From contig JALVJV010000019.1 of assembly GCA_027028145.1 (NCBI GenBank), forward strand, positions 1-64,000: 64,000 bases of DNA, given 5' to 3'. Under the pieces are notes generated by a model that searched no databases, was not told the DNA's origin, and saw nothing but the letters and a program-made list of their open reading frames with translations. Origin of the DNA: Archaeoglobaceae archaeon. Lineage in GTDB: Archaea; Halobacteriota; Archaeoglobi; Archaeoglobales; Archaeoglobaceae. Position 1 is the stretch's first letter. Each line of letters starts with the position of its first letter. This document shows positions 1 to 64,000 of this stretch, piece after piece. The translations under genes and the position numbers were made by a program.

Positions 1-348
1 AAGGAGTCTCTTGTATCCTTGCTTTATCATTTCAAGCTCATCGAGAATAGCTTTCAGCTTCCTCTCGTAATCCTCAAACTTTGATTCGATGTCATTGTAA
101 ACCAATTCCTTAAATTGATTAAATTCCGTAACAAGTTCATTGAATCTCTTTTCAAGCTGTATTACCCTCAAAAGTGCTTGGTTTAGCTCTTCTTTACTCG
201 AATTCTGTGAAAGAATCCCAGCATAGTGGCGGATTGCTTGCCTGATAAATTCGCTTCTTTCGTTTTTATTTAGAGATTCAAGAATTTCGACTATATCAGC
301 ATCCTCTACTGGATGAGCTGAAAAAGAGTATATCTTTCGATCAGCCAT
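1..348 (-). CDS. Plasmid-type RHH/coiled-coil protein, partial (runs off left edge)
   Basis: An open frame starts at ATG 348 and is still open at base 1 (116 residues seen). Residues 1-45 resemble a short DNA-binding segment (NERSEFIRQAIRHYAG is RHH-like); residues 50-116 are a charged, leucine-spaced coiled coil. The start overlaps the end of the upstream RHH gene by eight bases, so the two are translationally coupled. Such pairs are common in archaeal plasmids as copy-control or partition regulators, but that role is only inferred. No enzymatic motif is visible. Confidence 0.6.
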   Translation of the reverse strand, partial: MADRKIYSFSAHPVEDADIVEILESLNKNERSEFIRQAIRHYAGILSQNSSKEELNQALLRVIQLEKRFNELVTEFNQFKELVYNDIESKFEDYERKLKAILDELEMIKQGYKRLL

Positions 349-499
349 TAATAACCACCTCTTTAGAATCTTTTAGCAAAAATCTTCTCAAGATGTCTCT
401 TACAGCCTCAGAATCTGATTCAATCGCATTTCTTTGTTTATATTCTTGTAATGCTTTGTATAATTTGTCTGGCAACTTTGCACCTACGAATTTTGACAT
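341..499 (-). CDS. Ribbon-helix-helix DNA-binding protein, 52 aa
   Basis: Small frame beginning MSKFVGAKLPDKLYKALQEY. The layout fits RHH repressors: a short beta strand (KFVGAKLP), helix 1 (DKLYKALQEYKQRN) and helix 2 (SDSEAVRDILRRFLLK). A strong Shine-Dalgarno GGAGGTG sits 9 bases before the ATG. Two inverted-repeat operators lie just upstream (523-589), so autoregulation of this gene and the coupled downstream gene is likely. The stop overlaps the next start (ATGGCTGA). Confidence 0.75.
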   Translation of the reverse strand: MSKFVGAKLPDKLYKALQEYKQRNAIESDSEAVRDILRRFLLKDSKEVVING

Positions 500-522
500 T
501 ATTTTTTGCACCTCCACTTTAC

Positions 523-589
523 TTTTTACAGTATTGTTGTAAAATTTAAAGTATTTAAAACTTTCGTTTTTACAGTATTACAGTAAAAA
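523..589 (-). promoter_or_regulatory. Tandem palindromic operators upstream of the RHH operon
   Basis: Two copies of an inverted repeat with arms TTTTAC and GTAAAA and a 9-base spacer lie at 524-544 and 568-588. Their centres are 44 bases apart, close to four helical turns. Both share the half-site TTTTTACAGTATT. The A/T-rich stretch between them (about 545-561) could hold the TATA box for the leftward operon. Binding by the RHH product of 341-499 is inference. Confidence 0.6.
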
Positions 590-626
590 ACTTAGTAAAA
601 CCCCATTAAATCCCGCAAAATCATAA

Positions 627-644
627 AAGTTGAAAAATCAACTT
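627..644 (+). promoter_or_regulatory. Inverted repeat just upstream of the winged-helix gene
   Basis: AAGTTGA-AAAA-TCAACTT is an 18-base perfect inverted repeat ending 11 bases before the ATG at 656. Its position fits an operator that blocks transcription start, probably for autoregulation of the 656-955 gene. Confidence 0.45.
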
Positions 645-655
645 ACTATAAGGCA

Positions 656-955
656 ATGATGGAGTATGTTTTTCAGAAAGGTGTATATGATATCCTCATA
701 GAAATAAAGAAGCATGGAAAAGTGCAACCTTCGAAATTAGCTGAGGTTATAACATCAATAAGTGAAAAAACACTCTATAAGAGGTTGGAGGAATTAACCA
801 AAATAGGGTTAATCAAGAAAGAAGCTGGTTTTAACGAATATGGAAGACCTGTAACCTTATACTGTTTAACACCTCTTGGAGAGGAAGTTGTCAAGAGGTT
901 TATTGATGTTGAGAAAATATTAAAAAGAGGTTATGAATCTTCGTCTACAGCATGA
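656..955 (+). CDS. Winged-helix transcriptional regulator (HxlR/PadR/ArsR-like), 99 aa
   Basis: Residues 5-90 form a compact winged helix. Helix 2 and recognition helix are PSKLAEVITSISEKTLYKRL, followed by EELTKIGLIKK and a wing with EYGRPVTLYCLTPLGEEV, the hallmark of HxlR/PadR-type regulators. There is no ligand domain. It is divergent from the RHH operon and probably controls element genes. An inverted repeat sits directly upstream. The frame begins with two consecutive ATG codons; no clear Shine-Dalgarno is seen, so the transcript may be leaderless. Confidence 0.75.
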   Translation: MMEYVFQKGVYDILIEIKKHGKVQPSKLAEVITSISEKTLYKRLEELTKIGLIKKEAGFNEYGRPVTLYCLTPLGEEVVKRFIDVEKILKRGYESSSTA

Positions 956-1364
956 ATTAATAACAACTTGGTTGTGTCGTTATTATATTAACTGAGAGCT
1001 GTTAATATATATAATTATTAACACCAACAACTTAATACAACAACTAACGAACTAACATCTTCTTCATTCAACCAATTGTCTAAAGAAGATTGGTTGTTGA
1101 AGTCGTCTTTGAAAACAACTTTATGTGCAACTTAAGATGAAGGTCGATGTTAAAACCAAGCCACTTGAAGTTGTCGCATAAGCTTTGTTAAACATCTTAA
1201 GAGTGTTTGACAATTAAAATTGTATACCTTGACAATTAAAATTGTCAAACAACAACTAACAACAAACAACCTATCTTAACCATTGGATGCAACATCCTAA
1301 GTGAATGAAAAGAAAGCGTTGACAACGTCTTCAACGACTACTTTAACGAAAAATAGGTTAAATG
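956..1364. repeat. Non-coding A/T-rich region with several palindromes
   Basis: No convincing gene. It holds GTTAATA/TATTAAC arms (1001-1022), a hairpin with CAACCAAT/ATTGGTTG arms (1069-1096, 12-base loop), and two copies of TTGACAATTAAAATTGT at 1207-1223 and 1229-1245, 22 bases apart; the second extends to a 20-base palindrome (1229-1248). Many CAAC/ACAAC runs surround them. It lies between the end of the leftward primase operon and the end of the rightward regulator gene, so it may be a replication, partition or termination region. Confidence 0.5.
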
Positions 1365-1547
1365 CTACTCTTTCTCCAAGCTTTTGATATTATACAGTTC
1401 TTTCTGTCCGGCGATGTAGAAGAAGTCTGCAACATTCCTAAACAGCTTTTTATCGACCAATTTTTTGATTTCCTTATACATTCCTTCCGGAATTTCGATC
1501 AGATAACCTCCTTCCTTTCCTCTCTTTTCCCGTTGAGAAGATAGCAA
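1365..1547 (-). CDS. Small hypothetical protein at end of primase operon
   Basis: Sixty codons if a TTG at 1547 is used; the ORF overlaps the preceding gene by 49 bases. The C-terminal part (EIPEGMYKEIKKLVDKKLF then NVADFFYIAGQKEL) looks like an RHH-type strand-helix-helix. A GGAGGT at about 1505-1510 would favour a shorter product starting near 1500, but no standard start codon is well placed there. Function unknown; start uncertain. Confidence 0.45.
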   Translation of the reverse strand: MLSSQREKRGKEGGYLIEIPEGMYKEIKKLVDKKLFRNVADFFYIAGQKELYNIKSLEKE

Positions 1548-1741
1548 ACCCGATCGAAAACTCTCGTGAATGTTCCCTCAACTTCTTGAAGATTATCTCC
1601 GATAACTTCCAGCCTAAAAGTCATTCCATCGTCGTTCCCCATAATCTCAAGTGTTATTGAACTGGAACTTCCGCATTCCTCCCTTCCTTCATCTTCCTTC
1701 TTTAAATCTTCCCCTTTGCTACTCTCCTTTTCTCTTTCCAT
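1499..1741 (-). CDS. Small acidic hypothetical protein, 80 aa
   Basis: Starts with a highly charged, probably disordered tail (MEREKESSKGEDLKKEDEG), then a beta-rich part (SSSSITLEIMG, MTFRLEVIG) with a helix LQEVEGTFTRVFDRVCYLL. GGAGGTG precedes the ATG by 5 bases. It follows the zinc-finger gene by four bases and belongs to the primase operon. No family recognised. Confidence 0.6.
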   Translation of the reverse strand: MEREKESSKGEDLKKEDEGREECGSSSSITLEIMGNDDGMTFRLEVIGDNLQEVEGTFTRVFDRVCYLLNGKREERKEVI

Positions 1742-1745
1742 CTTT

Positions 1746-2168
1746 TCACCTCCACAACTTCCTTAACCATCTACAGAGAGGAGCATGACGAATAAACTCC
1801 TCATAAATCCAATTCTGAAAATCCGATAGATCTCCGATGAGGATTAGCTCATCATCGGTTGGATAATACCATTTACCGCTAAATCTCTGATTAACATCAA
1901 TTTCGTAAACGACAAACTCATCCTTGCTAAAAACTACATAGAGCGGAACGTTTAATCTCTTTGCAACTCTGGAGAGCGTAATAATCTGATACGTTGGAAT
2001 GCGATGTTTGGTTGTGTATTTTTCTTCGAACATTGCCCTGATTGAGTTTCCAACTTCAAGAATGCCGTCTATATTGGTGAAAACGATACCGTGAATGTTA
2101 TCCCTTAGCGATGTGATTCCAGATACTAACCCATTCTCAATCGGTTTCCCGCAATGCGGACAAATCAA
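1746..2168 (-). CDS. Hypothetical protein with N-terminal CxxC, 140 aa
   Basis: Begins MICPHCGKPIENG, half of a zinc ribbon; C-terminal residues include HAPLCRW, which could complete a metal site, but this is speculative. The middle (PTYQIITLSRVAKRLNVPLYVVFSKDEFVVYEID) has the alternating strand/helix pattern of a small nuclease-like or Rossmann-like fold, without a diagnostic catalytic set that I can defend. It overlaps the primase-helicase gene by four bases (ATGA), so it is translated with it and probably serves the same replication module. Confidence 0.6.
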   Translation of the reverse strand: MICPHCGKPIENGLVSGITSLRDNIHGIVFTNIDGILEVGNSIRAMFEEKYTTKHRIPTYQIITLSRVAKRLNVPLYVVFSKDEFVVYEIDVNQRFSGKWYYPTDDELILIGDLSDFQNWIYEEFIRHAPLCRWLRKLWR

Positions 2169-5100
2169 TGATTAACACCTCCATCTTCCTCAATCGGGAT
2201 TAGGAAACCCTTAACATCGTCATCTAACTCCAGATAGTCCTTTTTCCTGATCTGGATGATCTGATCGGGAAACGCTCTGATAACTCGCCCGTTTACTTTT
2301 ACATTGACATAATCGATCGCTTTAACTTTAATCCAATCCCCAGAAGTTGAATTAGCCGTATCTTCAGAGGAGGAGTTTTCGTTATTTGGATTTTCTTTCG
2401 AAACCATCTCTATTGCTGATTTGTAGAATTCAGGAAGCAACCCATGCTCTATAAGCCTAAAGATTCTCTCCTTTATATCTTCGGAATCTCCAAGCTTCTT
2501 GACAACCAATTTAGCGAAAGCCTCAGGCTGAGCATGGACAGGAACAGAAGGAGCAATGATCTTGTAGCATCCCAAAATCTGCTTATCTATCTCATCGAGC
2601 TTGATCTTCGGTTTATCTTCCTTAGTCTCTTCGGATTCCTTCTTTTCTTCAGTCTTTACATCATTCTTTGATCTATCATCAGTTGGCTTGTTCTTCTCGT
2701 CCTTATCTTCTGAGATCTCTTCAAAGTTTCCTCCTCTCAGGAATTCTACAAATTCGGCAATAGAGACTTTAATTCCTCTAACAACTCTTTTGTTTACTTT
2801 ATATGTTTTGTATTCCCAGCCAAATCTCTCCGCTAAGGATTTGAGCGAATCAATGCCAGTATCCTTCAAAATCTTCATAACTGAAGTTGTGATGACTATT
2901 TCATCTCCTTTCGTAAATGCCCAAGGAACAAGGTTCTCCTTAAGCAAAGCTCTAAATCTGGTTTCTAAATCACTATACGAGTAGTAATCCTCCGGATTTT
3001 CAGAGATAACTTCAATCTTGGAAATGTATTTAGAATAAAGATTATTTATATTTTCAAGTAATCTTGATCTAATTTCTTCGTTAATTGTCTCATTGACCTC
3101 TTCTTCCGTTTCGCCCTCGTAGAATTCATAAATCCAATCCGGAACATCCAACTCAGCAAATTCAAAAGCTTCTCTAAGGAGTTGTGTTGCCAATGTTGAC
3201 CAATTCTCTCTTAACAATTCGGGATTTTCTGAAATCTTCTCAAAGACGAAATAACCCAAGAATCTTAAATCTTCGAGTCTTGGGAGAATCTCCTCTTTGA
3301 ATTTCTCCATTTCATCCTTAGAAATCCTGTCGGAAAGTGAGAAGTGAATACCGAAGAATCTCTTTCTTACAGCCTCATCTAACGGTAGTTGAGCGTTCAT
3401 TGTCATGAAGAAAGGAGCAAGAGAAGGAATTTCGATGTAGACTCCATGAGCATGCTTTCCTCTAACGAAACGATTCTCAACGGCATTTTTGTAATCCTCT
3501 AACAATTCCTTGTTGTTGAAGATTCCCTCGACCTCATTAACAACAACCGGAAATGTCGTTAGACTTCTAAGCCTGCCATGCTTGGCTTTGGTATCCGCAT
3601 CACCGCCTCCCTTTACAATCCTTGCTTCTTCGGGTGGATTCCAGATTGAAGGGATTATCTGAGCTCCAACTGTCGTTTTACCTGTATCCCTTGATCCATA
3701 AGCCACTAAATCTGGAAAGTGAACGACAACAGTTCTTCTAATCTGCTTTATTGCGTAGGCAAATGGTGCGATCAAGCCCCATTTGATCATCGTTGTGAAT
3801 CTCTCCCCAGCTTTGCGATACCACTTAGTTCTAAGCTCGTTTAAGAGTTGAAGGGATTTAGCCAAGTCTTCTTTGGAGAAATCTTCAGGTTGCCACTTAA
3901 CAGCCTTAATCTGTCCATCGATGTAGTAGAAACCCGGCTTTTCGAGTTCCCTTCTAATTTCTGCTTTACCTTTCCTTATGAATGCCGTAATGATTGAGGA
4001 TAGAGCATCTCTAAGAAGTCTGGAATGCTTGACAACACCTTCAGCCTGTAATCTTGAGATGATAACATCCAATTCTGCCGGACCAATAGTTAAGTTCCTG
4101 AATCCATGGAACTCGATCTCAAACTTCGTAAGACCTCCGAGAGGATCTTCATAGACAATGACTTTAACGGGGCAAACTTCCGCTACAATCTTTTCATAGA
4201 CTATCCCTCCGTTGTTTTTATCCTCAAACGCTCTTGCAATAATCCCCTTTCTTGGATTGGCAACATAATAAGCCCTCTTTCTAAAGTCTATTAGGCTGAA
4301 AATCGAATCTTGGAAAGGTGACGATCGACCTAACAATTCTTCAAGTCTTCTAATTAGATCTAAAGCCCTTTCTTCTCCTAATAGGGTTTCCGCTATTTCT
4401 TGGAGTCCTGTTTTGCCTTTTAGTTCCTCTTCCGTCGGAGGATTACCTCTCAGCCCATAAGTTCTATCGAGAACGTAAATCCTGTGATTTAGTTCCTCAT
4501 CCTTTTCTGCTAAGAGTTCTACAATTTTTCGAGCAGAATTATAGCTTATTCCAGCCTTCTTAAGCCATCCAGTTAGAGAGAAAATGATAAGGTCTCGATA
4601 ACCGACCTTATAAATCGGTCTGAGGAGATTGACGATTTCAACAATCTTACTTTCTTCCAATTCTCTTTTTCCTTCCTCCTTAATCTCGACCTTGGGAACA
4701 ATCTTTTTCTTACCCTCCAAAAAGCTAAGGAGGGTTAGATATTCTTCCCAAGTCAATTCAGCGATCTTATCAGGCTTATTAACGAATCTGTAAACCTTAC
4801 CTGAAGGATGAGGGGAAGGAGGAGCTACGACGTAACCTCCATTGGCTCTTATATCTACTCCCGGTCTGATTCCTATCCTGTTAGAAAATCGATCATGATC
4901 CGGATTCACAACCTTAACGTAATGGTGATATCCCTTGCCCGTTTCAGCAATCCATGTATTCAGAAGCTTGCCATAAATATCGGGATGTTTCTCCTTTAAT
5001 TCGGCTAAAACTTCTTTTCTTACTTCCTCAGAATCGAAATCTATAACCGCTAAATTGCCCGATCTTTTACCCGTAACTATTGCAATTCCAAGCTTGTTCT

Positions 5101-5308
5101 TCCCTCCTCTTAGCGCTGGAAAGTTGGGATCCTTAAACCATTTTTCAAGCTCTTCTAAAGTTGGATGTCTATTCTGGAACTCTTTCCATTCAATTGCTGA
5201 TATTTTGTTCCCCTTTGGATTGTTCTCCGAGATAGGAACAATAATTACAGGAATAACGCTAAATCCTTGTTCCAAATAATATTTAGCCCAATTGTATAAG
5301 TCCTCCAC
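2165..5308 (-). CDS. Primase-polymerase/helicase replication protein, 1047 aa
   Basis: Residues 1-200 match the bifunctional primase/polymerase (prim-pol) fold: NLAVIDFDSEE carries the metal-binding D-x-D, GKGYHHYVKV the conserved His, and VDIRANGGYVVAPPS the third motif. Residues about 220-310 look like a PriCT-type linker. A helicase-type ATPase follows, with Walker A GSRDTGKTT, Walker B VVVNEVEG and a sensor stretch FFMTMNAQLP ending near RKRFF. A winged-helix-like part, a long Lys/Glu linker and a small beta domain make the tail. GTG start, preceded by GGGAGGTG. This is the probable initiator/replicase of the element. The prim-pol plus helicase fusion is typical of archaeal plasmids and phages. 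Confidence 0.88.
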   Translation of the reverse strand: MEDLYNWAKYYLEQGFSVIPVIIVPISENNPKGNKISAIEWKEFQNRHPTLEELEKWFKDPNFPALRGGKNKLGIAIVTGKRSGNLAVIDFDSEEVRKEVLAELKEKHPDIYGKLLNTWIAETGKGYHHYVKVVNPDHDRFSNRIGIRPGVDIRANGGYVVAPPSPHPSGKVYRFVNKPDKIAELTWEEYLTLLSFLEGKKKIVPKVEIKEEGKRELEESKIVEIVNLLRPIYKVGYRDLIIFSLTGWLKKAGISYNSARKIVELLAEKDEELNHRIYVLDRTYGLRGNPPTEEELKGKTGLQEIAETLLGEERALDLIRRLEELLGRSSPFQDSIFSLIDFRKRAYYVANPRKGIIARAFEDKNNGGIVYEKIVAEVCPVKVIVYEDPLGGLTKFEIEFHGFRNLTIGPAELDVIISRLQAEGVVKHSRLLRDALSSIITAFIRKGKAEIRRELEKPGFYYIDGQIKAVKWQPEDFSKEDLAKSLQLLNELRTKWYRKAGERFTTMIKWGLIAPFAYAIKQIRRTVVVHFPDLVAYGSRDTGKTTVGAQIIPSIWNPPEEARIVKGGGDADTKAKHGRLRSLTTFPVVVNEVEGIFNNKELLEDYKNAVENRFVRGKHAHGVYIEIPSLAPFFMTMNAQLPLDEAVRKRFFGIHFSLSDRISKDEMEKFKEEILPRLEDLRFLGYFVFEKISENPELLRENWSTLATQLLREAFEFAELDVPDWIYEFYEGETEEEVNETINEEIRSRLLENINNLYSKYISKIEVISENPEDYYSYSDLETRFRALLKENLVPWAFTKGDEIVITTSVMKILKDTGIDSLKSLAERFGWEYKTYKVNKRVVRGIKVSIAEFVEFLRGGNFEEISEDKDEKNKPTDDRSKNDVKTEEKKESEETKEDKPKIKLDEIDKQILGCYKIIAPSVPVHAQPEAFAKLVVKKLGDSEDIKERIFRLIEHGLLPEFYKSAIEMVSKENPNNENSSSEDTANSTSGDWIKVKAIDYVNVKVNGRVIRAFPDQIIQIRKKDYLELDDDVKGFLIPIEEDGGVNH

Positions 5309-5450
5309 TCTTCAGCACCTCCCTAAGAGGACATCTTTCGGTGAGAAAATCTCCACAAATCGAAGAATCGGAGTAACAGCTTTGAGGTAAGTCCGAAAAC
5401 TTTATTACCTTCCTCTCCCTTCCTTTCCTAAAGGGGAGGCGCTTAGGCAT
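5283..5450 (-). CDS. Cysteine-containing microprotein overlapping primase start, 55 aa
   Basis: Frame MPKRLPFRKGRERKVIKFSD followed by a segment with Cys25, Cys32 and Cys40 (S-C-Y...I-C-G...R-C-P). A good Shine-Dalgarno (GAGGTG) lies 8 bases before its ATG. Its last 26 bases overlap the GTG start of the primase gene, whose own Shine-Dalgarno lies inside this frame, so translation is coupled. The basic N-terminus and Cys pattern suggest a small metal- or DNA-binding protein, but the function is unknown. Confidence 0.6.
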   Translation of the reverse strand: MPKRLPFRKGRERKVIKFSDLPQSCYSDSSICGDFLTERCPLREVLKSGGLIQLG

Positions 5451-5481
5451 TTGATTACACCTCTTTTATTTTTTATAAAAA

Positions 5482-5652
5482 TTAAATTTGGGCAAGCTCT
5501 GGCTTTTCTGTTTCTATTCCAAGTTCTTCTGCTTTCTCATAAATTAGCTCTCTAATAACAGCACTCTGGCTTTTATTGAGCTTCTTAGCCAAGTATTCCA
5601 ATAGTCGAGCACTTTCGTGATCGAAACATAGTTGCTTAACCAATTTGACCAT
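5482..5652 (-). CDS. RHH/CopG-type regulator, 56 aa
   Basis: First gene of the leftward replication operon. MVKLVKQLCFDHESARLLEY supplies the strand and helix 1, and NKSQSAVIRELIYEKAEELG helix 2, the usual CopG pattern. GAGGTGAT precedes the ATG. The upstream 5653-5825 interval has a perfect 26-base palindrome and a second half-copy, which this protein or its divergent neighbour may bind to control replication. Confidence 0.7.
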   Translation of the reverse strand: MVKLVKQLCFDHESARLLEYLAKKLNKSQSAVIRELIYEKAEELGIETEKPELAQI

Positions 5653-5825
5653 CAGTATCACCTCAAGATTTTAGTCCACTTGATTGATTGTTTGATTGAT
5701 TGATTTAAAAATTTTCTGAGAATCTATATCAATCTATACACGTATATACGTGTATAGACAAAAGATCTCAGTCAATCTCGATTGATCGATACACGTATAT
5801 ACGCAAGAATTGGTTGAATTAATGT
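5653..5825. promoter_or_regulatory. Divergent operator region with a 26-bp perfect palindrome
   Basis: A perfect palindrome (arms TCTATACACGTAT) occupies 5733-5758. A second copy of its centre, ATACACGTATATACG, lies at 5789-5803, 53 bases away centre to centre, about five helical turns. GATTGATT repeats fill 5676-5702. The region separates the leftward RHH/replication operon from the rightward winged-helix gene, so it is very likely a control point for both. Confidence 0.65.
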
Positions 5826-6503
5826 ATGGCACGAAGAAGCATCAATCCAGTAGTTGAAACTGCCAAAGTTTTAGCTAAGTTTGGAAGAATTAGTTTTGGA
5901 GCTATTCTAAAAGAAGTGGATATATCCCGCCAAACATTGGATACATATTTAAAAATCATGGTGGGTAAAAAGCTAATTCTTTTAGAGCAGGATCCTAAAG
6001 ACAAGCGTAAATATCTCTACTGGCTCAATCCTAATGAGCTATGCATCATAACAGTTGATGAAGCTATAGATGCTATCAGAAAAGAGCTTAAAGCTGTAGG
6101 TGAAGAATTAACGAGTGAAGAGGAGGAAAAGTTAAGAGAAATCTTGCGGAACGAAGTTAGAAAAATAATATTGACATGGCTTAAGATGAATATAATCAAA
6201 AATGAAAAGCCAGAGGAGGTTATTTTACATATTTTAAACATAGCTTATGGTGTGTATCAGGAAGTGGAAGCTTTTAAGCAATTATCCAAATTACCGATGT
6301 TTGGTAAACTCATGAAGGATAAGGCTGATGAAGTCTTCGACAACACCACCGCTGAAAATGTTAAATTGTATTTAGATTTAGTTGATAAGCTACCTAAGAG
6401 CTTCTTGAAAAAATGGGAAAAGACTAAAGCGTATCAATCTTCCCCTATGACTCAATTAGCATTAGCGATAAACCTGTTGATAAAGTCGTTAAAAATTAAA
6501 TAA
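5826..6503 (+). CDS. Winged-helix DNA-binding protein, 225 aa
   Basis: Residues 5-65 form a winged helix: VETAKVLAKFGRISFGAILK, then a recognition region DISRQTLDTYLKIMVGKKL and wing ILLEQDPKDKRKYLYWL. The rest is helical, rich in Lys/Glu, with no enzyme motif. It faces the RHH operon across a palindromic control region and is followed by the repeat field, so it could be a replication initiator/iteron-binding protein or a repressor. The ATG has no Shine-Dalgarno and may be leaderless. Confidence 0.65.
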   Translation: MARRSINPVVETAKVLAKFGRISFGAILKEVDISRQTLDTYLKIMVGKKLILLEQDPKDKRKYLYWLNPNELCIITVDEAIDAIRKELKAVGEELTSEEEEKLREILRNEVRKIILTWLKMNIIKNEKPEEVILHILNIAYGVYQEVEAFKQLSKLPMFGKLMKDKADEVFDNTTAENVKLYLDLVDKLPKSFLKKWEKTKAYQSSPMTQLALAINLLIKSLKIK

Positions 6504-6562
6504 ATGTCTTTTTATATTTTATTGATGATTCTTCTCAGAGGAGTTTCTCTCGAGTAGCATGA

Positions 6563-6974
6563 GGTAACACAACTTTTGACGTCAAAATAGTTTTTAACGA
6601 CATTTCAGTTAGCCATGCTACCCGTGTTACTTCTCTCAAACTTTTTTCTAAGATGTTGTCTCCTCGAAAGAAAATTAAATAGGGGAGTTAAATAATAGTT
6701 ATCCTCTACATCCTGCAGGTAACATGGGTGGTAACATGACCTCATGTTACCCTCGTGTTACCCTATGTTACCTAAATCAAAGTCCTCTTATTTTCCTTTT
6801 TTAGCCAAATAGGATTTTTATAATGGACTTGAATAAGGTAACATGGTAACACCCAATATACACAAACCCTTAACTTGAAATCACAAACGCAAAAGTCGAT
6901 GTTACCGTGTTACCATGTTACCCCCCTAACTTCGCGTGACCAAAAAGTCTATGTTACCATGTTACCGTGTTACC
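6563..6974. repeat. Iteron-like field of RTGTTACC octamers (candidate replication origin)
   Basis: Fourteen exact copies of (A/G)TGTTACC occur in 412 bases. Forward copies start at 6744, 6755, 6765, 6899, 6907, 6915, 6951, 6959 and 6967; reverse copies (GGTAACAY) start at 6563, 6718, 6730, 6837 and 6845. Two triads (6899-6922 and 6951-6974) are perfect head-to-tail arrays with an 8-base period, 52 bases apart. A 14-base palindrome (TTTTGACGTCAAAA, 6574-6587) lies at the left. No gene fits here. The pattern resembles plasmid iterons. Confidence 0.75.
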
Positions 6975-7221
6975 TTTACTACCATTATATATTAATAAGA
7001 GAAAAAAACTCATCCATCCTTTAGCGTGCCGGGTTAGCCATTAGTATCGTCTGAAGGTGTCAACCCAAGGATCCAATACATCAATCCAGATCAAACCATG
7101 TTAATGCTTAGCATACCGCTATATTATTACATTATTACATTATAATATATTTACTAAATCAAGGTCGATACTATCAACTACCTTTAGCAAACCTTTTTTA
7201 TTCTCCTATGGGAATACCATT
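6975..7221. other. Non-coding att-proximal region upstream of the integrase fragment
   Basis: No gene seen. It holds an 8-base inverted pair TAGTATCG (7042-7049) and CGATACTA (7166-7173), which could be integrase arm sites, and an A/T-rich promoter-like stretch (7126-7156) about 70-95 bases before the 7222 ATG. Confidence 0.35.
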
Positions 7222-7485
7222 ATGCCACGCAAACCTTCAGGTCGGATCGATGTGTGTCTGCGTATCAATGCCGAACTATATCAGCGTTTGAAGGAAATCG
7301 CTCGATCTCAGGGCTGTTCTATTGCTGATCTCGTCGAACCTAAGCTTATTGAACTCGTAGCGCTGTATGATGCAGGGATTGGGATACGCCGGGGGTGGGA
7401 TTTGAACCCACGAACCCTTACGGGCAGGGGATCTCGAGTCCCCCGCAGTGCCGAGCTCTGCAACCCCGGCTTGGAATATTGTTAA
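7222..7485 (+). pseudogene. N-terminal fragment of an SSV-type integrase (intN) running into tRNA-Ser
   Basis: Starts MPRKPSGRIDVCLRINAELY; residues 8-50 look like an RHH domain (LRINAELYQRLKEIARSQG, SIADLVEPKLIELV). From residue 56 the frame reads the antisense of tRNA-Ser (RRGWDLNPRTL), comparable to the antisense-tRNA peptide inside known SSV-type integrases. The frame stops 15 bases past the tRNA 5' end. No tyrosine-recombinase catalytic domain is present; it should lie at the other border of the element. The RHH-like N-terminus would be the arm-binding part. Family assignment rests on architecture and position. Confidence 0.7.
7387..7470 (-). tRNA. tRNA-Ser (anticodon CGA)
   Basis: Acceptor strands GCCGGGG and CCCCGGC pair fully. 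The anticodon stem is GGGGA/TCCCC around loop CTCGAGA, giving anticodon CGA. A long variable arm with CCC/GGG stem marks it as class II, serine. The T arm is GTGGG-TTCAAAT-CCCAC. The discriminator base is G, usual for serine. CCA is not encoded and no intron is seen. It is also the attachment site of the integrated element, whose insertion preserved the tRNA. Confidence 0.95.
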
Positions 7486-7493
7486 AGATAAGG

Positions 7494-7502
7494 TAAGATA
7501 AA
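7494..7502 (-). promoter_or_regulatory. TATA box of tRNA-Ser
   Basis: TTTATCTTA on the minus strand, centred about 27 bases before the tRNA 5' end, the normal archaeal spacing. Confidence 0.55.
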
Positions 7503-7519
7503 TTTTGCCCCTCGATCGG

Positions 7520-8110
7520 TTAAGATCTCGTAGCCAAGTATTTGGAAACTACGTTGAGAACATCGGATTTGACCTCCTCCATGTTTCTTTCGGCATCTAT
7601 CACAACGATATTTTTATTTTTTAGAGATAAAAAAATTTCTCTGACTTTCCTTAGATATTCCAAGTCCTCGAATCTGTTTGGTTTGTCGCCCCTCATTCTA
7701 ATTCTTTTCAAAGCTGTTTCAGGCTTAACGTCCAGAATTATTACCAAATCCGGTTTCGGCGCAATTTTTTCATTCAATTGCTTTATATAATCCGGATCTA
7801 TTCCCAAGGCGCCCTGATAGGCTATCGTAGAGTAGTAGTATCTATCCATTATTACGACCTTACCGGCTTTAAGTGCGGGCACAACGTTATTCTTTACGTT
7901 CCACTCCCTATCTTTCAAGAATAGTTCAAGCTCCTCTTCGGGCTTTAACCTTCTATCTTTGAATGCTCTTTTGATCCTTCTACCCCATTCGCTGTTCGTG
8001 GGTTCTTTGAATACGACTACGTCGTATCCTCTCTTTTTAAGCTCCTCTTCGAGGAATCTAACTACGGTAGTCTTACCCGAACCGTCGATTCCTTCTACGG
8101 CTATCAACAT
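7520..8110 (-). CDS. tmk: Thymidylate kinase
   Basis: dTMP kinase, converting dTMP to dTDP in the cytoplasm. Of 196 residues, the P-loop GIDGSGKTT is at 7-15, the DR motif with YYYSTIAYQGA at 89-101, and the lid arginines in RIRMRGDKPNRFE near 136-148. FKEPTNSEWG matches the substrate-binding loop of the family. Length and start agree with the family. It is the first host gene next to the element, 28 bases downstream of the membrane winged-helix gene. Confidence 0.95.
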   Translation of the reverse strand: MLIAVEGIDGSGKTTVVRFLEEELKKRGYDVVVFKEPTNSEWGRRIKRAFKDRRLKPEEELELFLKDREWNVKNNVVPALKAGKVVIMDRYYYSTIAYQGALGIDPDYIKQLNEKIAPKPDLVIILDVKPETALKRIRMRGDKPNRFEDLEYLRKVREIFLSLKNKNIVVIDAERNMEEVKSDVLNVVSKYLATRS

Positions 8111-8137
8111 TTGAGTCCCTCGCCCCGGTTAATCGCA

Positions 8138-8452
8138 TCAAATCAAAGCATTTTTTATTAGAAATAATATTATCAAAATTATAATAATATCGAGAATCGC
8201 TTTAAAAAACCTCCTAAAATTTTCACCGTAAAATGCGGGAAGATGCGACCTATCTATCCACTTTAAATCTTTATATGCTTTTACAGTTGGGAGTAACTCT
8301 TTGGATATATACCCTTTCTCGATCAATCGCTTGACGATCTCGTTCACGGTGAATTCCGGAATTCCGCAGAATTCCGCGATCTGATCCACTTTCCTCTTTC
8401 CTAAAATTATAGCCTCAAGAACGTCCTCCTCAAGCTCTGATAACATATTCAA
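8138..8452 (-). CDS. Membrane-anchored winged-helix protein, 104 aa
   Basis: Residues 4-50 form a winged helix (LSELEEDVLEAIILGKRKVD; FTVNEIVKRLIEKGYISKEL). Residues 83-104 are a single C-terminal transmembrane helix (ILDIIIILIILFLIKNALI). The domain resembles that in the 11136-11786 protein (both contain RLIEKGY). Its start overlaps the stop of the secreted CARDB-type gene by four bases. A DNA-binding head tethered to the membrane next to a secreted protein suggests a sensor/regulator or a nucleoid tether; this is inference. Confidence 0.7.
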   Translation of the reverse strand: MNMLSELEEDVLEAIILGKRKVDQIAEFCGIPEFTVNEIVKRLIEKGYISKELLPTVKAYKDLKWIDRSHLPAFYGENFRRFFKAILDIIIILIILFLIKNALI

Positions 8453-10317
8453 TCACGCATGAGCATTCGAATTATCACCAAGACTGCCAATAACGCCGCA
8501 GAACCTACGACGAGTCCGGCACCCTTCTTTTTCTCTTTAACGGGAGTCGGCGTAATCTTAATCCCCTCCGCGGAAACTTCCGTTTTACCCTTCGCGAAGA
8601 ATACCTTGATCAGATCAGTTCCGACTATCTGAACTTTGTAGCTCCCCTCAACCTTCGGTGTGTATTTGAACGAAATTGTCTTTTCTTCACCTTTTTTGAG
8701 CTCGATCTCCTTGCTGAACACGATTTCGTTGTTTACCTTAACTTCGACCTTTTCCTTTCCAGTCCCGCCGATGTTCCTAACCTTAAACGAGATCGTCACG
8801 GGTGTTCCGACGTCCGTAATGAACTTATCCACGTTCAGATCGGAATACACGAACTTCGGAGGTATATGCTCCTTGACGGTTATGGTAACCACCTTATTAA
8901 CGTTGAAATCGTAGTAGGACTTGTAAAGCTCATCCGAATAGGACAAACCGCTCCAGTTCTTCATGAAGCACGCTTGAGCCTCGATTGAACCGGATAGGTC
9001 TTTCCAGTAATCCGTGTTATCTATAACGAGAACGCCGCCATTCCTGAAGAAGTAATCGAGCATACTGAGTTTCGGAACGCTGTTTCCAACGTAGATCAAA
9101 ACATCAACATCGCCGAGGTGGTAGTAGTCTCTGACGCCCAAGTATCGTATCGGAGCTTTCGTCTTCTTCTTCACGTATTCAAGTAACCTCGGAAGAACGA
9201 CTTCCGCCCTTTCATCGCTTCCCTTGAGTAGGGCAACCGAAATTGTTCCAGTTTTTACGTAGTTTATGTATGTGTAGGCTAATATGTTCGTAAAAACTCT
9301 CTCCGCGGACTCTCTGTTCATCAGATAACCGCTCTCGTTAAATACGCTTACCGCCGATTCCACATTTACGTTATTTATCTCCGATATGCCGACGCTACCG
9401 AGCACGTAATTGTTTGGGGTGTATATTATACATCCATCGTAAACCTTTCCGAGTAGTATCGGTTTATCGTAAAGTAGAGGCTTTATGAATATCGGCGGCG
9501 TATCGGCGAACTTGACGTGGTTATCGAAAGCAACGATCTCAATCCTGTGGGTTCCCTTCGAAAGCGGAGGAACGGTAAATCCAATTCTTTTGACTTCGTA
9601 ACCCTTCAACTCGACTACCTTAGTTTCCACTACCTTACCGTCAACCTTCAGCCCGATCTTTATCTCACCCTCTTTGTCGAAATTGTTCAAAACGGAAACT
9701 TTGAGCTTGTTCGGAACGTTGACTGGAAGTATTCGGGATTCAAACTGAGAATCGAATATAACGAACCTATTCGGAGGAACGGTATCAGCATTTGAATTAA
9801 CGTAGAACGTTATCTCCTTCTTAACGTAGGGCGCATCCTTCCTACTTATAGTCTTTATCTCTCCGCCACCGGTTGCGGAAAAGATGTTATACCTTGTGTA
9901 GCTCTTGAGGACAGCCGTGTAGTTCAGAACGTCAAACGCGTAAGCTTCAATGGTGTATTTTCCGTCAAGCCAGTTCTCTCCAATTGGAATGTCCACAACA
10001 GTGTAAACGTGATCGATGTATCCGAGCTTTCTTATTTCGATGACCTTCTTGTAAACGACATAATCGTTCGGATCTTTGACGAATATTACGAAATCTATGG
10101 CAACCGCACCTATATTCTTATTCAGGTTTCCGACACCCAAATAGAGCTTTAGAGTTTCACCCTGCCTGAAGACATCGTTCCATCTCGTGATGTATTTGTT
10201 ATAATCGTGAACGAACGTAACTATTTTAACGTCAAAATCGGCTGAGGTTAGAGCCGAAACCGGAAATACGATCAGAACGATCAGGGCTAATGCTATCGCA
10301 ATGCTAACTTTTGGCAT
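8449..10317 (-). CDS. Secreted CARDB-domain surface protein with C-terminal membrane anchor
   Basis: With the start at ATG 10317 the N-terminus is a clear signal peptide (MPKVSIAIALALIVLIVFPV, cut near VSALT). Ig-like beta segments follow (FVIFVKDPNDYVVYKKVIEI; LKVSVLNNFDKEGEIKIGL), then an alpha/beta part with LGDVDVLIYVGNS and NGGVLVIDNTDYW, resembling the glutamine-amidotransferase-like fold of DUF4350-type proteins. A CARDB-like repeat (VTISFKVRNIGGTGKEKVEV) precedes a Lys-rich hinge and one final membrane helix ending RMLMRD. An upstream ATG at 10356 lies inside the TATA element and is unlikely to be used. Probably envelope; role unknown. Confidence 0.7.
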   Translation of the reverse strand: MPKVSIAIALALIVLIVFPVSALTSADFDVKIVTFVHDYNKYITRWNDVFRQGETLKLYLGVGNLNKNIGAVAIDFVIFVKDPNDYVVYKKVIEIRKLGYIDHVYTVVDIPIGENWLDGKYTIEAYAFDVLNYTAVLKSYTRYNIFSATGGGEIKTISRKDAPYVKKEITFYVNSNADTVPPNRFVIFDSQFESRILPVNVPNKLKVSVLNNFDKEGEIKIGLKVDGKVVETKVVELKGYEVKRIGFTVPPLSKGTHRIEIVAFDNHVKFADTPPIFIKPLLYDKPILLGKVYDGCIIYTPNNYVLGSVGISEINNVNVESAVSVFNESGYLMNRESAERVFTNILAYTYINYVKTGTISVALLKGSDERAEVVLPRLLEYVKKKTKAPIRYLGVRDYYHLGDVDVLIYVGNSVPKLSMLDYFFRNGGVLVIDNTDYWKDLSGSIEAQACFMKNWSGLSYSDELYKSYYDFNVNKVVTITVKEHIPPKFVYSDLNVDKFITDVGTPVTISFKVRNIGGTGKEKVEVKVNNEIVFSKEIELKKGEEKTISFKYTPKVEGSYKVQIVGTDLIKVFFAKGKTEVSAEGIKITPTPVKEKKKGAGLVVGSAALLAVLVIIRMLMRD

Positions 10318-10337
10318 CAACTTTACTATGATGAAAG

Positions 10338-10351
10338 AAAATATATATTTT
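10338..10351. promoter_or_regulatory. Palindromic TATA element serving two divergent leaderless genes
   Basis: AAAATATATATTTT is a perfect 14-base palindrome. Its centre is about 30 bases from the ATG of the MinD-like gene on the plus strand (10375) and about 28 bases from ATG 10317 on the minus strand. Both distances place transcription start at or next to the start codon. Confidence 0.6.
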
Positions 10352-10374
10352 ATCATTTAGCCGATAGTGAGAAA

Positions 10375-11130
10375 ATGCCAGTAATCGCAATATGCTCCGG
10401 TAAGGGTGGAGTCGGAAAAACAACCGTGGCGGCGAATCTATCGGTCATGCTGTCCAAATTCGGAAAAACCCTCGTAATCGATTGCGACATAGCACTTCCC
10501 AATCTTCACACTTTCTTCGGAATAGAAGATCCCTTAGTGTCTCTTTTGGACGCTCTGAGAGATATAAACTACCTCGAAGATTCTATCTACAGAATCAGAG
10601 CTAAGAACGTTGGAAAACTCGATATTATACCGGCTTCAACGTCTGTAAAAGCACTCGAAGAGATAGACATGGAAAAATTGAAGGATATAATCGAAAGTCT
10701 TAAACATGATTATGACTTTATTGTATTGGATGTAGCGGCTGGATTGAGCAAGTATGCAATGATTCCGATGCTGAGCTCGGATAAAATCTGCATAGTGATA
10801 AATCCGGAAAAGACAGCCATCTCAGATGCGCATAAAGTTAGAAAGATCGCGGACATATCGGACATCGCGGTGAGGGGTATCATAGTGAACAGATACAAGG
10901 GAGAAAAGAAGATGATCGATTATGCGGAGAAAGCCATAGGTGCCGAAACGATAGGCATAATAAGAGAATCCAAGCTCATAACCGAATGCTGGAAAGAGGG
11001 TGTGCCGGTAACGATAAAAAAACCAGATTCGAAAGTTTCCAAGGAGTTTCTACTGCTTGCAAAGAAGATAGTCGGCAGTAAGGTGGAAGTCAAGCCTTAT
11101 GGCAAGCTGAAATACCTCTTAGGATGGTGA
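10375..11130 (+). CDS. minD: MinD/ParA-family P-loop ATPase
   Basis: The deviant Walker A motif KGGVGKTT is at 10-17, with the signature lysine at its start. Switch region TLVIDCDIALPNLHTFFG and Walker B-like FIVLDVAAGLS follow. The C-terminus YGKLKYLLGW could be a short amphipathic membrane-targeting helix, as in MinD; this is inferred. MinD-like ATPases place membrane or DNA complexes in the cell. It overlaps the next gene, a membrane-anchored winged-helix protein, which makes it a candidate partner for positioning the filament or surface system downstream. Confidence 0.85.
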   Translation: MPVIAICSGKGGVGKTTVAANLSVMLSKFGKTLVIDCDIALPNLHTFFGIEDPLVSLLDALRDINYLEDSIYRIRAKNVGKLDIIPASTSVKALEEIDMEKLKDIIESLKHDYDFIVLDVAAGLSKYAMIPMLSSDKICIVINPEKTAISDAHKVRKIADISDIAVRGIIVNRYKGEKKMIDYAEKAIGAETIGIIRESKLITECWKEGVPVTIKKPDSKVSKEFLLLAKKIVGSKVEVKPYGKLKYLLGW

Positions 11131-11135
11131 TGTGT

Positions 11136-11786
11136 GTGGACGATGAAAAGAAGATATTGAACGCCTTACTCGATGACGATGAATCGTTTATCGTGAAGAA
11201 GAGAAGGGGTGAGGGTAGAGAAGATGACAGAATCGAAAGTATAGTTAAACAGGTTCGTGAAACTATCAAGAAGAGAGCTCTCGACGAAGAGTCTAAGGAG
11301 GATAGGCAGGCTCAGATTGAAAGACTCGAAAGGATCAAGCAGAGAATTGAAAATTTGAGCGTAGGCGTATCCGAGCTTGAGAAGGCAGTTTCAGTCGAGT
11401 CGATATCGACGCGTGTTAAAGAAGAGCCGAAGTCAGCAGATGTTAAGCCTAAGGCGGAAGTAAAGCCAAAGTTTAAGGAGCAACCATACCTTTCGGATGT
11501 CGAGATAAACGTTCTGAAATCCATACTTAGATACGGAGCAAACATCCGAAGGATCTCCAAAGCTACCGGTTATCCGGAGGTAGTCATAAGCAAGGCTATC
11601 GAAAGGTTAATTGAAAAAGGATACCTCGATGAAGACCTCAACGTGGCCGAGAAGGCTATACATTTGGCTGGAATTCCGACGGAAGAGGAGAAAGGTATAG
11701 GAGTTAAAATAATAGATGTTGCGATAATTTTAACCGCGATAGTGCTCGTTCTTTCTACGCTCTACTACCTCGGCTACATCCCATAG
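11136..11786 (+). CDS. Coiled-coil, winged-helix protein with C-terminal membrane anchor
   Basis: An acidic N-terminus and a coiled coil (IERLERIKQRIENLSVGVSE) precede a Lys/Pro/Val-rich linker. A winged helix follows (LSDVEINVLKSILRYGANIR; EVVISKAIERLIEKGYLDED), then one transmembrane helix (VIDVAIILTAIVLVLSTLYY without the first V). GGTGAT four bases before GTG 11136 favours that start; ATG 11124 is an in-frame alternative. It overlaps or abuts the MinD-like gene. It is a longer paralogue of the 8138-8452 protein. A MinD partner that bridges DNA and membrane is a reasonable guess. Confidence 0.65.
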   Translation: MDDEKKILNALLDDDESFIVKKRRGEGREDDRIESIVKQVRETIKKRALDEESKEDRQAQIERLERIKQRIENLSVGVSELEKAVSVESISTRVKEEPKSADVKPKAEVKPKFKEQPYLSDVEINVLKSILRYGANIRRISKATGYPEVVISKAIERLIEKGYLDEDLNVAEKAIHLAGIPTEEEKGIGVKIIDVAIILTAIVLVLSTLYYLGYIP

Positions 11787-11837
11787 TGAGCAAAGTTTAA
11801 ATAGCAAACACTTTTTTGCATACCTTGGGTGATCGCC

Positions 11838-12116
11838 ATGACGGAGCACGTAGTCTATGTAGGCAACAAGCCGGTAATGAACTACGTATTGGCTACATTG
11901 ACGCAGTTTAATGAAGGGGCAGAGGAGGTAGCAATTAAAGCGAGAGGTAGGGCTATCAGCAGGGCTGTAGATGTGGCAGAGATCGTAAGAAACAGATTCC
12001 TGCCGAACGTTACTGTGAAGAGCATAAAGATCGACACCGAGGAGCTCGATTCGGAGCAGGGAAGGAAGGTAAACGTTTCGACGATCGAAATAGTATTGGC
12101 TAAGACTTCATCCTAA
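11838..12116 (+). CDS. albA: Alba chromatin protein (first of two)
   Basis: Small dimeric DNA/RNA-binding chromatin protein. The start [20 protein letters not shown] is the Alba signature, with the conserved lysine of NKPVMNY and the loop [25 protein letters not shown] four bases before ATG 11838 makes it the likely start rather than GTG 11829. It is close in sequence to the second copy at 35973-36245. Two Albas are known in Archaeoglobus, where heterodimers are possible. Confidence 0.96.
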
Positions 12117-12658
12117 AAGCTTTCGATGGGTCTTGTTTTTCTTAAATCTTCTTCTATATCCATTATTTCCGCCGTGTATCTTCTGCATATCTCTATTGCA
12201 AGCTCTTTGACATCATCCACACCTATTTCTTTTAGACAGGCGTAACCTTTTGGGCTTTCGATGTTTACTCCAAAATGAATCTTTGCCGAAATCGGCGAAA
12301 TCGTGGCTATGCTAACGCTGAGCTTTTTTCCGTTCCAGTAGAGGTCGTCTCCGATTCTTTCAATTGTCGGATCGATCGTATCCCTCGCGATGGCTATTAA
12401 CAGTCTTTGCCTCGTGTAGATCAGCCTCAAGCTAACCTCATCGAAGTGTTCGACTATAAAATGCAACATTTTTGGCGAATATATAGAATAACCGGATGCA
12501 TAATCTTCGTAATCAACCATGTGCTCACGTTTAACGTTGCAAGGTCCGATGAAGGAAATTATGCTGTCCTCTTTAATACCCAAAAGGCTGTAAGCCCAAA
12601 GAGATTTTAATTGAGAACCGTCGTATTCGAGTTCATCTTCTATAAACACCCAATCCAT
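12113..12658 (-). CDS. DUF366-family protein
   Basis: Protein of about 181 residues beginning [20 protein letters not shown]. The stretch [21 protein letters not shown] and the later [20 protein letters not shown] are typical of the archaeal/bacterial DUF366 family of unknown function. It converges on alba with a four-base overlap. No transmembrane segment or signal. ATG 12658 is preferred over ATG 12667 because it matches family starts. Confidence 0.7.
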
Positions 12659-13016
12659 ACCTTGCATCCAATGACAAACGTATTTAAAAATTTTGAAATG
12701 TTTTGAATATTCACCAACTAATTTTAATAACGATCATACGAATTGCAACTTTTAGATTGTTTTGATCGGGCATTAAAACTTTGTCAGTATTTTAATTTGG
12801 ATTGTTATTAATATTTGTTACCTTAATGTCAGTTTTATCTACCGAAGTTCGGGTTTTGGGGTATAGTTTTTCGGTAAACCGAAATGGGACTCTGATTAGC
12901 CCCTTAAGAAGTCCATATTTTGTAAAAACAAAATTTGTATCATAATATTTTATATATTTTCTAACAAAAAAGCTTAAGTAATGTAGTGATAAATAATTTA
13001 GAAGATAGGTGATAGT
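12659..13016 (+). promoter_or_regulatory. Upstream control region of the vWA/filament operon
   Basis: No gene seen in this A/T-rich stretch. TTTATATA at 12948-12955 is a good TATA box; the start would be near 12980, giving a leader of about 35 bases with GGTGAT before ATG 13017. Further up, CCGAA-G-TTCGG (12842-12852) and TTCGGT-AA-ACCGAA (12870-12883) form two related inverted repeats 29-30 bases apart, candidate operators for regulated surface expression. Confidence 0.5.
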
Positions 13017-13244
13017 ATGAGGTGGCTGTTGGCTTTGCTGTTGCTGTTAACATTTGTAACGATCGGTAGCTTAAAGTTGACGACAAAGAAAATTGGTGAT
13101 AAAGATAAGGACGGAATTCCAAACGCGGTAGATGAGGATATAGACGGAGACGGCGTTCCAAACATAATCGAAACCCAGCACGGAACGGATCCGTTTAATC
13201 CGATGCAGTATCTTATTGAAGATACGCTGATAGGGGGTGGTTAA
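13017..13244 (+). CDS. Small secreted/anchored TSP3-type calcium-binding protein, 75 aa
   Basis: Residues 1-18 are a signal peptide or membrane anchor (MRWLLALLLLLTFVTIGSL). Two aspartate-rich repeats follow, DKDKDGIPN and DIDGDGVPN, with a closing ETQHGTDPFNP: the thrombospondin type 3 pattern that binds calcium. Such repeats often decorate archaeal S-layer and adhesin proteins; here they stand alone. It is the first gene of the operon and its stop lies within the leader of the vWA gene, so the two are coupled. Confidence 0.75.
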   Translation: MRWLLALLLLLTFVTIGSLKLTTKKIGDKDKDGIPNAVDEDIDGDGVPNIIETQHGTDPFNPMQYLIEDTLIGGG

Positions 13245-13245
13245 C

Positions 13246-15849
13246 TTGAAAAAAATAATACTTGCCGTATTGGTATTGTTAGCAGTGTTAGCAGTAGTCA
13301 ACGCGGAAGTCCTAAGAGTTCCGAGTAACGTATACTCCCAAGGAGTCGTAGGTAAAGCCTCAGGTTTTACCGTAAATTTAACCGTGAATTCAGCGGTTAA
13401 GCATATCCCGGTTGATGTTGTTCTCGCAATAGACTGCTCACCTTCGATGGGCAGATACAGTAAAGTTATCTACGGCCCTGTCACGGTAAACATTACGAAT
13501 GTTATACATCGCTATGGAAGGTGGGTTCCCATCGCGAAATTCACATTAGATAAAACGTCCAACGTAGAAATTTTGCTGAGCTATCCGTTGGAAGACTACT
13601 ACAACGACAGCGGTATGGGTTACGACAGAATAGATGTTGCTTTGGATAACGCAACGCCGAGCCAATATTGGGGATACATGTGCATGGGATGGAGCACATG
13701 CGGCGATCCGGCGAGTTTTATTTTTGAAAACGTTCCAAAAGGTTCTCACACCGTATACGCAAAACTTTACGGAATGCCAAGAACTGAAATAAGAACCCTG
13801 ATAATAGCTCTACCGCCGACAAGAATAGACGCCGCAAAGGATACCGCTAAGTATTTCGTTGGCTTGCTTAAAGATGATGACAGAGCGGCTGTAGTAAGGG
13901 TTGGTTCGGTAGACACGACCGAGATTAAGCTGAATCTAACCGACGACAAGGTTGCACTTAACAACACTATCGACAGCTTAACCCTCGACGACTGGGTATG
14001 TATGGGCTGTTGCTGTAGAAGATTTACACGCGTATACGAGCTAACGGCTTTAGGCGAGGGACTCAAGAAAGCCTGCGACATCTTAAATGCTTCCAGCAGG
14101 CAGTCCGTAAAGGCTATAATACTGCTCACCGATGGAGGCTGGAACGACGGTATAAGCCCAATAGACGTTGCAAGGTATATCGCGAAACCGTTGGGATATA
14201 GGATATACACGATAGGTTTCGGTGCCGTCAATGAAAGTTTGCTAAAGCAAATAGCAGAGATTACGGGAGGTAAATACTACTACGCCGCAAGCGAGGAAGA
14301 TCTTAAGGAGATCTACGACGAAATTTATAAGGAGATAACGGTTTACGCTACGAATGTAACGTTGACCTTGAACTTCGACAATCCGAACGTCAAGTTCGAT
14401 CATGCAATTCCAAGCCCGACGTCCGTGAGCGGTAACGTTGTTTCTTGGCATTGGAACGAACTGAAGAACAATACGAGCGTTACAGTTTGGGTTAACTCGA
14501 CGGTAGCCGGAAAGCAGACCGTCGCGGTTGGAAACCTGACGTATTACGACTACTCAGGTTTACATTCCGTGCAATTCAATGTGACGATGAACTTCTCCGG
14601 CAATCTGGTAGTTACAGCGACACCCAATAAGACTGCGATTTGGGAAGGCGAGACCGTGGGTATAAACATAACATCTACTCATCCGATTAGCAGGATTACA
14701 TACAACGCAACACCGCCCATAACCAACGCTAACAGCATAGTTACTTTGACCGTAAACAACAACACGGCAAGGATGGTATGGACACCCCTGCTCAATTACA
14801 CCAATAAGAATACAACCGCTACGATAAATATAACGGTCTACAGTCCACCATACGGCATCAACTCAACATCCGTAAGTGTTCAAGTGTTCAATAAGAAGGC
14901 ACCGTTGATAGTTAAGGTTATTCCAAGTAGGAATAGCATTACAGAAGGCGAAACCGTAACTATAAAGTTGATAGCAAATTATCCGATAGATAGTTCCAAT
15001 GTGATCGTATCGGGATTCCCGGTTGAAATCAATTCTACAAACAGCAATATAGTTAAGTATAACCTTAACAATACGACTGTTATCGTCAGCTGGACACCGT
15101 TGCAGAACTTCGTGTCAGGCGGACAGACATACGTTAACGAAAAACTGACTTTTGATGTGACGAGCAACAACGGTCTAAGTGGTTCTGCGAGCGCAGTTAT
15201 AAGTGTATATAACAGGACGGTTAATAAGCCCGGCGAAGTATTGGTAAGTCGTGTTAGGAATCTATACATAATAACGTATTTGGATAAAACACCGCCAAAG
15301 GATGTCGGATTTAAGGTGGAAGTCGACGGAAAGGTCATCGATTACACCAACGACAGTTTCATACTCACATACTTCAGAAAGAACGATACGGCTTGGATTT
15401 TGGATATCTCTCCTCAGTATACGTTCACGAACAACCTAACTCAAAACGTTACTGCAAACGTTACGTTCTACACTGAGAAAGGTGTTTATCTGAACGGAAC
15501 GAGCATTAAGATCAACAAAACAAACGTTACCTTCTATCCCGTAATACTCAACGTAAGAAAACTCGATAACCTAACTATAAATTGGAACGGATCCATAGGC
15601 TATCCAATTCCGCTATACGTTGGGGAGGTCATAAATATCAACGGCAAATTGATAAATGCGACGGATGGTAACGTAACTGTTAACGGTTTGGTGATAACCA
15701 ACACCAGCAGTGGAATAATATCGGCGGTGTTCATTCCTAACGCGGCTGGAGATTACACGATCAAAGTGAACGCAATAAATAATACAACGACTACATTATT
15801 ACTGTGGAAGGATGTTCCAGTAAGAATAAGACCGGTAACTCCCTCCTAA
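13246..15849 (+). CDS. Large secreted von Willebrand factor A surface protein, about 867 aa
   Basis: A signal peptide (KKIILAVLVLLAVLAVVNA) is followed by a vWA domain. MIDAS residues are DCSPS (66-70), Thr270 in YELTALGEGL and Asp299 in LLTDGGWNDG. About 120 residues are inserted between the first MIDAS strand and helix 1. A cysteine cluster CMGCCC lies at 255-260. The rest is repeated beta-sandwich modules with many N-x-S/T sequons. No C-terminal membrane helix or sorting motif is visible (ends RIRPVTPS), so it may attach through partners or be a filament tip. TTG 13246 with upstream GGGGGTGG is preferred over GTG 13237. Probably a cation-dependent adhesin. Confidence 0.75.
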   Translation: MKKIILAVLVLLAVLAVVNAEVLRVPSNVYSQGVVGKASGFTVNLTVNSAVKHIPVDVVLAIDCSPSMGRYSKVIYGPVTVNITNVIHRYGRWVPIAKFTLDKTSNVEILLSYPLEDYYNDSGMGYDRIDVALDNATPSQYWGYMCMGWSTCGDPASFIFENVPKGSHTVYAKLYGMPRTEIRTLIIALPPTRIDAAKDTAKYFVGLLKDDDRAAVVRVGSVDTTEIKLNLTDDKVALNNTIDSLTLDDWVCMGCCCRRFTRVYELTALGEGLKKACDILNASSRQSVKAIILLTDGGWNDGISPIDVARYIAKPLGYRIYTIGFGAVNESLLKQIAEITGGKYYYAASEEDLKEIYDEIYKEITVYATNVTLTLNFDNPNVKFDHAIPSPTSVSGNVVSWHWNELKNNTSVTVWVNSTVAGKQTVAVGNLTYYDYSGLHSVQFNVTMNFSGNLVVTATPNKTAIWEGETVGINITSTHPISRITYNATPPITNANSIVTLTVNNNTARMVWTPLLNYTNKNTTATINITVYSPPYGINSTSVSVQVFNKKAPLIVKVIPSRNSITEGETVTIKLIANYPIDSSNVIVSGFPVEINSTNSNIVKYNLNNTTVIVSWTPLQNFVSGGQTYVNEKLTFDVTSNNGLSGSASAVISVYNRTVNKPGEVLVSRVRNLYIITYLDKTPPKDVGFKVEVDGKVIDYTNDSFILTYFRKNDTAWILDISPQYTFTNNLTQNVTANVTFYTEKGVYLNGTSIKINKTNVTFYPVILNVRKLDNLTINWNGSIGYPIPLYVGEVININGKLINATDGNVTVNGLVITNTSSGIISAVFIPNAAGDYTIKVNAINNTTTTLLLWKDVPVRIRPVTPS

Positions 15850-15895
15850 TTTTTTTAGTTAAATTTTATTTTTTTTCGATACATTTTTTAAAATG
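15850..15895 (+). terminator. T-rich terminator-like stretch after the vWA gene
   Basis: Runs of seven and eight T residues separated by a short A/T spacer, then a further T6, directly after the vWA stop. Archaeal RNA polymerase stops at such tracts. It may limit transcription into the filament machinery so that the surface protein is made in excess. Confidence 0.5.
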
Positions 15896-15900
15896 ATGAA

Positions 15901-15920
15901 ACCATTATAATGATAATGGT
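15901..15920 (+). promoter_or_regulatory. Hairpin covering the start codon of the filament ATPase
   Basis: ACCATTAT-AATG-ATAATGGT is an 8-bp inverted repeat with a 4-base loop. Both possible ATG starts (15910 and 15916) lie inside it. It could act as an operator or as an RNA hairpin controlling initiation. Confidence 0.4.
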
Positions 15921-17490
15921 ATCGGAACTGTTTAAGATATCACTGCCTGATCACTATAAAATCTTACTGGAAATTTACGATGATGTCAAAAAGCCGATCT
16001 TGGAAGTGGAAGTTCCGGAAAACGAAGAAGTTGTTGAAGATTACTGGATCGTTCCAGAGTTTCTTAAAGTTCAGATTAGAAAAAATTTGGACACGTTACA
16101 GCAGATGTATTACGTAATAGAGCCTCAGCTTGCGGAAGACGAATACGAACTGATGTCCATTATATACAACGATCTAAAACGAATTCTCGTTCTGAAGGAT
16201 TACGGTAGGGATGTGCAGACGAGAATAAAGGTAATCGTGGACACTTTGGACGAGCTCATGGACGAATACGCAATAAAGATTAAAAGCGATCTCTCGCTCA
16301 AGATCCTCTACTTTCTCTTTCGGGATTTCTTCGGCTTCGGTCCACTCGAATGTTTTATGAACGATCCGTATTTGGAGGACATCTCGTGCGACGGTTACGA
16401 TATTCCGATTTACGTCTTTCACAGAAAGTTCGGTAGCTTGAAAACGAACGTGAAGTTTTCAAAAGAACAGCTGGATTCTCTCGTCCTTTTACTTTGCCAG
16501 AAGTCCGGTAAGCACATATCGTATGCGAACCCGCTTATAGATGCGACTTTGCCGGATGGTAGCAGACTGCAGGCTACCTACGGAACCGAAATTACGACGA
16601 GAGGTAGCAGTTTTACCATCAGAAAGTTCAGAGTAGAACCGTTCACACCCATCGACCTCATGAGATTCGGAACTATGAATTCGGCAATATTAGCCTATTT
16701 CTGGTTACTCGTAGAAAATAAGATGAGCTTCATGGTCATCGGAGAAACCGCGGCAGGAAAAACGACGACGATGAACGCTCTGATGATGTTTATACCGCCA
16801 GAAGCAAAGGTGATCTCGATCGAGGATACGAGGGAGATCCAGCTCTATCACGAGAACTGGATTGCCGGAGTTACGAGGATGGGTATTGAGGGGCACGAAA
16901 TAGACATGTATGATCTGCTGAAGGCGGCTCTGAGACAGAGACCCGACTACATAATAGTCGGTGAAGTTAGGGGTAGAGAAGCCCAAACGCTCTTTCAGGC
17001 TATGTCAACCGGACACGCTTCGTATTCTACTCTGCATGCCGGAGATGTTAACCAATTAGTTTACAGATTGGAGAACGATCCTTTAAACGTTCCGAGGGTT
17101 ATGATTCAGTTTTTAGATGCGGTCATAGTGCAGTTCATGTGGGTTAAGAGGGGGATCAGAAAGAGAAGAGCGAGGGAGGTCAACGAAATCTTCGGAATCG
17201 ATCCGGCCAACAAGAATCTGCTCGTAAATCCGCTCTTCAAGTGGGATCCCGTGGAGGATAAGTTCGTTCAAGTCGGAGACTCCAAAAAACTCGAAAAGAT
17301 CGCCCAGGTAATGGGTATGGAGCCGTTTGAGGTTATAGAGGAATTGAAAAGAAGAAAGGAGTTCTTAGAGCTTATGAACGCCAAGGGAGTCAGACACTAC
17401 AAGGCGGTCACCAAGCTCATCCACGAGTATTATCGAAGCCCGGAGAAAGCTTTCGAAGAGGTGATGAACGTTGAAAGCTCTAATCCGTAG
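15910..17490 (+). CDS. Type IV filament/secretion ATPase (GspE/TadA/FlaI family)
   Basis: Motor ATPase for a type IV filament, acting at the cytoplasmic face. An N-terminal domain (1-200) is followed by the catalytic core: Walker A GETAAGKTT at about 278-286, Asp box SIEDTREIQLYHENW, Walker B-like YIIVGEVRGRE near 346, and His box STLHAGDV. At 526 residues it is a normal length for archaeal pilus ATPases. It overlaps the TadC-like gene by 20 bases. The upstream position of vWA and TSP3 genes suggests an adhesion filament rather than an archaellum: no FlaH, FlaF/G or preflagellin is nearby. Confidence 0.92.
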   Translation: MIMVSELFKISLPDHYKILLEIYDDVKKPILEVEVPENEEVVEDYWIVPEFLKVQIRKNLDTLQQMYYVIEPQLAEDEYELMSIIYNDLKRILVLKDYGRDVQTRIKVIVDTLDELMDEYAIKIKSDLSLKILYFLFRDFFGFGPLECFMNDPYLEDISCDGYDIPIYVFHRKFGSLKTNVKFSKEQLDSLVLLLCQKSGKHISYANPLIDATLPDGSRLQATYGTEITTRGSSFTIRKFRVEPFTPIDLMRFGTMNSAILAYFWLLVENKMSFMVIGETAAGKTTTMNALMMFIPPEAKVISIEDTREIQLYHENWIAGVTRMGIEGHEIDMYDLLKAALRQRPDYIIVGEVRGREAQTLFQAMSTGHASYSTLHAGDVNQLVYRLENDPLNVPRVMIQFLDAVIVQFMWVKRGIRKRRAREVNEIFGIDPANKNLLVNPLFKWDPVEDKFVQVGDSKKLEKIAQVMGMEPFEVIEELKRRKEFLELMNAKGVRHYKAVTKLIHEYYRSPEKAFEEVMNVESSNP

Positions 17491-19345
17491 ATACAGCAGA
17501 CTGATAAGGGAAAAACCCGAAAAATTTGAGGATCTGTCCAAAGCCATTGTCAGAGCGCGAATGCCGATTACCACTCAAAGATACCTCGCCTTAGCTTTCG
17601 TATATTCGGCAGTATCGGCGATGGTGGGTGTGGTGTTGGGAATTTTGATCTTCACTATTTTAATTCCGTTCGGTAAGGTAACACCCCTTATAGCTCGGAT
17701 TATACCCCCGGAAATAATCATACGAAATTTTAAGATTTTAAGCATAGTTTACGTCGCATTGGGTGCTTCGTTGTTGGGAATTATTTCATTTAAGTTCGTT
17801 CACTATCTCGTCCTGACTTATCCCTTTTTCATAGCCGCGAAAAGAAAAAACGAGATCGACCTCTACCTGCCCCATGCCGTAAACATGATGTTCGGAATGG
17901 CTGTTGGAGGTGTTCGAGTTTACGACATCATCAAGTGCATAGCCGAATCCAAGGTTATGTGCGGAGAGCTAAGCAGGGAGTTTAGAATTATCGTTGATCT
18001 TGTTGAAAACTTCAAGCACGACCTGTTCGATAGCATGCGTTTTGTTAGGGACACAACACCGAGCGAAAAGCTCGCGGCGTTCTTGGACGATCTTATATTC
18101 GTAATGAGTAGCGGAGGTAGACTCACGGAATTTCTTAGGGGTAAGTCCGAGGAGTTGCTTGAGGAGCAGGAGGTAAGCTTCGAATCATACATAGACTTTT
18201 TGGGAATTATGGCTGAAGTCTACATTGCGATATTCGTTCTGCTTCCCCTCTTTCTACTCATCGTCCTCGTTGTAATGCAGTTGATCGGAGAGAACGTCAT
18301 AAACCTATACCGACTCGCAATAGCTTTCGTTCTTCCGGTGGCAACCGTAGCCTTCGTGTATCTCATCAAGTCCAGTCTGCCAACACCGAAGGTGAAGATC
18401 GAGGAAGAACTCGAAGAGGTGGAAAAGCCGATAGTAGGTGTTAGGAGCGGTAGGGCTGAAACATTCGAAATAGACAAGTTCAGAAGACTTTTGAAAAAAT
18501 TGAAAAAGATCGTCGTGTATCCTTTCAAAGAAAAAACCATTTATACACTTCAGTTTAGGATTTTAAGCTTTCATTTTGCGTTGATTGCTATTATCACATT
18601 TGCCGTAGCTTCAAAATTTTTAAACCTTGAGCGATCTCTAATTTTGACGGTGTCCGCTGTTGCAATTCCTTTGATAATTTTGGTCGAGCTTAGGGGTAGG
18701 ACTATCAAGAAAATAGAAGAGAAAATACCCAACCTTTTCAGAGAACTTGCGGTTCTAAACGAAGCCGGACTTAACATCTTGGAAGCCCTTAACGTTATTT
18801 CATCGTCCGAAATCGGAATAATTTCGAAGGAAATTAACGTAGTAAGGAGAAGAATTGAGTGGGGAACTACCATCCACAGAGCTTTTGCCGTTTTGGGGGT
18901 TAGAATTAAAAGCGACCTGATAGCGAAGATAATTCCGATAATAACGAAGGCTTTGGAGGTTTCGCCAACTTTCAAGGACGCGTTCATAACAGTTGCGAGA
19001 TACGCGGACTCCGAAGTTAGATTTTCGAAAAGAATTAGAAACTACATGTTTACATATATTATTATAACATACATGTCGATATTTATATTCCTGTTTGTTG
19101 TGTATATCGTCATCAAGAGCTTTCTCTCGGCTTTTGCGGTGAATACGACTGCCATGGGTTCCATAACGTTTACTATGAATATCGATACAATAAAGGAAGT
19201 TTTCTTCGAAATATCGCTGATGGTCGGACTGTTTTCGGGAATAATAGCGGGGGTTATAGGAGAGGGCAAGATCGAGTCTGGACTGAAGCATTCCTACGTG
19301 TTTTTGATGGCAACCTATATAGTGTTTAAGATTCTATTAAGGTGA
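17471..19345 (+). CDS. Type IV filament platform membrane protein (TadC/FlaJ/GspF-like), 624 aa
   Basis: Two tandem GspF-type units. Membrane helices lie near residues 38-62, 85-110, 240-265 and 275-300 in the first, and near 360-405 and 525-605 in the second; between them are cytoplasmic helices such as VGGVRVYDIIKC and LRGKSEELLEEQEVSF, the usual contact with the ATPase. A Glu-rich linker (EEELEEVEKP) joins the halves. It anchors the pilus base and partners the ATPase. It runs directly into the pilin-like gene. Confidence 0.88.
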   Translation: MKALIRRYSRLIREKPEKFEDLSKAIVRARMPITTQRYLALAFVYSAVSAMVGVVLGILIFTILIPFGKVTPLIARIIPPEIIIRNFKILSIVYVALGASLLGIISFKFVHYLVLTYPFFIAAKRKNEIDLYLPHAVNMMFGMAVGGVRVYDIIKCIAESKVMCGELSREFRIIVDLVENFKHDLFDSMRFVRDTTPSEKLAAFLDDLIFVMSSGGRLTEFLRGKSEELLEEQEVSFESYIDFLGIMAEVYIAIFVLLPLFLLIVLVVMQLIGENVINLYRLAIAFVLPVATVAFVYLIKSSLPTPKVKIEEELEEVEKPIVGVRSGRAETFEIDKFRRLLKKLKKIVVYPFKEKTIYTLQFRILSFHFALIAIITFAVASKFLNLERSLILTVSAVAIPLIILVELRGRTIKKIEEKIPNLFRELAVLNEAGLNILEALNVISSSEIGIISKEINVVRRRIEWGTTIHRAFAVLGVRIKSDLIAKIIPIITKALEVSPTFKDAFITVARYADSEVRFSKRIRNYMFTYIIITYMSIFIFLFVVYIVIKSFLSAFAVNTTAMGSITFTMNIDTIKEVFFEISLMVGLFSGIIAGVIGEGKIESGLKHSYVFLMATYIVFKILLR

Positions 19346-19350
19346 CAGTC

Positions 19351-20973
19351 ATGAACAGAAAAGGTGTCTCGGTTCTGGTCGGGTTCATACTCCTGATGTT
19401 GACCTTAATGATATTCTTGGCTATTCTCCAAACTCAGATGGTTCCGAGCATGTGTAAGGATGCGGAACTTAAGCATCTCGACAGGCTTACCGACGAACTT
19501 CAAACTCTCGACAAGGAGATCATGGACAACAGGCTAACCACGGTGACACTCGATTTGGGTATAAGTTATCCGAAATATCCACTTCTGCTTTCTCCTCCGA
19601 CCATGGCATCCTCCGTAACTTCAAAGCGATTTACGATTGAGTTGAGTTACGAAGAGCTACTGCCCAACGGATCCACAACGTTCAGATCGGATAACTACAC
19701 CACAAATCGCATTGAAATAGATCTGAATTACTTTTACAACAGGGGATACAAACTGCTGTTCGAGAACACCGCCATTTTGAGGTTTATAGAAAATAGATTC
19801 ATCGGTGCCGTTACCGACCAGCAGATGTTCACGCAGAACGAAATAAAAATTCCGCTGATAAATACGACGTTTAATTCGTTCACCTCGTCTCAACCGATAG
19901 ATTTGGTCGTAGTTCCGGTTTCCTACGGTGGATACGTCTTGGCTAAGAACGTCACAGTGACTTTCAGCACCGATTGTCCGAGTTACTGGTCTAAGATTAA
20001 ACCGGAGCTTGAGAGTATGGGTTACAACGTAACGGTAAGCGGTAACAACGTTACGGTAACGTATCGAAACGTAACTAAACTTGAGCTGTCATACACACTG
20101 CTGTTCAAAGGAGTATCGGTTACAGCCGCGCAGTATGCCAACGTCGAAAAGCCGAAGCCTTTTAGAATAATTCCGACGAATCCGACCACCTCATATACCA
20201 TAAACGTCAACGAATCTATCGTTTTGGGTGTTAAGGTTCTCGACGAATACAACAACCCCGTTAGGGGGTATCCGGTAAACGTTACCTTGATCGGAGTAGG
20301 ATCGGTCACACCGAAAAATCTTGTTTACACCGACAAAAACGGTTACGCGAAAGTCGTTTTTAGCTCGAATTCAACTGGAGATGCAACTGTAAACTTCAGC
20401 GCGTCGTGCGGATATGTCCTCTATAGAATCTCAGTTATTAGCACGGGATTTCAACCTAATTTCCCTTACGGCGTTACCTATGATGCCAACACTCCCGGAG
20501 CGTTGTTCGCGTTCGGTAACGAGGTTTCTTCAAATCCGCCGAAGACGAACACGACACCTACCGTGCCGTTGCCTACTACAAACATAACGAAAGACGACGG
20601 CATATATTTGGTGAGCGAAGCCGATTCGGGATACTACGCCGCGCAGAGATTTGAGATCTACGGGCTGAACACTACAAACGTTCTCGAAACATACGTGAAC
20701 TGGAACGGTTACGGCGTTGGACTATCCGGCGGAGAATCGCTCTACATTTGGAATTACACAAAAGGAGCTTATGATCTCATGGTTTATACCGATTCCTCTA
20801 GCGAGATCTGGCTCGGAGTCGGGCTGAACTCGACTCAGATCAAGAACTACGTCAGAAACGGGAAGATGATAGTTCTGGTAGTTCAAAACGATGTAACTAG
20901 GCGGTGGTGGTGGTTTACGTATCCGTCTGAACTATACACGGACTACATAGGAGTCCTTCAGATATTCAAGTAA
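19351..20973 (+). CDS. Large pilin-like protein with class III signal peptide and Ig-like domain
   Basis: The N-terminus MNRKGVSVLVGFILLMLTLM has the short basic leader, a likely cut after KG, and a hydrophobic helix, the pattern processed by archaeal prepilin peptidase. At about 541 residues it is several times longer than a normal pilin. The body is beta-rich with many sequons. Residues about 290-370 form an Ig-like (Big_1-type) domain (VKVLDEYNNPVRGYPVNVTL; GDATVNFSAS), and the last 120 residues a separate beta module with aromatic clusters (RRWWWFTYPSEL). ATG 19351 follows GGTGA. Probable tip or adhesive subunit. No ordinary small pilin is encoded nearby. Confidence 0.75.
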   Translation: MNRKGVSVLVGFILLMLTLMIFLAILQTQMVPSMCKDAELKHLDRLTDELQTLDKEIMDNRLTTVTLDLGISYPKYPLLLSPPTMASSVTSKRFTIELSYEELLPNGSTTFRSDNYTTNRIEIDLNYFYNRGYKLLFENTAILRFIENRFIGAVTDQQMFTQNEIKIPLINTTFNSFTSSQPIDLVVVPVSYGGYVLAKNVTVTFSTDCPSYWSKIKPELESMGYNVTVSGNNVTVTYRNVTKLELSYTLLFKGVSVTAAQYANVEKPKPFRIIPTNPTTSYTINVNESIVLGVKVLDEYNNPVRGYPVNVTLIGVGSVTPKNLVYTDKNGYAKVVFSSNSTGDATVNFSASCGYVLYRISVISTGFQPNFPYGVTYDANTPGALFAFGNEVSSNPPKTNTTPTVPLPTTNITKDDGIYLVSEADSGYYAAQRFEIYGLNTTNVLETYVNWNGYGVGLSGGESLYIWNYTKGAYDLMVYTDSSSEIWLGVGLNSTQIKNYVRNGKMIVLVVQNDVTRRWWWFTYPSELYTDYIGVLQIFK

Positions 20974-22969
20974 CGTTCTTCTTTTCTTTCCAGCTTAAAT
21001 AATTACAGTATGGACAGCCGAGATCCCAAGTTCCATCTTTTGTTCTGATCTTTATCTTCTTTAATCCGTGCTTTTCGCACACCTTCGACGTTATGTATAT
21101 CCTGCCCTTCTGGGGGAGAGGTAGGGTAAAGTCGCATTTCGGATAGTTGGTGCACCCAACGAATCGCTTTTCAAACTTCTTTACGACTAACATTCCGCCA
21201 CACTTCGGACATCTCCCTATCGAGTTCTTTTCAAGCTTCTTCCTTCTGTCCTCCTCGATTCCTTCCCTCAGGCTCTTGCCCAGTTCGTCTGTATTAATAT
21301 CGCTCAAGATCTTGTCCAGAAACCTTACCGATTTGAGCAGAACGGTTTTTTCATCCAGCTTTCCCTCCGCTATCGAATCCATGTCCTCCTCCAGTTTCGC
21401 TGTCATGTCGGGAAGTGTTATCAGTTCTGCATTTCTTTTCAGAGCCTCTATCACTGCAAATGCCGTATTTGTAGGCTTCAGCGGATTTCCGTAAACGTAT
21501 TTCCTGCTGTAAAGCTTCTTGATTATCTCGTGCCTTGTGGATTTTGTTCCCAAGCCCAACTTCTCCATGAGCTTTATCAGCCTTCCCGTGGTGTATCTCT
21601 GCGGCGGTTTTGTCTTCTTTTCGGCTATCCTCTTGGCTTCGATTTTTATAGTCTCTCCTATCTTAAATTCCGGAATTACATTCTCCTCAGCTTGAACGTA
21701 TGTGTAGATCGATCTCCAACCCCTCTCGATAAGCCTTTTACCCGATGCTCTAAACGTAAGTCCATTGACTGAAAGTTCTACTCTCCTAATCTCCCAAATA
21801 GCTTTAGGGGCGAGGGTAGATAGGAATCTCCTAACGACGAGCTCGTAAATTATCCATTCGTCCTTACTTAGCTCTTCCTTTGATGCCACTGCGGTGGGAT
21901 GGATGGGAGGATGATCCTTCGTCTCCCTTCTTCCTTTGGAAGGAACCATGTCTCCGGCTAAAACTATTTTTGCTTCCCTATCGAAATCCGTTCCGACGAA
22001 CATTTCCGCAAGCCTTCTCAGATTCAGAGTCCGAGGATAGACCGTGTTGTCGGTTCTCGGATACGATATGTAACCGCTCATGTATAGCTCCTCTGCTATC
22101 CTCATCGCCTTGTCGGGACTCATGAATCGGGAAGCTTCTTTAAGAAATTCGGTCGTGTTGAACGGAATCGGTTTGTTCTCCTCAACTACCTTCTTCTCAA
22201 ACTTCGTAACTTTTGCAAAATCGCCTATGGATGCCAAAACCTTCTGAGCTTCCTCTTTGCTCTCGAATCTTTTATCAAGCTTGGCTTCGATTCCCCTAAC
22301 TTTGACGTATATCTCCCAGAACTTCTTCGATTTGAACTCTCGAATCTGCTTCTCTCTCTCAACTATAAGCCTCAACGTCGGAGACTGAACCCTGCCGGCA
22401 CTTAGAAAATCCTTACCTACCTTTCCAGCTGAGAGCGAAAGCAATCTGGTGAGCACCGCACCCCATATCAGATCGATCTTCTGCCTAACTTCAGCGGATT
22501 TAGCTAAGTTGTAATCGATTGCAACGGGATTTTCGAATGCCCGCCTTATGTCCGCCGGAGTTATCGCGCTGAATCTAACCCTATCAACTTTAACGTTCGG
22601 ATTTACCTTTCGAATGATCTTCAGAGCTTCAACGCCTATGAGCTCCCCTTCCCTATCGTAGTCCGTAGCGATCGTAACCCTTTCAACTTCCTTCGCAAGC
22701 TCGACCAACAACTTCACTATGTTCTTTTCCTTAACTCTCCAAACGAACTTAGCTCTCAGAAGGGATTTGAGTGGCGTTCGTCTCCAATCGTTGTATTCGG
22801 GCGGGAAGTCTACTTCAACTATGTGCCCCTTCAAGCCCAAGACGTAGGCACGATTTGAGGGGGAAAAGTAATAGTTTACGCCGTAGCGATTTAGTCTTTT
22901 AAAATCTCTGAACAGAATTTGCGCAATTCTCCTTGCGGTTTTGTCCTTCTCCGCAATTATGAGCCACAT
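20966..22969 (-). CDS. topA: DNA topoisomerase I (type IA)
   Basis: Relaxes negative supercoils through a 5'-phosphotyrosine intermediate. The TOPRIM domain starts at MWLIIAEKDKTARRIAQILF with TDYDREGELIG; the catalytic tyrosine lies in GYISYPRTDNTVYP. Two zinc-binding units close the protein: CPKCGG...CTNYPKC and CEKHG...CPYC. The ORF could begin at 23047, but ATG 22969 matches the family start and excludes a non-homologous hydrophobic extension. It converges on the pilin-like gene with an 8-base overlap. Confidence 0.95.
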   Translation of the reverse strand: MWLIIAEKDKTARRIAQILFRDFKRLNRYGVNYYFSPSNRAYVLGLKGHIVEVDFPPEYNDWRRTPLKSLLRAKFVWRVKEKNIVKLLVELAKEVERVTIATDYDREGELIGVEALKIIRKVNPNVKVDRVRFSAITPADIRRAFENPVAIDYNLAKSAEVRQKIDLIWGAVLTRLLSLSAGKVGKDFLSAGRVQSPTLRLIVEREKQIREFKSKKFWEIYVKVRGIEAKLDKRFESKEEAQKVLASIGDFAKVTKFEKKVVEENKPIPFNTTEFLKEASRFMSPDKAMRIAEELYMSGYISYPRTDNTVYPRTLNLRRLAEMFVGTDFDREAKIVLAGDMVPSKGRRETKDHPPIHPTAVASKEELSKDEWIIYELVVRRFLSTLAPKAIWEIRRVELSVNGLTFRASGKRLIERGWRSIYTYVQAEENVIPEFKIGETIKIEAKRIAEKKTKPPQRYTTGRLIKLMEKLGLGTKSTRHEIIKKLYSRKYVYGNPLKPTNTAFAVIEALKRNAELITLPDMTAKLEEDMDSIAEGKLDEKTVLLKSVRFLDKILSDINTDELGKSLREGIEEDRRKKLEKNSIGRCPKCGGMLVVKKFEKRFVGCTNYPKCDFTLPLPQKGRIYITSKVCEKHGLKKIKIRTKDGTWDLGCPYCNYLSWKEKKNVT

Positions 22970-23030
22970 GCACTCGGATCGAACGGTTAAGAATAGTAAA
23001 ACGTAAAGTCGAAAGCTGTAAACAAAAAAG

Positions 23031-23417
23031 TCAGGAGGATTCCTCAATCAGCACGGCGTTTATTATTCCCTCCTGACTCGGTCTGTTCGTAACTCTTGCA
23101 AGTCCAACGGAAGTTTCGATTATTGCACCCTTCGTTATGACGTTTCTCCTCGCGTAGTGAACGTGTGCGGGATTTCCAACAACCCTCTTGATTTCAGCCC
23201 TTACCACTTTGCCCTCCTTAGGCACGTAAACGTTCGCGAACTGATCTCTGAAGAGCTTTATCTTGTAGTTACCGCCTCTAACTCTAACCTTCTTGATTTT
23301 CCTCTCCCCGATGAGCGTTTCCACCTGCGGTCTTCCCATCTCATACTTTCTCTTCTTTCTGTGAGGTCTGAGGAGCTTGCCCGTGTAGCTTCTCCTACTC
23401 CTACCCTGCCAGATCAT
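23031..23417 (-). CDS. rps8e: Ribosomal protein eS8
   Basis: Small-subunit protein found only in archaea and eukaryotes. The 128-residue sequence has the family features WQGRSRRSYTGK, RPHRKKRKYEMGRP and GNPAHVHYARRNVITKGAII. Positive N-terminus and length are normal. It stands alone between topA and the protease gene. Confidence 0.95.
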   Translation of the reverse strand: MIWQGRSRRSYTGKLLRPHRKKRKYEMGRPQVETLIGERKIKKVRVRGGNYKIKLFRDQFANVYVPKEGKVVRAEIKRVVGNPAHVHYARRNVITKGAIIETSVGLARVTNRPSQEGIINAVLIEESS

Positions 23418-23456
23418 GATATCGAGCTAATGTTAGAGTTATTTAAATATTTTCCG

Positions 23457-24491
23457 TCAGGTTACGACTCTGAAGGGGACAGGAGTGAAACACATCAAAG
23501 CCAAAACGAACGTGAATATTCCCAACAGCATCCTCTTCGAATCCAATGGAGTCTCGTCGTCAACGGGTTCGGGGTGTGGATGTATCGAAAAGAACAACGT
23601 TACTAAGCCCCAAAATATCCAAATCGAATCCGAAGTTTGGTATACGTAGTCAACGAGAAATCCTACGCCTATTAAAACCATCGGCATAACTCTCGAAACT
23701 ACATCAGCCTTCTTGCCGATCATCGCCCTCAGTATATGCCCGCCGTCAAGCTGTCCGACCGGAATAAGGTTTAGGAACGTTACGAACAGTCCCACCCAGC
23801 CGGCAAAAGCTATCGGATGTATGAACCGCCCTTCGTAACCGACCAACCTCGCAAGTAGCTCGAAGAGGGGCGGAGAGCCGAGAACTATCATCGTTTCTCC
23901 AACCTTGCCCGGCTTGAAAGGAATGCTCAATCCGATTAAGATTACGATTATCGATGCTATTATTCCTACCAAAGGACCCGAAACTCCGACGTCAAATAAC
24001 GCCTTTCTGTTCGGAATGGGTCCCTTATGCTTTATTATCGCCCCCAACGTTCCTATTATGGTCGGAAACGGTATGAAGTAAGGTAGCGAAGTTCTCATCT
24101 TCCACCTTCTCGCCGCAAAGTAGTGTCCCATTTCGTGACTGCCCAAAACGAACATGACGGCTAAGGAAAACAGAATTCCACCCCTTATGTCGAACTTTTC
24201 GAACATCATCGAACCCATGAGGGTTGTGGAACAGAAGGTTGCGATCAGTAGAACGATGTTGATCCAAATTCTCTCCTTCTTGGCTTTTCTGATTTCCAAA
24301 ACGAGTTCCCCGTATCTTTCCCTAAATTCTACGGAATACTTTCCAGCCAATTCCGTTAGGAACAGCTTTAGGTCTTTACTTATAGAACCGAACTTCGGAT
24401 GGAGATAAAATCTAACACCGTCTTCAAGCTTCTCGAAATCGTAAACGATGAATTCCTCCTCAAGCTTGGCTCTTATCTTCTCAATCTCCAT
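23457..24491 (-). CDS. Site-2 protease family zinc metallopeptidase (M50)
   Basis: Intramembrane protease. The zinc site HEMGH lies in a membrane helix (MFVLGSHEMGHYFAARRWK); the third ligand is in NLIPVGQLDGGHILRAMIG. About six membrane helices and an N-terminal cytoplasmic domain of roughly 75 residues are visible. Length about 344. ATG 24491 overlaps the end of the aconitase X small subunit gene, so it is probably in the same transcript, though no metabolic link is obvious. No PDZ domain is seen. Confidence 0.9.
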   Translation of the reverse strand: MEIEKIRAKLEEEFIVYDFEKLEDGVRFYLHPKFGSISKDLKLFLTELAGKYSVEFRERYGELVLEIRKAKKERIWINIVLLIATFCSTTLMGSMMFEKFDIRGGILFSLAVMFVLGSHEMGHYFAARRWKMRTSLPYFIPFPTIIGTLGAIIKHKGPIPNRKALFDVGVSGPLVGIIASIIVILIGLSIPFKPGKVGETMIVLGSPPLFELLARLVGYEGRFIHPIAFAGWVGLFVTFLNLIPVGQLDGGHILRAMIGKKADVVSRVMPMVLIGVGFLVDYVYQTSDSIWIFWGLVTLFFSIHPHPEPVDDETPLDSKRMLLGIFTFVLALMCFTPVPFRVVT

Positions 24492-24885
24492 GGACTTCAA
24501 CCCATCCGTTTATGGCGTCAACCTTAACGCGGTTGCCGGATTTAATAATTTTGAATGGATCCACCTCAAGCTTGTCCATGAGCGGGATCTCGGCTATAAT
24601 CGCTCCCACGGCTATAATGGGTTCGGTTTCAACGTTTATTATGGCTTTCGGTGCAGTTCCCTTCTTTTTCATTCTCAACAAGACGTAAGTTCCAACCGTA
24701 GATCCTCTGCCGGTGGGAAAAACGAATATCTTGCCGGCAATAGATTCACCGCATATGTCGCTGTCTTCAGCCACGACGATTCCGCTGTCGACGTCGACAT
24801 CTCCCAGAAATGAAAACTTTCTTTTGCTTACGATCGCCTCTCCTTCCGCAACGCCTTTCGAAATTATCCTCCCCTTAACTCTCAT
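24481..24885 (-). CDS. Phosphomevalonate dehydratase small subunit (aconitase X swivel, DUF126)
   Basis: Swivel-domain subunit of aconitase X. Features: VKGRIISKGVAEGEAIVSKR at the start, SIAGKIFVFPTGRGSTVGTYVL with the serine/Gly-rich loop, and IAVGAIIAEIPLMDKLE. In archaea the two-subunit enzyme dehydrates (R)-5-phosphomevalonate to trans-anhydromevalonate 5-phosphate in the modified mevalonate route to isoprenoid lipids. ATG 24885 overlaps the stop of the large-subunit gene by 11 bases, so the pair is coupled. Confidence 0.88.
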   Translation of the reverse strand: MRVKGRIISKGVAEGEAIVSKRKFSFLGDVDVDSGIVVAEDSDICGESIAGKIFVFPTGRGSTVGTYVLLRMKKKGTAPKAIINVETEPIIAVGAIIAEIPLMDKLEVDPFKIIKSGNRVKVDAINGWVEVHGD

Positions 24886-26008
24886 CAAAAGCCCTCCTCA
24901 GACATTCATGCGTCGATCCGAAGATGGCTTTAACCCTTCTGAGCTTCGGAAGGTAAGTTAAAGCTTTTCCCGAGTTTACCATTACGCATTCGAACCTTTC
25001 GGTTGCCGGCGAAACGACCATGCACGTATCCCTGAACACCTTTATTCCCCTACTTTCAAGCTTTTCGATCACGTGCCTCAGCTTATTATAGACATGCCTC
25101 GAGGTGAAGAGCCATACCTGCTTCTTGGGCTTTCCGTATCTTTCGGTTATCCTCGCAATTTCCCTAATTTCTTCTTCCGAAAGGTGCGGACATCCCAAAG
25201 CTATCAGATCGGGCTCGCAGTCGTTTTCGATCTCAACCCCGTCGATCTCGATCTTCTCATTCGGAATCTCGAATTCCCTCCATTCCGGGGTTTGATCGAC
25301 AACGTGGAACATGGCTATGTTGCCAGTTGAAGCCAAGGACGCTCCTAGTTGTTTCAGTTCATCATCGCTGAGCCTTCTTTCGAAATCAAATATGGGAATT
25401 CCGTCGATTTCGCTTCCGATTTTGTATCCGACTATAGAGGGATTCAGATCCCCTTTAACCTTTACAAGAATCGTGGGTGCTCGGTTCTCCTTAACGTGCA
25501 ATCCGTAATATGGGGTTTTTCCGATTATCGCGGATGCCAACGCACTGATTCCGCTCTCCCTATTCGTTCTCGCACCGATTACCGAATTCGCATAGACTAC
25601 GGCTGAGGACTCCGCCCAAGCTAAGTGATCGCCTAAGGACGGTTTGTGGATGTAGTAGGGCGTGCATGTAAGTGTAAGCTCGGCGCCTATGCTTTCCAAA
25701 GCCTTAATAACCTCGATCTGCTTTTTAACGAAGCGATCGTCCAACCCCATTTCTTTCCATCGTTCCAAGTCCATTCCAGCCGGATTCAGTGTCGTTCTAA
25801 CGCGAACCTTAGCTTTTAGGCTTTTCAACCATTCCAGCCCTTCTTCGCCTATGTTCTTATACGAAATTCCGGAGATGTGAGCCGATTTTATCGGGATAAG
25901 CCTCTCTGCCCCGAATATCTCTCCCAAGGCTACCAGAATCTCCATACACTTTGCGATCGTCGGATTGTCGGATTCAAGCAACTTCTCCTCTTCCCTACTT
26001 AGATTCAT
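24875..26008 (-). CDS. Phosphomevalonate dehydratase large subunit (aconitase X, DUF521)
   Basis: Catalytic subunit of the archaeal mevalonate-pathway dehydratase. From ATG 26008: MNLSREEEKLLESDNPTIAK, then SAHISGISYKNIGEEGLEWL and the cysteine stretches TLTCTPYY, DLIALGCPHLS and FRDTCMVVSP that bind the [4Fe-4S] cluster. NSVIGARTNRESG and FGSTHECL are also typical. The longer ORF from 26065 adds 19 residues without homology features. Expected partners (anhydromevalonyl phosphate decarboxylase, isopentenyl phosphate kinase) are not in this window. Confidence 0.9.
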   Translation of the reverse strand: MNLSREEEKLLESDNPTIAKCMEILVALGEIFGAERLIPIKSAHISGISYKNIGEEGLEWLKSLKAKVRVRTTLNPAGMDLERWKEMGLDDRFVKKQIEVIKALESIGAELTLTCTPYYIHKPSLGDHLAWAESSAVVYANSVIGARTNRESGISALASAIIGKTPYYGLHVKENRAPTILVKVKGDLNPSIVGYKIGSEIDGIPIFDFERRLSDDELKQLGASLASTGNIAMFHVVDQTPEWREFEIPNEKIEIDGVEIENDCEPDLIALGCPHLSEEEIREIARITERYGKPKKQVWLFTSRHVYNKLRHVIEKLESRGIKVFRDTCMVVSPATERFECVMVNSGKALTYLPKLRRVKAIFGSTHECLRRAFDES

Positions 26009-26219
26009 GAGAGTCGGATATATTCTTGAGATATAACGGTTTCCTACCTCTCCTACTCCTCTCAATGCTTTCGTCGATCTTCCTTGCCAAGGGGCAGTAG
26101 ATGTAATGATAAACGGCTTCGCTCAGCGCATCTTTGATCGTGTTCTTGCCCGTCTTAAGCTTGAGCATCTCAACCTTCTCGCTCGAAATTTTCGTTTGAA
26201 CTATCAAAAGCTTGCCCAT
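25995..26219 (-). CDS. Small conserved archaeal protein (tentatively DUF5371), 74 aa
   Basis: MGKLLIVQTKISSEKVEMLK then TIKDALSEAVYHYIYCPLAR and a basic tail IERSRRGRKPLY. The strand-helix-helix layout (LLIVQTKIS; SEKVEMLKLKTG; TIKDALSEAVYHYI) could be an RHH-like fold. Its end overlaps the aconitase X large-subunit start by 14 bases, so it is probably co-transcribed and might regulate or stabilise it. The family name is from memory and unchecked. Confidence 0.6.
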   Translation of the reverse strand: MGKLLIVQTKISSEKVEMLKLKTGKNTIKDALSEAVYHYIYCPLARKIDESIERSRRGRKPLYLKNISDSHESK

Positions 26220-26353
26220 AGCATAGCATAAATGTTCATTGATAGTTATAAATCTTTCTTTTTACAATAAACGGATTCTCCGAACTTGGCGCTAACTTTG
26301 ACAACCGTCGATTGATTAAAAACCCTTAAAAATTGTGCCGTAAAATTCGGTTT

Positions 26354-27589
26354 ATGGAACTTCAGGGAAAAAGAGTCAGAATAAAAGCCAAAGGTAGGAT
26401 TTTCGAAGGTATAGTCATGCCCTCCTTCACCGATTGTCTCGTTCTCAAGTTGGATAACGGCTACAACGTAGGTTTTAAAGATTACGAGGTCGTTGAGGTT
26501 ATAGAAGAAAAGCACATAGCAACACCGACTCCGAAGCTTGAAAAGAGGGAGGGACTGCCCAGCGTTAAGATAATCTCAACGGGCGGAACTATAGCGAGCA
26601 AAGTCGATTACAGAACAGGAGCGGTAACGAGCCAGTTTACCGCTGAAGAGATCGCCGGAGATGTGCCGGAACTTCTTGAGATCTGCAACGTGGATGCGAT
26701 GTTGCTCTACAACATCCTCAGCGAGAACATGACTCCACAGAACTGGATCGAACTCGCAAGGGAAGTTTACGATTCGATAAAGAAGGGATACGACGGAATT
26801 ATAATCACGCACGGAACGGACACGATGCATTACACCGCATCGGCTTTGGCATTCATGCTTCGAACTCCCGTTCCGGTTGTTTTGGTGGGAGCACAGAGAA
26901 GTAGCGATCGTCCGTCGAGCGATGCGGCTATGAATCTCTTCTGTGCCGCAAAAGCGGCGACGTCGGATTTGGGGGAAGTTGTTGTTGTTATGCACGGAAC
27001 GACGAGCGACGACTTCTGCTACATTCATCGTGGCGTGAAGGTTAGGAAGTGCCATACATCGAGGAGGGATGCTTTCAAGTCGATAAACTTCCCTCCTTTG
27101 GGCAGAGTTGATTATCCTTCCGGCGAAATCACCTGGTTTGTCAAAGATAGATTCAGGAGAAATGAGAGGCAACTCGAGCTTAGAGATAAACTTGAAGATA
27201 AGGTAGTGCTAATCAAGTTCTTCCCCGGAATGAAGCCAGACATACTCGATTACTACTACGATAATGGCTACAGGGGATTCGTTTTGGAAGGAACGGGCTT
27301 GGGACACGTTTCGACCACTTGGATAGATACGATAAAGAGGATTGCCGAGGACAGCTTGGTAGTCATAACATCCCAATGCTTATGGGGGAGAATATGCGAT
27401 AGGGTTTACGATACCGGCAGATACCTCCTAAAAGCCGGGGTGATTGAAGGCGAAGACATGCTACCGGAAGTCGCTCTGGTTAAAGTCATGTGGCTTCTGG
27501 GCAACTACGACCTTGAGGAGGCTAAAAAGCTCGTTAAGGTTAATTTGGTCGGGGAGATAACTCCGACGACGAAGTATGAGGTGGTTTAA
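26354..27589 (+). CDS. gatD: Glutamyl-tRNA(Gln) amidotransferase subunit D
   Basis: Archaeal GatDE makes Gln-tRNA(Gln) by transamidation; GatD is the asparaginase-like subunit releasing ammonia. An SH3-like N-terminal part (GKRVRIKAKGRIFEGIVMP) is followed by the amidase: catalytic STGGTIASKVD and THGTDTMHYTASAL, plus GAQRSSDRPSSDAAMN. 411 residues from ATG 26354, which fits the family better than ATG 26333. GatE is not in the window. Presence implies the organism lacks a direct glutaminyl-tRNA route, typical of archaea. Confidence 0.95.
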   Translation: MELQGKRVRIKAKGRIFEGIVMPSFTDCLVLKLDNGYNVGFKDYEVVEVIEEKHIATPTPKLEKREGLPSVKIISTGGTIASKVDYRTGAVTSQFTAEEIAGDVPELLEICNVDAMLLYNILSENMTPQNWIELAREVYDSIKKGYDGIIITHGTDTMHYTASALAFMLRTPVPVVLVGAQRSSDRPSSDAAMNLFCAAKAATSDLGEVVVVMHGTTSDDFCYIHRGVKVRKCHTSRRDAFKSINFPPLGRVDYPSGEITWFVKDRFRRNERQLELRDKLEDKVVLIKFFPGMKPDILDYYYDNGYRGFVLEGTGLGHVSTTWIDTIKRIAEDSLVVITSQCLWGRICDRVYDTGRYLLKAGVIEGEDMLPEVALVKVMWLLGNYDLEEAKKLVKVNLVGEITPTTKYEVV

Positions 27590-27644
27590 TCAAATTTTAT
27601 TCAACGATTAAAGTTAATTTTATTCTTTTAAGTTAAGGAGAAGA

Positions 27645-27653
27645 TTTATATAT
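27645..27653 (+). promoter_or_regulatory. TATA box of the slipin gene
   Basis: TTTATATAT centred 25 bases before ATG 27674, implying a leaderless transcript. Confidence 0.55.
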
Positions 27654-27673
27654 TTGTCGATCTACCTCGAACT

Positions 27674-28444
27674 ATGGCCCTATTCTCACCGCTCTGGATT
27701 CTAATAGCCGGTCTGGTGGTGGTTGTAGTCGGATTTATCGCCGCCGGAATCAGGGTCGTCAAGGAATACGAGAGGGGAGTTATCTTCAGGCTCGGAAGAC
27801 TCGTTGGAGCGAGAGGACCGGGACTCTTCTTCGTTATACCCATACTCGAAAGCATGATTAAGGTCGATCTCAGAACGATCACATACGACGTGCCGACACA
27901 GGAAGTCATAACCAAAGATAACGTCACGGTGCGAGTAAACGCCGTAGTATACTACAGAGTCGTAGATCCGGAAAAAGCCGTAACTGAGGTTAGGGACTTC
28001 ATGTATGCCACAGCCCAAATAGCTCAGACGACTTTGAGGAGCGTAATAGGTCAGGCTGAATTGGACGAGCTCCTTTCAGAAAGGGAGAAGCTGAACGCAC
28101 AATTACAGCAGATAATAGACGAGGCTACGAATCCTTGGGGGGTTAAGGTTACGGCGGTTGAGATCAAGGATGTCGAGTTGCCGGAGGAGATGAAGAGAAT
28201 AATGGCAATGCAGGCGGAAGCTGAAAGAGAGAGGAGGGCGAAGATAATCAGAGCTGACGGAGAGTATCAGGCTGCACGGAAGTTGCTCGAAGCCGCTCAG
28301 ATTTTGGAGCAGAGCAAGGGAGCTATGTTGCTTAGAATTCTGCAGACGTTGAACGAAATAGCGGATGAGGAGGCGAATACAATCGTGTTCCCGATTCCGA
28401 TCGAAATACTTGAGTATTTCAAGCGGATGAACAGTAGTAACTAA
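27674..28444 (+). CDS. Slipin (stomatin/prohibitin-family, SPFH protein)
   Basis: One N-terminal membrane helix ([20 protein letters not shown]), then an SPFH domain ([45 protein letters not shown]) and a helical tail with [20 protein letters not shown]. 256 residues, normal for prokaryotic slipins. These form membrane-bound oligomers that organise microdomains and often pair with an NfeD/STOPP protease; no such gene is adjacent here. Confidence 0.93.
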
Positions 28445-28491
28445 TCTTTTTAATAATGTATGATATGTTTTTAATTTTTTAAAGTTTAAAA

Positions 28492-29607
28492 TTAAATATC
28501 ACCGAAAATCCTATCAATCAGCCATTTGGAATCGAACTTAACGAGATCGTCGTAATCTTGTCCAGTTCCCAAGAACAGAATCGGTTTTCCGGTGACATAA
28601 CTGATCGAGATGGCGGTTCCACCCTTCGGATCCGCATCAATCTTTGTAAGAATCGATCCGTCAATGCCGACGGCTTCGTTGAACATCCTTGCCCTCTCAA
28701 CCGCATCGTTTCCAGCTATGCTCTCATCTACGAATATCGTCAGATCGGGCTTCGTAACTCTCTTGATCTTGCTCAACTGATCTATCAGATTCTTCTTTGT
28801 GTGCATTCTTCCAGCAGTATCCGCAAGAACTACATCGATTCCCTTGCTCTCGGCATGCTTTATGGCATCGTAAATTACGGCGGCGGGATCCGCTCCAGGT
28901 TTGTGTTTGATCACCTTAACGCCCAACCTCTGCCCGTGTTCCTCCAGCTGTTCTATGGCACCAGCCCTGAACGTGTCTCCGGCGGCGAGCACAACTGAAT
29001 AACCGAAATCCATGAGCCTCTTGGCGATCTTCGCTATCGTAGTTGTCTTGCCAGTTCCGTTAACTCCTACGAATATAATGTTGAGGGGTCTCTTCTCCTT
29101 AAGCTTGGTCTGAACGAACTCGTCGAAGTCAAATCGGTTTGCATCCAAAATCTCCTGAATTATGAGCTTTAGATCATTTATAACTATATCGGATAACTTT
29201 TCGCCGATCTTCTTCTTTCTTCCGACGAGCCTCTCCTTAAGCTTGGACGAAATCTCTTCGACAACCTCAAAAGCCACATCGCTTTCGAGCAAGATGATCT
29301 CGAGATCTTCTAAAATTTCTTCAACCTTCTTTTCATCGATTAAAACTTCCCTATCAACTATGAGAGTTTTGATTTTACTTACGAGCCCAATCTTCTTCGG
29401 CTTTTCCTCCTTTTCAGCTTTAGCCGAAACTTCTTCAGCCTTAGCGGTGTCCTTCTTGACGGTTTCGACAGCTTTAGCTTCCTCTACGACGGCTTTAGCC
29501 GGTTCGACTTTCGGTTCTTTAGCCTCTACATGCTTAACTTCCTCTTCAACCTTTCTATCTAACTTCTTCTTAAAAGCGGATAGCTTCTCCTTTAAAAACT
29601 TGAACAT
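28492..29607 (-). CDS. ftsY: Signal recognition particle receptor FtsY
   Basis: GTPase that docks the SRP-ribosome complex at the membrane. Residues 1-90 are a Lys/Glu/Ala-rich A domain; the N domain follows and then the G domain with GVNGTGKTTTIAKIA (G1), DTFRAGAIEQL, ADTAGRMHTK (G3) and TKIDADPKGG (G4). 371 residues. It lies one base from prefoldin alpha, in a conserved euryarchaeal translation/secretion cluster. Confidence 0.97.
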   Translation of the reverse strand: MFKFLKEKLSAFKKKLDRKVEEEVKHVEAKEPKVEPAKAVVEEAKAVETVKKDTAKAEEVSAKAEKEEKPKKIGLVSKIKTLIVDREVLIDEKKVEEILEDLEIILLESDVAFEVVEEISSKLKERLVGRKKKIGEKLSDIVINDLKLIIQEILDANRFDFDEFVQTKLKEKRPLNIIFVGVNGTGKTTTIAKIAKRLMDFGYSVVLAAGDTFRAGAIEQLEEHGQRLGVKVIKHKPGADPAAVIYDAIKHAESKGIDVVLADTAGRMHTKKNLIDQLSKIKRVTKPDLTIFVDESIAGNDAVERARMFNEAVGIDGSILTKIDADPKGGTAISISYVTGKPILFLGTGQDYDDLVKFDSKWLIDRIFGDI

Positions 29608-29608
29608 A

Positions 29609-30031
29609 TCACTTCTTCTCCTCTTCAGCCTTTAAAGCTTTGGCTAAATCCTCCTGAATGGCTCTCGCCCTTTCCAAGATCTGCTGTAGCAATTGCTCAA
29701 GCTTTGCTACGTTCTGCTGAATAGCCTCCCTTTTCTTCTTCAAAAACTCTATAGCTTCCCCTACCTCCTTCTCAACTACAACTCCGGCACCTACATCTAC
29801 GAGCATCTTCTTGGCATTCTTAACATCAACGTAAGCAAAAACTCCTCCACCCAAATTCATCAAAGCTTCTACGCCGTCATCGAGAGAATTAAAATACTCC
29901 AGACTTTCGATAGTTTTCTCAAGCTGAGCATCTACGAGCTCGAGCTCTACGATCCGCCTTTGGATGGCTTCGCTTTCAGCCTGTAACTGTTGCAGAAGGT
30001 AATACTTTTCCTGAATCTCCCTTTCTTCCAT
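29609..30031 (-). CDS. pfdA: Prefoldin subunit alpha
   Basis: Hexameric chaperone subunit (two alpha, four beta) that hands unfolded chains to the thermosome. Two long coiled coils (YYLLQQLQAESEAIQRRIVE; AIQQNVAKLEQLLQQILERA) flank the beta hairpin region ALMNLGGGVFAYVDV and VGAGVVVEK. ATG 30031 with upstream GGGGTG is the likely start. The adjacent rplX stop lies 10 bases upstream. Confidence 0.94.
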   Translation of the reverse strand: MEEREIQEKYYLLQQLQAESEAIQRRIVELELVDAQLEKTIESLEYFNSLDDGVEALMNLGGGVFAYVDVKNAKKMLVDVGAGVVVEKEVGEAIEFLKKKREAIQQNVAKLEQLLQQILERARAIQEDLAKALKAEEEKK

Positions 30032-30041
30032 TTTAGCACCC

Positions 30042-30218
30042 CTACTCAACGATCTTAACGTTCTTTATCTTTATCAGATGCCTCTTAACTTTATGGTTGC
30101 TCCCGAGCAACGAATAGACCTTCTCCAAGGCAAAACGCTCGTTGTGCGCTTCAACGACCTTCCTAAACTTCTGCCACTGGTTCGCGTTCTTAAAGACCCC
30201 CTCCACCTCAAACTTCAT
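30042..30218 (-). CDS. rplX: Ribosomal protein eL20/LX (L18Ae), 58 aa
   Basis: Short frame MKFEVEGVFKNANQWQKFRK, then VEAHNERFALEKVYSLLGSN and a basic end HKVKRHLIKIKNV. These match the archaeal LX protein of the large subunit. GGAGGTGGTGAT directly precedes the ATG, an unusually strong site. It lies between eif6 and pfdA, the standard position in euryarchaea. Confidence 0.92.
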   Translation of the reverse strand: MKFEVEGVFKNANQWQKFRKVVEAHNERFALEKVYSLLGSNHKVKRHLIKIKNVKIVE

Positions 30219-30229
30219 ATCACCACCTC

Positions 30230-30883
30230 CTAAGGGAAGAGAGACTCCTCGATTATACCCAACTCAAATCCTGTCGTGTCCTTCCCGGCTATATAGCCCT
30301 TCGAATTCGCAACCAAGCCCGTTCCAACCATATCGCTACCGAAATTGACCGTTCCCGTTCCGACATCAACCTTCATGACCTCTTCAACCTTCTTGATCTC
30401 CCACTCGCTCGCATTCGGATTTAGCAGTCCGCCCCTATTTGTAACTACCGCCGACATGCCGACGGTTTTTATTCCACCTATTGTGCTCTTGGCGGTTTCA
30501 ACATCCAAGAACTCCCTCACAGCGGAAACTATTGCTTCGTCGGCTTCGGGATGAATTATAGCACCTTTGTCGTTCACGCAGACTACGTTACCCAAACACG
30601 TCATCGGCGTTCTAACCACGTGAACTTCGAAGATCTTGCTCAGCTTTTCCTTCTCCTTTTCTGCTATCTGATCGCTGACCAATATCCCCTTAGAATTCGC
30701 GCATGCTAAAGCGCCTACGAGCTCAGAGCCAGCTATCGTCGTCACTACTACATCGACATCGAGCTCTTCCCTTAAAAACTGCTTTGCCTTCTCGTCGTTA
30801 ACCCCCAAGACCGCAAAGTCCTCCGTTGCCCTTATGTATAGTCCGATCAGCGGAACTCCCCTTATCGCGAGTAATTTCGGCAT
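30230..30883 (-). CDS. eif6: Translation initiation factor aIF6
   Basis: Anti-association factor bound to the large ribosomal subunit. Five-fold repeated alpha/beta units are visible, e.g. IRGVPLIGLYIRATEDFAVL, SELVGALACANSKGILVSDQ, GNVVCVNDKGAIIHPEA and MVGTGLVANSKGYIAGKDT. 217 residues, start at ATG 30883, one base after rpl31e. Confidence 0.96.
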   Translation of the reverse strand: MPKLLAIRGVPLIGLYIRATEDFAVLGVNDEKAKQFLREELDVDVVVTTIAGSELVGALACANSKGILVSDQIAEKEKEKLSKIFEVHVVRTPMTCLGNVVCVNDKGAIIHPEADEAIVSAVREFLDVETAKSTIGGIKTVGMSAVVTNRGGLLNPNASEWEIKKVEEVMKVDVGTGTVNFGSDMVGTGLVANSKGYIAGKDTTGFELGIIEESLFP

Positions 30884-30884
30884 G

Positions 30885-31151
30885 TTACGCTAACTCTGCC
30901 TCAACTACTCCATCCTCAAACTTCACGGCTCTAATTCTGATCTTCGCAGGCGGTTTTTGAGCTCCCCTCTCCCAGACCTTCTCGTTTATGCTCGGATCGA
31001 TCCTTATCTTATCCGGTTCGACCTTCATGTGTCTGCTGAGGTAGTTCCTTATGAACTTCATCGCCTTCTTAGCCCTAAGCCATCTCGGATACCTCTTCAT
31101 CTTATGCTTCAATCTGATCGAATACACCCTCTCAACGACGATCTTCGCCAT
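30885..31151 (-). CDS. rpl31e: Ribosomal protein eL31
   Basis: From ATG 31151: [20 protein letters not shown], then [20 protein letters not shown] and [20 protein letters not shown], all typical of L31e. GAGGTGG lies 6 bases upstream. An in-frame start at 31160 would put the Shine-Dalgarno inside the gene and is unlikely. Confidence 0.95.
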
Positions 31152-31161
31152 CGCAACCACC

Positions 31162-31314
31162 TCAGACCTTCAGCTTGTTATGCCTCCAGAACCTTCTCGC
31201 TGGACTTGTAACAACCCTTCTCTTCGTCTTAAGTGTAACCCAGAGCGGAGGTCTCCTATTGGCCTTCAAGAACTTCGCAAGCCTCTTCTTCACACCAACC
31301 GTCTTCTTCCCCAT
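31162..31314 (-). CDS. rpl39e: Ribosomal protein eL39, 50 aa
   Basis: [20 protein letters not shown] then [20 protein letters not shown] and [11 protein letters not shown]: the highly basic L39e that lines the peptide exit tunnel. An ATG six bases upstream (31320) is in frame and overlaps the pdcd5 stop; either could start. It precedes rpl31e by 10 bases. Confidence 0.95.
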
Positions 31315-31319
31315 AACCA

Positions 31320-31655
31320 TCACTTCCTAATGATTCTCGGCTCCCTCTTCCTTGCCGAAATCTGCCTCAAGATGGAAACCAAAACCTCATCCGAAATCTT
31401 CTGCCTTATCCTACCGGCTTGAGCCAACGCTATGAGCTGGTTCTCGACAGCTTCGGCTATATCGGGATGAGCTAATTTAAGCCTTGCAAGCCTCTCTCTG
31501 GCTTCGGGTTCGAGTATAGCCCTTAGAATCTCCTTCTTTTGCAGTTCGATCTGTCTCTGAATTTCCTGTTGCCTCCTAAGTTCTTCAAGTTCTCTCTGCC
31601 TCTGCAATTCCAAAAGCTTCCGCCTTCGAATCTCCTCAAGCTCCCTTTCATCCAT
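31320..31655 (-). CDS. PDCD5-family DNA-binding protein
   Basis: A long charged N-terminal helix ([20 protein letters not shown]) is followed by the three-helix core ([49 protein letters not shown]). The archaeal homologue of programmed cell death protein 5, also called DNA-binding protein in archaeal annotations; role probably in nucleic-acid or chaperone contacts. ATG 31655 after GGGGTGAC is preferred over GTG 31664. Confidence 0.94.
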
Positions 31656-31690
31656 GCCCGTCACCCCTCAATCGTTGTCATCGAAGGTAT

Positions 31691-32140
31691 TTAGTATTTT
31701 GCGAGCTCTGGAATCTGTTGGACGAGCTCTTTCTTAATCTCCGCGGCGACCTTGTCCAAGAACGATCTTCCCTTGGGCGTTACGATCCTACCCTCTTCGG
31801 TTTTCTTAACGAAGCCCGCCTTCTCTAACTGCTGAAGAGCCTTTCTGATTATCGAACCGCTACCCTTCCTGAACTTCGGCGGTTCGACGCCTCTCCTCTT
31901 CCTTCCGCCGTAAGCCGTTCTGAGCCTTTCTATTCCAACCGGCCCATCGATGTAGACCTTTCTGAAGATCGCCGCAACCCTTATCCACCACCAATCCGCC
32001 TGCTCTGGAGCCCTCTCCTTGTGAACGCCGGTTTTGACGAACTTAGCCCACTCAGGAGGCTCGAATTCCGGCATCTCCTTAAGCTTCTCAGCCACCCTAT
32101 GGATCAGCATATCCGCGGGGACGTCATACACCGTCGCCAT
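31691..32140 (-). CDS. rps19e: Ribosomal protein eS19
   Basis: 149 residues beginning [20 protein letters not shown], with [38 protein letters not shown] and [20 protein letters not shown]. This is the archaeal/eukaryotic S19e winged-helix protein. It lies one base from the CRM-domain gene and 35 bases from pdcd5. Confidence 0.96.
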
Positions 32141-32141
32141 A

Positions 32142-32387
32142 TCAACACCTCTTGAACGTTAAAACGAACCCTCTAAAGTCTACAAGCTTACCGTTAACCT
32201 TTTCGGCGATTTCCTTTGCCAACTGTTTTTTATCTTTACCCTCCAACTCACCGATCGTTCTGAAGTTCTTTAACATCCTAACTTTAACCATCCCACGTTT
32301 TTCGAGCACGGTGTTTATCTCGTTTATTAAACCTTCCGTAATCCCCTTCTTTCCGACGTTGATCGTGACGATGTCATCCTTCTTCAT
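32142..32387 (-). CDS. YhbY/CRM-domain RNA-binding protein
   Basis: A single CRM (YhbY) domain of about 80 residues: [20 protein letters not shown], a GxxG-like RNA-contact loop within [17 protein letters not shown], and [14 protein letters not shown]. Bacterial YhbY binds pre-ribosomal large subunits; the position directly upstream of rps19e supports a ribosome-assembly role. ATG 32387 or 32393 both possible. Confidence 0.85.
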
Positions 32388-32462
32388 AGGCATTCTTTTA
32401 GGCTCTTCGAATTGTTTAAAATTTTTGCCGTCATCAATTTGCTGTGCGGATAAAATTTAAGA

Positions 32463-34319
32463 TCAGCTCGGAACCTTTATCGCCTTCTCGGGGCATACCT
32501 TAGCACATACACCGCACGATGTGCATAAAGCCGGATCTATCTTCGGTTTTCCGTTCTCTATGAATATAGCCGGACATACGAATTCCTCAACGCATTTCAT
32601 ACAGCCGTTGCATGCTTCGGTAATCGTGAAAGGCTTGATCTTCTTTCCCGACTTTCTGGCTTCTCTAAGCCTCAAAATCGCACACTTCTGTCTTGCTACC
32701 ACAACCGCAACGCCGTCGTGTGCCAATGCTTTCTTGAGAACCTCTTCAAGCTTTGAGATGTTATACGGATTCACCACTTCGACGAATTTCACTCCTACGC
32801 CTCTAACAACATCCTCAATTCTAACTACCTCTCCCTCATCACCGCATCCGGTAACTCCAACGCCGGGGTGCGGCTGATGCCCCGTCATTCCCGTTGTCTG
32901 ATTGTCCAGAATTACGAGCACGAACTTATTTTTGTTATACACGGCGTTGATCAAAGCGGGGATTCCGGCGTGCAGGAAAGTTGAATCGCCGATGGTTGCG
33001 ATTATCGGATCCTTAACAACCCTGCTCAATCCGTTCGAAACTCCAACGCTCGCACCCATGCAGATGCAGATGTCGACAGCTTCAAACGGCTTGTTTATGC
33101 CCAGAGTATAGCAACCTATATCGCTCGGCAGGCATGCGTTTCCGATTTCGTTAACGACCTTCCTTATAACGTAGAAGGTCGCGGAATGCGGGCAACCCGG
33201 GCAAAGAACAGGCGGACGGGGAGGAGCAAGCTTAGCAAGTTCGGAGCTTCTACTTTCTATTGCATCGTAATCGATGCTTGTATCGATTCCCAAAAGCTTG
33301 GCAATCCCCTTTTCAACTATCGAAACGTTGAACTCATAATCCATGGGCAGATGTCCGCTGAGCTTTCCGTAAACTTCCTTCGCTATCGTCTTAACCTGTA
33401 ACTCAACGAAAGGATCGACTTCTTCGACGACCAAAACCCTATCAACTTGGGAAACGAAGTCCTCGATAAGCTTCATCGGTAGCGGAAACATCGAAGACAG
33501 CTTTAAGATCGGAACATCCAGCTTTAGCCTCTGCAAGGCTTCCTTCGCATAAGCGTAGCTCAAACCGCATGCTATTACGCCCAACCTCTTGTCTTCTCCT
33601 TCATCCACCCAATTACGGTTCCATTTGCAGAAGAACCCTTCGAGCCTCTCAAGTTTCTTTCGAAGTTCCTTTTTCAGCATCCTCGCGTGAGCCGGAAGAA
33701 CAACATCTGTCTTGGGATTTTTCCTCCATTCAACCTTTTCAAGCATCTTTTCCGGAATCCTGCCAAGCCTCACAACTCCCCTCGCATGGCTCAGCCTCGT
33801 GTATGTTCTGAGCATAAGCGGTAAGTTAAATCGCTCGGAAATGTCGAAGAGCTCTGACGTTATATCCTTAAGCTCCTGAACGTTGCAAGCTTCGACAACG
33901 GGTATCTTCGCTGAGATTCCATACCAGCGGTTATCTTGCTCGTTCTGACTGCTGTGCATGGAAGGATCGTCAGCAGAAACCAAAACAAAACCACCCCTTG
34001 CTCCTACGTAAGCGAAGCTGAACATGGCATCGCTCGCGACGTTAACGCCGACGTGCTTCATCGCGCACATTCCCCTTTTGCCAGCTAAAGATGCACCAAG
34101 CGCAACTTCAAACGCCACCTTTTCGTTCGTAGAATATTCCATGTGAAATGTTTTCAAAACCTTGCAAGCTTCTGATAGCGTATCGCCGATCTCCGATGAA
34201 GGTGTTCCGGGATAGCATGCGAAAACGTCTATTCCCGCTTCCAATGCTCCTCTTGCAATTGCTTCGTTGCCCAACAAGAATACGGTCTTGCCTTCTTCCT
34301 CCAAAACGTCTTTGAGCAT
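32463..34319 (-). CDS. iorA: Indolepyruvate:ferredoxin oxidoreductase alpha subunit
   Basis: Oxidises aryl-pyruvates from aromatic amino acids to aryl-acetyl-CoA, reducing ferredoxin. The N-terminal half binds pyruvate-type substrates (ACYPGTPSSEIGDTL); the thiamine diphosphate site is around CPGCPHSATFYVI and IGDSTFLHAGIPALINAVYN. The C-terminus carries two ferredoxin clusters, CNGCMKCVEEFVCP and CTSCGVCAKVCPEKA. 618 residues, full length. The partner gene iorB is not adjacent on either side. Confidence 0.95.
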   Translation of the reverse strand: MLKDVLEEEGKTVFLLGNEAIARGALEAGIDVFACYPGTPSSEIGDTLSEACKVLKTFHMEYSTNEKVAFEVALGASLAGKRGMCAMKHVGVNVASDAMFSFAYVGARGGFVLVSADDPSMHSSQNEQDNRWYGISAKIPVVEACNVQELKDITSELFDISERFNLPLMLRTYTRLSHARGVVRLGRIPEKMLEKVEWRKNPKTDVVLPAHARMLKKELRKKLERLEGFFCKWNRNWVDEGEDKRLGVIACGLSYAYAKEALQRLKLDVPILKLSSMFPLPMKLIEDFVSQVDRVLVVEEVDPFVELQVKTIAKEVYGKLSGHLPMDYEFNVSIVEKGIAKLLGIDTSIDYDAIESRSSELAKLAPPRPPVLCPGCPHSATFYVIRKVVNEIGNACLPSDIGCYTLGINKPFEAVDICICMGASVGVSNGLSRVVKDPIIATIGDSTFLHAGIPALINAVYNKNKFVLVILDNQTTGMTGHQPHPGVGVTGCGDEGEVVRIEDVVRGVGVKFVEVVNPYNISKLEEVLKKALAHDGVAVVVARQKCAILRLREARKSGKKIKPFTITEACNGCMKCVEEFVCPAIFIENGKPKIDPALCTSCGVCAKVCPEKAIKVPS

Positions 34320-34398
34320 GTTTTTAACTGAATCGGAGCTTATTTAAGTTTGTTGATTTACGAAAGTATTATTAGTTTAGCCATAAACAAGCCGAAAA

Positions 34399-35334
34399 AT
34401 GAAGTTATTGACGATCGGAGTCGGCAGAAAGGGCTCAGAACTATCGAGTTTGCTCGCCAAGAAAGGAGTCAAAGTTAACAGGATTCCGCTTTTTAGATGT
34501 TACGCCGTTACGAATAGCTTGGACGATCTCAAATCGATAAAATTGAGCCAAAAAAATAAATTTTGGCTACTGGCTGGAAACGACAAAGTTGACGTCAGAA
34601 GCATTCTGAATGAGATCCTGAGCAGATACGAGATTCACGAGGGTTCTCTTATTATCACATCGCTCGACGATGAATTCGGAGTCATGACGGCAGTGGAGTT
34701 CGGAAAAAGGTTGATGGATTATTCTGAAGATCCCGTCATCGGCTTGGGAATAGTTCCACCTTTCGAAAATATAGATCCGGGTGAACTCAAGCAGAGGATC
34801 AGGAAATTTAAGGATGCCGTCAGAGTTCTGATGCTCACCGAAGAGAGCAGAATCGATCAAAACCTAATAGAATCTCTGAACATAATTGCGAGGGTCGGCG
34901 AAATCGATTTGAAGAAAAGGGTTGCTGGAGAGGTCGTCATAGATACATCGGATGTATTTAACGCTCTGATGTGTGAAGGATTTTCCGTCCTCGGCTTTGC
35001 AAAGAGAAGCTTGCCGATTTCGTGGCTATACAAGATTCTGCTGAGAAGAGAGAGCGAACTCGTTGCGGTTCGAACTCAGAGGATGGTCGAGATGATCGAT
35101 GAAGCCCTTCAGAATTTAAGCGTTAAGGGAGACGTTGAAACGGCGAAGAGCGCTTTGATTGTTTTCGCCGGAAACCCGAACGAGATTACGATGGACGGAA
35201 TGTTTTCGTGTATAGAGCGAATAGAAAAACTAAACGACAGCATAATAGTCAGATACGGCGATTATCCGATTCCGCGATCTCCCTTCATAAGCGTAGTTCT
35301 GCTGTTAGCCGGAATTACGAGGTTCAAGATTTAG
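34399..35334 (+). CDS. Divergent FtsZ/tubulin-superfamily protein
   Basis: 311 residues. The N-terminus MKLLTIGVGRKGSELSSLLA resembles the first Rossmann loop of FtsZ/CetZ, LIITSLDDEFGVMTAVEFGK sits where the GGGTGSG/tubulin signature loop belongs but lacks its glycines, and the end (ALIVFAGNPNEITMDGMFSC; RYGDYPIPRSPFISVVLLLA) matches the C-terminal strand pattern of archaeal FtsZ-like proteins. GTP binding may be lost. It is upstream of and convergent with a SpoIIM-like membrane gene. Assignment rests on pattern only. Confidence 0.5.
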   Translation: MKLLTIGVGRKGSELSSLLAKKGVKVNRIPLFRCYAVTNSLDDLKSIKLSQKNKFWLLAGNDKVDVRSILNEILSRYEIHEGSLIITSLDDEFGVMTAVEFGKRLMDYSEDPVIGLGIVPPFENIDPGELKQRIRKFKDAVRVLMLTEESRIDQNLIESLNIIARVGEIDLKKRVAGEVVIDTSDVFNALMCEGFSVLGFAKRSLPISWLYKILLRRESELVAVRTQRMVEMIDEALQNLSVKGDVETAKSALIVFAGNPNEITMDGMFSCIERIEKLNDSIIVRYGDYPIPRSPFISVVLLLAGITRFKI

Positions 35335-35885
35335 GCAAAGTGTGGTGTTATGTATGTTTCGATGAAGGCCGCGACTATCAGCATCGGAACGACAGTTCTC
35401 ATGTAGTAGTATATAGCCAAGTTTATGCAGTTTCGAATCGATACCTTTTCGCCGGTGACCTTTCTTAAGAACATCCTTCCGAGCCAGAGTCCGTAGCTAC
35501 AGGCTAAGATTATCGCCGGTATTTCGACGATTCCGTGCGGAATTAACATCATGGCAACCCTTTTCAAACCCATCCTCAAGCCGACAACGTAAACGACGAT
35601 TCCAATTATGTATCCGTTGATGAATACGAAGAAGATTGGTGCCAAGCCGAAGAACAAGCCTAAGATCATCGCTATGAAGGCTTTGATCGAATTGTTAAGG
35701 AATATTATCGCGAAGATTATTACGGGCGGTAGTAACTTTATAAAGCCGAACTCCGATGAGAATTGGTTTATAAACTGCTTAGCTTGCTCCGGATGGCTTT
35801 TGGCGGTCTGGTAGCCGGCAAAAATCGACAATCCGAAGATGATCGTAAGCAACGTGAAGTAAATAGCAATTTCCTTTTTTTTCAT
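35331..35885 (-). CDS. SpoIIM-family (DUF95) membrane protein
   Basis: About 184 residues from ATG 35885 with five or so membrane helices: YFTLLTIIFGLSIFAGYQTA, LPPVIIFAIIFLNNSIKAFI, MILGLFFGLAPIFFVFINGY, MLIPHGIVEIPAIILACSYG and VVPMLIVAAFIETY. The IPHGIVEIPA motif is the family hallmark. The role in archaea is unknown. It converges with the FtsZ-like gene (4-base overlap). Confidence 0.85.
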   Translation of the reverse strand: MKKKEIAIYFTLLTIIFGLSIFAGYQTAKSHPEQAKQFINQFSSEFGFIKLLPPVIIFAIIFLNNSIKAFIAMILGLFFGLAPIFFVFINGYIIGIVVYVVGLRMGLKRVAMMLIPHGIVEIPAIILACSYGLWLGRMFLRKVTGEKVSIRNCINLAIYYYMRTVVPMLIVAAFIETYITPHFA

Positions 35886-35972
35886 GCCGTCTTGTCGGTT
35901 GGAACGGCATATAGATGTTACGAAAGAAAAATTAATATAGCATGACATTTTGCGAAGGAAAGAGGTGAAAAG

Positions 35973-36245
35973 ATGGCCGAGAACGCAGTGTTTGTTGGTA
36001 GCAAGCCGGTAATGAACTACGTGTTGGCTGTATTGACGCAGTTCAACAGCGGAGCAAAGGAAGTAGCCATAAAAGCCAGAGGTAAAGCCATAAGCAGGGC
36101 TGTAGACGTAGCAGAGATCGTCAGGAAAAGGTTCTTGACGGATGTGGACGTTAAGGACATAAAGATCTCAACCGAAAAGGTGGAGAGCGAGCAGGGAGAA
36201 GCAAACGTTTCGGCAATCGAGATAATACTGGCTAAGAAGGAGTAA
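35973..36245 (+). CDS. albA: Alba chromatin protein (second copy)
   Basis: [20 protein letters not shown], then [20 protein letters not shown] and [19 protein letters not shown] precedes the ATG by 5 bases. It differs from the first Alba mainly at the N-terminus and in the loop before the last strand. Alba binds DNA and RNA and compacts chromatin; two paralogues allow heterodimers. The next gene is translin. Confidence 0.96.
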
Positions 36246-36340
36246 TTTTTTGGATTCCACCATTTTTATTATCATCTCTTATTTCTATTTTATCCTTACC
36301 CATCGATTACATTTAACTATCCCCTCCTCAACTTAAGTCC

Positions 36341-36955
36341 ATGAGCAAATTTAGACAAACTTTGGATGAATTCAGGAAGATCTTAGAGGAAAAGGAGCAG
36401 ATGAGGGAAGAACTGCTAAAGCTCACGAGGGAGATGAGGATAAACGCAACAAAAGCAATAGCGCTGTTGCATGCCAAGGAGTTCGATAAAGCTGAGGAAC
36501 ACCTGAACAAAGCCCTTGAGCTTATGGAACAGATATACGAGTTCAGGGAGAAATACCCCGACATATACTATCCGATAACGTTCGATGCAATGCAGGAGTT
36601 GGTCGAAGCATACTCTTTCTACCACGTCCTAAAGCATGGGAACTTGGAGATCGACTTTTCGAAGCTTAAGGTAGAAATAGCTCCAATTCTTACGGGCTTA
36701 GCCGATATGGCTGGCGAGATCAGGAGACACGTCTTAGATCTGCTGAGGATTGGAGAGTTCGACAAGGCTGAGAAACTCATCGGGCTTATGGAGGAGATAT
36801 ACCTCAATCTGCTCACGTTCAACTTTCCCGACAAGCTTACACCGCATCTCAGACCCAAGGTGGACTACGTGAGAGGAGCGATCGAGAGAACCAAATCCGA
36901 CTTTATATCGGCAAAGGTAGCGTCGCTCGAAGACTACTTCAAGAAGTTGGTTTAA
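36341..36955 (+). CDS. Translin-family protein (archaeal C3PO-like)
   Basis: An all-helical protein of 204 residues: LDEFRKILEEKEQMREELLK, LTREMRINATKAIALLHAKE, YPITFDAMQELVEAYSFYHV and LADMAGEIRRHVLDLLRIGE, ending with HLRPKVDYVRGAIERTKSDF. These match the translin fold. The Archaeoglobus fulgidus homologue forms an octameric barrel that degrades single-stranded RNA, so an RNase role is likely by homology. Acidic residues that could act in catalysis are present (EAYSFYH, GEIRRHVLD), but assignment by eye is tentative. Confidence 0.85.
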   Translation: MSKFRQTLDEFRKILEEKEQMREELLKLTREMRINATKAIALLHAKEFDKAEEHLNKALELMEQIYEFREKYPDIYYPITFDAMQELVEAYSFYHVLKHGNLEIDFSKLKVEIAPILTGLADMAGEIRRHVLDLLRIGEFDKAEKLIGLMEEIYLNLLTFNFPDKLTPHLRPKVDYVRGAIERTKSDFISAKVASLEDYFKKLV

Positions 36956-37025
36956 AAAATTCTGCTTCAACCGATTTGCAGACAGCATCTGTTTAGTTTT
37001 TTCCTCTTATCCAGCAATCATAGCC

Positions 37026-38402
37026 TCAAACTTGGCTCTCGCTAGTTCTAAGGCGGTGATCATCGATAACACCTTTGATCCATTCAACAACCTTGTCTAT
37101 CCTTTCCTTTGCCGTTCCCAAGTAGTTTTCCGGCTTTAGCAACTCCCTAATTTCATCTTCGCTGAGGTATCTCCTCACAACTTCGTCCTTCAGCAACTCA
37201 TCGAGCAGTCCCGTCCCTTTCTCGTAAGCCCGCATCGATGCGTTTCTAACGAGCTCGTGAGCTTCTTGCCTTCCCAAGCCCTTTTTAGTTAAAGCTATCA
37301 TCACTGCCTCGCTCAGATTCAGTCCCTTCAGCCTTTCGAGGTTCTCACGAATTCTATCCAGATTAAGCCTTATCCTCTCAACGACCTTTATCATCTTCGT
37401 TAGGATGTGATCCGTCAGAACGGTAGCCTCGGCCAGTATTATCCTCTCAGCGGAAGAGTTCGTGAGATCTCTTTCCTCCCAAAGGATTGCACTCTGATGT
37501 TGCGGCTCTACGAACCCCCTTATCACCCTCGCAATTCCGCATATATTCTCGCAGTCTATGGGATTCCTCTTATGCGGCATCGTCGAGCTTCCGACCTGCT
37601 TTCTGCCGAACTCCTCCATAAGCTCTCCCACCTCAGCTCTCTGCAAAACCCTGAAGTTTGTAGCGATCTTTTCGAGAGTTGTAGCCAAATTTGCGAGAAA
37701 TTCGACGTATTCGCAGTATATGTCCCTCGGAACGATTTGAGTTGAGATTATCGCCGGCTTAAGCCCAAGCAGTCTCATAACTTCCTCTTCTATCTCGAAG
37801 CCATCCTTCCCGAACCCAGCCTGAGTTCCGACCGCACCGCTCATCTGCCCGACCAAAAGCCTTTCTTTCATCTGTCGTAGCCTTATCAAGTGCCTCGCAA
37901 GCTCAGAAGCCCAGACGGCAAACCTGAATCCGTATGTGGTTGGTAAAGCCGGCTGTCCGTGAGTTCTGCCCAAACAGACGACATCCTTATACTCAATAGC
38001 TTTATTAACGAACAGCTCGATCAACCTCTTCAACTTCAGCTTGAGGATCTTTACCGAATCCCTAAGCTGAGTTGCAACGGCTGTGTCTGTTATGTCGTTC
38101 GACGTTGCACCGAAGTGAACCCATCTCGCGACTTCCGGATCCACAACTTCGCTTATCGCTTTAACCAAAGCCATCACATCATGCTTAATTTCCCTCTCTA
38201 TCTCCTTTACCCTCTGCGGAGTTACCTTCAGGGCTTGTTCTTGCGCCTTCTTAACCTTCTCCTCGCTCAGATAACCTTTTTTCGCTAAAGCTCTAAGAAG
38301 TGCGATCTCAACCCAGATCATCCTCTTTATCTTGCTATCCTCGCTCCAAATCCTCTTCATATCATCCGTTCCGTAACGGTAGTCGATCGGATGAACGATC
38401 AT
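37026..38402 (-). CDS. purB: Adenylosuccinate lyase
   Basis: Acts twice in purine synthesis (SAICAR to AICAR; adenylosuccinate to AMP). The signature GSSTMPHKRNPIDCENICG is present, with the TSNDITDTAVATQL and RTHGQPALPTTYGFR loops of the fumarase superfamily. 458 residues, family length. It is divergent from rnp4. Confidence 0.96.
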   Translation of the reverse strand: MIVHPIDYRYGTDDMKRIWSEDSKIKRMIWVEIALLRALAKKGYLSEEKVKKAQEQALKVTPQRVKEIEREIKHDVMALVKAISEVVDPEVARWVHFGATSNDITDTAVATQLRDSVKILKLKLKRLIELFVNKAIEYKDVVCLGRTHGQPALPTTYGFRFAVWASELARHLIRLRQMKERLLVGQMSGAVGTQAGFGKDGFEIEEEVMRLLGLKPAIISTQIVPRDIYCEYVEFLANLATTLEKIATNFRVLQRAEVGELMEEFGRKQVGSSTMPHKRNPIDCENICGIARVIRGFVEPQHQSAILWEERDLTNSSAERIILAEATVLTDHILTKMIKVVERIRLNLDRIRENLERLKGLNLSEAVMIALTKKGLGRQEAHELVRNASMRAYEKGTGLLDELLKDEVVRRYLSEDEIRELLKPENYLGTAKERIDKVVEWIKGVIDDHRLRTSESQV

Positions 38403-38452
38403 ATTTCCGACTTTGTAAGCAACTATTTTAACATTCCCGATTATGCTGAGAT

Positions 38453-38782
38453 ATGCTGAAGAGGGAGAAGAGGCTTGAAAGGAAGATAGCTAAGGAGAGG
38501 ATTAGGATACTCTTTGAAATGATGGAAAGAATGAAGTATGAAGATTACGATCTCGCCAGACGTTACGTCGAGCTCGCGAGGAGAATAGCGATGAAGTATA
38601 GACTGAAGTTACCTAAAAGATACAAGCTCCTATTCTGCAAGAGGTGCCTTTATCCATACAAAGAAGGAAAGTTCAGGGTTCGAGTTAGGAAATCGAGGGT
38701 GATAATAACCTGCCTTAACTGCGGATACGAACGCAGGATCCCGATCCGTCCCAAAAGAAATAAATATAAAAATCAAAAATAA
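38453..38782 (+). CDS. rnp4: RNase P protein component 4 (Rpp21)
   Basis: A helical basic N-terminus (LERKIAKERIRILFEMMERM; RYVELARRIAMKYRLKLPKR) is followed by a zinc ribbon: FCKRCLYPYKEG and IITCLNCGYERRIP, giving two CxxC pairs. This matches Rpr2/Rpp21, which binds the specificity domain of RNase P RNA with Rpp29. A basic tail ends the 109 residues. Confidence 0.93.
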   Translation: MLKREKRLERKIAKERIRILFEMMERMKYEDYDLARRYVELARRIAMKYRLKLPKRYKLLFCKRCLYPYKEGKFRVRVRKSRVIITCLNCGYERRIPIRPKRNKYKNQK

Positions 38783-38840
38783 AAAATGGAAAAGTTGATA
38801 TATGAGTAGTGCAAAGTCGTGAGAAAGGTGTTTAGGTGGA

Positions 38841-39203
38841 ATGAAAATGGCAGTAGATGTTGTTAGGGAAAAGGCGTTGGCTTTGGCGGATGCAATCTTG
38901 GAATTGGAGGAGTATAAGGAATTCGTCGAGATGGAGCAGAAGTTGAAAGAAGATGAAGTTGCGCAGGAGTTGCTCGTCGAATTCCAGCAGAAACAGCAGG
39001 ATTTTGTTACGAAACAGCTCTCTGGAGAATTCGATCAAGAACTTCTAAACGAGCTAACCGAGATTCAGTCGAAGTTGAATGCGAGAGAGAGTGTTGTCAA
39101 TTTCCTCGAAGCTTATAACAGACTTCTTGCGGTTTTAAGCGAAATCGTTGATTTGATCAGCGAAAGAATAAATTTGGATCTCAGCGAAGTTTACAGAAGG
39201 TAA
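38841..39203 (+). CDS. YlbF/YmcA-family protein
   Basis: Helical 120-residue protein: VREKALALADAILELEEYKE, FVEMEQKLKEDEVAQELLVE, FQQKQQDFVTKQLSGEF and FLEAYNRLLAVLSEIVDLIS. In bacteria YlbF-type proteins steer RNase Y; the archaeal role is unknown. AGGTGGA lies just before the first ATG; the second ATG (38847) is better spaced. Confidence 0.8.
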   Translation: MKMAVDVVREKALALADAILELEEYKEFVEMEQKLKEDEVAQELLVEFQQKQQDFVTKQLSGEFDQELLNELTEIQSKLNARESVVNFLEAYNRLLAVLSEIVDLISERINLDLSEVYRR

Positions 39204-39330
39204 AAGATTAGTATTAGCAATTTTATTTTGTCTAATTTATTTTTAATTATCTAAGTCGGAATTTATTTTATTGCTCGTATCGTTGAATCGAGCAAAAATC
39301 AATTAAAATCGAAATCTTTCATCATCGACC

Positions 39331-40755
39331 ATGAAAATATTGGTTGTAACAGGCAAGCTCGCGGAAGATGAAGTGAAGTCTCTCGCTCAGAAGTTCAAAT
39401 TTGACGTTCACGTTGTCGATGTGGATGTTGCCGCATTCATAACTCCTTCTCACCTTCGCGATCTCGACCTAAGTAATTACGATCTTGTTTTGGTTCCCGG
39501 ACTCGCTAAGGGAGATTGGAAATCTCTTGAAAAGGAGAAGGGCGTTAAGATAAGATTAGGCTCGATCCACATTTCAGATCTGCCCTTAGTTCTGAAAAAT
39601 TTGGATAAGATCGAGCTTTCACACGAGATACCGGCATGCAGACTTCTTGGGACTGTAAAGACCGAAGAGACGATCAGACTCGTTGAATCCCAGAAGGATT
39701 GCAAGTTTAAGATCGGTGAAGTCGAAATCGGGGGAAGAGCGAAGATAGTTGCCGAAATCGTCGACGCTACAAAGCTCGGCAAGGACGAGCTTATAGAGAG
39801 AATAGAATACTACTGCGAAAGCGGAGCGGATATAATTGATCTGGGAATACCGTTGGAGTTCGACGTTTGCGATGTCAGAAGAACTGTGAAGGTTGCGAGG
39901 GATCACTGCAAAGCGTTGAGCATAGACACATTTGATAGAAGAGCAATAGAGATCGGTATCGAGCACGGTATCGACATGGTGATGAGCGTATCGTATTCGA
40001 ACCTCGAATGTTCGGAACTGCTTAAGGATGTAGCCGTCGTTGCCGTGGAAAGGGATGTAAGAAGGCTGAAGAGGCTGGTTGAATCTTTAAAGCGAAGAAC
40101 GGAGAAGGTTATTGCTGATCCGATCCTCGACCCACCCTTGGGCGTTGCAAGCTCGATTGCGAGATATATCGAATACAGAAGGATCGATCCGGAAACTCCT
40201 CTTCTCATGGGTATAGGAAACGTTACAGAGCTGATAGATGCGGATTCGATCGGAATAAATGCGGTAATGGCTTGCATAGCGGAAGAAATAGGCGTGGAAC
40301 TCTTATTTACAACCGAAGCGAGCGTTAAAACGAGGGGTTGCGTTAGAGAGCTTAGAACCGCAAGCTACATGGCGAAGGCATCGAAGATCAAAAAGACTCC
40401 GCCGAAGGATTTGGGTTTAAGTCTGCTTGTTCTGAAGGAGAAAACCGCAATTACTTCGAGAGAACCTTCCGGCAGTATTGTAGAAGCTAAGGCTAACAAG
40501 AAGTTCGTCAGAGATCCGAAGGGGGATTTTAGAATCTGGATATGGAACGGAAAGATCGTTTGCGAGCACGAAAACGTGACTATAATCGGAAAAACAGCTA
40601 AGGAAATAATAGATACGATCATCGAGCTCGATCTCGTTTCAAGACTCGATCATGCGGGATACTTGGGAAGGGAACTGATGAAAGCCGAAATAGCTCTGAA
40701 GCTCGGGAAGAACTACGTGCAGGATGAAGAGCTAAACTTTGGCATATACTCCTAA
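39331..40755 (+). CDS. Dihydropteroate synthase-like protein (archaeal DHPS-related)
   Basis: 474 residues in three parts: an N-terminal Rossmann-like domain (MKILVVTGKLAEDEVKSLAQ; NYDLVLVPGLAKGDW), a TIM barrel like dihydropteroate synthase (YCESGADIIDLGIPLEF; HCKALSIDTFDRRAIEIGIE; KVIADPILDPPLG), and a C-terminal domain. The family is confined mostly to methanogens and relatives and may act in pterin (methanopterin) synthesis; the exact reaction is unproven. It is followed closely by the GPN GTPase gene. Confidence 0.85.
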   Translation: MKILVVTGKLAEDEVKSLAQKFKFDVHVVDVDVAAFITPSHLRDLDLSNYDLVLVPGLAKGDWKSLEKEKGVKIRLGSIHISDLPLVLKNLDKIELSHEIPACRLLGTVKTEETIRLVESQKDCKFKIGEVEIGGRAKIVAEIVDATKLGKDELIERIEYYCESGADIIDLGIPLEFDVCDVRRTVKVARDHCKALSIDTFDRRAIEIGIEHGIDMVMSVSYSNLECSELLKDVAVVAVERDVRRLKRLVESLKRRTEKVIADPILDPPLGVASSIARYIEYRRIDPETPLLMGIGNVTELIDADSIGINAVMACIAEEIGVELLFTTEASVKTRGCVRELRTASYMAKASKIKKTPPKDLGLSLLVLKEKTAITSREPSGSIVEAKANKKFVRDPKGDFRIWIWNGKIVCEHENVTIIGKTAKEIIDTIIELDLVSRLDHAGYLGRELMKAEIALKLGKNYVQDEELNFGIYS

Positions 40756-40770
40756 ATCTTAATTAGCCGA

Positions 40771-41556
40771 ATGTTAATCCTTCCATTTATGCGTCAGGTG
40801 TTCATATACATGGTCGGGACGGCTGGATCCGGAAAGACGTATCTCACGAAAGCGTTTTCGGAATGGCTCGATTTCAAGAAGCTGGACAACATCACGGTTA
40901 ACCTCGATCCCGGTGTGGATAACCTTCCATACAATCCGGATATAGACGTTAGAGACTGGTTTACCCTTGCCGACATCATGGAGAAATACGGAGTAGGACC
41001 AAACGGAGCTCAGATAATAGGAGCCGATCTGATCAGCACTATAGCCAAAGACTTAAAGGATGAGATAGAATACGAGGATTCGCCCTACGTAATAATCGAC
41101 ACTCCCGGTCAAATGGAGCTGTTTACGCTAAGAAGCAGTAGCGATATACTGTTAAGAATGCTCGGCAAGGAGAACAGCGTCATGGTTTATCTGTTTGATC
41201 CGGTTATATCAAAAACACCATCTGGTTTTCTATCTCTACTCTTTATGTGCTCCTCAGCAATCTTCAGACTGAACATCCCCCAAATTCCGGTGCTTGCGAA
41301 ATCGGATCTGCTCGAGGAACATGAGTTGGAGAAGATAATTAAGTGGAGTAGCGATCCCGACGCTTTATACGATGATCTATTAAAGGAATCGGAGAAGGTT
41401 CTAAGCGGCGAACTCTTCCACATGCTTAGGGAGTTAGGACTCTTCCGCCCGCTTATTCCGGTTTCTGCAATTACGGGCTACGGAATGGACGACATATACG
41501 ACGGCATTCAGGAATTATTCTACGGAGGAGACGATCTTGAGAGGATAATATACTGA
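40771..41556 (+). CDS. GPN-loop GTPase
   Basis: P-loop MVGTAGSGKTYLTKAFSEWL, the diagnostic Gly-Pro-Asn insert GVGPNGAQIIG, G3 VIIDTPGQMELFTLRSSSD, and LAKSDLLEEHELEKI. 261 residues. GPN GTPases are conserved in archaea and eukaryotes; the eukaryotic ones help assemble RNA polymerase II. The start may be ATG 40789 (MRQVFIYMVGTAG), closer to other members. Confidence 0.93.
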   Translation: MLILPFMRQVFIYMVGTAGSGKTYLTKAFSEWLDFKKLDNITVNLDPGVDNLPYNPDIDVRDWFTLADIMEKYGVGPNGAQIIGADLISTIAKDLKDEIEYEDSPYVIIDTPGQMELFTLRSSSDILLRMLGKENSVMVYLFDPVISKTPSGFLSLLFMCSSAIFRLNIPQIPVLAKSDLLEEHELEKIIKWSSDPDALYDDLLKESEKVLSGELFHMLRELGLFRPLIPVSAITGYGMDDIYDGIQELFYGGDDLERIIY

Positions 41557-41589
41557 AGGTTTATATTCCGCCCCGCAGAATTGATCGAG

Positions 41590-43467
41590 ATGAAAGATCA
41601 GTATACAGCGGAGCAAATAGAGGTCTTGGACGATCTCGAAGCCGTTCGAAGAAGACCGGGAATGTATATAGGCGGAGTGGGGGTTAGAGGACTTCACCAT
41701 CTTCTTTGGGAGATAATAGACAACAGCATAGACGAAGCCTTAGCCGGTTACTGCGATCGAATAGTTGTGATTCTACACAAAGACGGATCAGCAAGCGTTG
41801 AAGACAACGGAAGAGGGATTCCCGTTGAGGAGCATCCGGTTTTCAAGAAATCCGCTTTGGAGATAGTGATGACGAAGCTACATGCCGGAGGTAAGTTCAG
41901 CAAGAAGGCTTATAAGGTTTCCGGAGGTCTGCACGGAGTCGGATTGTCCGTCGTGAACGCTCTCTCGGAGTGGCTTGAAGTTTGGGTTAAGAGAAACGGT
42001 AAAGTTTACTATCAGCGATACGAGAGGGGTAAGCCGGTAACTCCGCTCAAAGTTGTAGGAGAAGCCAAAGATACCGGAACCAAGATTAGATTCAAGCCCG
42101 ATCCAGAGATATTCGAGGTTACGGAATTCAGCTACGAGATAGTTGCCCAGAGATTGAAAGAGCTTGCTTTTCTCAACAAGGGCATAAGGATAACCCTGAT
42201 AGACGAAAGGACTGGCAAAAGAGAGGAGTTTTATTCTGAGGGAGGTATAAGAGAATTCGTAGCTCTTTTGAACAAGAATAAGCCCGTTCTGCATGATATA
42301 ATTTACTTCTCCGGAGAAAAGAACGGAATAATGGTTGAAGTTGCTCTGCAGTTCACGGATACGGAATTCGAGACGCTATTTGCGTTCGCTAACAACATCC
42401 ACACCGTCGAAGGCGGAACGCATGTGGCTGGATTCAGAGCGGGATTGACGAGGGCTATAAACGAATACGGGAAGAAACACATCAAGAAGTTCAAGCCGTT
42501 GAGCGGAGCGGATGTCAGAGAAGGGTTGACGGCCGTTATCTCCGTTAAGGTTCCAGAACCGCAGTTCGAAGGGCAGACGAAGACTAAGCTCACGAACAGC
42601 GAAGTGAAGACGGTAGTGGAATCTCTAACGTATTCGGAAGTCCTCAGATGGCTCGAAGAACATCCCAACGAAGCCAGCAAGATAATAGAAAAGTGTCTGA
42701 TTGCGATGAGGGCGAGGGAGGCGGCAAAGAGGGCGAGGGAACTCGTGAGGAAGAAGAGTGAACTTTCGATCACATTACCGGGAAAGCTTGCGGACTGCTC
42801 TTCCAAGAATCCGGAGGAGAGAGAGTTGTTTATAGTTGAAGGTGAATCGGCTGGAGGTTCGGCGAAGCAAGCGAGGGATAGGAGATTTCAGGCGGTTCTG
42901 CCGATAAGGGGTAAGATAATAAACGTCGAGAAGGCTGGATTTCTCAGGGCTTTGAAGAATGAGGAGATTAAGGCTATAGCTTCAGCCATCGGCGCTGGAA
43001 TTGGAAAGGACTTCGATATAAGCAAGGCAAGATACCGCAGGATCATCATCATGACAGATGCGGATGTGGACGGAGCGCACATAAGAACACTATTGCTGAC
43101 GTTCTTCTACCGCTACATGAGACCGCTGATAGAGCACGGATACCTCTACATAGCCCAGCCACCGCTATACAGAGTCAAGAAGGGCAAGAAAACCTACTAC
43201 GTTTACTCCGATAAGGAACTTAGGAGGTTGCTTGAGAAAATCGGCGATGGAGCTGAAGTTCAGAGGTTCAAGGGTTTGGGTGAGATGAATCCGGAACAGC
43301 TTTGGGAGACGACGATGGATCCGAATAGAAGAATCCTCATCCAAGTTACGATCGAAGATGCGTTGAGAGCTGAACAACTGTTCAGCATACTGATGGGTGA
43401 GGATGTAGAAGCCAGAAGGGAGTTCATAATCAGACATTCGAGGGAGGTAAAGAATTTGGATGTGTGA
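41590..43467 (+). CDS. gyrB: DNA gyrase subunit B
   Basis: ATPase subunit of type IIA gyrase. GHKL motifs [26 protein letters not shown] and [19 protein letters not shown] bind ATP; the transducer lysine is in the QTKTKL loop; TOPRIM motifs are [15 protein letters not shown] and [16 protein letters not shown]; the end has [20 protein letters not shown]. 625 residues, no large insertion. Few archaea have gyrase, Archaeoglobales and relatives among them, from ancient bacterial transfer. gyrA is not adjacent. ATG 41590 is preferred over TTG 41581. Confidence 0.97.
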
Positions 43468-43860
43468 TCACCAGAGATGGTGATCGCAGTGTCCGTGACT
43501 GTGGAATCCTTCTCTTTTCTCCCAATCTAAGTCGAGAACGAGCGTTCCCTTCAGGAAAGCTTCGAGCACATCCCTAACCCTTCCGTATGCTCCGGTTATA
43601 ACCCGTATTCCCAACTGCTCGAAGAACATCCTCGCCCTCATTCCGACTCCGTAGGCTAAAACGGTATCGACTCCCAAGGAGTGCAGGAACCTCGGAATCT
43701 GACCCGGAACGTGATCGGCAAATGGCAGTTCAACGACTTTGACGTCAACAACCCTACCGTTGACAACGTCAGCTATCACGAAATACCTCGCCCTTCCGAA
43801 GTGCATCGAAACGTTTGAATCCAATCCCCTCGCATCCTCGCACGGAATTGCGATCCTCAT
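43468..43860 (-). CDS. NifX/NifB-C-type (dinitrogenase iron-molybdenum cofactor) protein with His-rich tail
   Basis: 130 residues: MRIAIPCEDARGLDSNVSMH, FGRARYFVIADVVNGRVVDV, LGVDTVLAYGVGMRARMFFE. This RNase H-like fold carries Fe-S or FeMo-cofactor precursors. The C-terminus GFHSHGHCDHHLW is rich in His with one Cys, a likely extra metal site. No nif genes are nearby, so a general metal-cluster role is more likely than nitrogen fixation. The stop abuts the gyrB stop. Confidence 0.88.
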   Translation of the reverse strand: MRIAIPCEDARGLDSNVSMHFGRARYFVIADVVNGRVVDVKVVELPFADHVPGQIPRFLHSLGVDTVLAYGVGMRARMFFEQLGIRVITGAYGRVRDVLEAFLKGTLVLDLDWEKREGFHSHGHCDHHLW

Positions 43861-43913
43861 GTAAAAGCAAAAAGGGGAAATTTATTTCACACTTTCCACC
43901 ATTTCGGCTCATC

Positions 43914-44708
43914 CTAACTCTTCAGGAACTCCAAAGCCTCTTCAGCCGTTGCATTCTCGTGGACTATCATAGCTATAGCCTTCGTCATTTTCGTCGGATC
44001 TTCAGCCTGAAAGACGTTTCTGCCGATCGCAACTCCTCTCGCACCACCTTCCATAGCCATTTCGACCATCTTGAGCAGATCTGCTTCGCTCTTCATCTTC
44101 GGCCCACCGGCTACAACCACCGGCACCGGACAACCCTTAGTAACCCTTTTGAACGATTCCACACTGCCCGTGAAGTTCGTTTTAACGATATCCGCCCCCA
44201 ATTCCGCTCCGACCCTTGCGGCTAATGCTACCGCCTTTTCGTCATATTGATTTATGCCCTCACCTCTCGGATACATCATAGCAAGCAAGGGCATTCCCCA
44301 CTCCATGCATATCCTGCTTATGCATCCCAAAGCCTTCAGTTGTTCGGCTTCCGTCTTCGATCCTATGTTTATATGGATGCTTACCGCATCGGCACCAAGC
44401 TTTATAGCCTCCTCAACCGTGCAAACCAGCACCTTCTCGTTCGGATCCGGTGCAAGAGAAGTGGATCCGCTGAGGTGAACTATCAAGCCTATGTCTTTGC
44501 CGTATCCCCTATGCCCGAACGGAACTATGCCTTTATGCAAAACCACAGCATTCGCTCCGCCTTCGGCTACGGCGTTGATTATCTTCGGCATGTCCTCAAG
44601 CCCCTGAATCGGCCCCATGGAAACTCCGTGATCCATCGGAACTATCACAGTATTTCCGCTTTCCCTGTTTATTATCCTCTCAATCCTGATCTTCTTCCCT
44701 ATCCACAT
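43914..44708 (-). CDS. 2-amino-3,7-dideoxy-D-threo-hept-6-ulosonate synthase
   Basis: First enzyme of the archaeal alternative route to 3-dehydroquinate (aromatic amino acids), a class I aldolase-like TIM barrel. [17 protein letters not shown] starts the barrel, [12 protein letters not shown] carries the Schiff-base lysine, and [16 protein letters not shown] and [13 protein letters not shown] bind phosphate. 264 residues. The partner 3-dehydroquinate synthase II is not in the window. Divergent from tatC. Confidence 0.93.
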
Positions 44709-44803
44709 CCCCTATCACCTTGACAGTTTGTGTCTGAGTGACAATGTGACATATAAGTTTTGTGGTCGGAATATTATTATGCCCGAAATCAATTGCGATT
44801 GTG

Positions 44804-45520
44804 GAACCGCCGGAAGATAGGGAGCTTCCGCTCGAGGAGCATTTAGCCGAACTTCGAAAAAGAGTCGTTCGTATAAGTATCGTAATGATCGCCGGAATCG
44901 GTATAACGTTCAGATTTGCCGGAAATCTGATAAGAGACTTTTGGAATACAATATTACCCGAGGGAATGAAGATCTACGTATATGCACCGACGGAATGGTT
45001 CATGGCTCAACTCACCTTCTCGTTTATCCTTACGCTGGTGGTTCTGTATCCATACGTAGTCTACGAACTCTACCAGTTCGCGAAGCCCGGGCTATACGAA
45101 CACGAAAGAAGGTTTGTCAAAACGTTTTTACCTTTCTCATATGTTCTCTTCCTTGTAGGTGTCGGTTTAGCGTATTTCGTCGTAATTCCGAGGATATTCC
45201 GGGTTGCCATGATGTTCAACATGGGTGCAAAGCCCTACCTGTCGGTGAAGAGAACGCTCTATACAGCCTTTAAAATTTTAGTCGCATTCGGATTGGCATT
45301 CCAAATTCCGGTTTTGGCTGTGATAGCCGTAAGAATTCGTTTAATCACCTCGAAATGGCTGAAAGATAAGAGATTGATCGTTTATCTGATAGTTTTCATA
45401 TTGGCTACGAATGTAACTCTGGATATTTCCGGAATAAGTCAGCTGGTAATTCTCGCGCTGGTTATCGTTATGTATGAACTCAGCATAGCTCTTGCAAAGG
45501 TTATGGAGAAGAGGGGTTAA
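44804..45520 (+). CDS. tatC: Twin-arginine translocase subunit TatC
   Basis: Six membrane helices and the TatC landmarks: LEEHLAELRKRVVR at the start, FILTLVVLYPYVVYELYQFA with the conserved Phe-Ala-Lys-Pro-Gly-Leu, HERRFVKTFLPFSYVLF, and GLAFQIPVLAV. It exports folded proteins. The frame could begin at GTG 44762, but the TATA-like ATATAAG at 44751-44757 puts transcription start near 44780, so GTG 44804 (EPPEDRELPL) is favoured. No tatA is adjacent. Confidence 0.93.
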   Translation, partial: EPPEDRELPLEEHLAELRKRVVRISIVMIAGIGITFRFAGNLIRDFWNTILPEGMKIYVYAPTEWFMAQLTFSFILTLVVLYPYVVYELYQFAKPGLYEHERRFVKTFLPFSYVLFLVGVGLAYFVVIPRIFRVAMMFNMGAKPYLSVKRTLYTAFKILVAFGLAFQIPVLAVIAVRIRLITSKWLKDKRLIVYLIVFILATNVTLDISGISQLVILALVIVMYELSIALAKVMEKRG

Positions 45521-45614
45521 ATCGGTTGAGAAGTGTTATCACATTGTAACGGTGTTGCGTCGCTACACAATTGGATCGTAACGATTTTTAAGTCACCTCC
45601 GAAATGCAAGTAGG

Positions 45615-46886
45615 ATGTTCGACTTGGCGATAAGGAACGGCGTATGCTTCATCGAAGGCGAATTCATCGAAGCTAACGTTGGGATAGAAGGCAACAGGAT
45701 AGCATACGTTGGTAAGGATGAAATAGCCGGCGATTTGGAGATAGACGCAAGCGGAAAGTTCGTTTTGCCGGGATTGTTTAACGCTCATACCCATCTTGCC
45801 ATGACGCTCTTCAGAGGATACGCGGAAGACATGCCGTTAATGGACTGGCTTGAGAAGAAGATCTGGAGAGTTGAGAGAAAGCTAACGCCTAAAGACGTTT
45901 ACTGGGGATCGATGCTCGGAATACTCGAAATGATAAAGACGGGAACGACCGCCTTTTCGGATCTATACATCCACATGGACGAAGTCGCTAAAGCGGTAGG
46001 AGAGACCGGTATCAGGGCTGTTCTCTGCTACGGTATGGCTGATAGGGGAGATGAGGAGAAGGCTGAGAGAGAACTTAGAATCGGAACGGAGTTCATCAAA
46101 AATTGGGACAACGCCTTCAACGGAAGAATCAAAGCTATATACGGCCCGCATGCTCCATACACGTGCACTCCCGAATTTTTGAAGAGGGTTAAGGAAGAAG
46201 CGAACAGGATCGGCACTTTGGTTCACATTCACGTTTCCGAAACTAAGCGGGAGGTTGAGGAGATAAGGCGAAGGTATGGAAAAACCCCCGTCAGGCTTTT
46301 GAATGAAATCGGGTTTTTGGATGACAAAACCGTTATAGCTCACGGAATCTGGCTCGGCGATGAGGAACTTAGGATTTTGAAAGAAAGAGGTGTTAGCGTT
46401 GTTCATTGTCCGGTGAGCAATCTTAAGCTCGCTTCCGGCATTGCGAGGGTTAAGGATATGCTCGAAATCGGGATAAACGTCTGCTTGGGGACAGACGGAG
46501 CCGCGTCGAACAACACATACAATCTGTTCGAAGAGATAAAGCTAACTTCTCTTTTGCAGAAGGTTGTTACCGGCAGAGCCGACGCTCTGCACGCCAAAGA
46601 CGTTTTGGAGATGGCCACCAAAAACGGATACAGAGCATACAAGATCGACGGAGGCGAGTTGAGGAAAGGAAAGCTCGCTGACATAATTCTGCTCGAAAGG
46701 GACAGGTTCAACTACTGCCCGGTTTACGATCCGCTCCACAGCATCGTTTACGCAAGCTACGGCTGCGAGGTAAGCCACGTTATCGTGGATGGTGAGCTTA
46801 TACTTGAGGATCGCATAGTTCTCACGATGGACGAAGACAAAGTTTTGAGGAAGGTCGAAAGCTTGAAGGAGAAGTTTGTGGAATAA
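45615..46886 (+). CDS. mtaD: 5-methylthioadenosine/S-adenosylhomocysteine deaminase-type amidohydrolase
   Basis: Metal-dependent deaminase. Metal ligands are in FNAHTHLAMTLFRG, VHIHVSETKRE and KTVIAHGIWL, with GTDGAASNNTYNLFEE supplying the catalytic Asp. 423 residues. The family deaminates methylthioadenosine, S-adenosylhomocysteine and 5'-deoxyadenosine (as shown for methanogen DadD); the exact substrate is not deducible here. Confidence 0.92.
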   Translation: MFDLAIRNGVCFIEGEFIEANVGIEGNRIAYVGKDEIAGDLEIDASGKFVLPGLFNAHTHLAMTLFRGYAEDMPLMDWLEKKIWRVERKLTPKDVYWGSMLGILEMIKTGTTAFSDLYIHMDEVAKAVGETGIRAVLCYGMADRGDEEKAERELRIGTEFIKNWDNAFNGRIKAIYGPHAPYTCTPEFLKRVKEEANRIGTLVHIHVSETKREVEEIRRRYGKTPVRLLNEIGFLDDKTVIAHGIWLGDEELRILKERGVSVVHCPVSNLKLASGIARVKDMLEIGINVCLGTDGAASNNTYNLFEEIKLTSLLQKVVTGRADALHAKDVLEMATKNGYRAYKIDGGELRKGKLADIILLERDRFNYCPVYDPLHSIVYASYGCEVSHVIVDGELILEDRIVLTMDEDKVLRKVESLKEKFVE

Positions 46887-46950
46887 TTTTTTTCTTCCCG
46901 TAAAATTTGATGATATTATCGTCTTAAGAGTGAGGGCTAAGAATTTGCCT

Positions 46951-47604
46951 TTAAACATCCCGTTTCGGGCAGAAATCCTTAAACGGACATTCATTGCAGA
47001 GCGGTTTTATCGGCTTGCAGACGGTCTGTCCGAAACCAACGAAGGGCTTATTTACCTTATGCCAAAGCTCTTTAGGAACGACTTTCATCAACTCCCTTTC
47101 CGTTTCCTCGGGCTTCTTCGTCTTAACCAAGCCCATCCTGTTTGCAATTCTATGAACGTGAGTATCAACGGCTATTGCCGGCTTTTTAAATGCATTTGCA
47201 AGAACTATATTCGCAACCTTCCTTCCCACTCCCGGCAACTCGATAAGTTCATCGAATTCCGATGGAACCTTCGAACCGTAACGCTCGGCGAGTATTTCAG
47301 CCAGCTTCTTTAGGTTTTTAGCCTTAACCCGATGAAATCCCACATCTCTTATCAGTTCGTCGATCTCATCCTCGCTAAGCTTAAGAAGGTCTTCTGGAGT
47401 GCTAACGAATTTGAATAGCTTTTCGCAAGCCTTAGCGGTCTGCTCATCCCTCGTTCTCGTGCTCAAAATTGCCGAAACCAAAGTCTGGAAGGGATTCAGA
47501 TTGCGCTTGAGAGAATAAACCGGTGCTTTCCTCTTCTTAGCCTCTCTTTCCATTATATCCAGCAGATCCTCCCAGCTCAGATCTGCGATAGCAGTTCTTC
47601 GCAT
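46951..47604 (-). CDS. nth: Endonuclease III
   Basis: DNA glycosylase/AP lyase for oxidised pyrimidines. The helix-hairpin-helix ELPGVGRKVANIVLANAF carries the catalytic lysine, AVDTHVHRIANRMGL the aspartate, and the C-terminal cluster loop CKPIKPLCNECPFKDFC has the exact C-x6-C-x2-C-x5-C spacing. 217 residues. The start overlaps rpoL by 28 bases; a shorter start (ATG in DIMEREAKKR) is possible. Confidence 0.95.
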   Translation of the reverse strand: MRRTAIADLSWEDLLDIMEREAKKRKAPVYSLKRNLNPFQTLVSAILSTRTRDEQTAKACEKLFKFVSTPEDLLKLSEDEIDELIRDVGFHRVKAKNLKKLAEILAERYGSKVPSEFDELIELPGVGRKVANIVLANAFKKPAIAVDTHVHRIANRMGLVKTKKPEETERELMKVVPKELWHKVNKPFVGFGQTVCKPIKPLCNECPFKDFCPKRDV

Positions 47605-47840
47605 GCTTCGATTATCTTCTTGTTTGCATCCTTAATAGCCTCAAGCGGGCTTTTGCTACCATCCGTTCGAACAAAAAGCTCTGGTTCGCCGGTTAAAGGA
47701 TGCGGAATGTGATACTTCGCTATTACAACGCTCTTGTCTTGGAGAAGATAATACTGAAGCAGATTCAGATACGTGTGATCTTCACCCTTTACGAGCAACT
47801 TCACGTAATTTTCACCCATCTCAAGAACCTTTACCTCCAT
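47577..47840 (-). CDS. rpoL: RNA polymerase subunit Rpo11 (RpoL)
   Basis: Homologue of eukaryotic RPB11/AC19. MEVKVLEMGENYVKLLVKGE, DHTYLNLLQYYLLQDKSVVI and YHIPHPLTGEPELFVRTDG are characteristic. ATG 47840 shares bases with the csl4 stop (TGATG), so the two are coupled. About 87 residues. Confidence 0.95.
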   Translation of the reverse strand: MEVKVLEMGENYVKLLVKGEDHTYLNLLQYYLLQDKSVVIAKYHIPHPLTGEPELFVRTDGSKSPLEAIKDANKKIIEACEELLSQI

Positions 47841-48376
47841 CACAGCACCCCCTTTCCGTAATCTGAAGAGATCTTCCGACTTTCAACATTCCTGCACTTC
47901 GGACATTTAAGCTTATCTCCATCCAAAACGAGCTCACTTCCGCATTTACCGCACTTTGATTTGATAACACCCATACCCTTCGATTTGGTCGAAAGCTTGA
48001 GGCTTTCATCCAGCACTTCGGCTTTAACTATGTCTCCGAACTTTATAACGGAGTTTATACTCTTCAAGAATTCGTTCTGAACGTTCGAAACGTGCAGTAT
48101 TCCGATCAGGCTCCTCGCGAGTTCCCTGTCGTGACCTATTTTCCTCGTGAGCTTCACTATGGCTACCGAGTTCCTAACATCAATAACCTTTCCGACGACT
48201 ACATCCCCCTTATCGAGCTTGGGGATCTTGTTTATCGGCTCGATTCTAACGGTTCTTCCTTCAACGATCAACCTTCCGGCTACGTTCGCGTAAAGCACTC
48301 CGTTCTCCTCATAAACACCTTCCCCAGCCTCGAACTCTTCAACGCAACCGATTCTATCACCGGGCAAAACGAACAT
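47840..48376 (-). CDS. csl4: Exosome RNA-binding protein Csl4
   Basis: Cap subunit of the archaeal exosome. An N-terminal domain (VLPGDRIGCVEEFEAGEGVY) is followed by an S1 domain (KGDVVVGKVIDVRNSVAIVK; FGDIVKAEVL) and a C-terminal zinc ribbon CGKCGSELVLDGDKLKCPKC. 178 residues. Clustering with rpoL and a METTL5-like methyltransferase is usual in euryarchaea. Confidence 0.93.
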   Translation of the reverse strand: MFVLPGDRIGCVEEFEAGEGVYEENGVLYANVAGRLIVEGRTVRIEPINKIPKLDKGDVVVGKVIDVRNSVAIVKLTRKIGHDRELARSLIGILHVSNVQNEFLKSINSVIKFGDIVKAEVLDESLKLSTKSKGMGVIKSKCGKCGSELVLDGDKLKCPKCRNVESRKISSDYGKGVL

Positions 48377-48967
48377 TTACAACCTCCTCAATCTGTAAAC
48401 TTCGACGGCAATCCATTTAAATTCTTTTTCGTGGAACGAGTAAGTTCTCTTGAGGGGTATCTTATACCGCCACAAATGGGTTATCTCAAATCCTCTTTCC
48501 GCACAAGCCCTCTTTATGAACCTCTCGCTTCCCGCGGAATGGATAGTATAGATCACGTTCGCTATCTCCATGGCTTTGAATAGGAAGGGTCTGTCCGCAT
48601 GCCTCCTTTGAATGCCGAACGGCGGATTCATTATCACCGTGCACCTACGCTTTATCGTTATATCTTCAACTCTGCTCAAAACGAAATCCGCTTGAATTCC
48701 GACTTTCTCAGCGTTCTTTCTCGCAATCTTCAGAGCTTCCAAGTCTACGTCGAAGCCTACCGCTTTAGCGTCGAGCAGAGCCGAAGCTATGGTTAATATA
48801 CCAGTTCCGCATCCCAAATCTACCACAAAATTTAGATCACCCATGAGTTTTGCGGTTACGACTATTTCCGATGCAAGAGATGGCGGTGTTACGTATTGTT
48901 CAAGCTCTATCTTGGGATTTCTAAATCCCTCCAATTTCTCCAAGATTATTGCCAACTCTTTTTTCAT
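48377..48967 (-). CDS. METTL5-like N6-adenine methyltransferase
   Basis: SAM-binding motif FVVDLGCGTGILTIASALL and the catalytic MNPPFGIQRRHADRPFL (NPPF) identify an amino-methyltransferase of the METTL5/RNA-directed type. The N-terminus LEQYVTPPSLASEIV is also typical. 196 residues. The eukaryotic relative methylates 18S rRNA; archaeal activity on 16S rRNA is likely but inferred. It abuts csl4 with no gap. Confidence 0.87.
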   Translation of the reverse strand: MKKELAIILEKLEGFRNPKIELEQYVTPPSLASEIVVTAKLMGDLNFVVDLGCGTGILTIASALLDAKAVGFDVDLEALKIARKNAEKVGIQADFVLSRVEDITIKRRCTVIMNPPFGIQRRHADRPFLFKAMEIANVIYTIHSAGSERFIKRACAERGFEITHLWRYKIPLKRTYSFHEKEFKWIAVEVYRLRRL

Positions 48968-49012
48968 ATCTATCTCTTCAAGCCTTGATAGTCAGCAACT
49001 CTTGGCGTTGTG

Positions 49013-50191
49013 TCACTTTACCCGCTCTCTCAGAGCTTTAGGCACGTATATACACCTCGGCTCCGCCGCAAGGTAATCGCCTGTCATAGCGTAAGCTCTC
49101 GCCCTACTTCCGCCGCATATGAACCTATACTCGCACTTCCCGCACTTACCCTTAAGCTTGTTCGGATCCTTAAGATCTCTGAATATCGGCGAGTTCATGT
49201 AAATTTCCTTCAAAGTCTGTTCCCTAACGTTTCCGGCTACTATCGGCAAGAATCCGCTCGGATAGACCTCTCCTATATGGCTTATGAAGAACATACCTCT
49301 GCCGTCCGTAATTCCCGTCATCCTTCTTATTCCGTCCGCTAAGCTCCTTCCGTGCGCGCCTGCAACTATCTTCTTGTCCTTCTTATAGTTATCTAACCCC
49401 AGCTCCCTCTTTATTTCTTCAAGCATCTCCTTAAGCTTGAAATAAGTCTCTCCCAACTTCAAATCGTATATTCCGTGATCCCTCATATATTCTATCCTTC
49501 TCAGATGGCATGCGGCGGAGCTTTTGACGTTCAACGGAGTCTCTTTGCTCACATCGTAAAGCCAGCAGAGGACATCCTCGAACTCCTGTGCGGATGGCAT
49601 TATATCCGCTTTAGCTCTTCCGGTGGGAACAACGAAAAAGACATCCCACAAAGTGACTTCGTTCTCCAAGCAGATCTTCATTATGTTCGGCAGATCGAGT
49701 ATGTTGAACGTGGTAACGGTCGTATTTATCTGCCTCGAAATTCCGACATCCCTTGCATCCTTTAGAATCCTCAAGCTCGTTTCGAATGTTCCGGTTTTAC
49801 CTCTAAAGTAATCGTGGATTTCCGAATTACTGCCATCTAAGCTTATGGCGATCCTCGCAACTCCTACCTCTTTCATCTTCTCCACCTTATCCTTCGTCGC
49901 AAGCTTGGTTCCGCTGAAGGCAATAGCAACCCTTATCCCCTTGGAAGCGGCATATTCGAGAATTTCGAAGAGATCCTTCCTCATCAACGGATCTCCGCCG
50001 GTTATTATGAGAAGGGGATAGGGCTGACCGAATTCCAGTATCTGATCCACAACCCTAAAGGCTTCTTCCGTGGTAAGTTCATCCGGATGCGGTTTTGTTT
50101 GAGCCTTAGCCCTGCAGTGCTTGCAAGCCAATAAGCACGCCCTAGTTACCTCCCAGAAGATTATAAAAGGTTTCTTGGTCAGATCGATCAT
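49013..50191 (-). CDS. Radical SAM/SPASM protein (AhbD/TIGR04053-like)
   Basis: The radical SAM cluster CLLACKHC (C-x3-C-x2-C) follows FIIFWEVTRA; LIITGGDPLMRKDLFE is the SAM-binding GGxP-type loop. A C-terminal SPASM region has CGKCEYRFICGGSRARAYA. 392 residues. The pattern fits the group near heme-synthesis enzymes AhbC/AhbD and TIGR04053 peptide maturases; no heme or peptide partner gene is next to it, so substrate is open. Confidence 0.85.
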   Translation of the reverse strand: MIDLTKKPFIIFWEVTRACLLACKHCRAKAQTKPHPDELTTEEAFRVVDQILEFGQPYPLLIITGGDPLMRKDLFEILEYAASKGIRVAIAFSGTKLATKDKVEKMKEVGVARIAISLDGSNSEIHDYFRGKTGTFETSLRILKDARDVGISRQINTTVTTFNILDLPNIMKICLENEVTLWDVFFVVPTGRAKADIMPSAQEFEDVLCWLYDVSKETPLNVKSSAACHLRRIEYMRDHGIYDLKLGETYFKLKEMLEEIKRELGLDNYKKDKKIVAGAHGRSLADGIRRMTGITDGRGMFFISHIGEVYPSGFLPIVAGNVREQTLKEIYMNSPIFRDLKDPNKLKGKCGKCEYRFICGGSRARAYAMTGDYLAAEPRCIYVPKALRERVK

Positions 50192-50353
50192 ACCAAATGT
50201 AAGATGTTGAGTTTTTAAATGTAGTCACCATTGCGAAAATATCATAAATTATAATTTCAGAAAGTGATAAATATTTTGCTGTTAAAAACGTTATTGTTTA
50301 CGGAGTAAACTACGGAATTAAGCTCGGTTTAAACAACGGGTTTGGTGATGCGT

Positions 50354-51130
50354 ATGATGTCGAATTCGATATTTAAAGACGTTTTGTTCGCAACCGATTT
50401 TTCTAAGACCTCAAATGAGATACTACGAAACCTCACCAATTTGGGAGTTGAGAGGGTTGTTCTCGTTCACGTGATAGACGTAAATTCCGTGGTGGGCATA
50501 AGAAAGGGATTCGACATAGAGGAGTGGATATACTCCGAGATTATGGTTGCCGGAAGAAGGTTGTCGAGCATGGTCGAGTTTCTTGAGGGGAAGGGTATCG
50601 AAGCGAAGTTCGTGTGCCCAATTCCGATCGGAGATCCCGCAACCGAGATAGTCAACACGGCGAAGAGGGAGAACGTCTCCGCAATAGTTCTCGGGGCGAG
50701 AGGAAGGAGCGTAAATAAGGAGATACTGCTGGGTAGCGTTGCCGAAGGAGTTCTGAGAAAATCTCAAATTCCCGTGCTGATCGTGAAAAATCCGAAGCTG
50801 AAGTTGTGTAAGATACTCTTCGTCTACGACATATCCGAAAACGCTCGGAATGTTCTGGACTCTCTAAGTTGTGAAATAATCGTAGTTTACGTGGGCAGAT
50901 GCGATTCTATTGTTAGATCCGAACTGAGATCGATGAGAAACGGAAATATAGCCAAGATAGTAGTTGGAAAGGGAAATCCACCGGAGGAAATTCTGAAATG
51001 TGCTACGGAGGAGAATATAGATGCTATAGTTCTCTGCGGACTCGGTGTTACGTCGGATTCGGTTATAAGATATTCCGACGTTTCGGTAATTTACTTTCCG
51101 AATTCCCCGCTTATTCCCGGCTCTATTTGA
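50354..51130 (+). CDS. Tandem universal stress protein (second domain degenerate)
   Basis: Two UspA-like halves. The first (KDVLFATDFSKTSNEILRNL ... AIVLGARGRSVNKEILLGSV) has the ATP-binding G-x2-G-x9-G(S) loop. The second is shorter (CKILFVYDISENARNVLDSL ... IDAIVLCGLGVTSDSVIRY) and lacks the full loop. GGTGAT four bases upstream supports ATG 50354. It converges with hyuA and overlaps it by 40 bases. Confidence 0.85.
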   Translation: MMSNSIFKDVLFATDFSKTSNEILRNLTNLGVERVVLVHVIDVNSVVGIRKGFDIEEWIYSEIMVAGRRLSSMVEFLEGKGIEAKFVCPIPIGDPATEIVNTAKRENVSAIVLGARGRSVNKEILLGSVAEGVLRKSQIPVLIVKNPKLKLCKILFVYDISENARNVLDSLSCEIIVVYVGRCDSIVRSELRSMRNGNIAKIVVGKGNPPEEILKCATEENIDAIVLCGLGVTSDSVIRYSDVSVIYFPNSPLIPGSI

Positions 51131-52599
51131 ACGATCACGTCGGCGATCTTTCCCCTTTTCACTCCACCCCTAACGACGGTGAAGCAGTTGAAGTATAGAA
51201 CTCTCACATCCTCAACATCCTCATCGCTCGCACCGAACTTCTTGGCTTCCTCTTTAACCCTCTCGATCGCAATTCGAACGAACTCCTCGTCATCCGGAAA
51301 CCTTTCGTCGAATTTCTCAACATCACCGTTGAAAACAGCCACACCCTTTTCGGTATCGAATCTGGCGTAGAGAGTCAAACTTATCTTCGAAACCGCAACG
51401 CCTATCGCGTTTACAGCTTCACTGTGCTCCGGAATTACGTAACTAACTCCAGCCTTCTTCGCGATCATCGGAATCATATATTTGGCTAAGTATCCCGTTC
51501 CGACTATCTTATTGCAGTCCACCGCCTTAACGCTCTCCGCAACCATCGTAACGTAATCTTCGACAACTTTCTCAGCATCGCTCAAATCTCCAAATATCTC
51601 TCTTCCCTTCTCCTTAGAAGCCTTGTAATCTCCTATTTCGAATCCTATACAGTTTAAAGCGTCCGTAAGTGTGAAATACTTTCCTCCAAATGCTATCGGT
51701 TTATCGAGCCTCTTGTGCATCAGTCTTCCATTCTCAACGACCGAATCTCCGCCGAAAGGAATGGAGAACGACTCCACGCATCTTATTAGCGTTTTTCTGC
51801 CGGCTATCTCAACCTTCTCGATTATCTTCGGCTTTCCGTTCTCAAGCTGAACGAAATCCGTTGTTGTTCCGCCGATGTCGATTACGAGGGCATCCCTCTC
51901 TCTCGTAAGGTAGTAAGCTCCGATCGCAACCGAAGCCGGACTTGAGTTGTATAGTTCCGATGGGTTATCCAAAGCCATCTCGTAGGGAATTATCCCGCCG
52001 TCTCCTTTGTAATAGAAGAAATCGTCGGAATACTTCTTTATCAGCTTCGTAAGTTCGCAAACAACCCTCTTAATCTTCGCATTTATTATCGTTGTGTTTA
52101 TCCTTAGCGGGTAGTTAAGCTCGGGGATGTGAAAGCTCAGAGCCATGTCCTCGTAACCGTAATAATCCGCAACTATCTTAGCCGCTTTCAGCTCAAGCAG
52201 AGGATTCCTGATCGAGAACTTCGAAGCTATCGCAACGTTCTTGTATTTACCGCGATTTTTTTCAATAACGCTCCTAACCTCGTTTTCGTCCAAATCCTCC
52301 ACAACATCTCCTCTGTGGTTCACGGCACCGCTCAAAACGTTTCCATAGCTTTCGTAATTTAAGCCGGGTCCGGGAAACAGAATCGTGAGGGTCGGATGTT
52401 CTTCAAATCTGCTCAAAAGGAGATTGAGAGGTAAAGACGTGCTTACGATAAGTTTTTCCTTCTTTAAATCAACATTTTCGCTTATTCTTTTTAGAATCTC
52501 TCCTATTCCGAGCTCGTTCGGGACTTTGAAAGTTAGAATCTCTTCACCAACGATAGCTCCGTCCGTGTTAGTTCCTCCGATGTCGATTCCGACCGTCAT
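51091..52599 (-). CDS. Hydantoinase A/oxoprolinase-family protein
   Basis: ASKHA-fold protein of 502 residues. MTVGIDIGGTNTDGAIVGEE and ALVIDIGGTTTDFVQLENGK are the two phosphate loops; PFGGDSVVENG and VGTGYLAKYMIPMIAKKAG are also typical of HyuA/N-methylhydantoinase A. It is shorter than bacterial HyuA and lacks an adjacent HyuB, so it may be a stand-alone archaeal type of unknown substrate. Confidence 0.85.
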   Translation of the reverse strand: MTVGIDIGGTNTDGAIVGEEILTFKVPNELGIGEILKRISENVDLKKEKLIVSTSLPLNLLLSRFEEHPTLTILFPGPGLNYESYGNVLSGAVNHRGDVVEDLDENEVRSVIEKNRGKYKNVAIASKFSIRNPLLELKAAKIVADYYGYEDMALSFHIPELNYPLRINTTIINAKIKRVVCELTKLIKKYSDDFFYYKGDGGIIPYEMALDNPSELYNSSPASVAIGAYYLTRERDALVIDIGGTTTDFVQLENGKPKIIEKVEIAGRKTLIRCVESFSIPFGGDSVVENGRLMHKRLDKPIAFGGKYFTLTDALNCIGFEIGDYKASKEKGREIFGDLSDAEKVVEDYVTMVAESVKAVDCNKIVGTGYLAKYMIPMIAKKAGVSYVIPEHSEAVNAIGVAVSKISLTLYARFDTEKGVAVFNGDVEKFDERFPDDEEFVRIAIERVKEEAKKFGASDEDVEDVRVLYFNCFTVVRGGVKRGKIADVIVQIEPGISGEFGK

Positions 52600-52716
52600 T
52601 GCTTTTCGTTATGCGGGATGCATAAAAACGTTATCGAAATTTTTGCATTAATTATATAATAATATATCAATCACCGCAAAAATCTTAAATACTTTCGGTA
52701 GATAATCATTATCACT

Positions 52717-53514
52717 ATGAGAAGAATTTTCGTAACCCTGCTCGTTCTTGCGATACTGATCCAGCCGGTATTGGCTATGGACGTGGGAATTACTCCCGAT
52801 TCTCCGCTTTATCCGATAAAAAGACTTCTCGAAGAGATAGACCTGTTCTTCACTTTCGATAATGTCGCCAAGGCTGAAAAACTTCTTAAGTATGCTGGGC
52901 TAAGATTGGCGGAAGCCAAGAAGATGGCCGAAGAAGGAAAGTATAGATACGTGGACGAACTTCTGAAGGATTACGGTAACGATATCCGTAGGGCTGTCGA
53001 GCTTATCGAATCTGCGAAGCCGAAAGATGCTTCGAAGATAGCTTGGCTTGTAGTTAACGAATCCACAACATACATTAAAGCTCTCGACGAGCTTTCGAAG
53101 ATCGTTCCAAACAAGAGTATCAAAATAGCTGAGATGCAGACGATTAAGCAGAGCGAACTTGCGATAGAGATTCTGAAGGATGTCGATCCGGCGGAAGCCT
53201 ATAAGCTCAGCCTAAGCCTGACGAACAGACTACTCAAGATCGCCAACGAAAGGGCGAGCAAAGGAGAAAACGCGGAGTTTTTGCTTAAGGAGAGCGAGAA
53301 GCTGATGAATCAGTCGGAGGAAATTCTTAATAACGTTGAAAAAACCGGAACAATTACGAATTCGAATGACATCGTCGAAGAGATCAAGTCGATAATAGAT
53401 GAGGCGACGAACATCTCAATAATCAAAAACAGAGACAGAAATGTAACTCTCGATATAATTGAGAAGGGACTAAAAATCTACGAGAAACTTGGAATTAAAG
53501 GAGTATTTAAGTAG
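52717..53514 (+). CDS. Secreted DUF5667-like helical protein
   Basis: A signal peptide (RIFVTLLVLAILIQPVLA) is followed by GITPDSPLYPIKRLLEEIDL and KAEKLLKYAGLRLAEAKKMA, the DUF5667 pattern. The remainder is helical with repeated heptad-like units. 265 residues, no membrane anchor after the signal. CTTAAATA near 52685 is a probable TATA, giving a leaderless or very short leader. Function unknown; cell-surface location inferred. Confidence 0.75.
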   Translation: MRRIFVTLLVLAILIQPVLAMDVGITPDSPLYPIKRLLEEIDLFFTFDNVAKAEKLLKYAGLRLAEAKKMAEEGKYRYVDELLKDYGNDIRRAVELIESAKPKDASKIAWLVVNESTTYIKALDELSKIVPNKSIKIAEMQTIKQSELAIEILKDVDPAEAYKLSLSLTNRLLKIANERASKGENAEFLLKESEKLMNQSEEILNNVEKTGTITNSNDIVEEIKSIIDEATNISIIKNRDRNVTLDIIEKGLKIYEKLGIKGVFK

Positions 53515-54684
53515 TTAGAGGAAGAGATCCTTCAGATCCCAGAGCAACTTAGGATGCTTCTTTAAAACTTCCTTTATTATAGCCTTAACGCTTATCTCCT
53601 CCAACTTGCACTTGGCGAGGCTGTGCATTATCTTGTTGAGTGTTTCGTCGTCCATCTTGATTAGTTTCTGCTGTAGCTTTCTCTTTCTTGCCAAATCCTT
53701 ACCGAAATCGTTCTTCCAAAGCTCATCATACTTCCTAAGCGTTTTCGCCGAATAATCGCCTTTCTGTATAGCTTCAGCCGCAACTATTCCGGCGTAATAG
53801 CCGGCTTTCATAGCGTTGGCTATTCCTCCGCCGGTGATCGGATCCGCATGCCTCGCGGCATCTCCGACGAGCATGACGTTATCAGCTACAGCCGTTTCTA
53901 TTTCTCCCTTCACCGGCACTGCTCCGGCTACAACCTCCACGATCTTCCCATCGGGGAAGTGGTTGTCCACGAACTCGTCCAAGTAATCCTTCGGTGATTT
54001 GTTAGCTAAAGCCGGCATAACACCTATTCCGACGTTTGCGGAGCCGTTTCCCTTGGGAAACAGCCAAACGTAACCACCGGGAGCGATGTTATTTCCGAAC
54101 CAGAAGTGGCAGTATTCGGGATCGAAATCTATGCCGGTCATGAGGTATTGGACGCAACTCTCGATTTCGTCGAGCTTGAGAGTCGTATCTATTCCGGCCC
54201 ACTTAGCCACTCTGCTCTCAACGCCATCCGCACCGATGACGATCTTGCATTCGACGTCGAATTCCTCCCCCATCCTCCTCAGCTTAACCTTTACACCATC
54301 CCTCGTCCTCTCCATTCCAACTGCTGTGGTCTTTACCATCACATCCGCCCCAGCTTTTGCCGCAAGCCTTGCGAGATGCCTGTCGAATATCTTCCTCTCT
54401 AAAACGTATCCGACCTCGTTTCCAGCCATCTCCTCAGTCAGTGTGATTTCGGTTCCATCTGGAGCGTATATCTTTGCACCGATAACCTCAGCCGCTATGA
54501 ACTTCCTGTCTATTTCCACGAACCTCTGAAGATCCTTTTTACCTATTCCTTCGGCACATCTGACCGGGGCGCCGATTTCCTGTCTCTTCTCAACGAGCAA
54601 AACGCTCAAGCCCTTCTCAGCGCAAGTCCTTGCCGCTAAGCTTCCTCCAGGTCCGGCTCCGATTACGACGACGTCGTATTTCAT
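53515..54684 (-). CDS. Geranylgeranyl reductase (archaeal lipid saturation)
   Basis: FAD enzyme that saturates the isoprenoid chains of archaeal lipids. The dinucleotide loop [20 protein letters not shown] is at the start, [17 protein letters not shown] in the middle, and [20 protein letters not shown] is the second FAD motif. About 389 residues from ATG 54684, which overlaps the upstream ferredoxin stop (ATGA). The adjacent ferredoxin probably supplies electrons, as shown for the Methanosarcina pair. Confidence 0.92.
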
Positions 54685-54872
54685 GAGACCACCTCTAACG
54701 CGTTCATCGGGCAAACCTTAACGCAGATTCCGCAACCGTTGCACTTCTCCTCGTCGATCATCAAAAAGGTCTCAACGAGCTCGTTGGCGTTGAACTTGCA
54801 GACTGCTATACATGCCCCGCAGTAAGCGCATCTGTATCTGTTCACGATGACCCTTTTCTTGGGCATGCCCAT
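54681..54872 (-). CDS. 2[4Fe-4S]-type ferredoxin coupled to geranylgeranyl reductase
   Basis: 63 residues with two cluster motifs: [11 protein letters not shown] and [12 protein letters not shown]. The first motif is followed by Lys-Phe rather than the usual Cys-Pro, so that cluster could have a shifted potential. A basic N-terminus ([11 protein letters not shown]) precedes. The four-base overlap with the reductase argues for a dedicated donor. Confidence 0.92.
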
Positions 54873-54888
54873 ACTTGGCGTTCGAATT

Positions 54889-55398
54889 TTAAGATTGTTG
54901 CCTTTCTATTCTGCAACCCTTACAGTGAAGGATTTCCAAGTATGTTATTAGAATCCTCTTAGCCTTCTCAAGCTTGTCCTCCGGAATATCCTTATGTTCT
55001 ATCTTAAGCTCGTCCCTCGCGGGAATATCGGCAATGTCTTTGCCCAAAACATCCCCGCTGTATGTGTCCATAATCGTAGTATCATCCCAGTCGGTAGCAA
55101 CGGCTAAGGGGGTATTCAGAACCCTCGCACAGGCTAAAGCCAACCTTTCATAGGGGATCAGCGTGGAAGGCGGGGCGCACATGATTACGATCGCATTTTT
55201 GCCATCTATTCTGATTAAAAGATCGGCAGTAGCCTTAGCGATTCCTTCGGGAATGTGAACGTCAAACTCGTAATCGACTATGATTTCGTTAGGAGAATAA
55301 CCCTTCTCCTCGACCAAAAATTTCTCGACGTTCTGTCTAACCCTCTCCTTGGGAGTGTCCCACAAAGCCAAGCCCGTGACGTAATCTCTTATAAACAT
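54889..55398 (-). CDS. HsdR N-terminal-like (PD-(D/E)xK fold) protein, catalytic residues apparently lost
   Basis: 169 residues: VRQNVEKFLVEEKGYSPNEI and IPEGIAKATADLLIRIDGKN follow the type I restriction R-subunit N-terminal pattern. The second acidic position and lysine, normally within an E-x-K strand, are replaced by IVIMCAPPSTL. Asp in ADLLIRID remains. It may be an inactive relative with a binding role. It ends near the ferredoxin gene and starts opposite MoxR; function unknown. Confidence 0.65.
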   Translation of the reverse strand: MFIRDYVTGLALWDTPKERVRQNVEKFLVEEKGYSPNEIIVDYEFDVHIPEGIAKATADLLIRIDGKNAIVIMCAPPSTLIPYERLALACARVLNTPLAVATDWDDTTIMDTYSGDVLGKDIADIPARDELKIEHKDIPEDKLEKAKRILITYLEILHCKGCRIERQQS

Positions 55399-55432
55399 AG
55401 AACCATGTTGGTAAGCTTGCTTTTAAGCGTTG

Positions 55433-56407
55433 TCATGGTTTAACTTCAACCTTCTTCGGCACCTCAACCTCCTTCAACACATCCTCAACGACCTTCTCAG
55501 CTCTCACCCCTTCTATCGCATACTCCACATCCAAGATGATCCTGTGGGCTAAAGCCTCCTTAGCGATCCTCTTGATGTCATCTGGAATCACGAAGTCCCT
55601 TCCGTCCATGCAGGCGAGAGCGCGAGAAAGCTTCAGCAATGCTAAGCCTCCCCTTGGACTCGAACCTATTTCGACCATCTCATGCTCCCTCGTAGCTCTG
55701 ACGAGTTCTGCTATATACCTAAGAATGCTCTCATCGACGTATATTCTTTCCACAACCATCTGCATCTCCCTGAATTCATCGATGCTTACCACAGGCTTAA
55801 TTTCATCCGTTGGATCGTCCTTCATCCACCTTATCCTTCTCCTAAGTATCTCCATCTCATCCTCGACATCCTTCGGATATCCGGGACTCATTCTGATCAG
55901 GAATCTATCCATCTGAGCCTCAGGCAACGGGTAAGTTCCTTCCTGCTCTATCGGGTTTTGTGTTGCTATAACGAAGAACGGCTCCTCCAACTTGAATGTC
56001 TCTCCTTCAATCGTAACCTGACGCTCCTCCATGGCTTCAAGCAACGCCGCCTGCGTCTTCGGCGGGCTTCTGTTTATCTCGTCAGCCAACAGAATATGTG
56101 TGAATATCGGGCCTTTAACGAGTTCGAAGTGGTCTCCCTTCCATACCTTCGTCCCGATTATATCTGCCGGCAACAGATCCGGGGTGAACTGAATTCGCTT
56201 GTAATCCGCTCCGATGACTTTTGCAAATACCTTTGCAAGAAGGGTCTTGCCCAAGCCGGGGTAGTCTTCAAACAGAACGTTTCCGTTGCAAAGGCAGGAT
56301 GCAAGCATCTTCTCGATCAGATCCCTATCTCCAACGTAGACTTCGCATACTGCCGAAACTATCGCATCGCACTTCTTTCTGAACGTATCAAGATCCAAAT
56401 CCGACAC
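55433..56407 (-). CDS. MoxR-family AAA+ ATPase
   Basis: Walker A region FEDYPGLGKTLLAKVFAKVI, Walker B HILLADEINRSPPKTQAALL, sensor FFVIATQNPIEQEGTYPLPE and AQMDRFLIRMSPGYP. 324 residues. MoxR ATPases act as chaperones with vWA or DUF58 proteins. Here the partner set is an integral membrane protein (20-base overlap) and a transglutaminase protein; no vWA/DUF58 gene is adjacent. Confidence 0.93.
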   Translation of the reverse strand: MSDLDLDTFRKKCDAIVSAVCEVYVGDRDLIEKMLASCLCNGNVLFEDYPGLGKTLLAKVFAKVIGADYKRIQFTPDLLPADIIGTKVWKGDHFELVKGPIFTHILLADEINRSPPKTQAALLEAMEERQVTIEGETFKLEEPFFVIATQNPIEQEGTYPLPEAQMDRFLIRMSPGYPKDVEDEMEILRRRIRWMKDDPTDEIKPVVSIDEFREMQMVVERIYVDESILRYIAELVRATREHEMVEIGSSPRGGLALLKLSRALACMDGRDFVIPDDIKRIAKEALAHRIILDVEYAIEGVRAEKVVEDVLKEVEVPKKVEVKP

Positions 56408-57392
56408 CCTCCCTCTTCAAATAATTTTCCAAACTTTTTATAACTTCCTCCCTTCTCTTTTTATTCCTCCTCTCTATGAGTTTCCTCTCCCAGCTAAACG
56501 CAAGCTTCGGAACCTTCTCATCTTCGTGTGAGACTATGAAGGAGATCACTCTGGCAATTTCATCGAGCCTCCAGCCGGCGGAAATCAGAACATGAGAGAT
56601 CACGGCAATTAGCGGAGATTTTAATCCCCTCTCGATGAATTCATTCTTTGCTTTCTCTATGCTCTCCACTATCTCCTCCTTCTTAAGCCCAATCCTGAAC
56701 TCGTGGATTTTGACGATTTCGCACTCATCTACAACCATCGATTTTCTTACGATCGAGCTCGCTTTGAAAAACACCCCGGCGACTATCAGCCAGTCTATTA
56801 CGTTGATTAAACCGGGTCTATCAAATAGGAGCGGGCGGATCAGAGTGAAGTAAACCGAAACTACGAGGGTTGTAGTAATTATAAACGATCTTATATGCCT
56901 CAGAAATTCGAACTTCCTGTGGATCGATGGAAGCAAAGTAGTTAAAGCGAGCAGAAAGAGCAGAACGGCAAAAATAATTCCGATCTCCTTGGCTTGCTTA
57001 AACGGAATGAGAGATATAAGCTGGTAGCCGAAGAAAGCTGAAAGAAGAAGTCCGACTGCAGTTATAACGGGCTGAAATCTTGTCGGTAGCTCGAACTTTA
57101 TCAACGCAAGCGAAAGCAGAAAAGGAAGAATCAGAGGTTCCATGGGTTTCAGATAGAATCCTACGTCCGGTAAATTCATCGATATAACGTTTAAAGCCAG
57201 ATAAACGGAAAACGCAACGATAAAAGGTCTGAAAGCGGAAATCAGCCTATGGAATCCCATGACCTCGTAGGTTACGTAAAGTATATACATCGCTATCAGG
57301 TATTCGAGCCCCCTTATTGTGTAGATGCTACTTCCGGCCAAAGTTACGAGTATTAGCAAAGTCGCAAGTATTATTCCGCCGATCTTACGCAC
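56388..57392 (-). CDS. Integral membrane protein of MoxR/transglutaminase operon, 334 aa
   Basis: About eight membrane helices in residues 1-205 (IGGIILATLLILVTLAGSSI; FRPFIVAFSVYLALNVI; LLLSAFFGYQLISLIPF; IGIIFAVLLFLLALTTLLP; IITTTLVVSVYFTLIRPLLF), then a cytoplasmic helical tail with ISHVLISAGWRLDEIARVIS and a basic end. It replaces the DUF58 protein usual in such operons. Overlaps both neighbours. No family recognised. Confidence 0.75.
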   Translation of the reverse strand: MRKIGGIILATLLILVTLAGSSIYTIRGLEYLIAMYILYVTYEVMGFHRLISAFRPFIVAFSVYLALNVISMNLPDVGFYLKPMEPLILPFLLSLALIKFELPTRFQPVITAVGLLLSAFFGYQLISLIPFKQAKEIGIIFAVLLFLLALTTLLPSIHRKFEFLRHIRSFIITTTLVVSVYFTLIRPLLFDRPGLINVIDWLIVAGVFFKASSIVRKSMVVDECEIVKIHEFRIGLKKEEIVESIEKAKNEFIERGLKSPLIAVISHVLISAGWRLDEIARVISFIVSHEDEKVPKLAFSWERKLIERRNKKRREEVIKSLENYLKREGVGFGS

Positions 57393-59964
57393 GGTAACAC
57401 CTCCTGAGGTTCATATAGTCCTTAAAGGCTTCTATGAATTCGGAACGACCGAATCCCCTTCTGTTTCCATACTTGTATAGCTCGAATAACTTAAGCAGTA
57501 TATCCGCCCTGCACGGCTTGAGCATGCCTATCACTTCCCTCGGCGTCGCATCCTTAAGATCAACCTTCTTCAGTTTCTCAACGTTGGTTACTAAATTCTT
57601 GAATATCTCCGCTATAGCCTTTCCGTAGTCGTCCACGACCGTTATCTTAACCTCCTTAACTTCCTTCACCTTTCCGTCCTTCACCCTTTCAGCCCTTATC
57701 ACATGCACGCCTTCCTTATCGAATCTAACGGAGTTTCCTTCGAAAGGCTTGCCGTCCACAAAAACCCTATAGCCGTCTTTGCTCTCAACCCTAAATTTGA
57801 TCTCCTCCCCAACCTTCCAGATCAGCGGGAGATCGTCAATCTCCCTCTCAACGATTATCCTCAAACCGCCTCGTCTTAACCTGTAATAGTAAAAGCCGAC
57901 GATGAATCCGATTGGAATCAGCAGAAGCCAGAAAGGAAAAGCAGAAGCTTCGTAAACGAGCTTCGCCGATGAATGAAACTCGTCGCCCGGATAGTATATC
58001 TCGAACCTCGAACCAGATACATTTATCCTCGCAATTCCATTCCTAAGCCTATAGCTTTTCCCGTTGACGAATATAGTTCCATTCAACCCGTTCCCCAATT
58101 CGTCGAATACCTTAACGCCCAGAATTCCGTCTTCGTAGCTTGCGGAAATTTTAACCCTTGCAATTGACTTGAGCATGACAATCTTGCTGTATCCGTATAC
58201 GTCGAATTCGAGAGGGATCATTCCGACTTCTTCCGGCTTGATCTTGAATCTTACGAAACCCCTTTTATCGGTCTTTGCGAAAACCTCTCCGCCTTTCCAG
58301 ATAATCCGGACGCTTTCGTTTTTGATGGGCTTTCCGTTGAAGAGAATAGCGGCAAACAGCTCGTTCTCTTTACCGGCTAAAACCGTCGTGTTCGAAATTA
58401 CAACATCGATATCTCCGGCTTCAACCTTCTTCTGATAAGTTACAGGAAGGATGAAGCCTGAACCGGGATAAAAAAGCTCTATTTCGTGCTCGCCCTTAGA
58501 AAGCCTCAAAAATATCATGAAATAACCTTTTGCATCCGTCTTCGTCTCATCGCAGATAACTCCATCGACTTTGACTATTATCCTCGCGTTCGCTATTCCG
58601 GTTCCGTTGAAATCTACGAGCCTTCCCCTTAAAGTCAAATTAGTTGAAACCTTGTCCGGAATTTCAATCTCGAAGTGCGGGGGACTGTAGATCTTTATAA
58701 CGGGATCGCTCCAAGAGGGCATGTATGCGAGGCTTCCCACGTAATGGGCTAATATGTAGTATTTTCCGACCAAATCGGGAGCTTTGACTCTAACCTTAAA
58801 TCTACCGTTTTTAAACGATGCCAACTTAAGCAGAATTCCCTTCTCGTCGCTCTTGTTCTTCTTCAAAAATATCTCGACGTAACCGCTTTCAACAAATTTT
58901 CCTTCCTTGGTTTTAACGTAGCCTTCTACCGTAAAGTATTCGCCCACTTTAACTGTAGTGCTGACGTTTGTGATCTTTGTGATCGTCGGAATCCTTACTT
59001 GCGATGGAGTGGGATCGAACTCCACCCATCCCTCCCTAAACTTCACCTCAGCCCAAGCATGAGCCTGAGATGCGAATACGGTCTGATTTTGCGGGGTAGG
59101 TTCGGCTAAATATCCCACAACGAGTCTTGCGGGAATTCCGATCGAGTTGCACATTATTACGAATGCGGAGGCGAATTGCTTGCATATCCCCCTCTTCTCC
59201 TTGAACAGAAACCAATAGGTTGGATCCTCATCGGACGGAATCGTGTATGACGGATCGTATCTGTAATGCTTCTTTAAATACTCTTCAATCAGCAGAGCCT
59301 TTTCGTAGTCGTTCTTAGCATTTCTCGTTATGCTCAACGCAAGCCGTCTTATGGCTTCGTATTCTTCTTTGTTCATTATTATCTTAGCGAATCCGTCCTT
59401 CGCGGCCTTCGTCGCTTTTATTTTATATGCTGTCGAAACAGCAAGATACGGCCTATCGCACGATTTGATAAGGTAAGTTCCGGTGCTCTCGTTGAACTTC
59501 GCGTTAATGGAAACGTAGCATGTATCCTTAGAAACGGAAATATGAATTTTGAACGGAACTATCGGAGTAACCTTATACCTCGTTATATGCTGGGAAAGCC
59601 TGAGCTCGGGTTTATCTTTGTAGCTGACGTTGTCCTCGATCCAAACACCGTTAATATAGGTTGAAGCTACGTAAAGCCTCATGTGGTTAGTGTAGGCGTT
59701 CAATCCTTCGACGAAATAGATCGGAAGTTGCGGGGGATTGCTGTAATTTCTGAGATTGCACATGTTCGACTCCGCGATCGTCGATGGGATATTCTTCAAC
59801 TCCTCCCATTTCTGATTACCCTTTCCGGCATGCTTCTCGAAATATCCGGCACCTATGAATCCTTCAAATCCGGTTTTACTAAAATCGAGGGATGAGATAA
59901 AACTGAGCAAGAAAGCTAAGCCAAAGATCAGCAAAACCAAACCTGCAATTTTTTTAATAAACAT
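57385..59964 (-). CDS. Membrane-anchored transglutaminase-like surface protein, 859 aa
   Basis: One N-terminal membrane helix (IAGLVLLIFGLAFLLSFISS), then an extracellular part with a transglutaminase core: Cys in KRGICKQFASAFVIMCNSIG, His in SQAHAWAEVKF and Asp in WVEFDPTPSQ. Three or four Ig-like modules follow, then a second membrane helix (FPFWLLLIPIGFIVGFYYYR) and a cytoplasmic domain. Such proteins with MoxR are thought to process or crosslink envelope proteins. Start ATG 59964. Confidence 0.85.
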   Translation of the reverse strand: MFIKKIAGLVLLIFGLAFLLSFISSLDFSKTGFEGFIGAGYFEKHAGKGNQKWEELKNIPSTIAESNMCNLRNYSNPPQLPIYFVEGLNAYTNHMRLYVASTYINGVWIEDNVSYKDKPELRLSQHITRYKVTPIVPFKIHISVSKDTCYVSINAKFNESTGTYLIKSCDRPYLAVSTAYKIKATKAAKDGFAKIIMNKEEYEAIRRLALSITRNAKNDYEKALLIEEYLKKHYRYDPSYTIPSDEDPTYWFLFKEKRGICKQFASAFVIMCNSIGIPARLVVGYLAEPTPQNQTVFASQAHAWAEVKFREGWVEFDPTPSQVRIPTITKITNVSTTVKVGEYFTVEGYVKTKEGKFVESGYVEIFLKKNKSDEKGILLKLASFKNGRFKVRVKAPDLVGKYYILAHYVGSLAYMPSWSDPVIKIYSPPHFEIEIPDKVSTNLTLRGRLVDFNGTGIANARIIVKVDGVICDETKTDAKGYFMIFLRLSKGEHEIELFYPGSGFILPVTYQKKVEAGDIDVVISNTTVLAGKENELFAAILFNGKPIKNESVRIIWKGGEVFAKTDKRGFVRFKIKPEEVGMIPLEFDVYGYSKIVMLKSIARVKISASYEDGILGVKVFDELGNGLNGTIFVNGKSYRLRNGIARINVSGSRFEIYYPGDEFHSSAKLVYEASAFPFWLLLIPIGFIVGFYYYRLRRGGLRIIVEREIDDLPLIWKVGEEIKFRVESKDGYRVFVDGKPFEGNSVRFDKEGVHVIRAERVKDGKVKEVKEVKITVVDDYGKAIAEIFKNLVTNVEKLKKVDLKDATPREVIGMLKPCRADILLKLFELYKYGNRRGFGRSEFIEAFKDYMNLRRCYRA

Positions 59965-59993
59965 GATGTTGCATATTCGTTTCGATCAGCATA

Positions 59994-60962
59994 TTAAATT
60001 TGTCCCCAAACAGAAATCTCGGCACCCGAGTTCTTGGCTTTGGTTATTACGGTTTCGCAATTCAATCCCCTCTCGTTGAAGTAAGATCTGAGATCTCTGG
60101 CTACACTTTTGGCGTTGGAATCGGTTATCGCATAAACAGCCGGACCGGTTGAGCTCATGCCCACGGCTTTCGTTTCATCTGCAACGCAATTGAATGCAGA
60201 TCTAATAAGATCGCCGTATCTGTCTATTTCTGCTTTTTTAAAGCCGATATTCTGAATCCTCCAAATTGCGTCGCCGAACTCGTCCAAATCCTCCTCCGCA
60301 ACGGATGGCAAAAGTTTCATCAGAATCAAATGGCAGAGCTCCTTAACGTCTTCAAGCGGGATCGGGCAGACTTCCTTAAAAAGATTTACCTCCCTAACTC
60401 CGTAAAATCCGGTTAGTTCGGGGATAGCAACAACGATATCCCAATCGGGGAAATCCAATCTTGCGATAACCGGAGCAGGCTTGGCTCTGCTTGCAGATGA
60501 CGGCAGAAATTCGGGTTTCTCCTTCTTCGAATGACCGCCGTCCACTATGAAACCGCCTAATTCAAAAGCGGCAACTCCGATTCCGGAAGTCCCTCCCCTG
60601 CCGACAATATAAGCCAGTTCCCTAACGCTGAATCCGAAATCGTATATCCTGCTGAATGCCGTAGCAACTGCCAAACTTATCTGAGTTCCGGATCCCAGTC
60701 CTACGTGTGCTTTGTAATCCGAAAGGACTCTTATTTTAATTCCCCTTCCGAATCTATCTGCCAAGATTTTCGCAACCGATTCAAACCTATCCAAGTTTAA
60801 ACCCTCCCCCTCGACAACGACTTCGTCGCAATCTTCGGCGACGATTTCAACAAAAGGATCTTCGAGGGCTAAGCCGACTCCGCCGTCTATTCTGCCCAAG
60901 CATCCGTTTAAGTCGATCAGAGTTATGTGAATCCTCGAAGGTGTTCTAATTCTAACCTTCAT
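59994..60962 (-). CDS. mptG: Beta-ribofuranosylaminobenzene 5'-phosphate synthase
   Basis: Committed step of the tetrahydromethanopterin side chain, joining 4-hydroxybenzoate or pABA to PRPP. A GHMP-kinase-like protein: RTPSRIHITLIDLNGCLGRI at the start, then GLGSGTQISLAVATAFSRIY and GRGGTSGIGVAAFELGGFIV. About 322 residues from ATG 60962 (GGTG upstream). It implies methanopterin-type C1 metabolism, in line with mptD at 63133-63462. Confidence 0.92.
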   Translation of the reverse strand: MKVRIRTPSRIHITLIDLNGCLGRIDGGVGLALEDPFVEIVAEDCDEVVVEGEGLNLDRFESVAKILADRFGRGIKIRVLSDYKAHVGLGSGTQISLAVATAFSRIYDFGFSVRELAYIVGRGGTSGIGVAAFELGGFIVDGGHSKKEKPEFLPSSASRAKPAPVIARLDFPDWDIVVAIPELTGFYGVREVNLFKEVCPIPLEDVKELCHLILMKLLPSVAEEDLDEFGDAIWRIQNIGFKKAEIDRYGDLIRSAFNCVADETKAVGMSSTGPAVYAITDSNAKSVARDLRSYFNERGLNCETVITKAKNSGAEISVWGQI

Positions 60963-60995
60963 TTTAAACACCGGCAATCGTCAAGTTTTAAATAA

Positions 60996-61598
60996 TTAAT
61001 CGTTCACGATTTTCAGCTCTATCACCCTTAAATAGTTTTTAAACTTCAGATCGACAACAATCGCCCTCGGAGCTATTACGGGCATTTCGTAGCCCGTAAG
61101 CAATCTCAAAATTTCGCAAGCCTGAATAGAGCAAGTTAAAGCGTAACTAAGTGGATTAAACTCTATCTTCGGCTTCTCGACTTCGAAGAAGGATACTCCG
61201 TCCGGCAGGAACGTCGTTATGAAGTTCGGTATGAACGGAACTCCCAGCTCTTCCGCAATTCTTGCAGATGCTTCCAAATGCTTGTGAGCTATAACCACAT
61301 CGACCCCTCTTAACTGCCTTCTCATCTCTTTGTAATCTTTTGTGTATGGATACGAGATAACGTTCGTTTCCTCGATCGGATGAACGACATCGTAGTCGTT
61401 AGCCTCAAGCTTCTTCAAGCTTACATCCAGCCTTACATCGTTTGGTGTTATGAAATCTCCTACGTATCGTATGCATCCGATGCCAATTCTCCAGAGCAGT
61501 TCCATAATCATTCTACTCCCAACCACACCTATGCTGAATCTGCTGAGATAATCTATCTCGGACTGATCGATTAGGTTACACCAGAAGACGTTTCTCAT
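60996..61598 (-). CDS. Divergent ThiF/E1-like protein, 200 aa
   Basis: A Rossmann-like start (SRFSIGVVGSRMIMELLWRI) followed by CIRYVGDFITPNDVRLDV, then VDVVIAHKHLEASARIAEEL and the ThiF-type end FNPLSYALTCSIQACEILRL. The Arg finger and Asp of the ATP site and the CxxC zinc pair of true E1 enzymes are not evident. It lies 19 bases upstream of mptG in the same direction and may serve the same pathway; this is inference. Confidence 0.6.
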   Translation of the reverse strand: MRNVFWCNLIDQSEIDYLSRFSIGVVGSRMIMELLWRIGIGCIRYVGDFITPNDVRLDVSLKKLEANDYDVVHPIEETNVISYPYTKDYKEMRRQLRGVDVVIAHKHLEASARIAEELGVPFIPNFITTFLPDGVSFFEVEKPKIEFNPLSYALTCSIQACEILRLLTGYEMPVIAPRAIVVDLKFKNYLRVIELKIVND

Positions 61599-61679
61599 CG
61601 TTTGAAGATTGCTCGATGACGATTAAAGCTTTACCCGTTGGATCGAAAATACAATTAGACCTTCGATGAACGATAAGCT

Positions 61680-62432
61680 ATGGAAGTATTCGACACCCAC
61701 ATCCATTCGGAAGGAAGGAGCGTTGAGGACTTGGAGAGGATGGCTGAAGAGGGAATAAAGAAAGCGGTAACATGTGCATTCTATCCAATCGAGCCAAAAT
61801 TCCCGGAAACTCTGATAGATCTATTCAGAAAGCTTGCGACGTTCGAGATTGAAAGAGGCAAATCCGTTGGAATGGAGCTTTATCCGGCCATAGGTATCCA
61901 TCCGAGATGCATTCCGCCCAAATACGAAAGGGCTGTTGAAAGCTTAGAGGAAATCGAATGCGTAGCATTCGGTGAGATAGGACTCGAAACCGCGAGCGAT
62001 TTGGAGATCGAAGTGCTTAAGGAACAGCTAAAGCTGGCGAAACGTCTCGATAAGCTGTGCATAATTCACACTCCAAGAAGGAACAAAGTTGAAGTTACGG
62101 AGAAGACTCTAAAGATCTTGCAAGATGTCAGCTTTCCAGAGAGCTTAGCAGTGGTAGATCACGCAACGAAGGACACAGCTAAGATGATCGTAGATGCCGG
62201 CTACTACGCCGGATTGACGGTTCAAGTCGGAAAGCTGAACGCTGAAGAGGTTTACGAAATAGTTTCCGAATTGGGCTTCGAAAGATTCGTTTTAAACAGC
62301 GATACCGGATTCGACAAAGCGGATATGTTCGCAACTGCTAAGACCGTAAGATTTCTGGTGGAAAAGGGAATCGATAAGTCGGATGTGGAAAGATTAGCCG
62401 TTAAGAACGCCCTAAGATTGTTCAAGCTTTAA
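61680..62432 (+). CDS. TatD-like metal-dependent hydrolase
   Basis: TIM barrel with metal ligands in FDTHIHSEGRS, then YPAIGIHPRCIP, FGEIGLETASD, CIIHTPRRN, VVDHATKD and VLNSDTGFDKADM. 250 residues, an archaeal TatD-related type. Likely a phosphodiesterase or deoxyribonuclease; substrate unknown. Confidence 0.85.
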   Translation: MEVFDTHIHSEGRSVEDLERMAEEGIKKAVTCAFYPIEPKFPETLIDLFRKLATFEIERGKSVGMELYPAIGIHPRCIPPKYERAVESLEEIECVAFGEIGLETASDLEIEVLKEQLKLAKRLDKLCIIHTPRRNKVEVTEKTLKILQDVSFPESLAVVDHATKDTAKMIVDAGYYAGLTVQVGKLNAEEVYEIVSELGFERFVLNSDTGFDKADMFATAKTVRFLVEKGIDKSDVERLAVKNALRLFKL

Positions 62433-62436
62433 TTTT

Positions 62437-62991
62437 TTATCTCTTGCAAATCTTAACGAAGTTCTTGTAGAACTTCTCACCCTTCTCCGTATGATATACT
62501 TCGGGATGCCACTGAACCCCATAGATCGGCTTCTTCTTGTGCCTCATAGCTTCGATCTCGCAGATATCGGATTCTGCAAGCTTCTTGAATTCCTCCGGCA
62601 AACTCTTGACCTCATCCATGTGACTCGCCCAAACCCTAAGTTCTTTCGGCAAGCCCTCGAATATCTCATCTTCTTCAACTATTCTAACCTTAACCTCCGC
62701 GTAACCTCCAGCTTTACCCCTTCCGACTTCTCCTCCGAAAACCTTCGCGATCAGCTGATGCCCCAAGCAGATTCCCAAAATCGGAACGTCGAGTTCCTTC
62801 ACATACAGCTCACAGTTACCCGTTCTGTCTAAGGATGGACCTCCCCCCAAGATCAACCCGTCGATATCCTTAAGCTCCTCCACCGGCGTTGTGTTCTCTA
62901 TTAACTTCGTCTCAACTCCCAAATCCCTAAGCGTTCTGTGGATAAGATGGTTGTATTGTCCGTAGTTATAAACCACGTAGATCTTAACCAT
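62437..62991 (-). CDS. guaAA: GMP synthase glutamine amidotransferase subunit A
   Basis: Separate glutaminase subunit, typical of archaea, giving ammonia to the ATP pyrophosphatase subunit. The nucleophile is in [15 protein letters not shown]; the catalytic pair is in [15 protein letters not shown]. From ATG 62991 the protein is about 184 residues ([20 protein letters not shown]). The upstream ATG at 63021 would add ten non-homologous residues. A GC-rich structured element lies upstream. Confidence 0.93.
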
Positions 62992-63040
62992 CGAAGAAGA
63001 ATCTGCCATGCAGGATATCAAGGTTTCGATGGTTGTAATT

Positions 63041-63097
63041 GGCGGCTTGCCGACGGGCGTTCATCGGTTGGCGAACGCCCACTCCCGCCGTAACGGC
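63041..63097 (-). ncRNA. GC-rich structured RNA candidate (stand-alone ncRNA or guaAA leader)
   Basis: Positions 63041-63090 are 37/50 G or C in an otherwise A/T-rich intergenic stretch. An inner stem pairs 63055-63062 with 63073-63080 (GGGCGTTC/GAACGCCC, 10-base loop), and an outer stem pairs 63041-63045 with 63085-63089 (GGCGG/CCGCC). TTTATAAG on the minus strand (63120-63127) would start transcription near 63097, just before the fold. On that strand an ACA follows the outer stem by four bases, which hints at H/ACA, but the spacing is not canonical. Confidence 0.45.
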
Positions 63098-63132
63098 ATT
63101 GGATTATACTCGATAAGATCTTATAAACTTTA

Positions 63133-63462
63133 CTACGATTTATCGGCTACCTCCATCATAGGATACCTTAGCCTTTCATCCCATCTCAGAACTGCCCTTA
63201 CAACATCATCTCCAACTTTTACCACGACTTCAGCCGAAAGCATCTCGGCATCGAGCGACGTGTATCCAAAAGCGGAGATCTTCTCCTTAAGCTTATCCCT
63301 GTCGATCCTAACCTTAGCATCGACAACGAATGGCTGAAGCTTTATACAACTCTCCATCGCTTTTTCGAGTATTTCGACGTTCTCGAAGCTAACGGGGACG
63401 CCTACGAACTGGTGAAAAAGAGCTCCAAGCTTTATTCCCGCTTCAAAATGGGCTTTGCTAAT
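63133..63462 (-). CDS. mptD: Archaeal dihydroneopterin aldolase, apparent ATT start
   Basis: The frame contains KAHFEAGIKLGALFHQFVGV, then FENVEILEKAMESCIKLQPF and FGYTSLDAEMLSAEVVV with a final DERLRYPMMEVAD, all features of archaeal MptD in methanopterin synthesis. Conserved sequence begins well upstream of the only ATG (63357). The only well-placed start is ATT 63462, three bases after GGGGGTGAG. The 3' end of the pssA-like gene overlaps it by 31 bases. About 109 residues, slightly short for the family. An error at the start cannot be excluded. Confidence 0.8.
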   Translation of the reverse strand: MSKAHFEAGIKLGALFHQFVGVPVSFENVEILEKAMESCIKLQPFVVDAKVRIDRDKLKEKISAFGYTSLDAEMLSAEVVVKVGDDVVRAVLRWDERLRYPMMEVADKS

Positions 63463-64000
63463 GGTCTCACCCCCGGACTTAAGATGTATAACACCAGCAT
63501 CAGTAGCAGAACATACGTTGCGTAGATTACGAATGCATTTGCAACGATAACGATTCCGCAGGCAAGCATCAGAATCCTGTTTTTAACTCTCATATATTCA
63601 AGATCGCATATCATCAGAATGGATAGAATTATGGCTATAGCATCAAGGCACGGAAGCTTGAGGTTTATCCAGCACGATAGCGTGAGGGCTGAAGCTACGG
63701 TAGGAAGCCCGACGAAATCTTCTTTCGATAGAACGTTGAATCTCGCAAGCCTCAGAATACTTGCGATCAGATAAATAGCTCCGATCCATAGAAATCCGAA
63801 GTGATAGAGAATCAAAGAAGGGAAGGCTCCGAAGGATATCAGATCGGCTAAGGAATCGAGATCCTTCCCCAACTTGCTCTTCCCCAGCCTGTTCGCGATA
63901 AATCCGTCCATTCCATCCATCAAAGCTGAGAAGTAGAGGAATTTAAGGGATAAAACACCCCGAATGAGGTAGCATATTCCGAGGAAGCCCGATAATGCGT
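63432..64000 (-). CDS. CDP-alcohol phosphatidyltransferase (archaetidylserine synthase-like), partial
   Basis: The open frame runs off the right edge, so the N-terminus is missing; TTG 63923 is not the true start. The CDP-alcohol motif is present: MDGMDGFIANRLGKSKLGKD followed by LDSLADLIS, with Asn replacing the usual Arg after Ala. Five or so membrane helices follow (LYHFGFLWIGAIYLIASILR; AIAIILSILMICDLEYM; ILMLACGIVIVANAFVIYAT). Probably makes archaetidylserine for polar lipids. Confidence 0.85.
   Translation of the reverse strand, partial: ALSGFLGICYLIRGVLSLKFLYFSALMDGMDGFIANRLGKSKLGKDLDSLADLISFGAFPSLILYHFGFLWIGAIYLIASILRLARFNVLSKEDFVGLPTVASALTLSCWINLKLPCLDAIAIILSILMICDLEYMRVKNRILMLACGIVIVANAFVIYATYVLLLMLVLYILSPGVRPLAKPILKRE

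Follow-up and report, generated by a model that had tools for sequence, protein, structure and literature searches.

Archaeal pili mediate attachment. The described machinery closest to the locus presented here is that of the euryarchaeal Clade 2 or PilB3-type type IV pili, which include the long Ig-like minor pilin arCOG02911 and whose PilB3 loci assemble PilA pili from genes located elsewhere (Makarova et al. 2016, PMC4858521). In this 2016 census of archaeal pili the only vWA proteins mentioned are regulators and bacterial TadG, and DUF2341 proteins were proposed as tip adhesins in another clade (PMC4858521). Among bacteria, the type IV filament of S. sanguinis carries the modular minor pilins PilB, a vWA protein with MIDAS and inserted arms, and PilC, which has a ConA-like lectin module (PMC8179133). 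Caulobacter CpaL bears a vWA domain that is split by a beta-rich domain and located on a pilin module (PMC12607857), and PilY1 sits at the pilus tip as a free vWA protein (PMC9210963). The census of bacterial modular pilins was based on a pilin motif of bacteria, and archaea are not mentioned in it (PMC8179133).

We analysed a 64,000-nucleotide stretch of DNA from a heat-loving Archaeoglobaceae archaeon, in the following called the window, and compared a five-gene operon located on it with these systems. Judged from its domains, the operon rather probably combines the machinery for a type IV filament and a modular minor pilin of its own with a MIDAS/vWA adhesin that is secreted and a calcium-binding TSP3 partner. 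Like Clade 2/PilB3 pili it has a PilB3_C ATPase, a TadC with two T2SSF domains, PilA major pilins encoded elsewhere and a long Ig-like minor pilin. Unlike in those pili, a TSP3 microprotein and a secreted vWA protein are encoded in the same operon, and the minor-pilin family reaches about 2000 aa in relatives and has lectin-type heads. In the literature searched, to which access was partial, no vWA tip adhesin of archaea that would compare with PilY1 or PilB was found, nor, as the preliminary description had maintained, any archaeal counterpart with this gene set; the machine itself probably belongs to a known clade (PMC4858521). Our best reading, by analogy with PilY1, S. sanguinis PilB/PilC and CpaL, is an archaeal type IV filament that would present MIDAS and lectin-like adhesins.

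Layout of the five-gene operon

The five-gene cluster put forward in the preliminary description is real. ORF reading gives five genes on the plus strand at 13017-20973, overlapping or nearly so, in the order TSP3 microprotein, secreted vWA protein, PilB3-type ATPase, TadC and class III prepilin, and domains, selection and conservation within the genus agree with this assignment. The features are:

12949-12959, plus strand: putative TATA-like element TTTATATATTT, about 60 nt 5' of the first gene, fitting the archaeal TATA consensus
13017-13244, plus strand: TSP3 microprotein, 75 aa, signal peptide and two TSP3 calcium-type repeats
13233-13240, plus strand: Shine-Dalgarno sequence GGGGGTGG, preceding the vWA start TTG 13246
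13246-15849, plus strand: secreted vWA protein (VWA 1.3e-15; alignments), 867 aa from TTG 13246 or 870 aa from GTG 13237
13432-13446, plus strand: MIDAS residues D63, S65 and S67 of the complete five-residue MIDAS
13432-14133, plus strand: region with the further MIDAS residues T267 (14044) and D296 (14131), assigned by alignment
15910-17490, plus strand: type IV filament ATPase, PilB3-like, 526 aa (T2SSE 7e-34; Walker A GETAAGKTT)
17471-19345, plus strand: TadC/FlaJ platform protein, 624 aa, two T2SSF domains (T2SSF 5e-32)
19351-20973, plus strand: giant modular prepilin, 540 aa, corrected start ATG 19351, class III signal

The TSP3 and vWA genes overlap or abut, TadC starts (17471) ahead of the ATPase end (17490), and the TadC and pilin genes abut, the sole real intergenic gap in the operon being 60 bp 5' of the ATPase gene. 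The TATA-like element lies at the end of an AT-rich intergenic stretch. All five genes are under purifying selection, with dN/dS values of 0.03-0.24 in sister-species comparisons with unsaturated synonymous sites. The analysis drew on MAG assemblies, and the relatives from the same genus include JAMOPJ010000041.1 and JALSOQ010000017.1, both named 'Archaeoglobaceae archaeon'. Gene order in relatives, suggested beforehand as a check, gives a divided answer: the five-gene order is retained in 5/5 genomes of the window's genus (Archaeoglobaceae), though the upstream flank differs, but the exact operon, with the TSP3 and vWA genes inside this ATPase/TadC locus, is restricted to this one genus, and other Archaeoglobaceae genera place the pair elsewhere.

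Upstream of the operon the window encodes a CARDB protein with a C-terminal membrane anchor (8449-10356, minus strand) and, within 8449-11786, a plus-strand HTH protein with a C-terminal membrane segment, the gene for a MinD-type ATPase lying between the two. Homologues of the CARDB and HTH genes directly adjoin a small-pilin cassette in genus g12 (L130, L131), for which reason both may be accessory genes of type IV pili (T4P).

Filament machinery and the modular pilin

The ATPase of the operon reaches 30.9 bits for the PilB3_C domain (PF23989), above the Pfam cut-off of 27; the other PilB encoded in the genome does not reach this value (20.5). The ATPase/TadC pair is present in most of the 55 Archaeoglobaceae genomes. 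Two further filament loci are found in the source genome, a 1.52-Mb assembly that is 99.9% complete: contig 21 carries an archaellum, and contig 1 (L068) a T4P locus for small pilins that has an ATPase and a TadC of its own. Three Pilin_N proteins (PF07790, PilA-like) of about 168-184 aa are encoded elsewhere in the genome (contig C11 twice, C10 once), as is a prepilin peptidase (Peptidase_A24 at C5:75704, 51.8 bits). The combination found, i.e. a T2SSE ATPase with Walker A and PilB3_C, a neighbouring TadC with two T2SSF domains, a class III prepilin plus peptidase and PilA-family pilins, is that of a PilB3-type pilus. We rejected an identity as archaellum, as the FlaI model gave 425.8 bits vs a cut-off of 550, the operon contains no FlaH and the archaellum locus is separate. 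A Peptidase_A24-like match inside the window (63480-63638) is below cut-off, in a frame resembling CDP-alcohol phosphatidyltransferase, and was discarded as a chance match.

The earlier observation of one oversized pilin and no ordinary small pilin applies to the operon but not to the genome with its three PilA-like pilins and the small-pilin locus on contig 1. Since the major pilins of PilB3 loci are encoded elsewhere (PMC4858521), an operon without a small pilin corresponds to a known PilB3-type situation, and since PilA-type pilins are encoded elsewhere in this genome the giant pilin is not the sole possible subunit. These points bear on an alternative in which ATPase and TadC would build a short pseudopilus for bindosome-like secretion or display, the giant pilin being exposed on the cell surface and the vWA and TSP3 proteins being cargo or anchored in the S-layer, with no extended adhesive fibre. 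The single oversized prepilin in an operon without small pilin, the large multi-domain heads, the membrane-anchored CARDB protein nearby (8449-10356) and the distant match of the ATPase to NCBIfam bindosome_BasE speak in its favour, and a dedicated ATPase and platform as well as large proteins with class III signal peptides are also features of the Sulfolobus bindosome (BasEF/BasABC). However, the ATPase bears PilB3_C and, with 213 bits, is far under the BasE cut-off of 1000, on which ground bindosome membership was rejected, and PilB3 loci assemble PilA pili from distant genes (PMC4858521), with PilA-like genes being present here. Sugar-binding proteins, in turn, are found in the bindosome but not here. 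Altogether we regard a pseudopilus as unlikely and prefer an adhesive type IV filament.

The last gene of the operon had been described as encoding a 541-aa pilin-like protein with an Ig-like domain. The protein is indeed a class III prepilin (MNRKG/VSVLVGFILL, the slash marking the predicted cleavage site), and its Big_1 Ig domain (about aa 288-354) scores 34.4 bits, slightly under the cut-off of 34.9, but correction of the start gives a length of 540 aa. It contains a head domain, Big_1 and a beta-rich C-terminal head (about aa 400-540), i.e. extra modules are grafted onto the prepilin chain. Members of this family occur in 50/55 genomes and in 13/13 genera of the Archaeoglobaceae and have in common a module from residue 1 to about 365, comprising prepilin N-terminus, head and Big_1; related members match DUF7289/Pilin_N weakly. 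The C-terminal heads are swapped among relatives, with DUF2341 in many of them and LamG, NIDO or PKD in others. The beta-rich head of the window pilin is also found in genera g5 and g2, and one member of 2016 aa combines four DUF2341 with two LamG modules. By its predicted domain composition the giant pilin is thus a modular pilin with exchangeable, lectin-like heads. Its gene lies beside ATPase/TadC in g1 (the window's genus), g5, g8, g9 and g12 and alone elsewhere, and its co-occurrence with ATPase/TadC orthologues in the 55 genomes is positive but weak (Fisher p 0.055).

In the ATPase loci compared outside Archaeoglobi, no vWA or strong giant-pilin match was located beside PilB ATPases, the exceptions being weak pilin-family matches and one modular pilin of ANME-2c; vWA linkage outside Archaeoglobi is mostly with pilin cassettes rather than with PilB ATPase loci. 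In the ANME-2c genome (L204 240-5577) the neighbour of a pilus ATPase is a prepilin of 1333 aa that combines Pilin_N, PKD, Ig and DUF2341 and, as far as its domains indicate, is another archaeal modular pilin.

The TSP3 and vWA proteins and their relatives

The repeats of the TSP3 microprotein have the motifs DKDKDGIPN and DGDGVPN...GTDPF, and the Pfam scores for TSP3_bac (24.8 bits) and TSP_3 (19.7 bits) are both below the cut-off of 25, the former narrowly. The microprotein is strongly constrained (dN/dS 0.07-0.09) and is therefore regarded as a real gene. It is located 5' of the vWA gene in 5/5 operon genomes, and its homologues are likewise found upstream of vWA genes in other lineages. 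A second microprotein, built of a signal peptide, one TSP3-like repeat, a hydrophobic segment and a short tail, is encoded 5' of the TSP3 gene in genus g4 (L128 6290-6592) and family f26 (L274 10371-10775; L275 9642-10055), and the tails of these proteins align (FDISFKIYKSAR / NIDLIVKVFKS).

The vWA protein, which probably starts at TTG 13246 behind the Shine-Dalgarno sequence, is composed of an ordinary Sec-type signal peptide, a vWA domain, Ig-like repeats and a family-specific C-terminal domain, and has no prepilin N-terminus. A beta-rich insert of about 120 residues (about aa 71-190) splits the vWA domain after S67, and all five MIDAS residues are invariant among 10 aligned members of the family. 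As AlphaFold models of the pilin and the vWA protein were of low confidence (pLDDT 59 and 56) and gave Ig-type matches only in Foldseek searches, fold-level claims rest on the sequence.

The claim that the vWA protein works with a type IV filament finds strong comparative support in independent linkages to two types of T4P locus, in fusions of a related vWA to prepilins in sister genera and in a TSP3-vWA fusion beside ATPase/TadC; its placement on the filament we infer. In genome G017 (genus g4; L128) a small-pilin cassette with ATPase and TadC is directly adjoined by the genes for a vWA protein of 1097 aa and two TSP3-type microproteins, and in two genomes of family f26 (L274, L275) TSP3, vWA and then five prepilins follow each other in the same direction in an apparent operon. 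Genome G322 (L276) encodes a 1046-aa protein in which a TSP3 repeat (29.1 bits, cut-off 25) is fused to the vWA domain, about 1 kb 3' of an ATPase/TadC pair. A vWA domain on the prepilin chain, absent from the window, is present in most other Archaeoglobi genera, where the small-pilin cassette encodes a class III prepilin N-terminus followed by a related vWA on the same chain. These vWA-pilins are about 790-970 aa long; a PKD domain is present in most of those scanned, and a complete MIDAS and a similar insert in 8/8 aligned proteins. In g1 and f26 the DUF7266-like pilin of the cassette is short and without vWA. Free vWA proteins and vWA-pilins form separate clades in a tree, which makes both arrangements look old and leaves a recent origin of the free protein by fission of a vWA-pilin unsupported.

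In families f5 and f11 a large related vWA protein lies at most 10 kb from a DUF7266-like pilin in 16/17 listed genomes, with about 0.1 expected by random placement, a comparison that yields no formal probability as the genomes are related and the count is made among the matches listed with both hits on one contig. Nearly 2000-aa vWA proteins adjoin small-pilin cassettes in family f5 (L278 1439-11054), the one scanned having two vWA stretches, and on contig G214:C14 of this family two such proteins flank the pilin of the cassette, one on each side.

The vWA family is not always tied to pili, since a conserved paralogue from the same genus is embedded among multihaem cytochrome genes, with neither TSP3 nor T4P genes around it (L067 8638-10794; L137 6356-8536; L138 6369-8507). 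The paralogous vWA gene on contig 16 has neither a TSP3 partner nor pilus neighbours. In family f7, TSP3/vWA pairs have no pilin neighbours on the short contigs available; in one case the whole pair is tandemly duplicated (L273 4892-9814). Together with the ordinary Sec signal peptide, the paralogues beside cytochrome genes and the f7 pairs would fit a general cell-surface module, serving the S-layer or cell-cell contact, that moves along with genes for surface structures and is co-expressed with the filament without being part of it. This explanation is improbable in view of the recurrent association with T4P loci of two kinds across several families, the fusion of related vWA domains to prepilins and the close linkage in 16/17 listed genomes of other families.

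Comparison with bacterial adhesins and proposed mechanism

Comparison of the window vWA protein with that of G037, a sister species, revealed a head swap: about aa 1-350 are 30-47% identical, most of the remainder about 80%. G036 and G038 show the reverse identity pattern relative to the window. Such an exchange of the putative binding half would fit what is expected of an adhesin. In a conserved assembly contact it would be less likely to occur, and we accordingly give little credence to a primary role of the vWA protein as assembly or priming factor or as mechanosensor regulating filament assembly, even though PilY1 primes assembly, CpaL influences piliation as well as the sensing of surfaces (PMC12607857, PMC9210963) and vWA domains often mediate protein-protein contacts.

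The resemblance to PilC/PilY1 tip adhesins noted in the preliminary description stands as an analogy but not as homology. Like PilY1/PilC, the vWA protein is a large secreted non-pilin protein with a MIDAS that is encoded together with minor pilins; unlike them it has Ig-like repeats, another C-terminal domain and an additional TSP3 partner. The PilC beta-propeller C-terminal domain had no Pfam or NCBIfam match in the window vWA protein, and homology to PilY1/PilC was rejected on this basis. With S. sanguinis PilB/PilC the archaeal system shares both kinds of adhesive module, vWA/MIDAS with arms and lectin type, on a type IV filament, but the window vWA is a separate secreted protein and the pilins are archaeal class III pilins, the likeness being drawn at the level of modules. 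As in Caulobacter CpaL and TadG-type proteins, a vWA domain with MIDAS is split by a beta-rich domain and linked to minor pilins, but in the window it resides on a separate gene, the vWA-pilin fusion occurring in sister genera instead.

These bacterial models make the following mechanism plausible. The giant prepilin would be trimmed by the prepilin peptidase of the genome and inserted by the ATPase/TadC pair, probably alongside PilA-type small pilins encoded elsewhere, and its bulky Ig and beta-rich head would come to lie at or near the filament tip. The vWA and TSP3 proteins would be exported through Sec. Attachment of the vWA protein to the filament is an assumption, given that its signal peptide is of the ordinary type and a prepilin N-terminus is absent; with its Ig-like repeats as stalk the protein could be held by tip or minor pilins, and the MIDAS, flanked by the inserted beta-rich arm, may bind a ligand on a surface, on a cell or in the S-layer. 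The likely role of the TSP3 protein is that of a clamp or a folding partner, dependent on calcium.

Since relatives carry the related protein beside, or fused into, pilus genes, archaeal pili probably bear adhesins at their tips in a way similar to bacterial ones. This suggests that in archaea, as in bacteria, pili diversify through adhesive modules that are grafted or docked on conserved pilins. More tentatively, TSP3 and MIDAS/vWA might make up a hitherto undescribed archaeal tip module for type IV pili that is shared by several families within one euryarchaeal phylum and acts either as a free cap in the manner of PilY1 or, by fusion, as a domain of minor pilins, with exchangeable vWA heads and lectin-headed giant pilins setting adhesion specificity. 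If so, bacterial Tad-type vWA minor pilins could descend from, or parallel, the archaeal arrangement. The locus and its relatives provide a testable set of candidates, i.e. a MIDAS protein, a calcium microprotein and lectin-headed modular pilins.

Two minor observations concern the vWA protein. Among the aligned genomes of the genus it ends in an invariant PVTPS (window 15832-15849), and other members of the family end in V-S or V-T. The vWA proteins of two sister species (L039 1313-4021; L040 9215-11917) contain 22-23 cysteines vs 8 in the window protein, many of them located in Cys/Gly-rich loops of the vWA insert.
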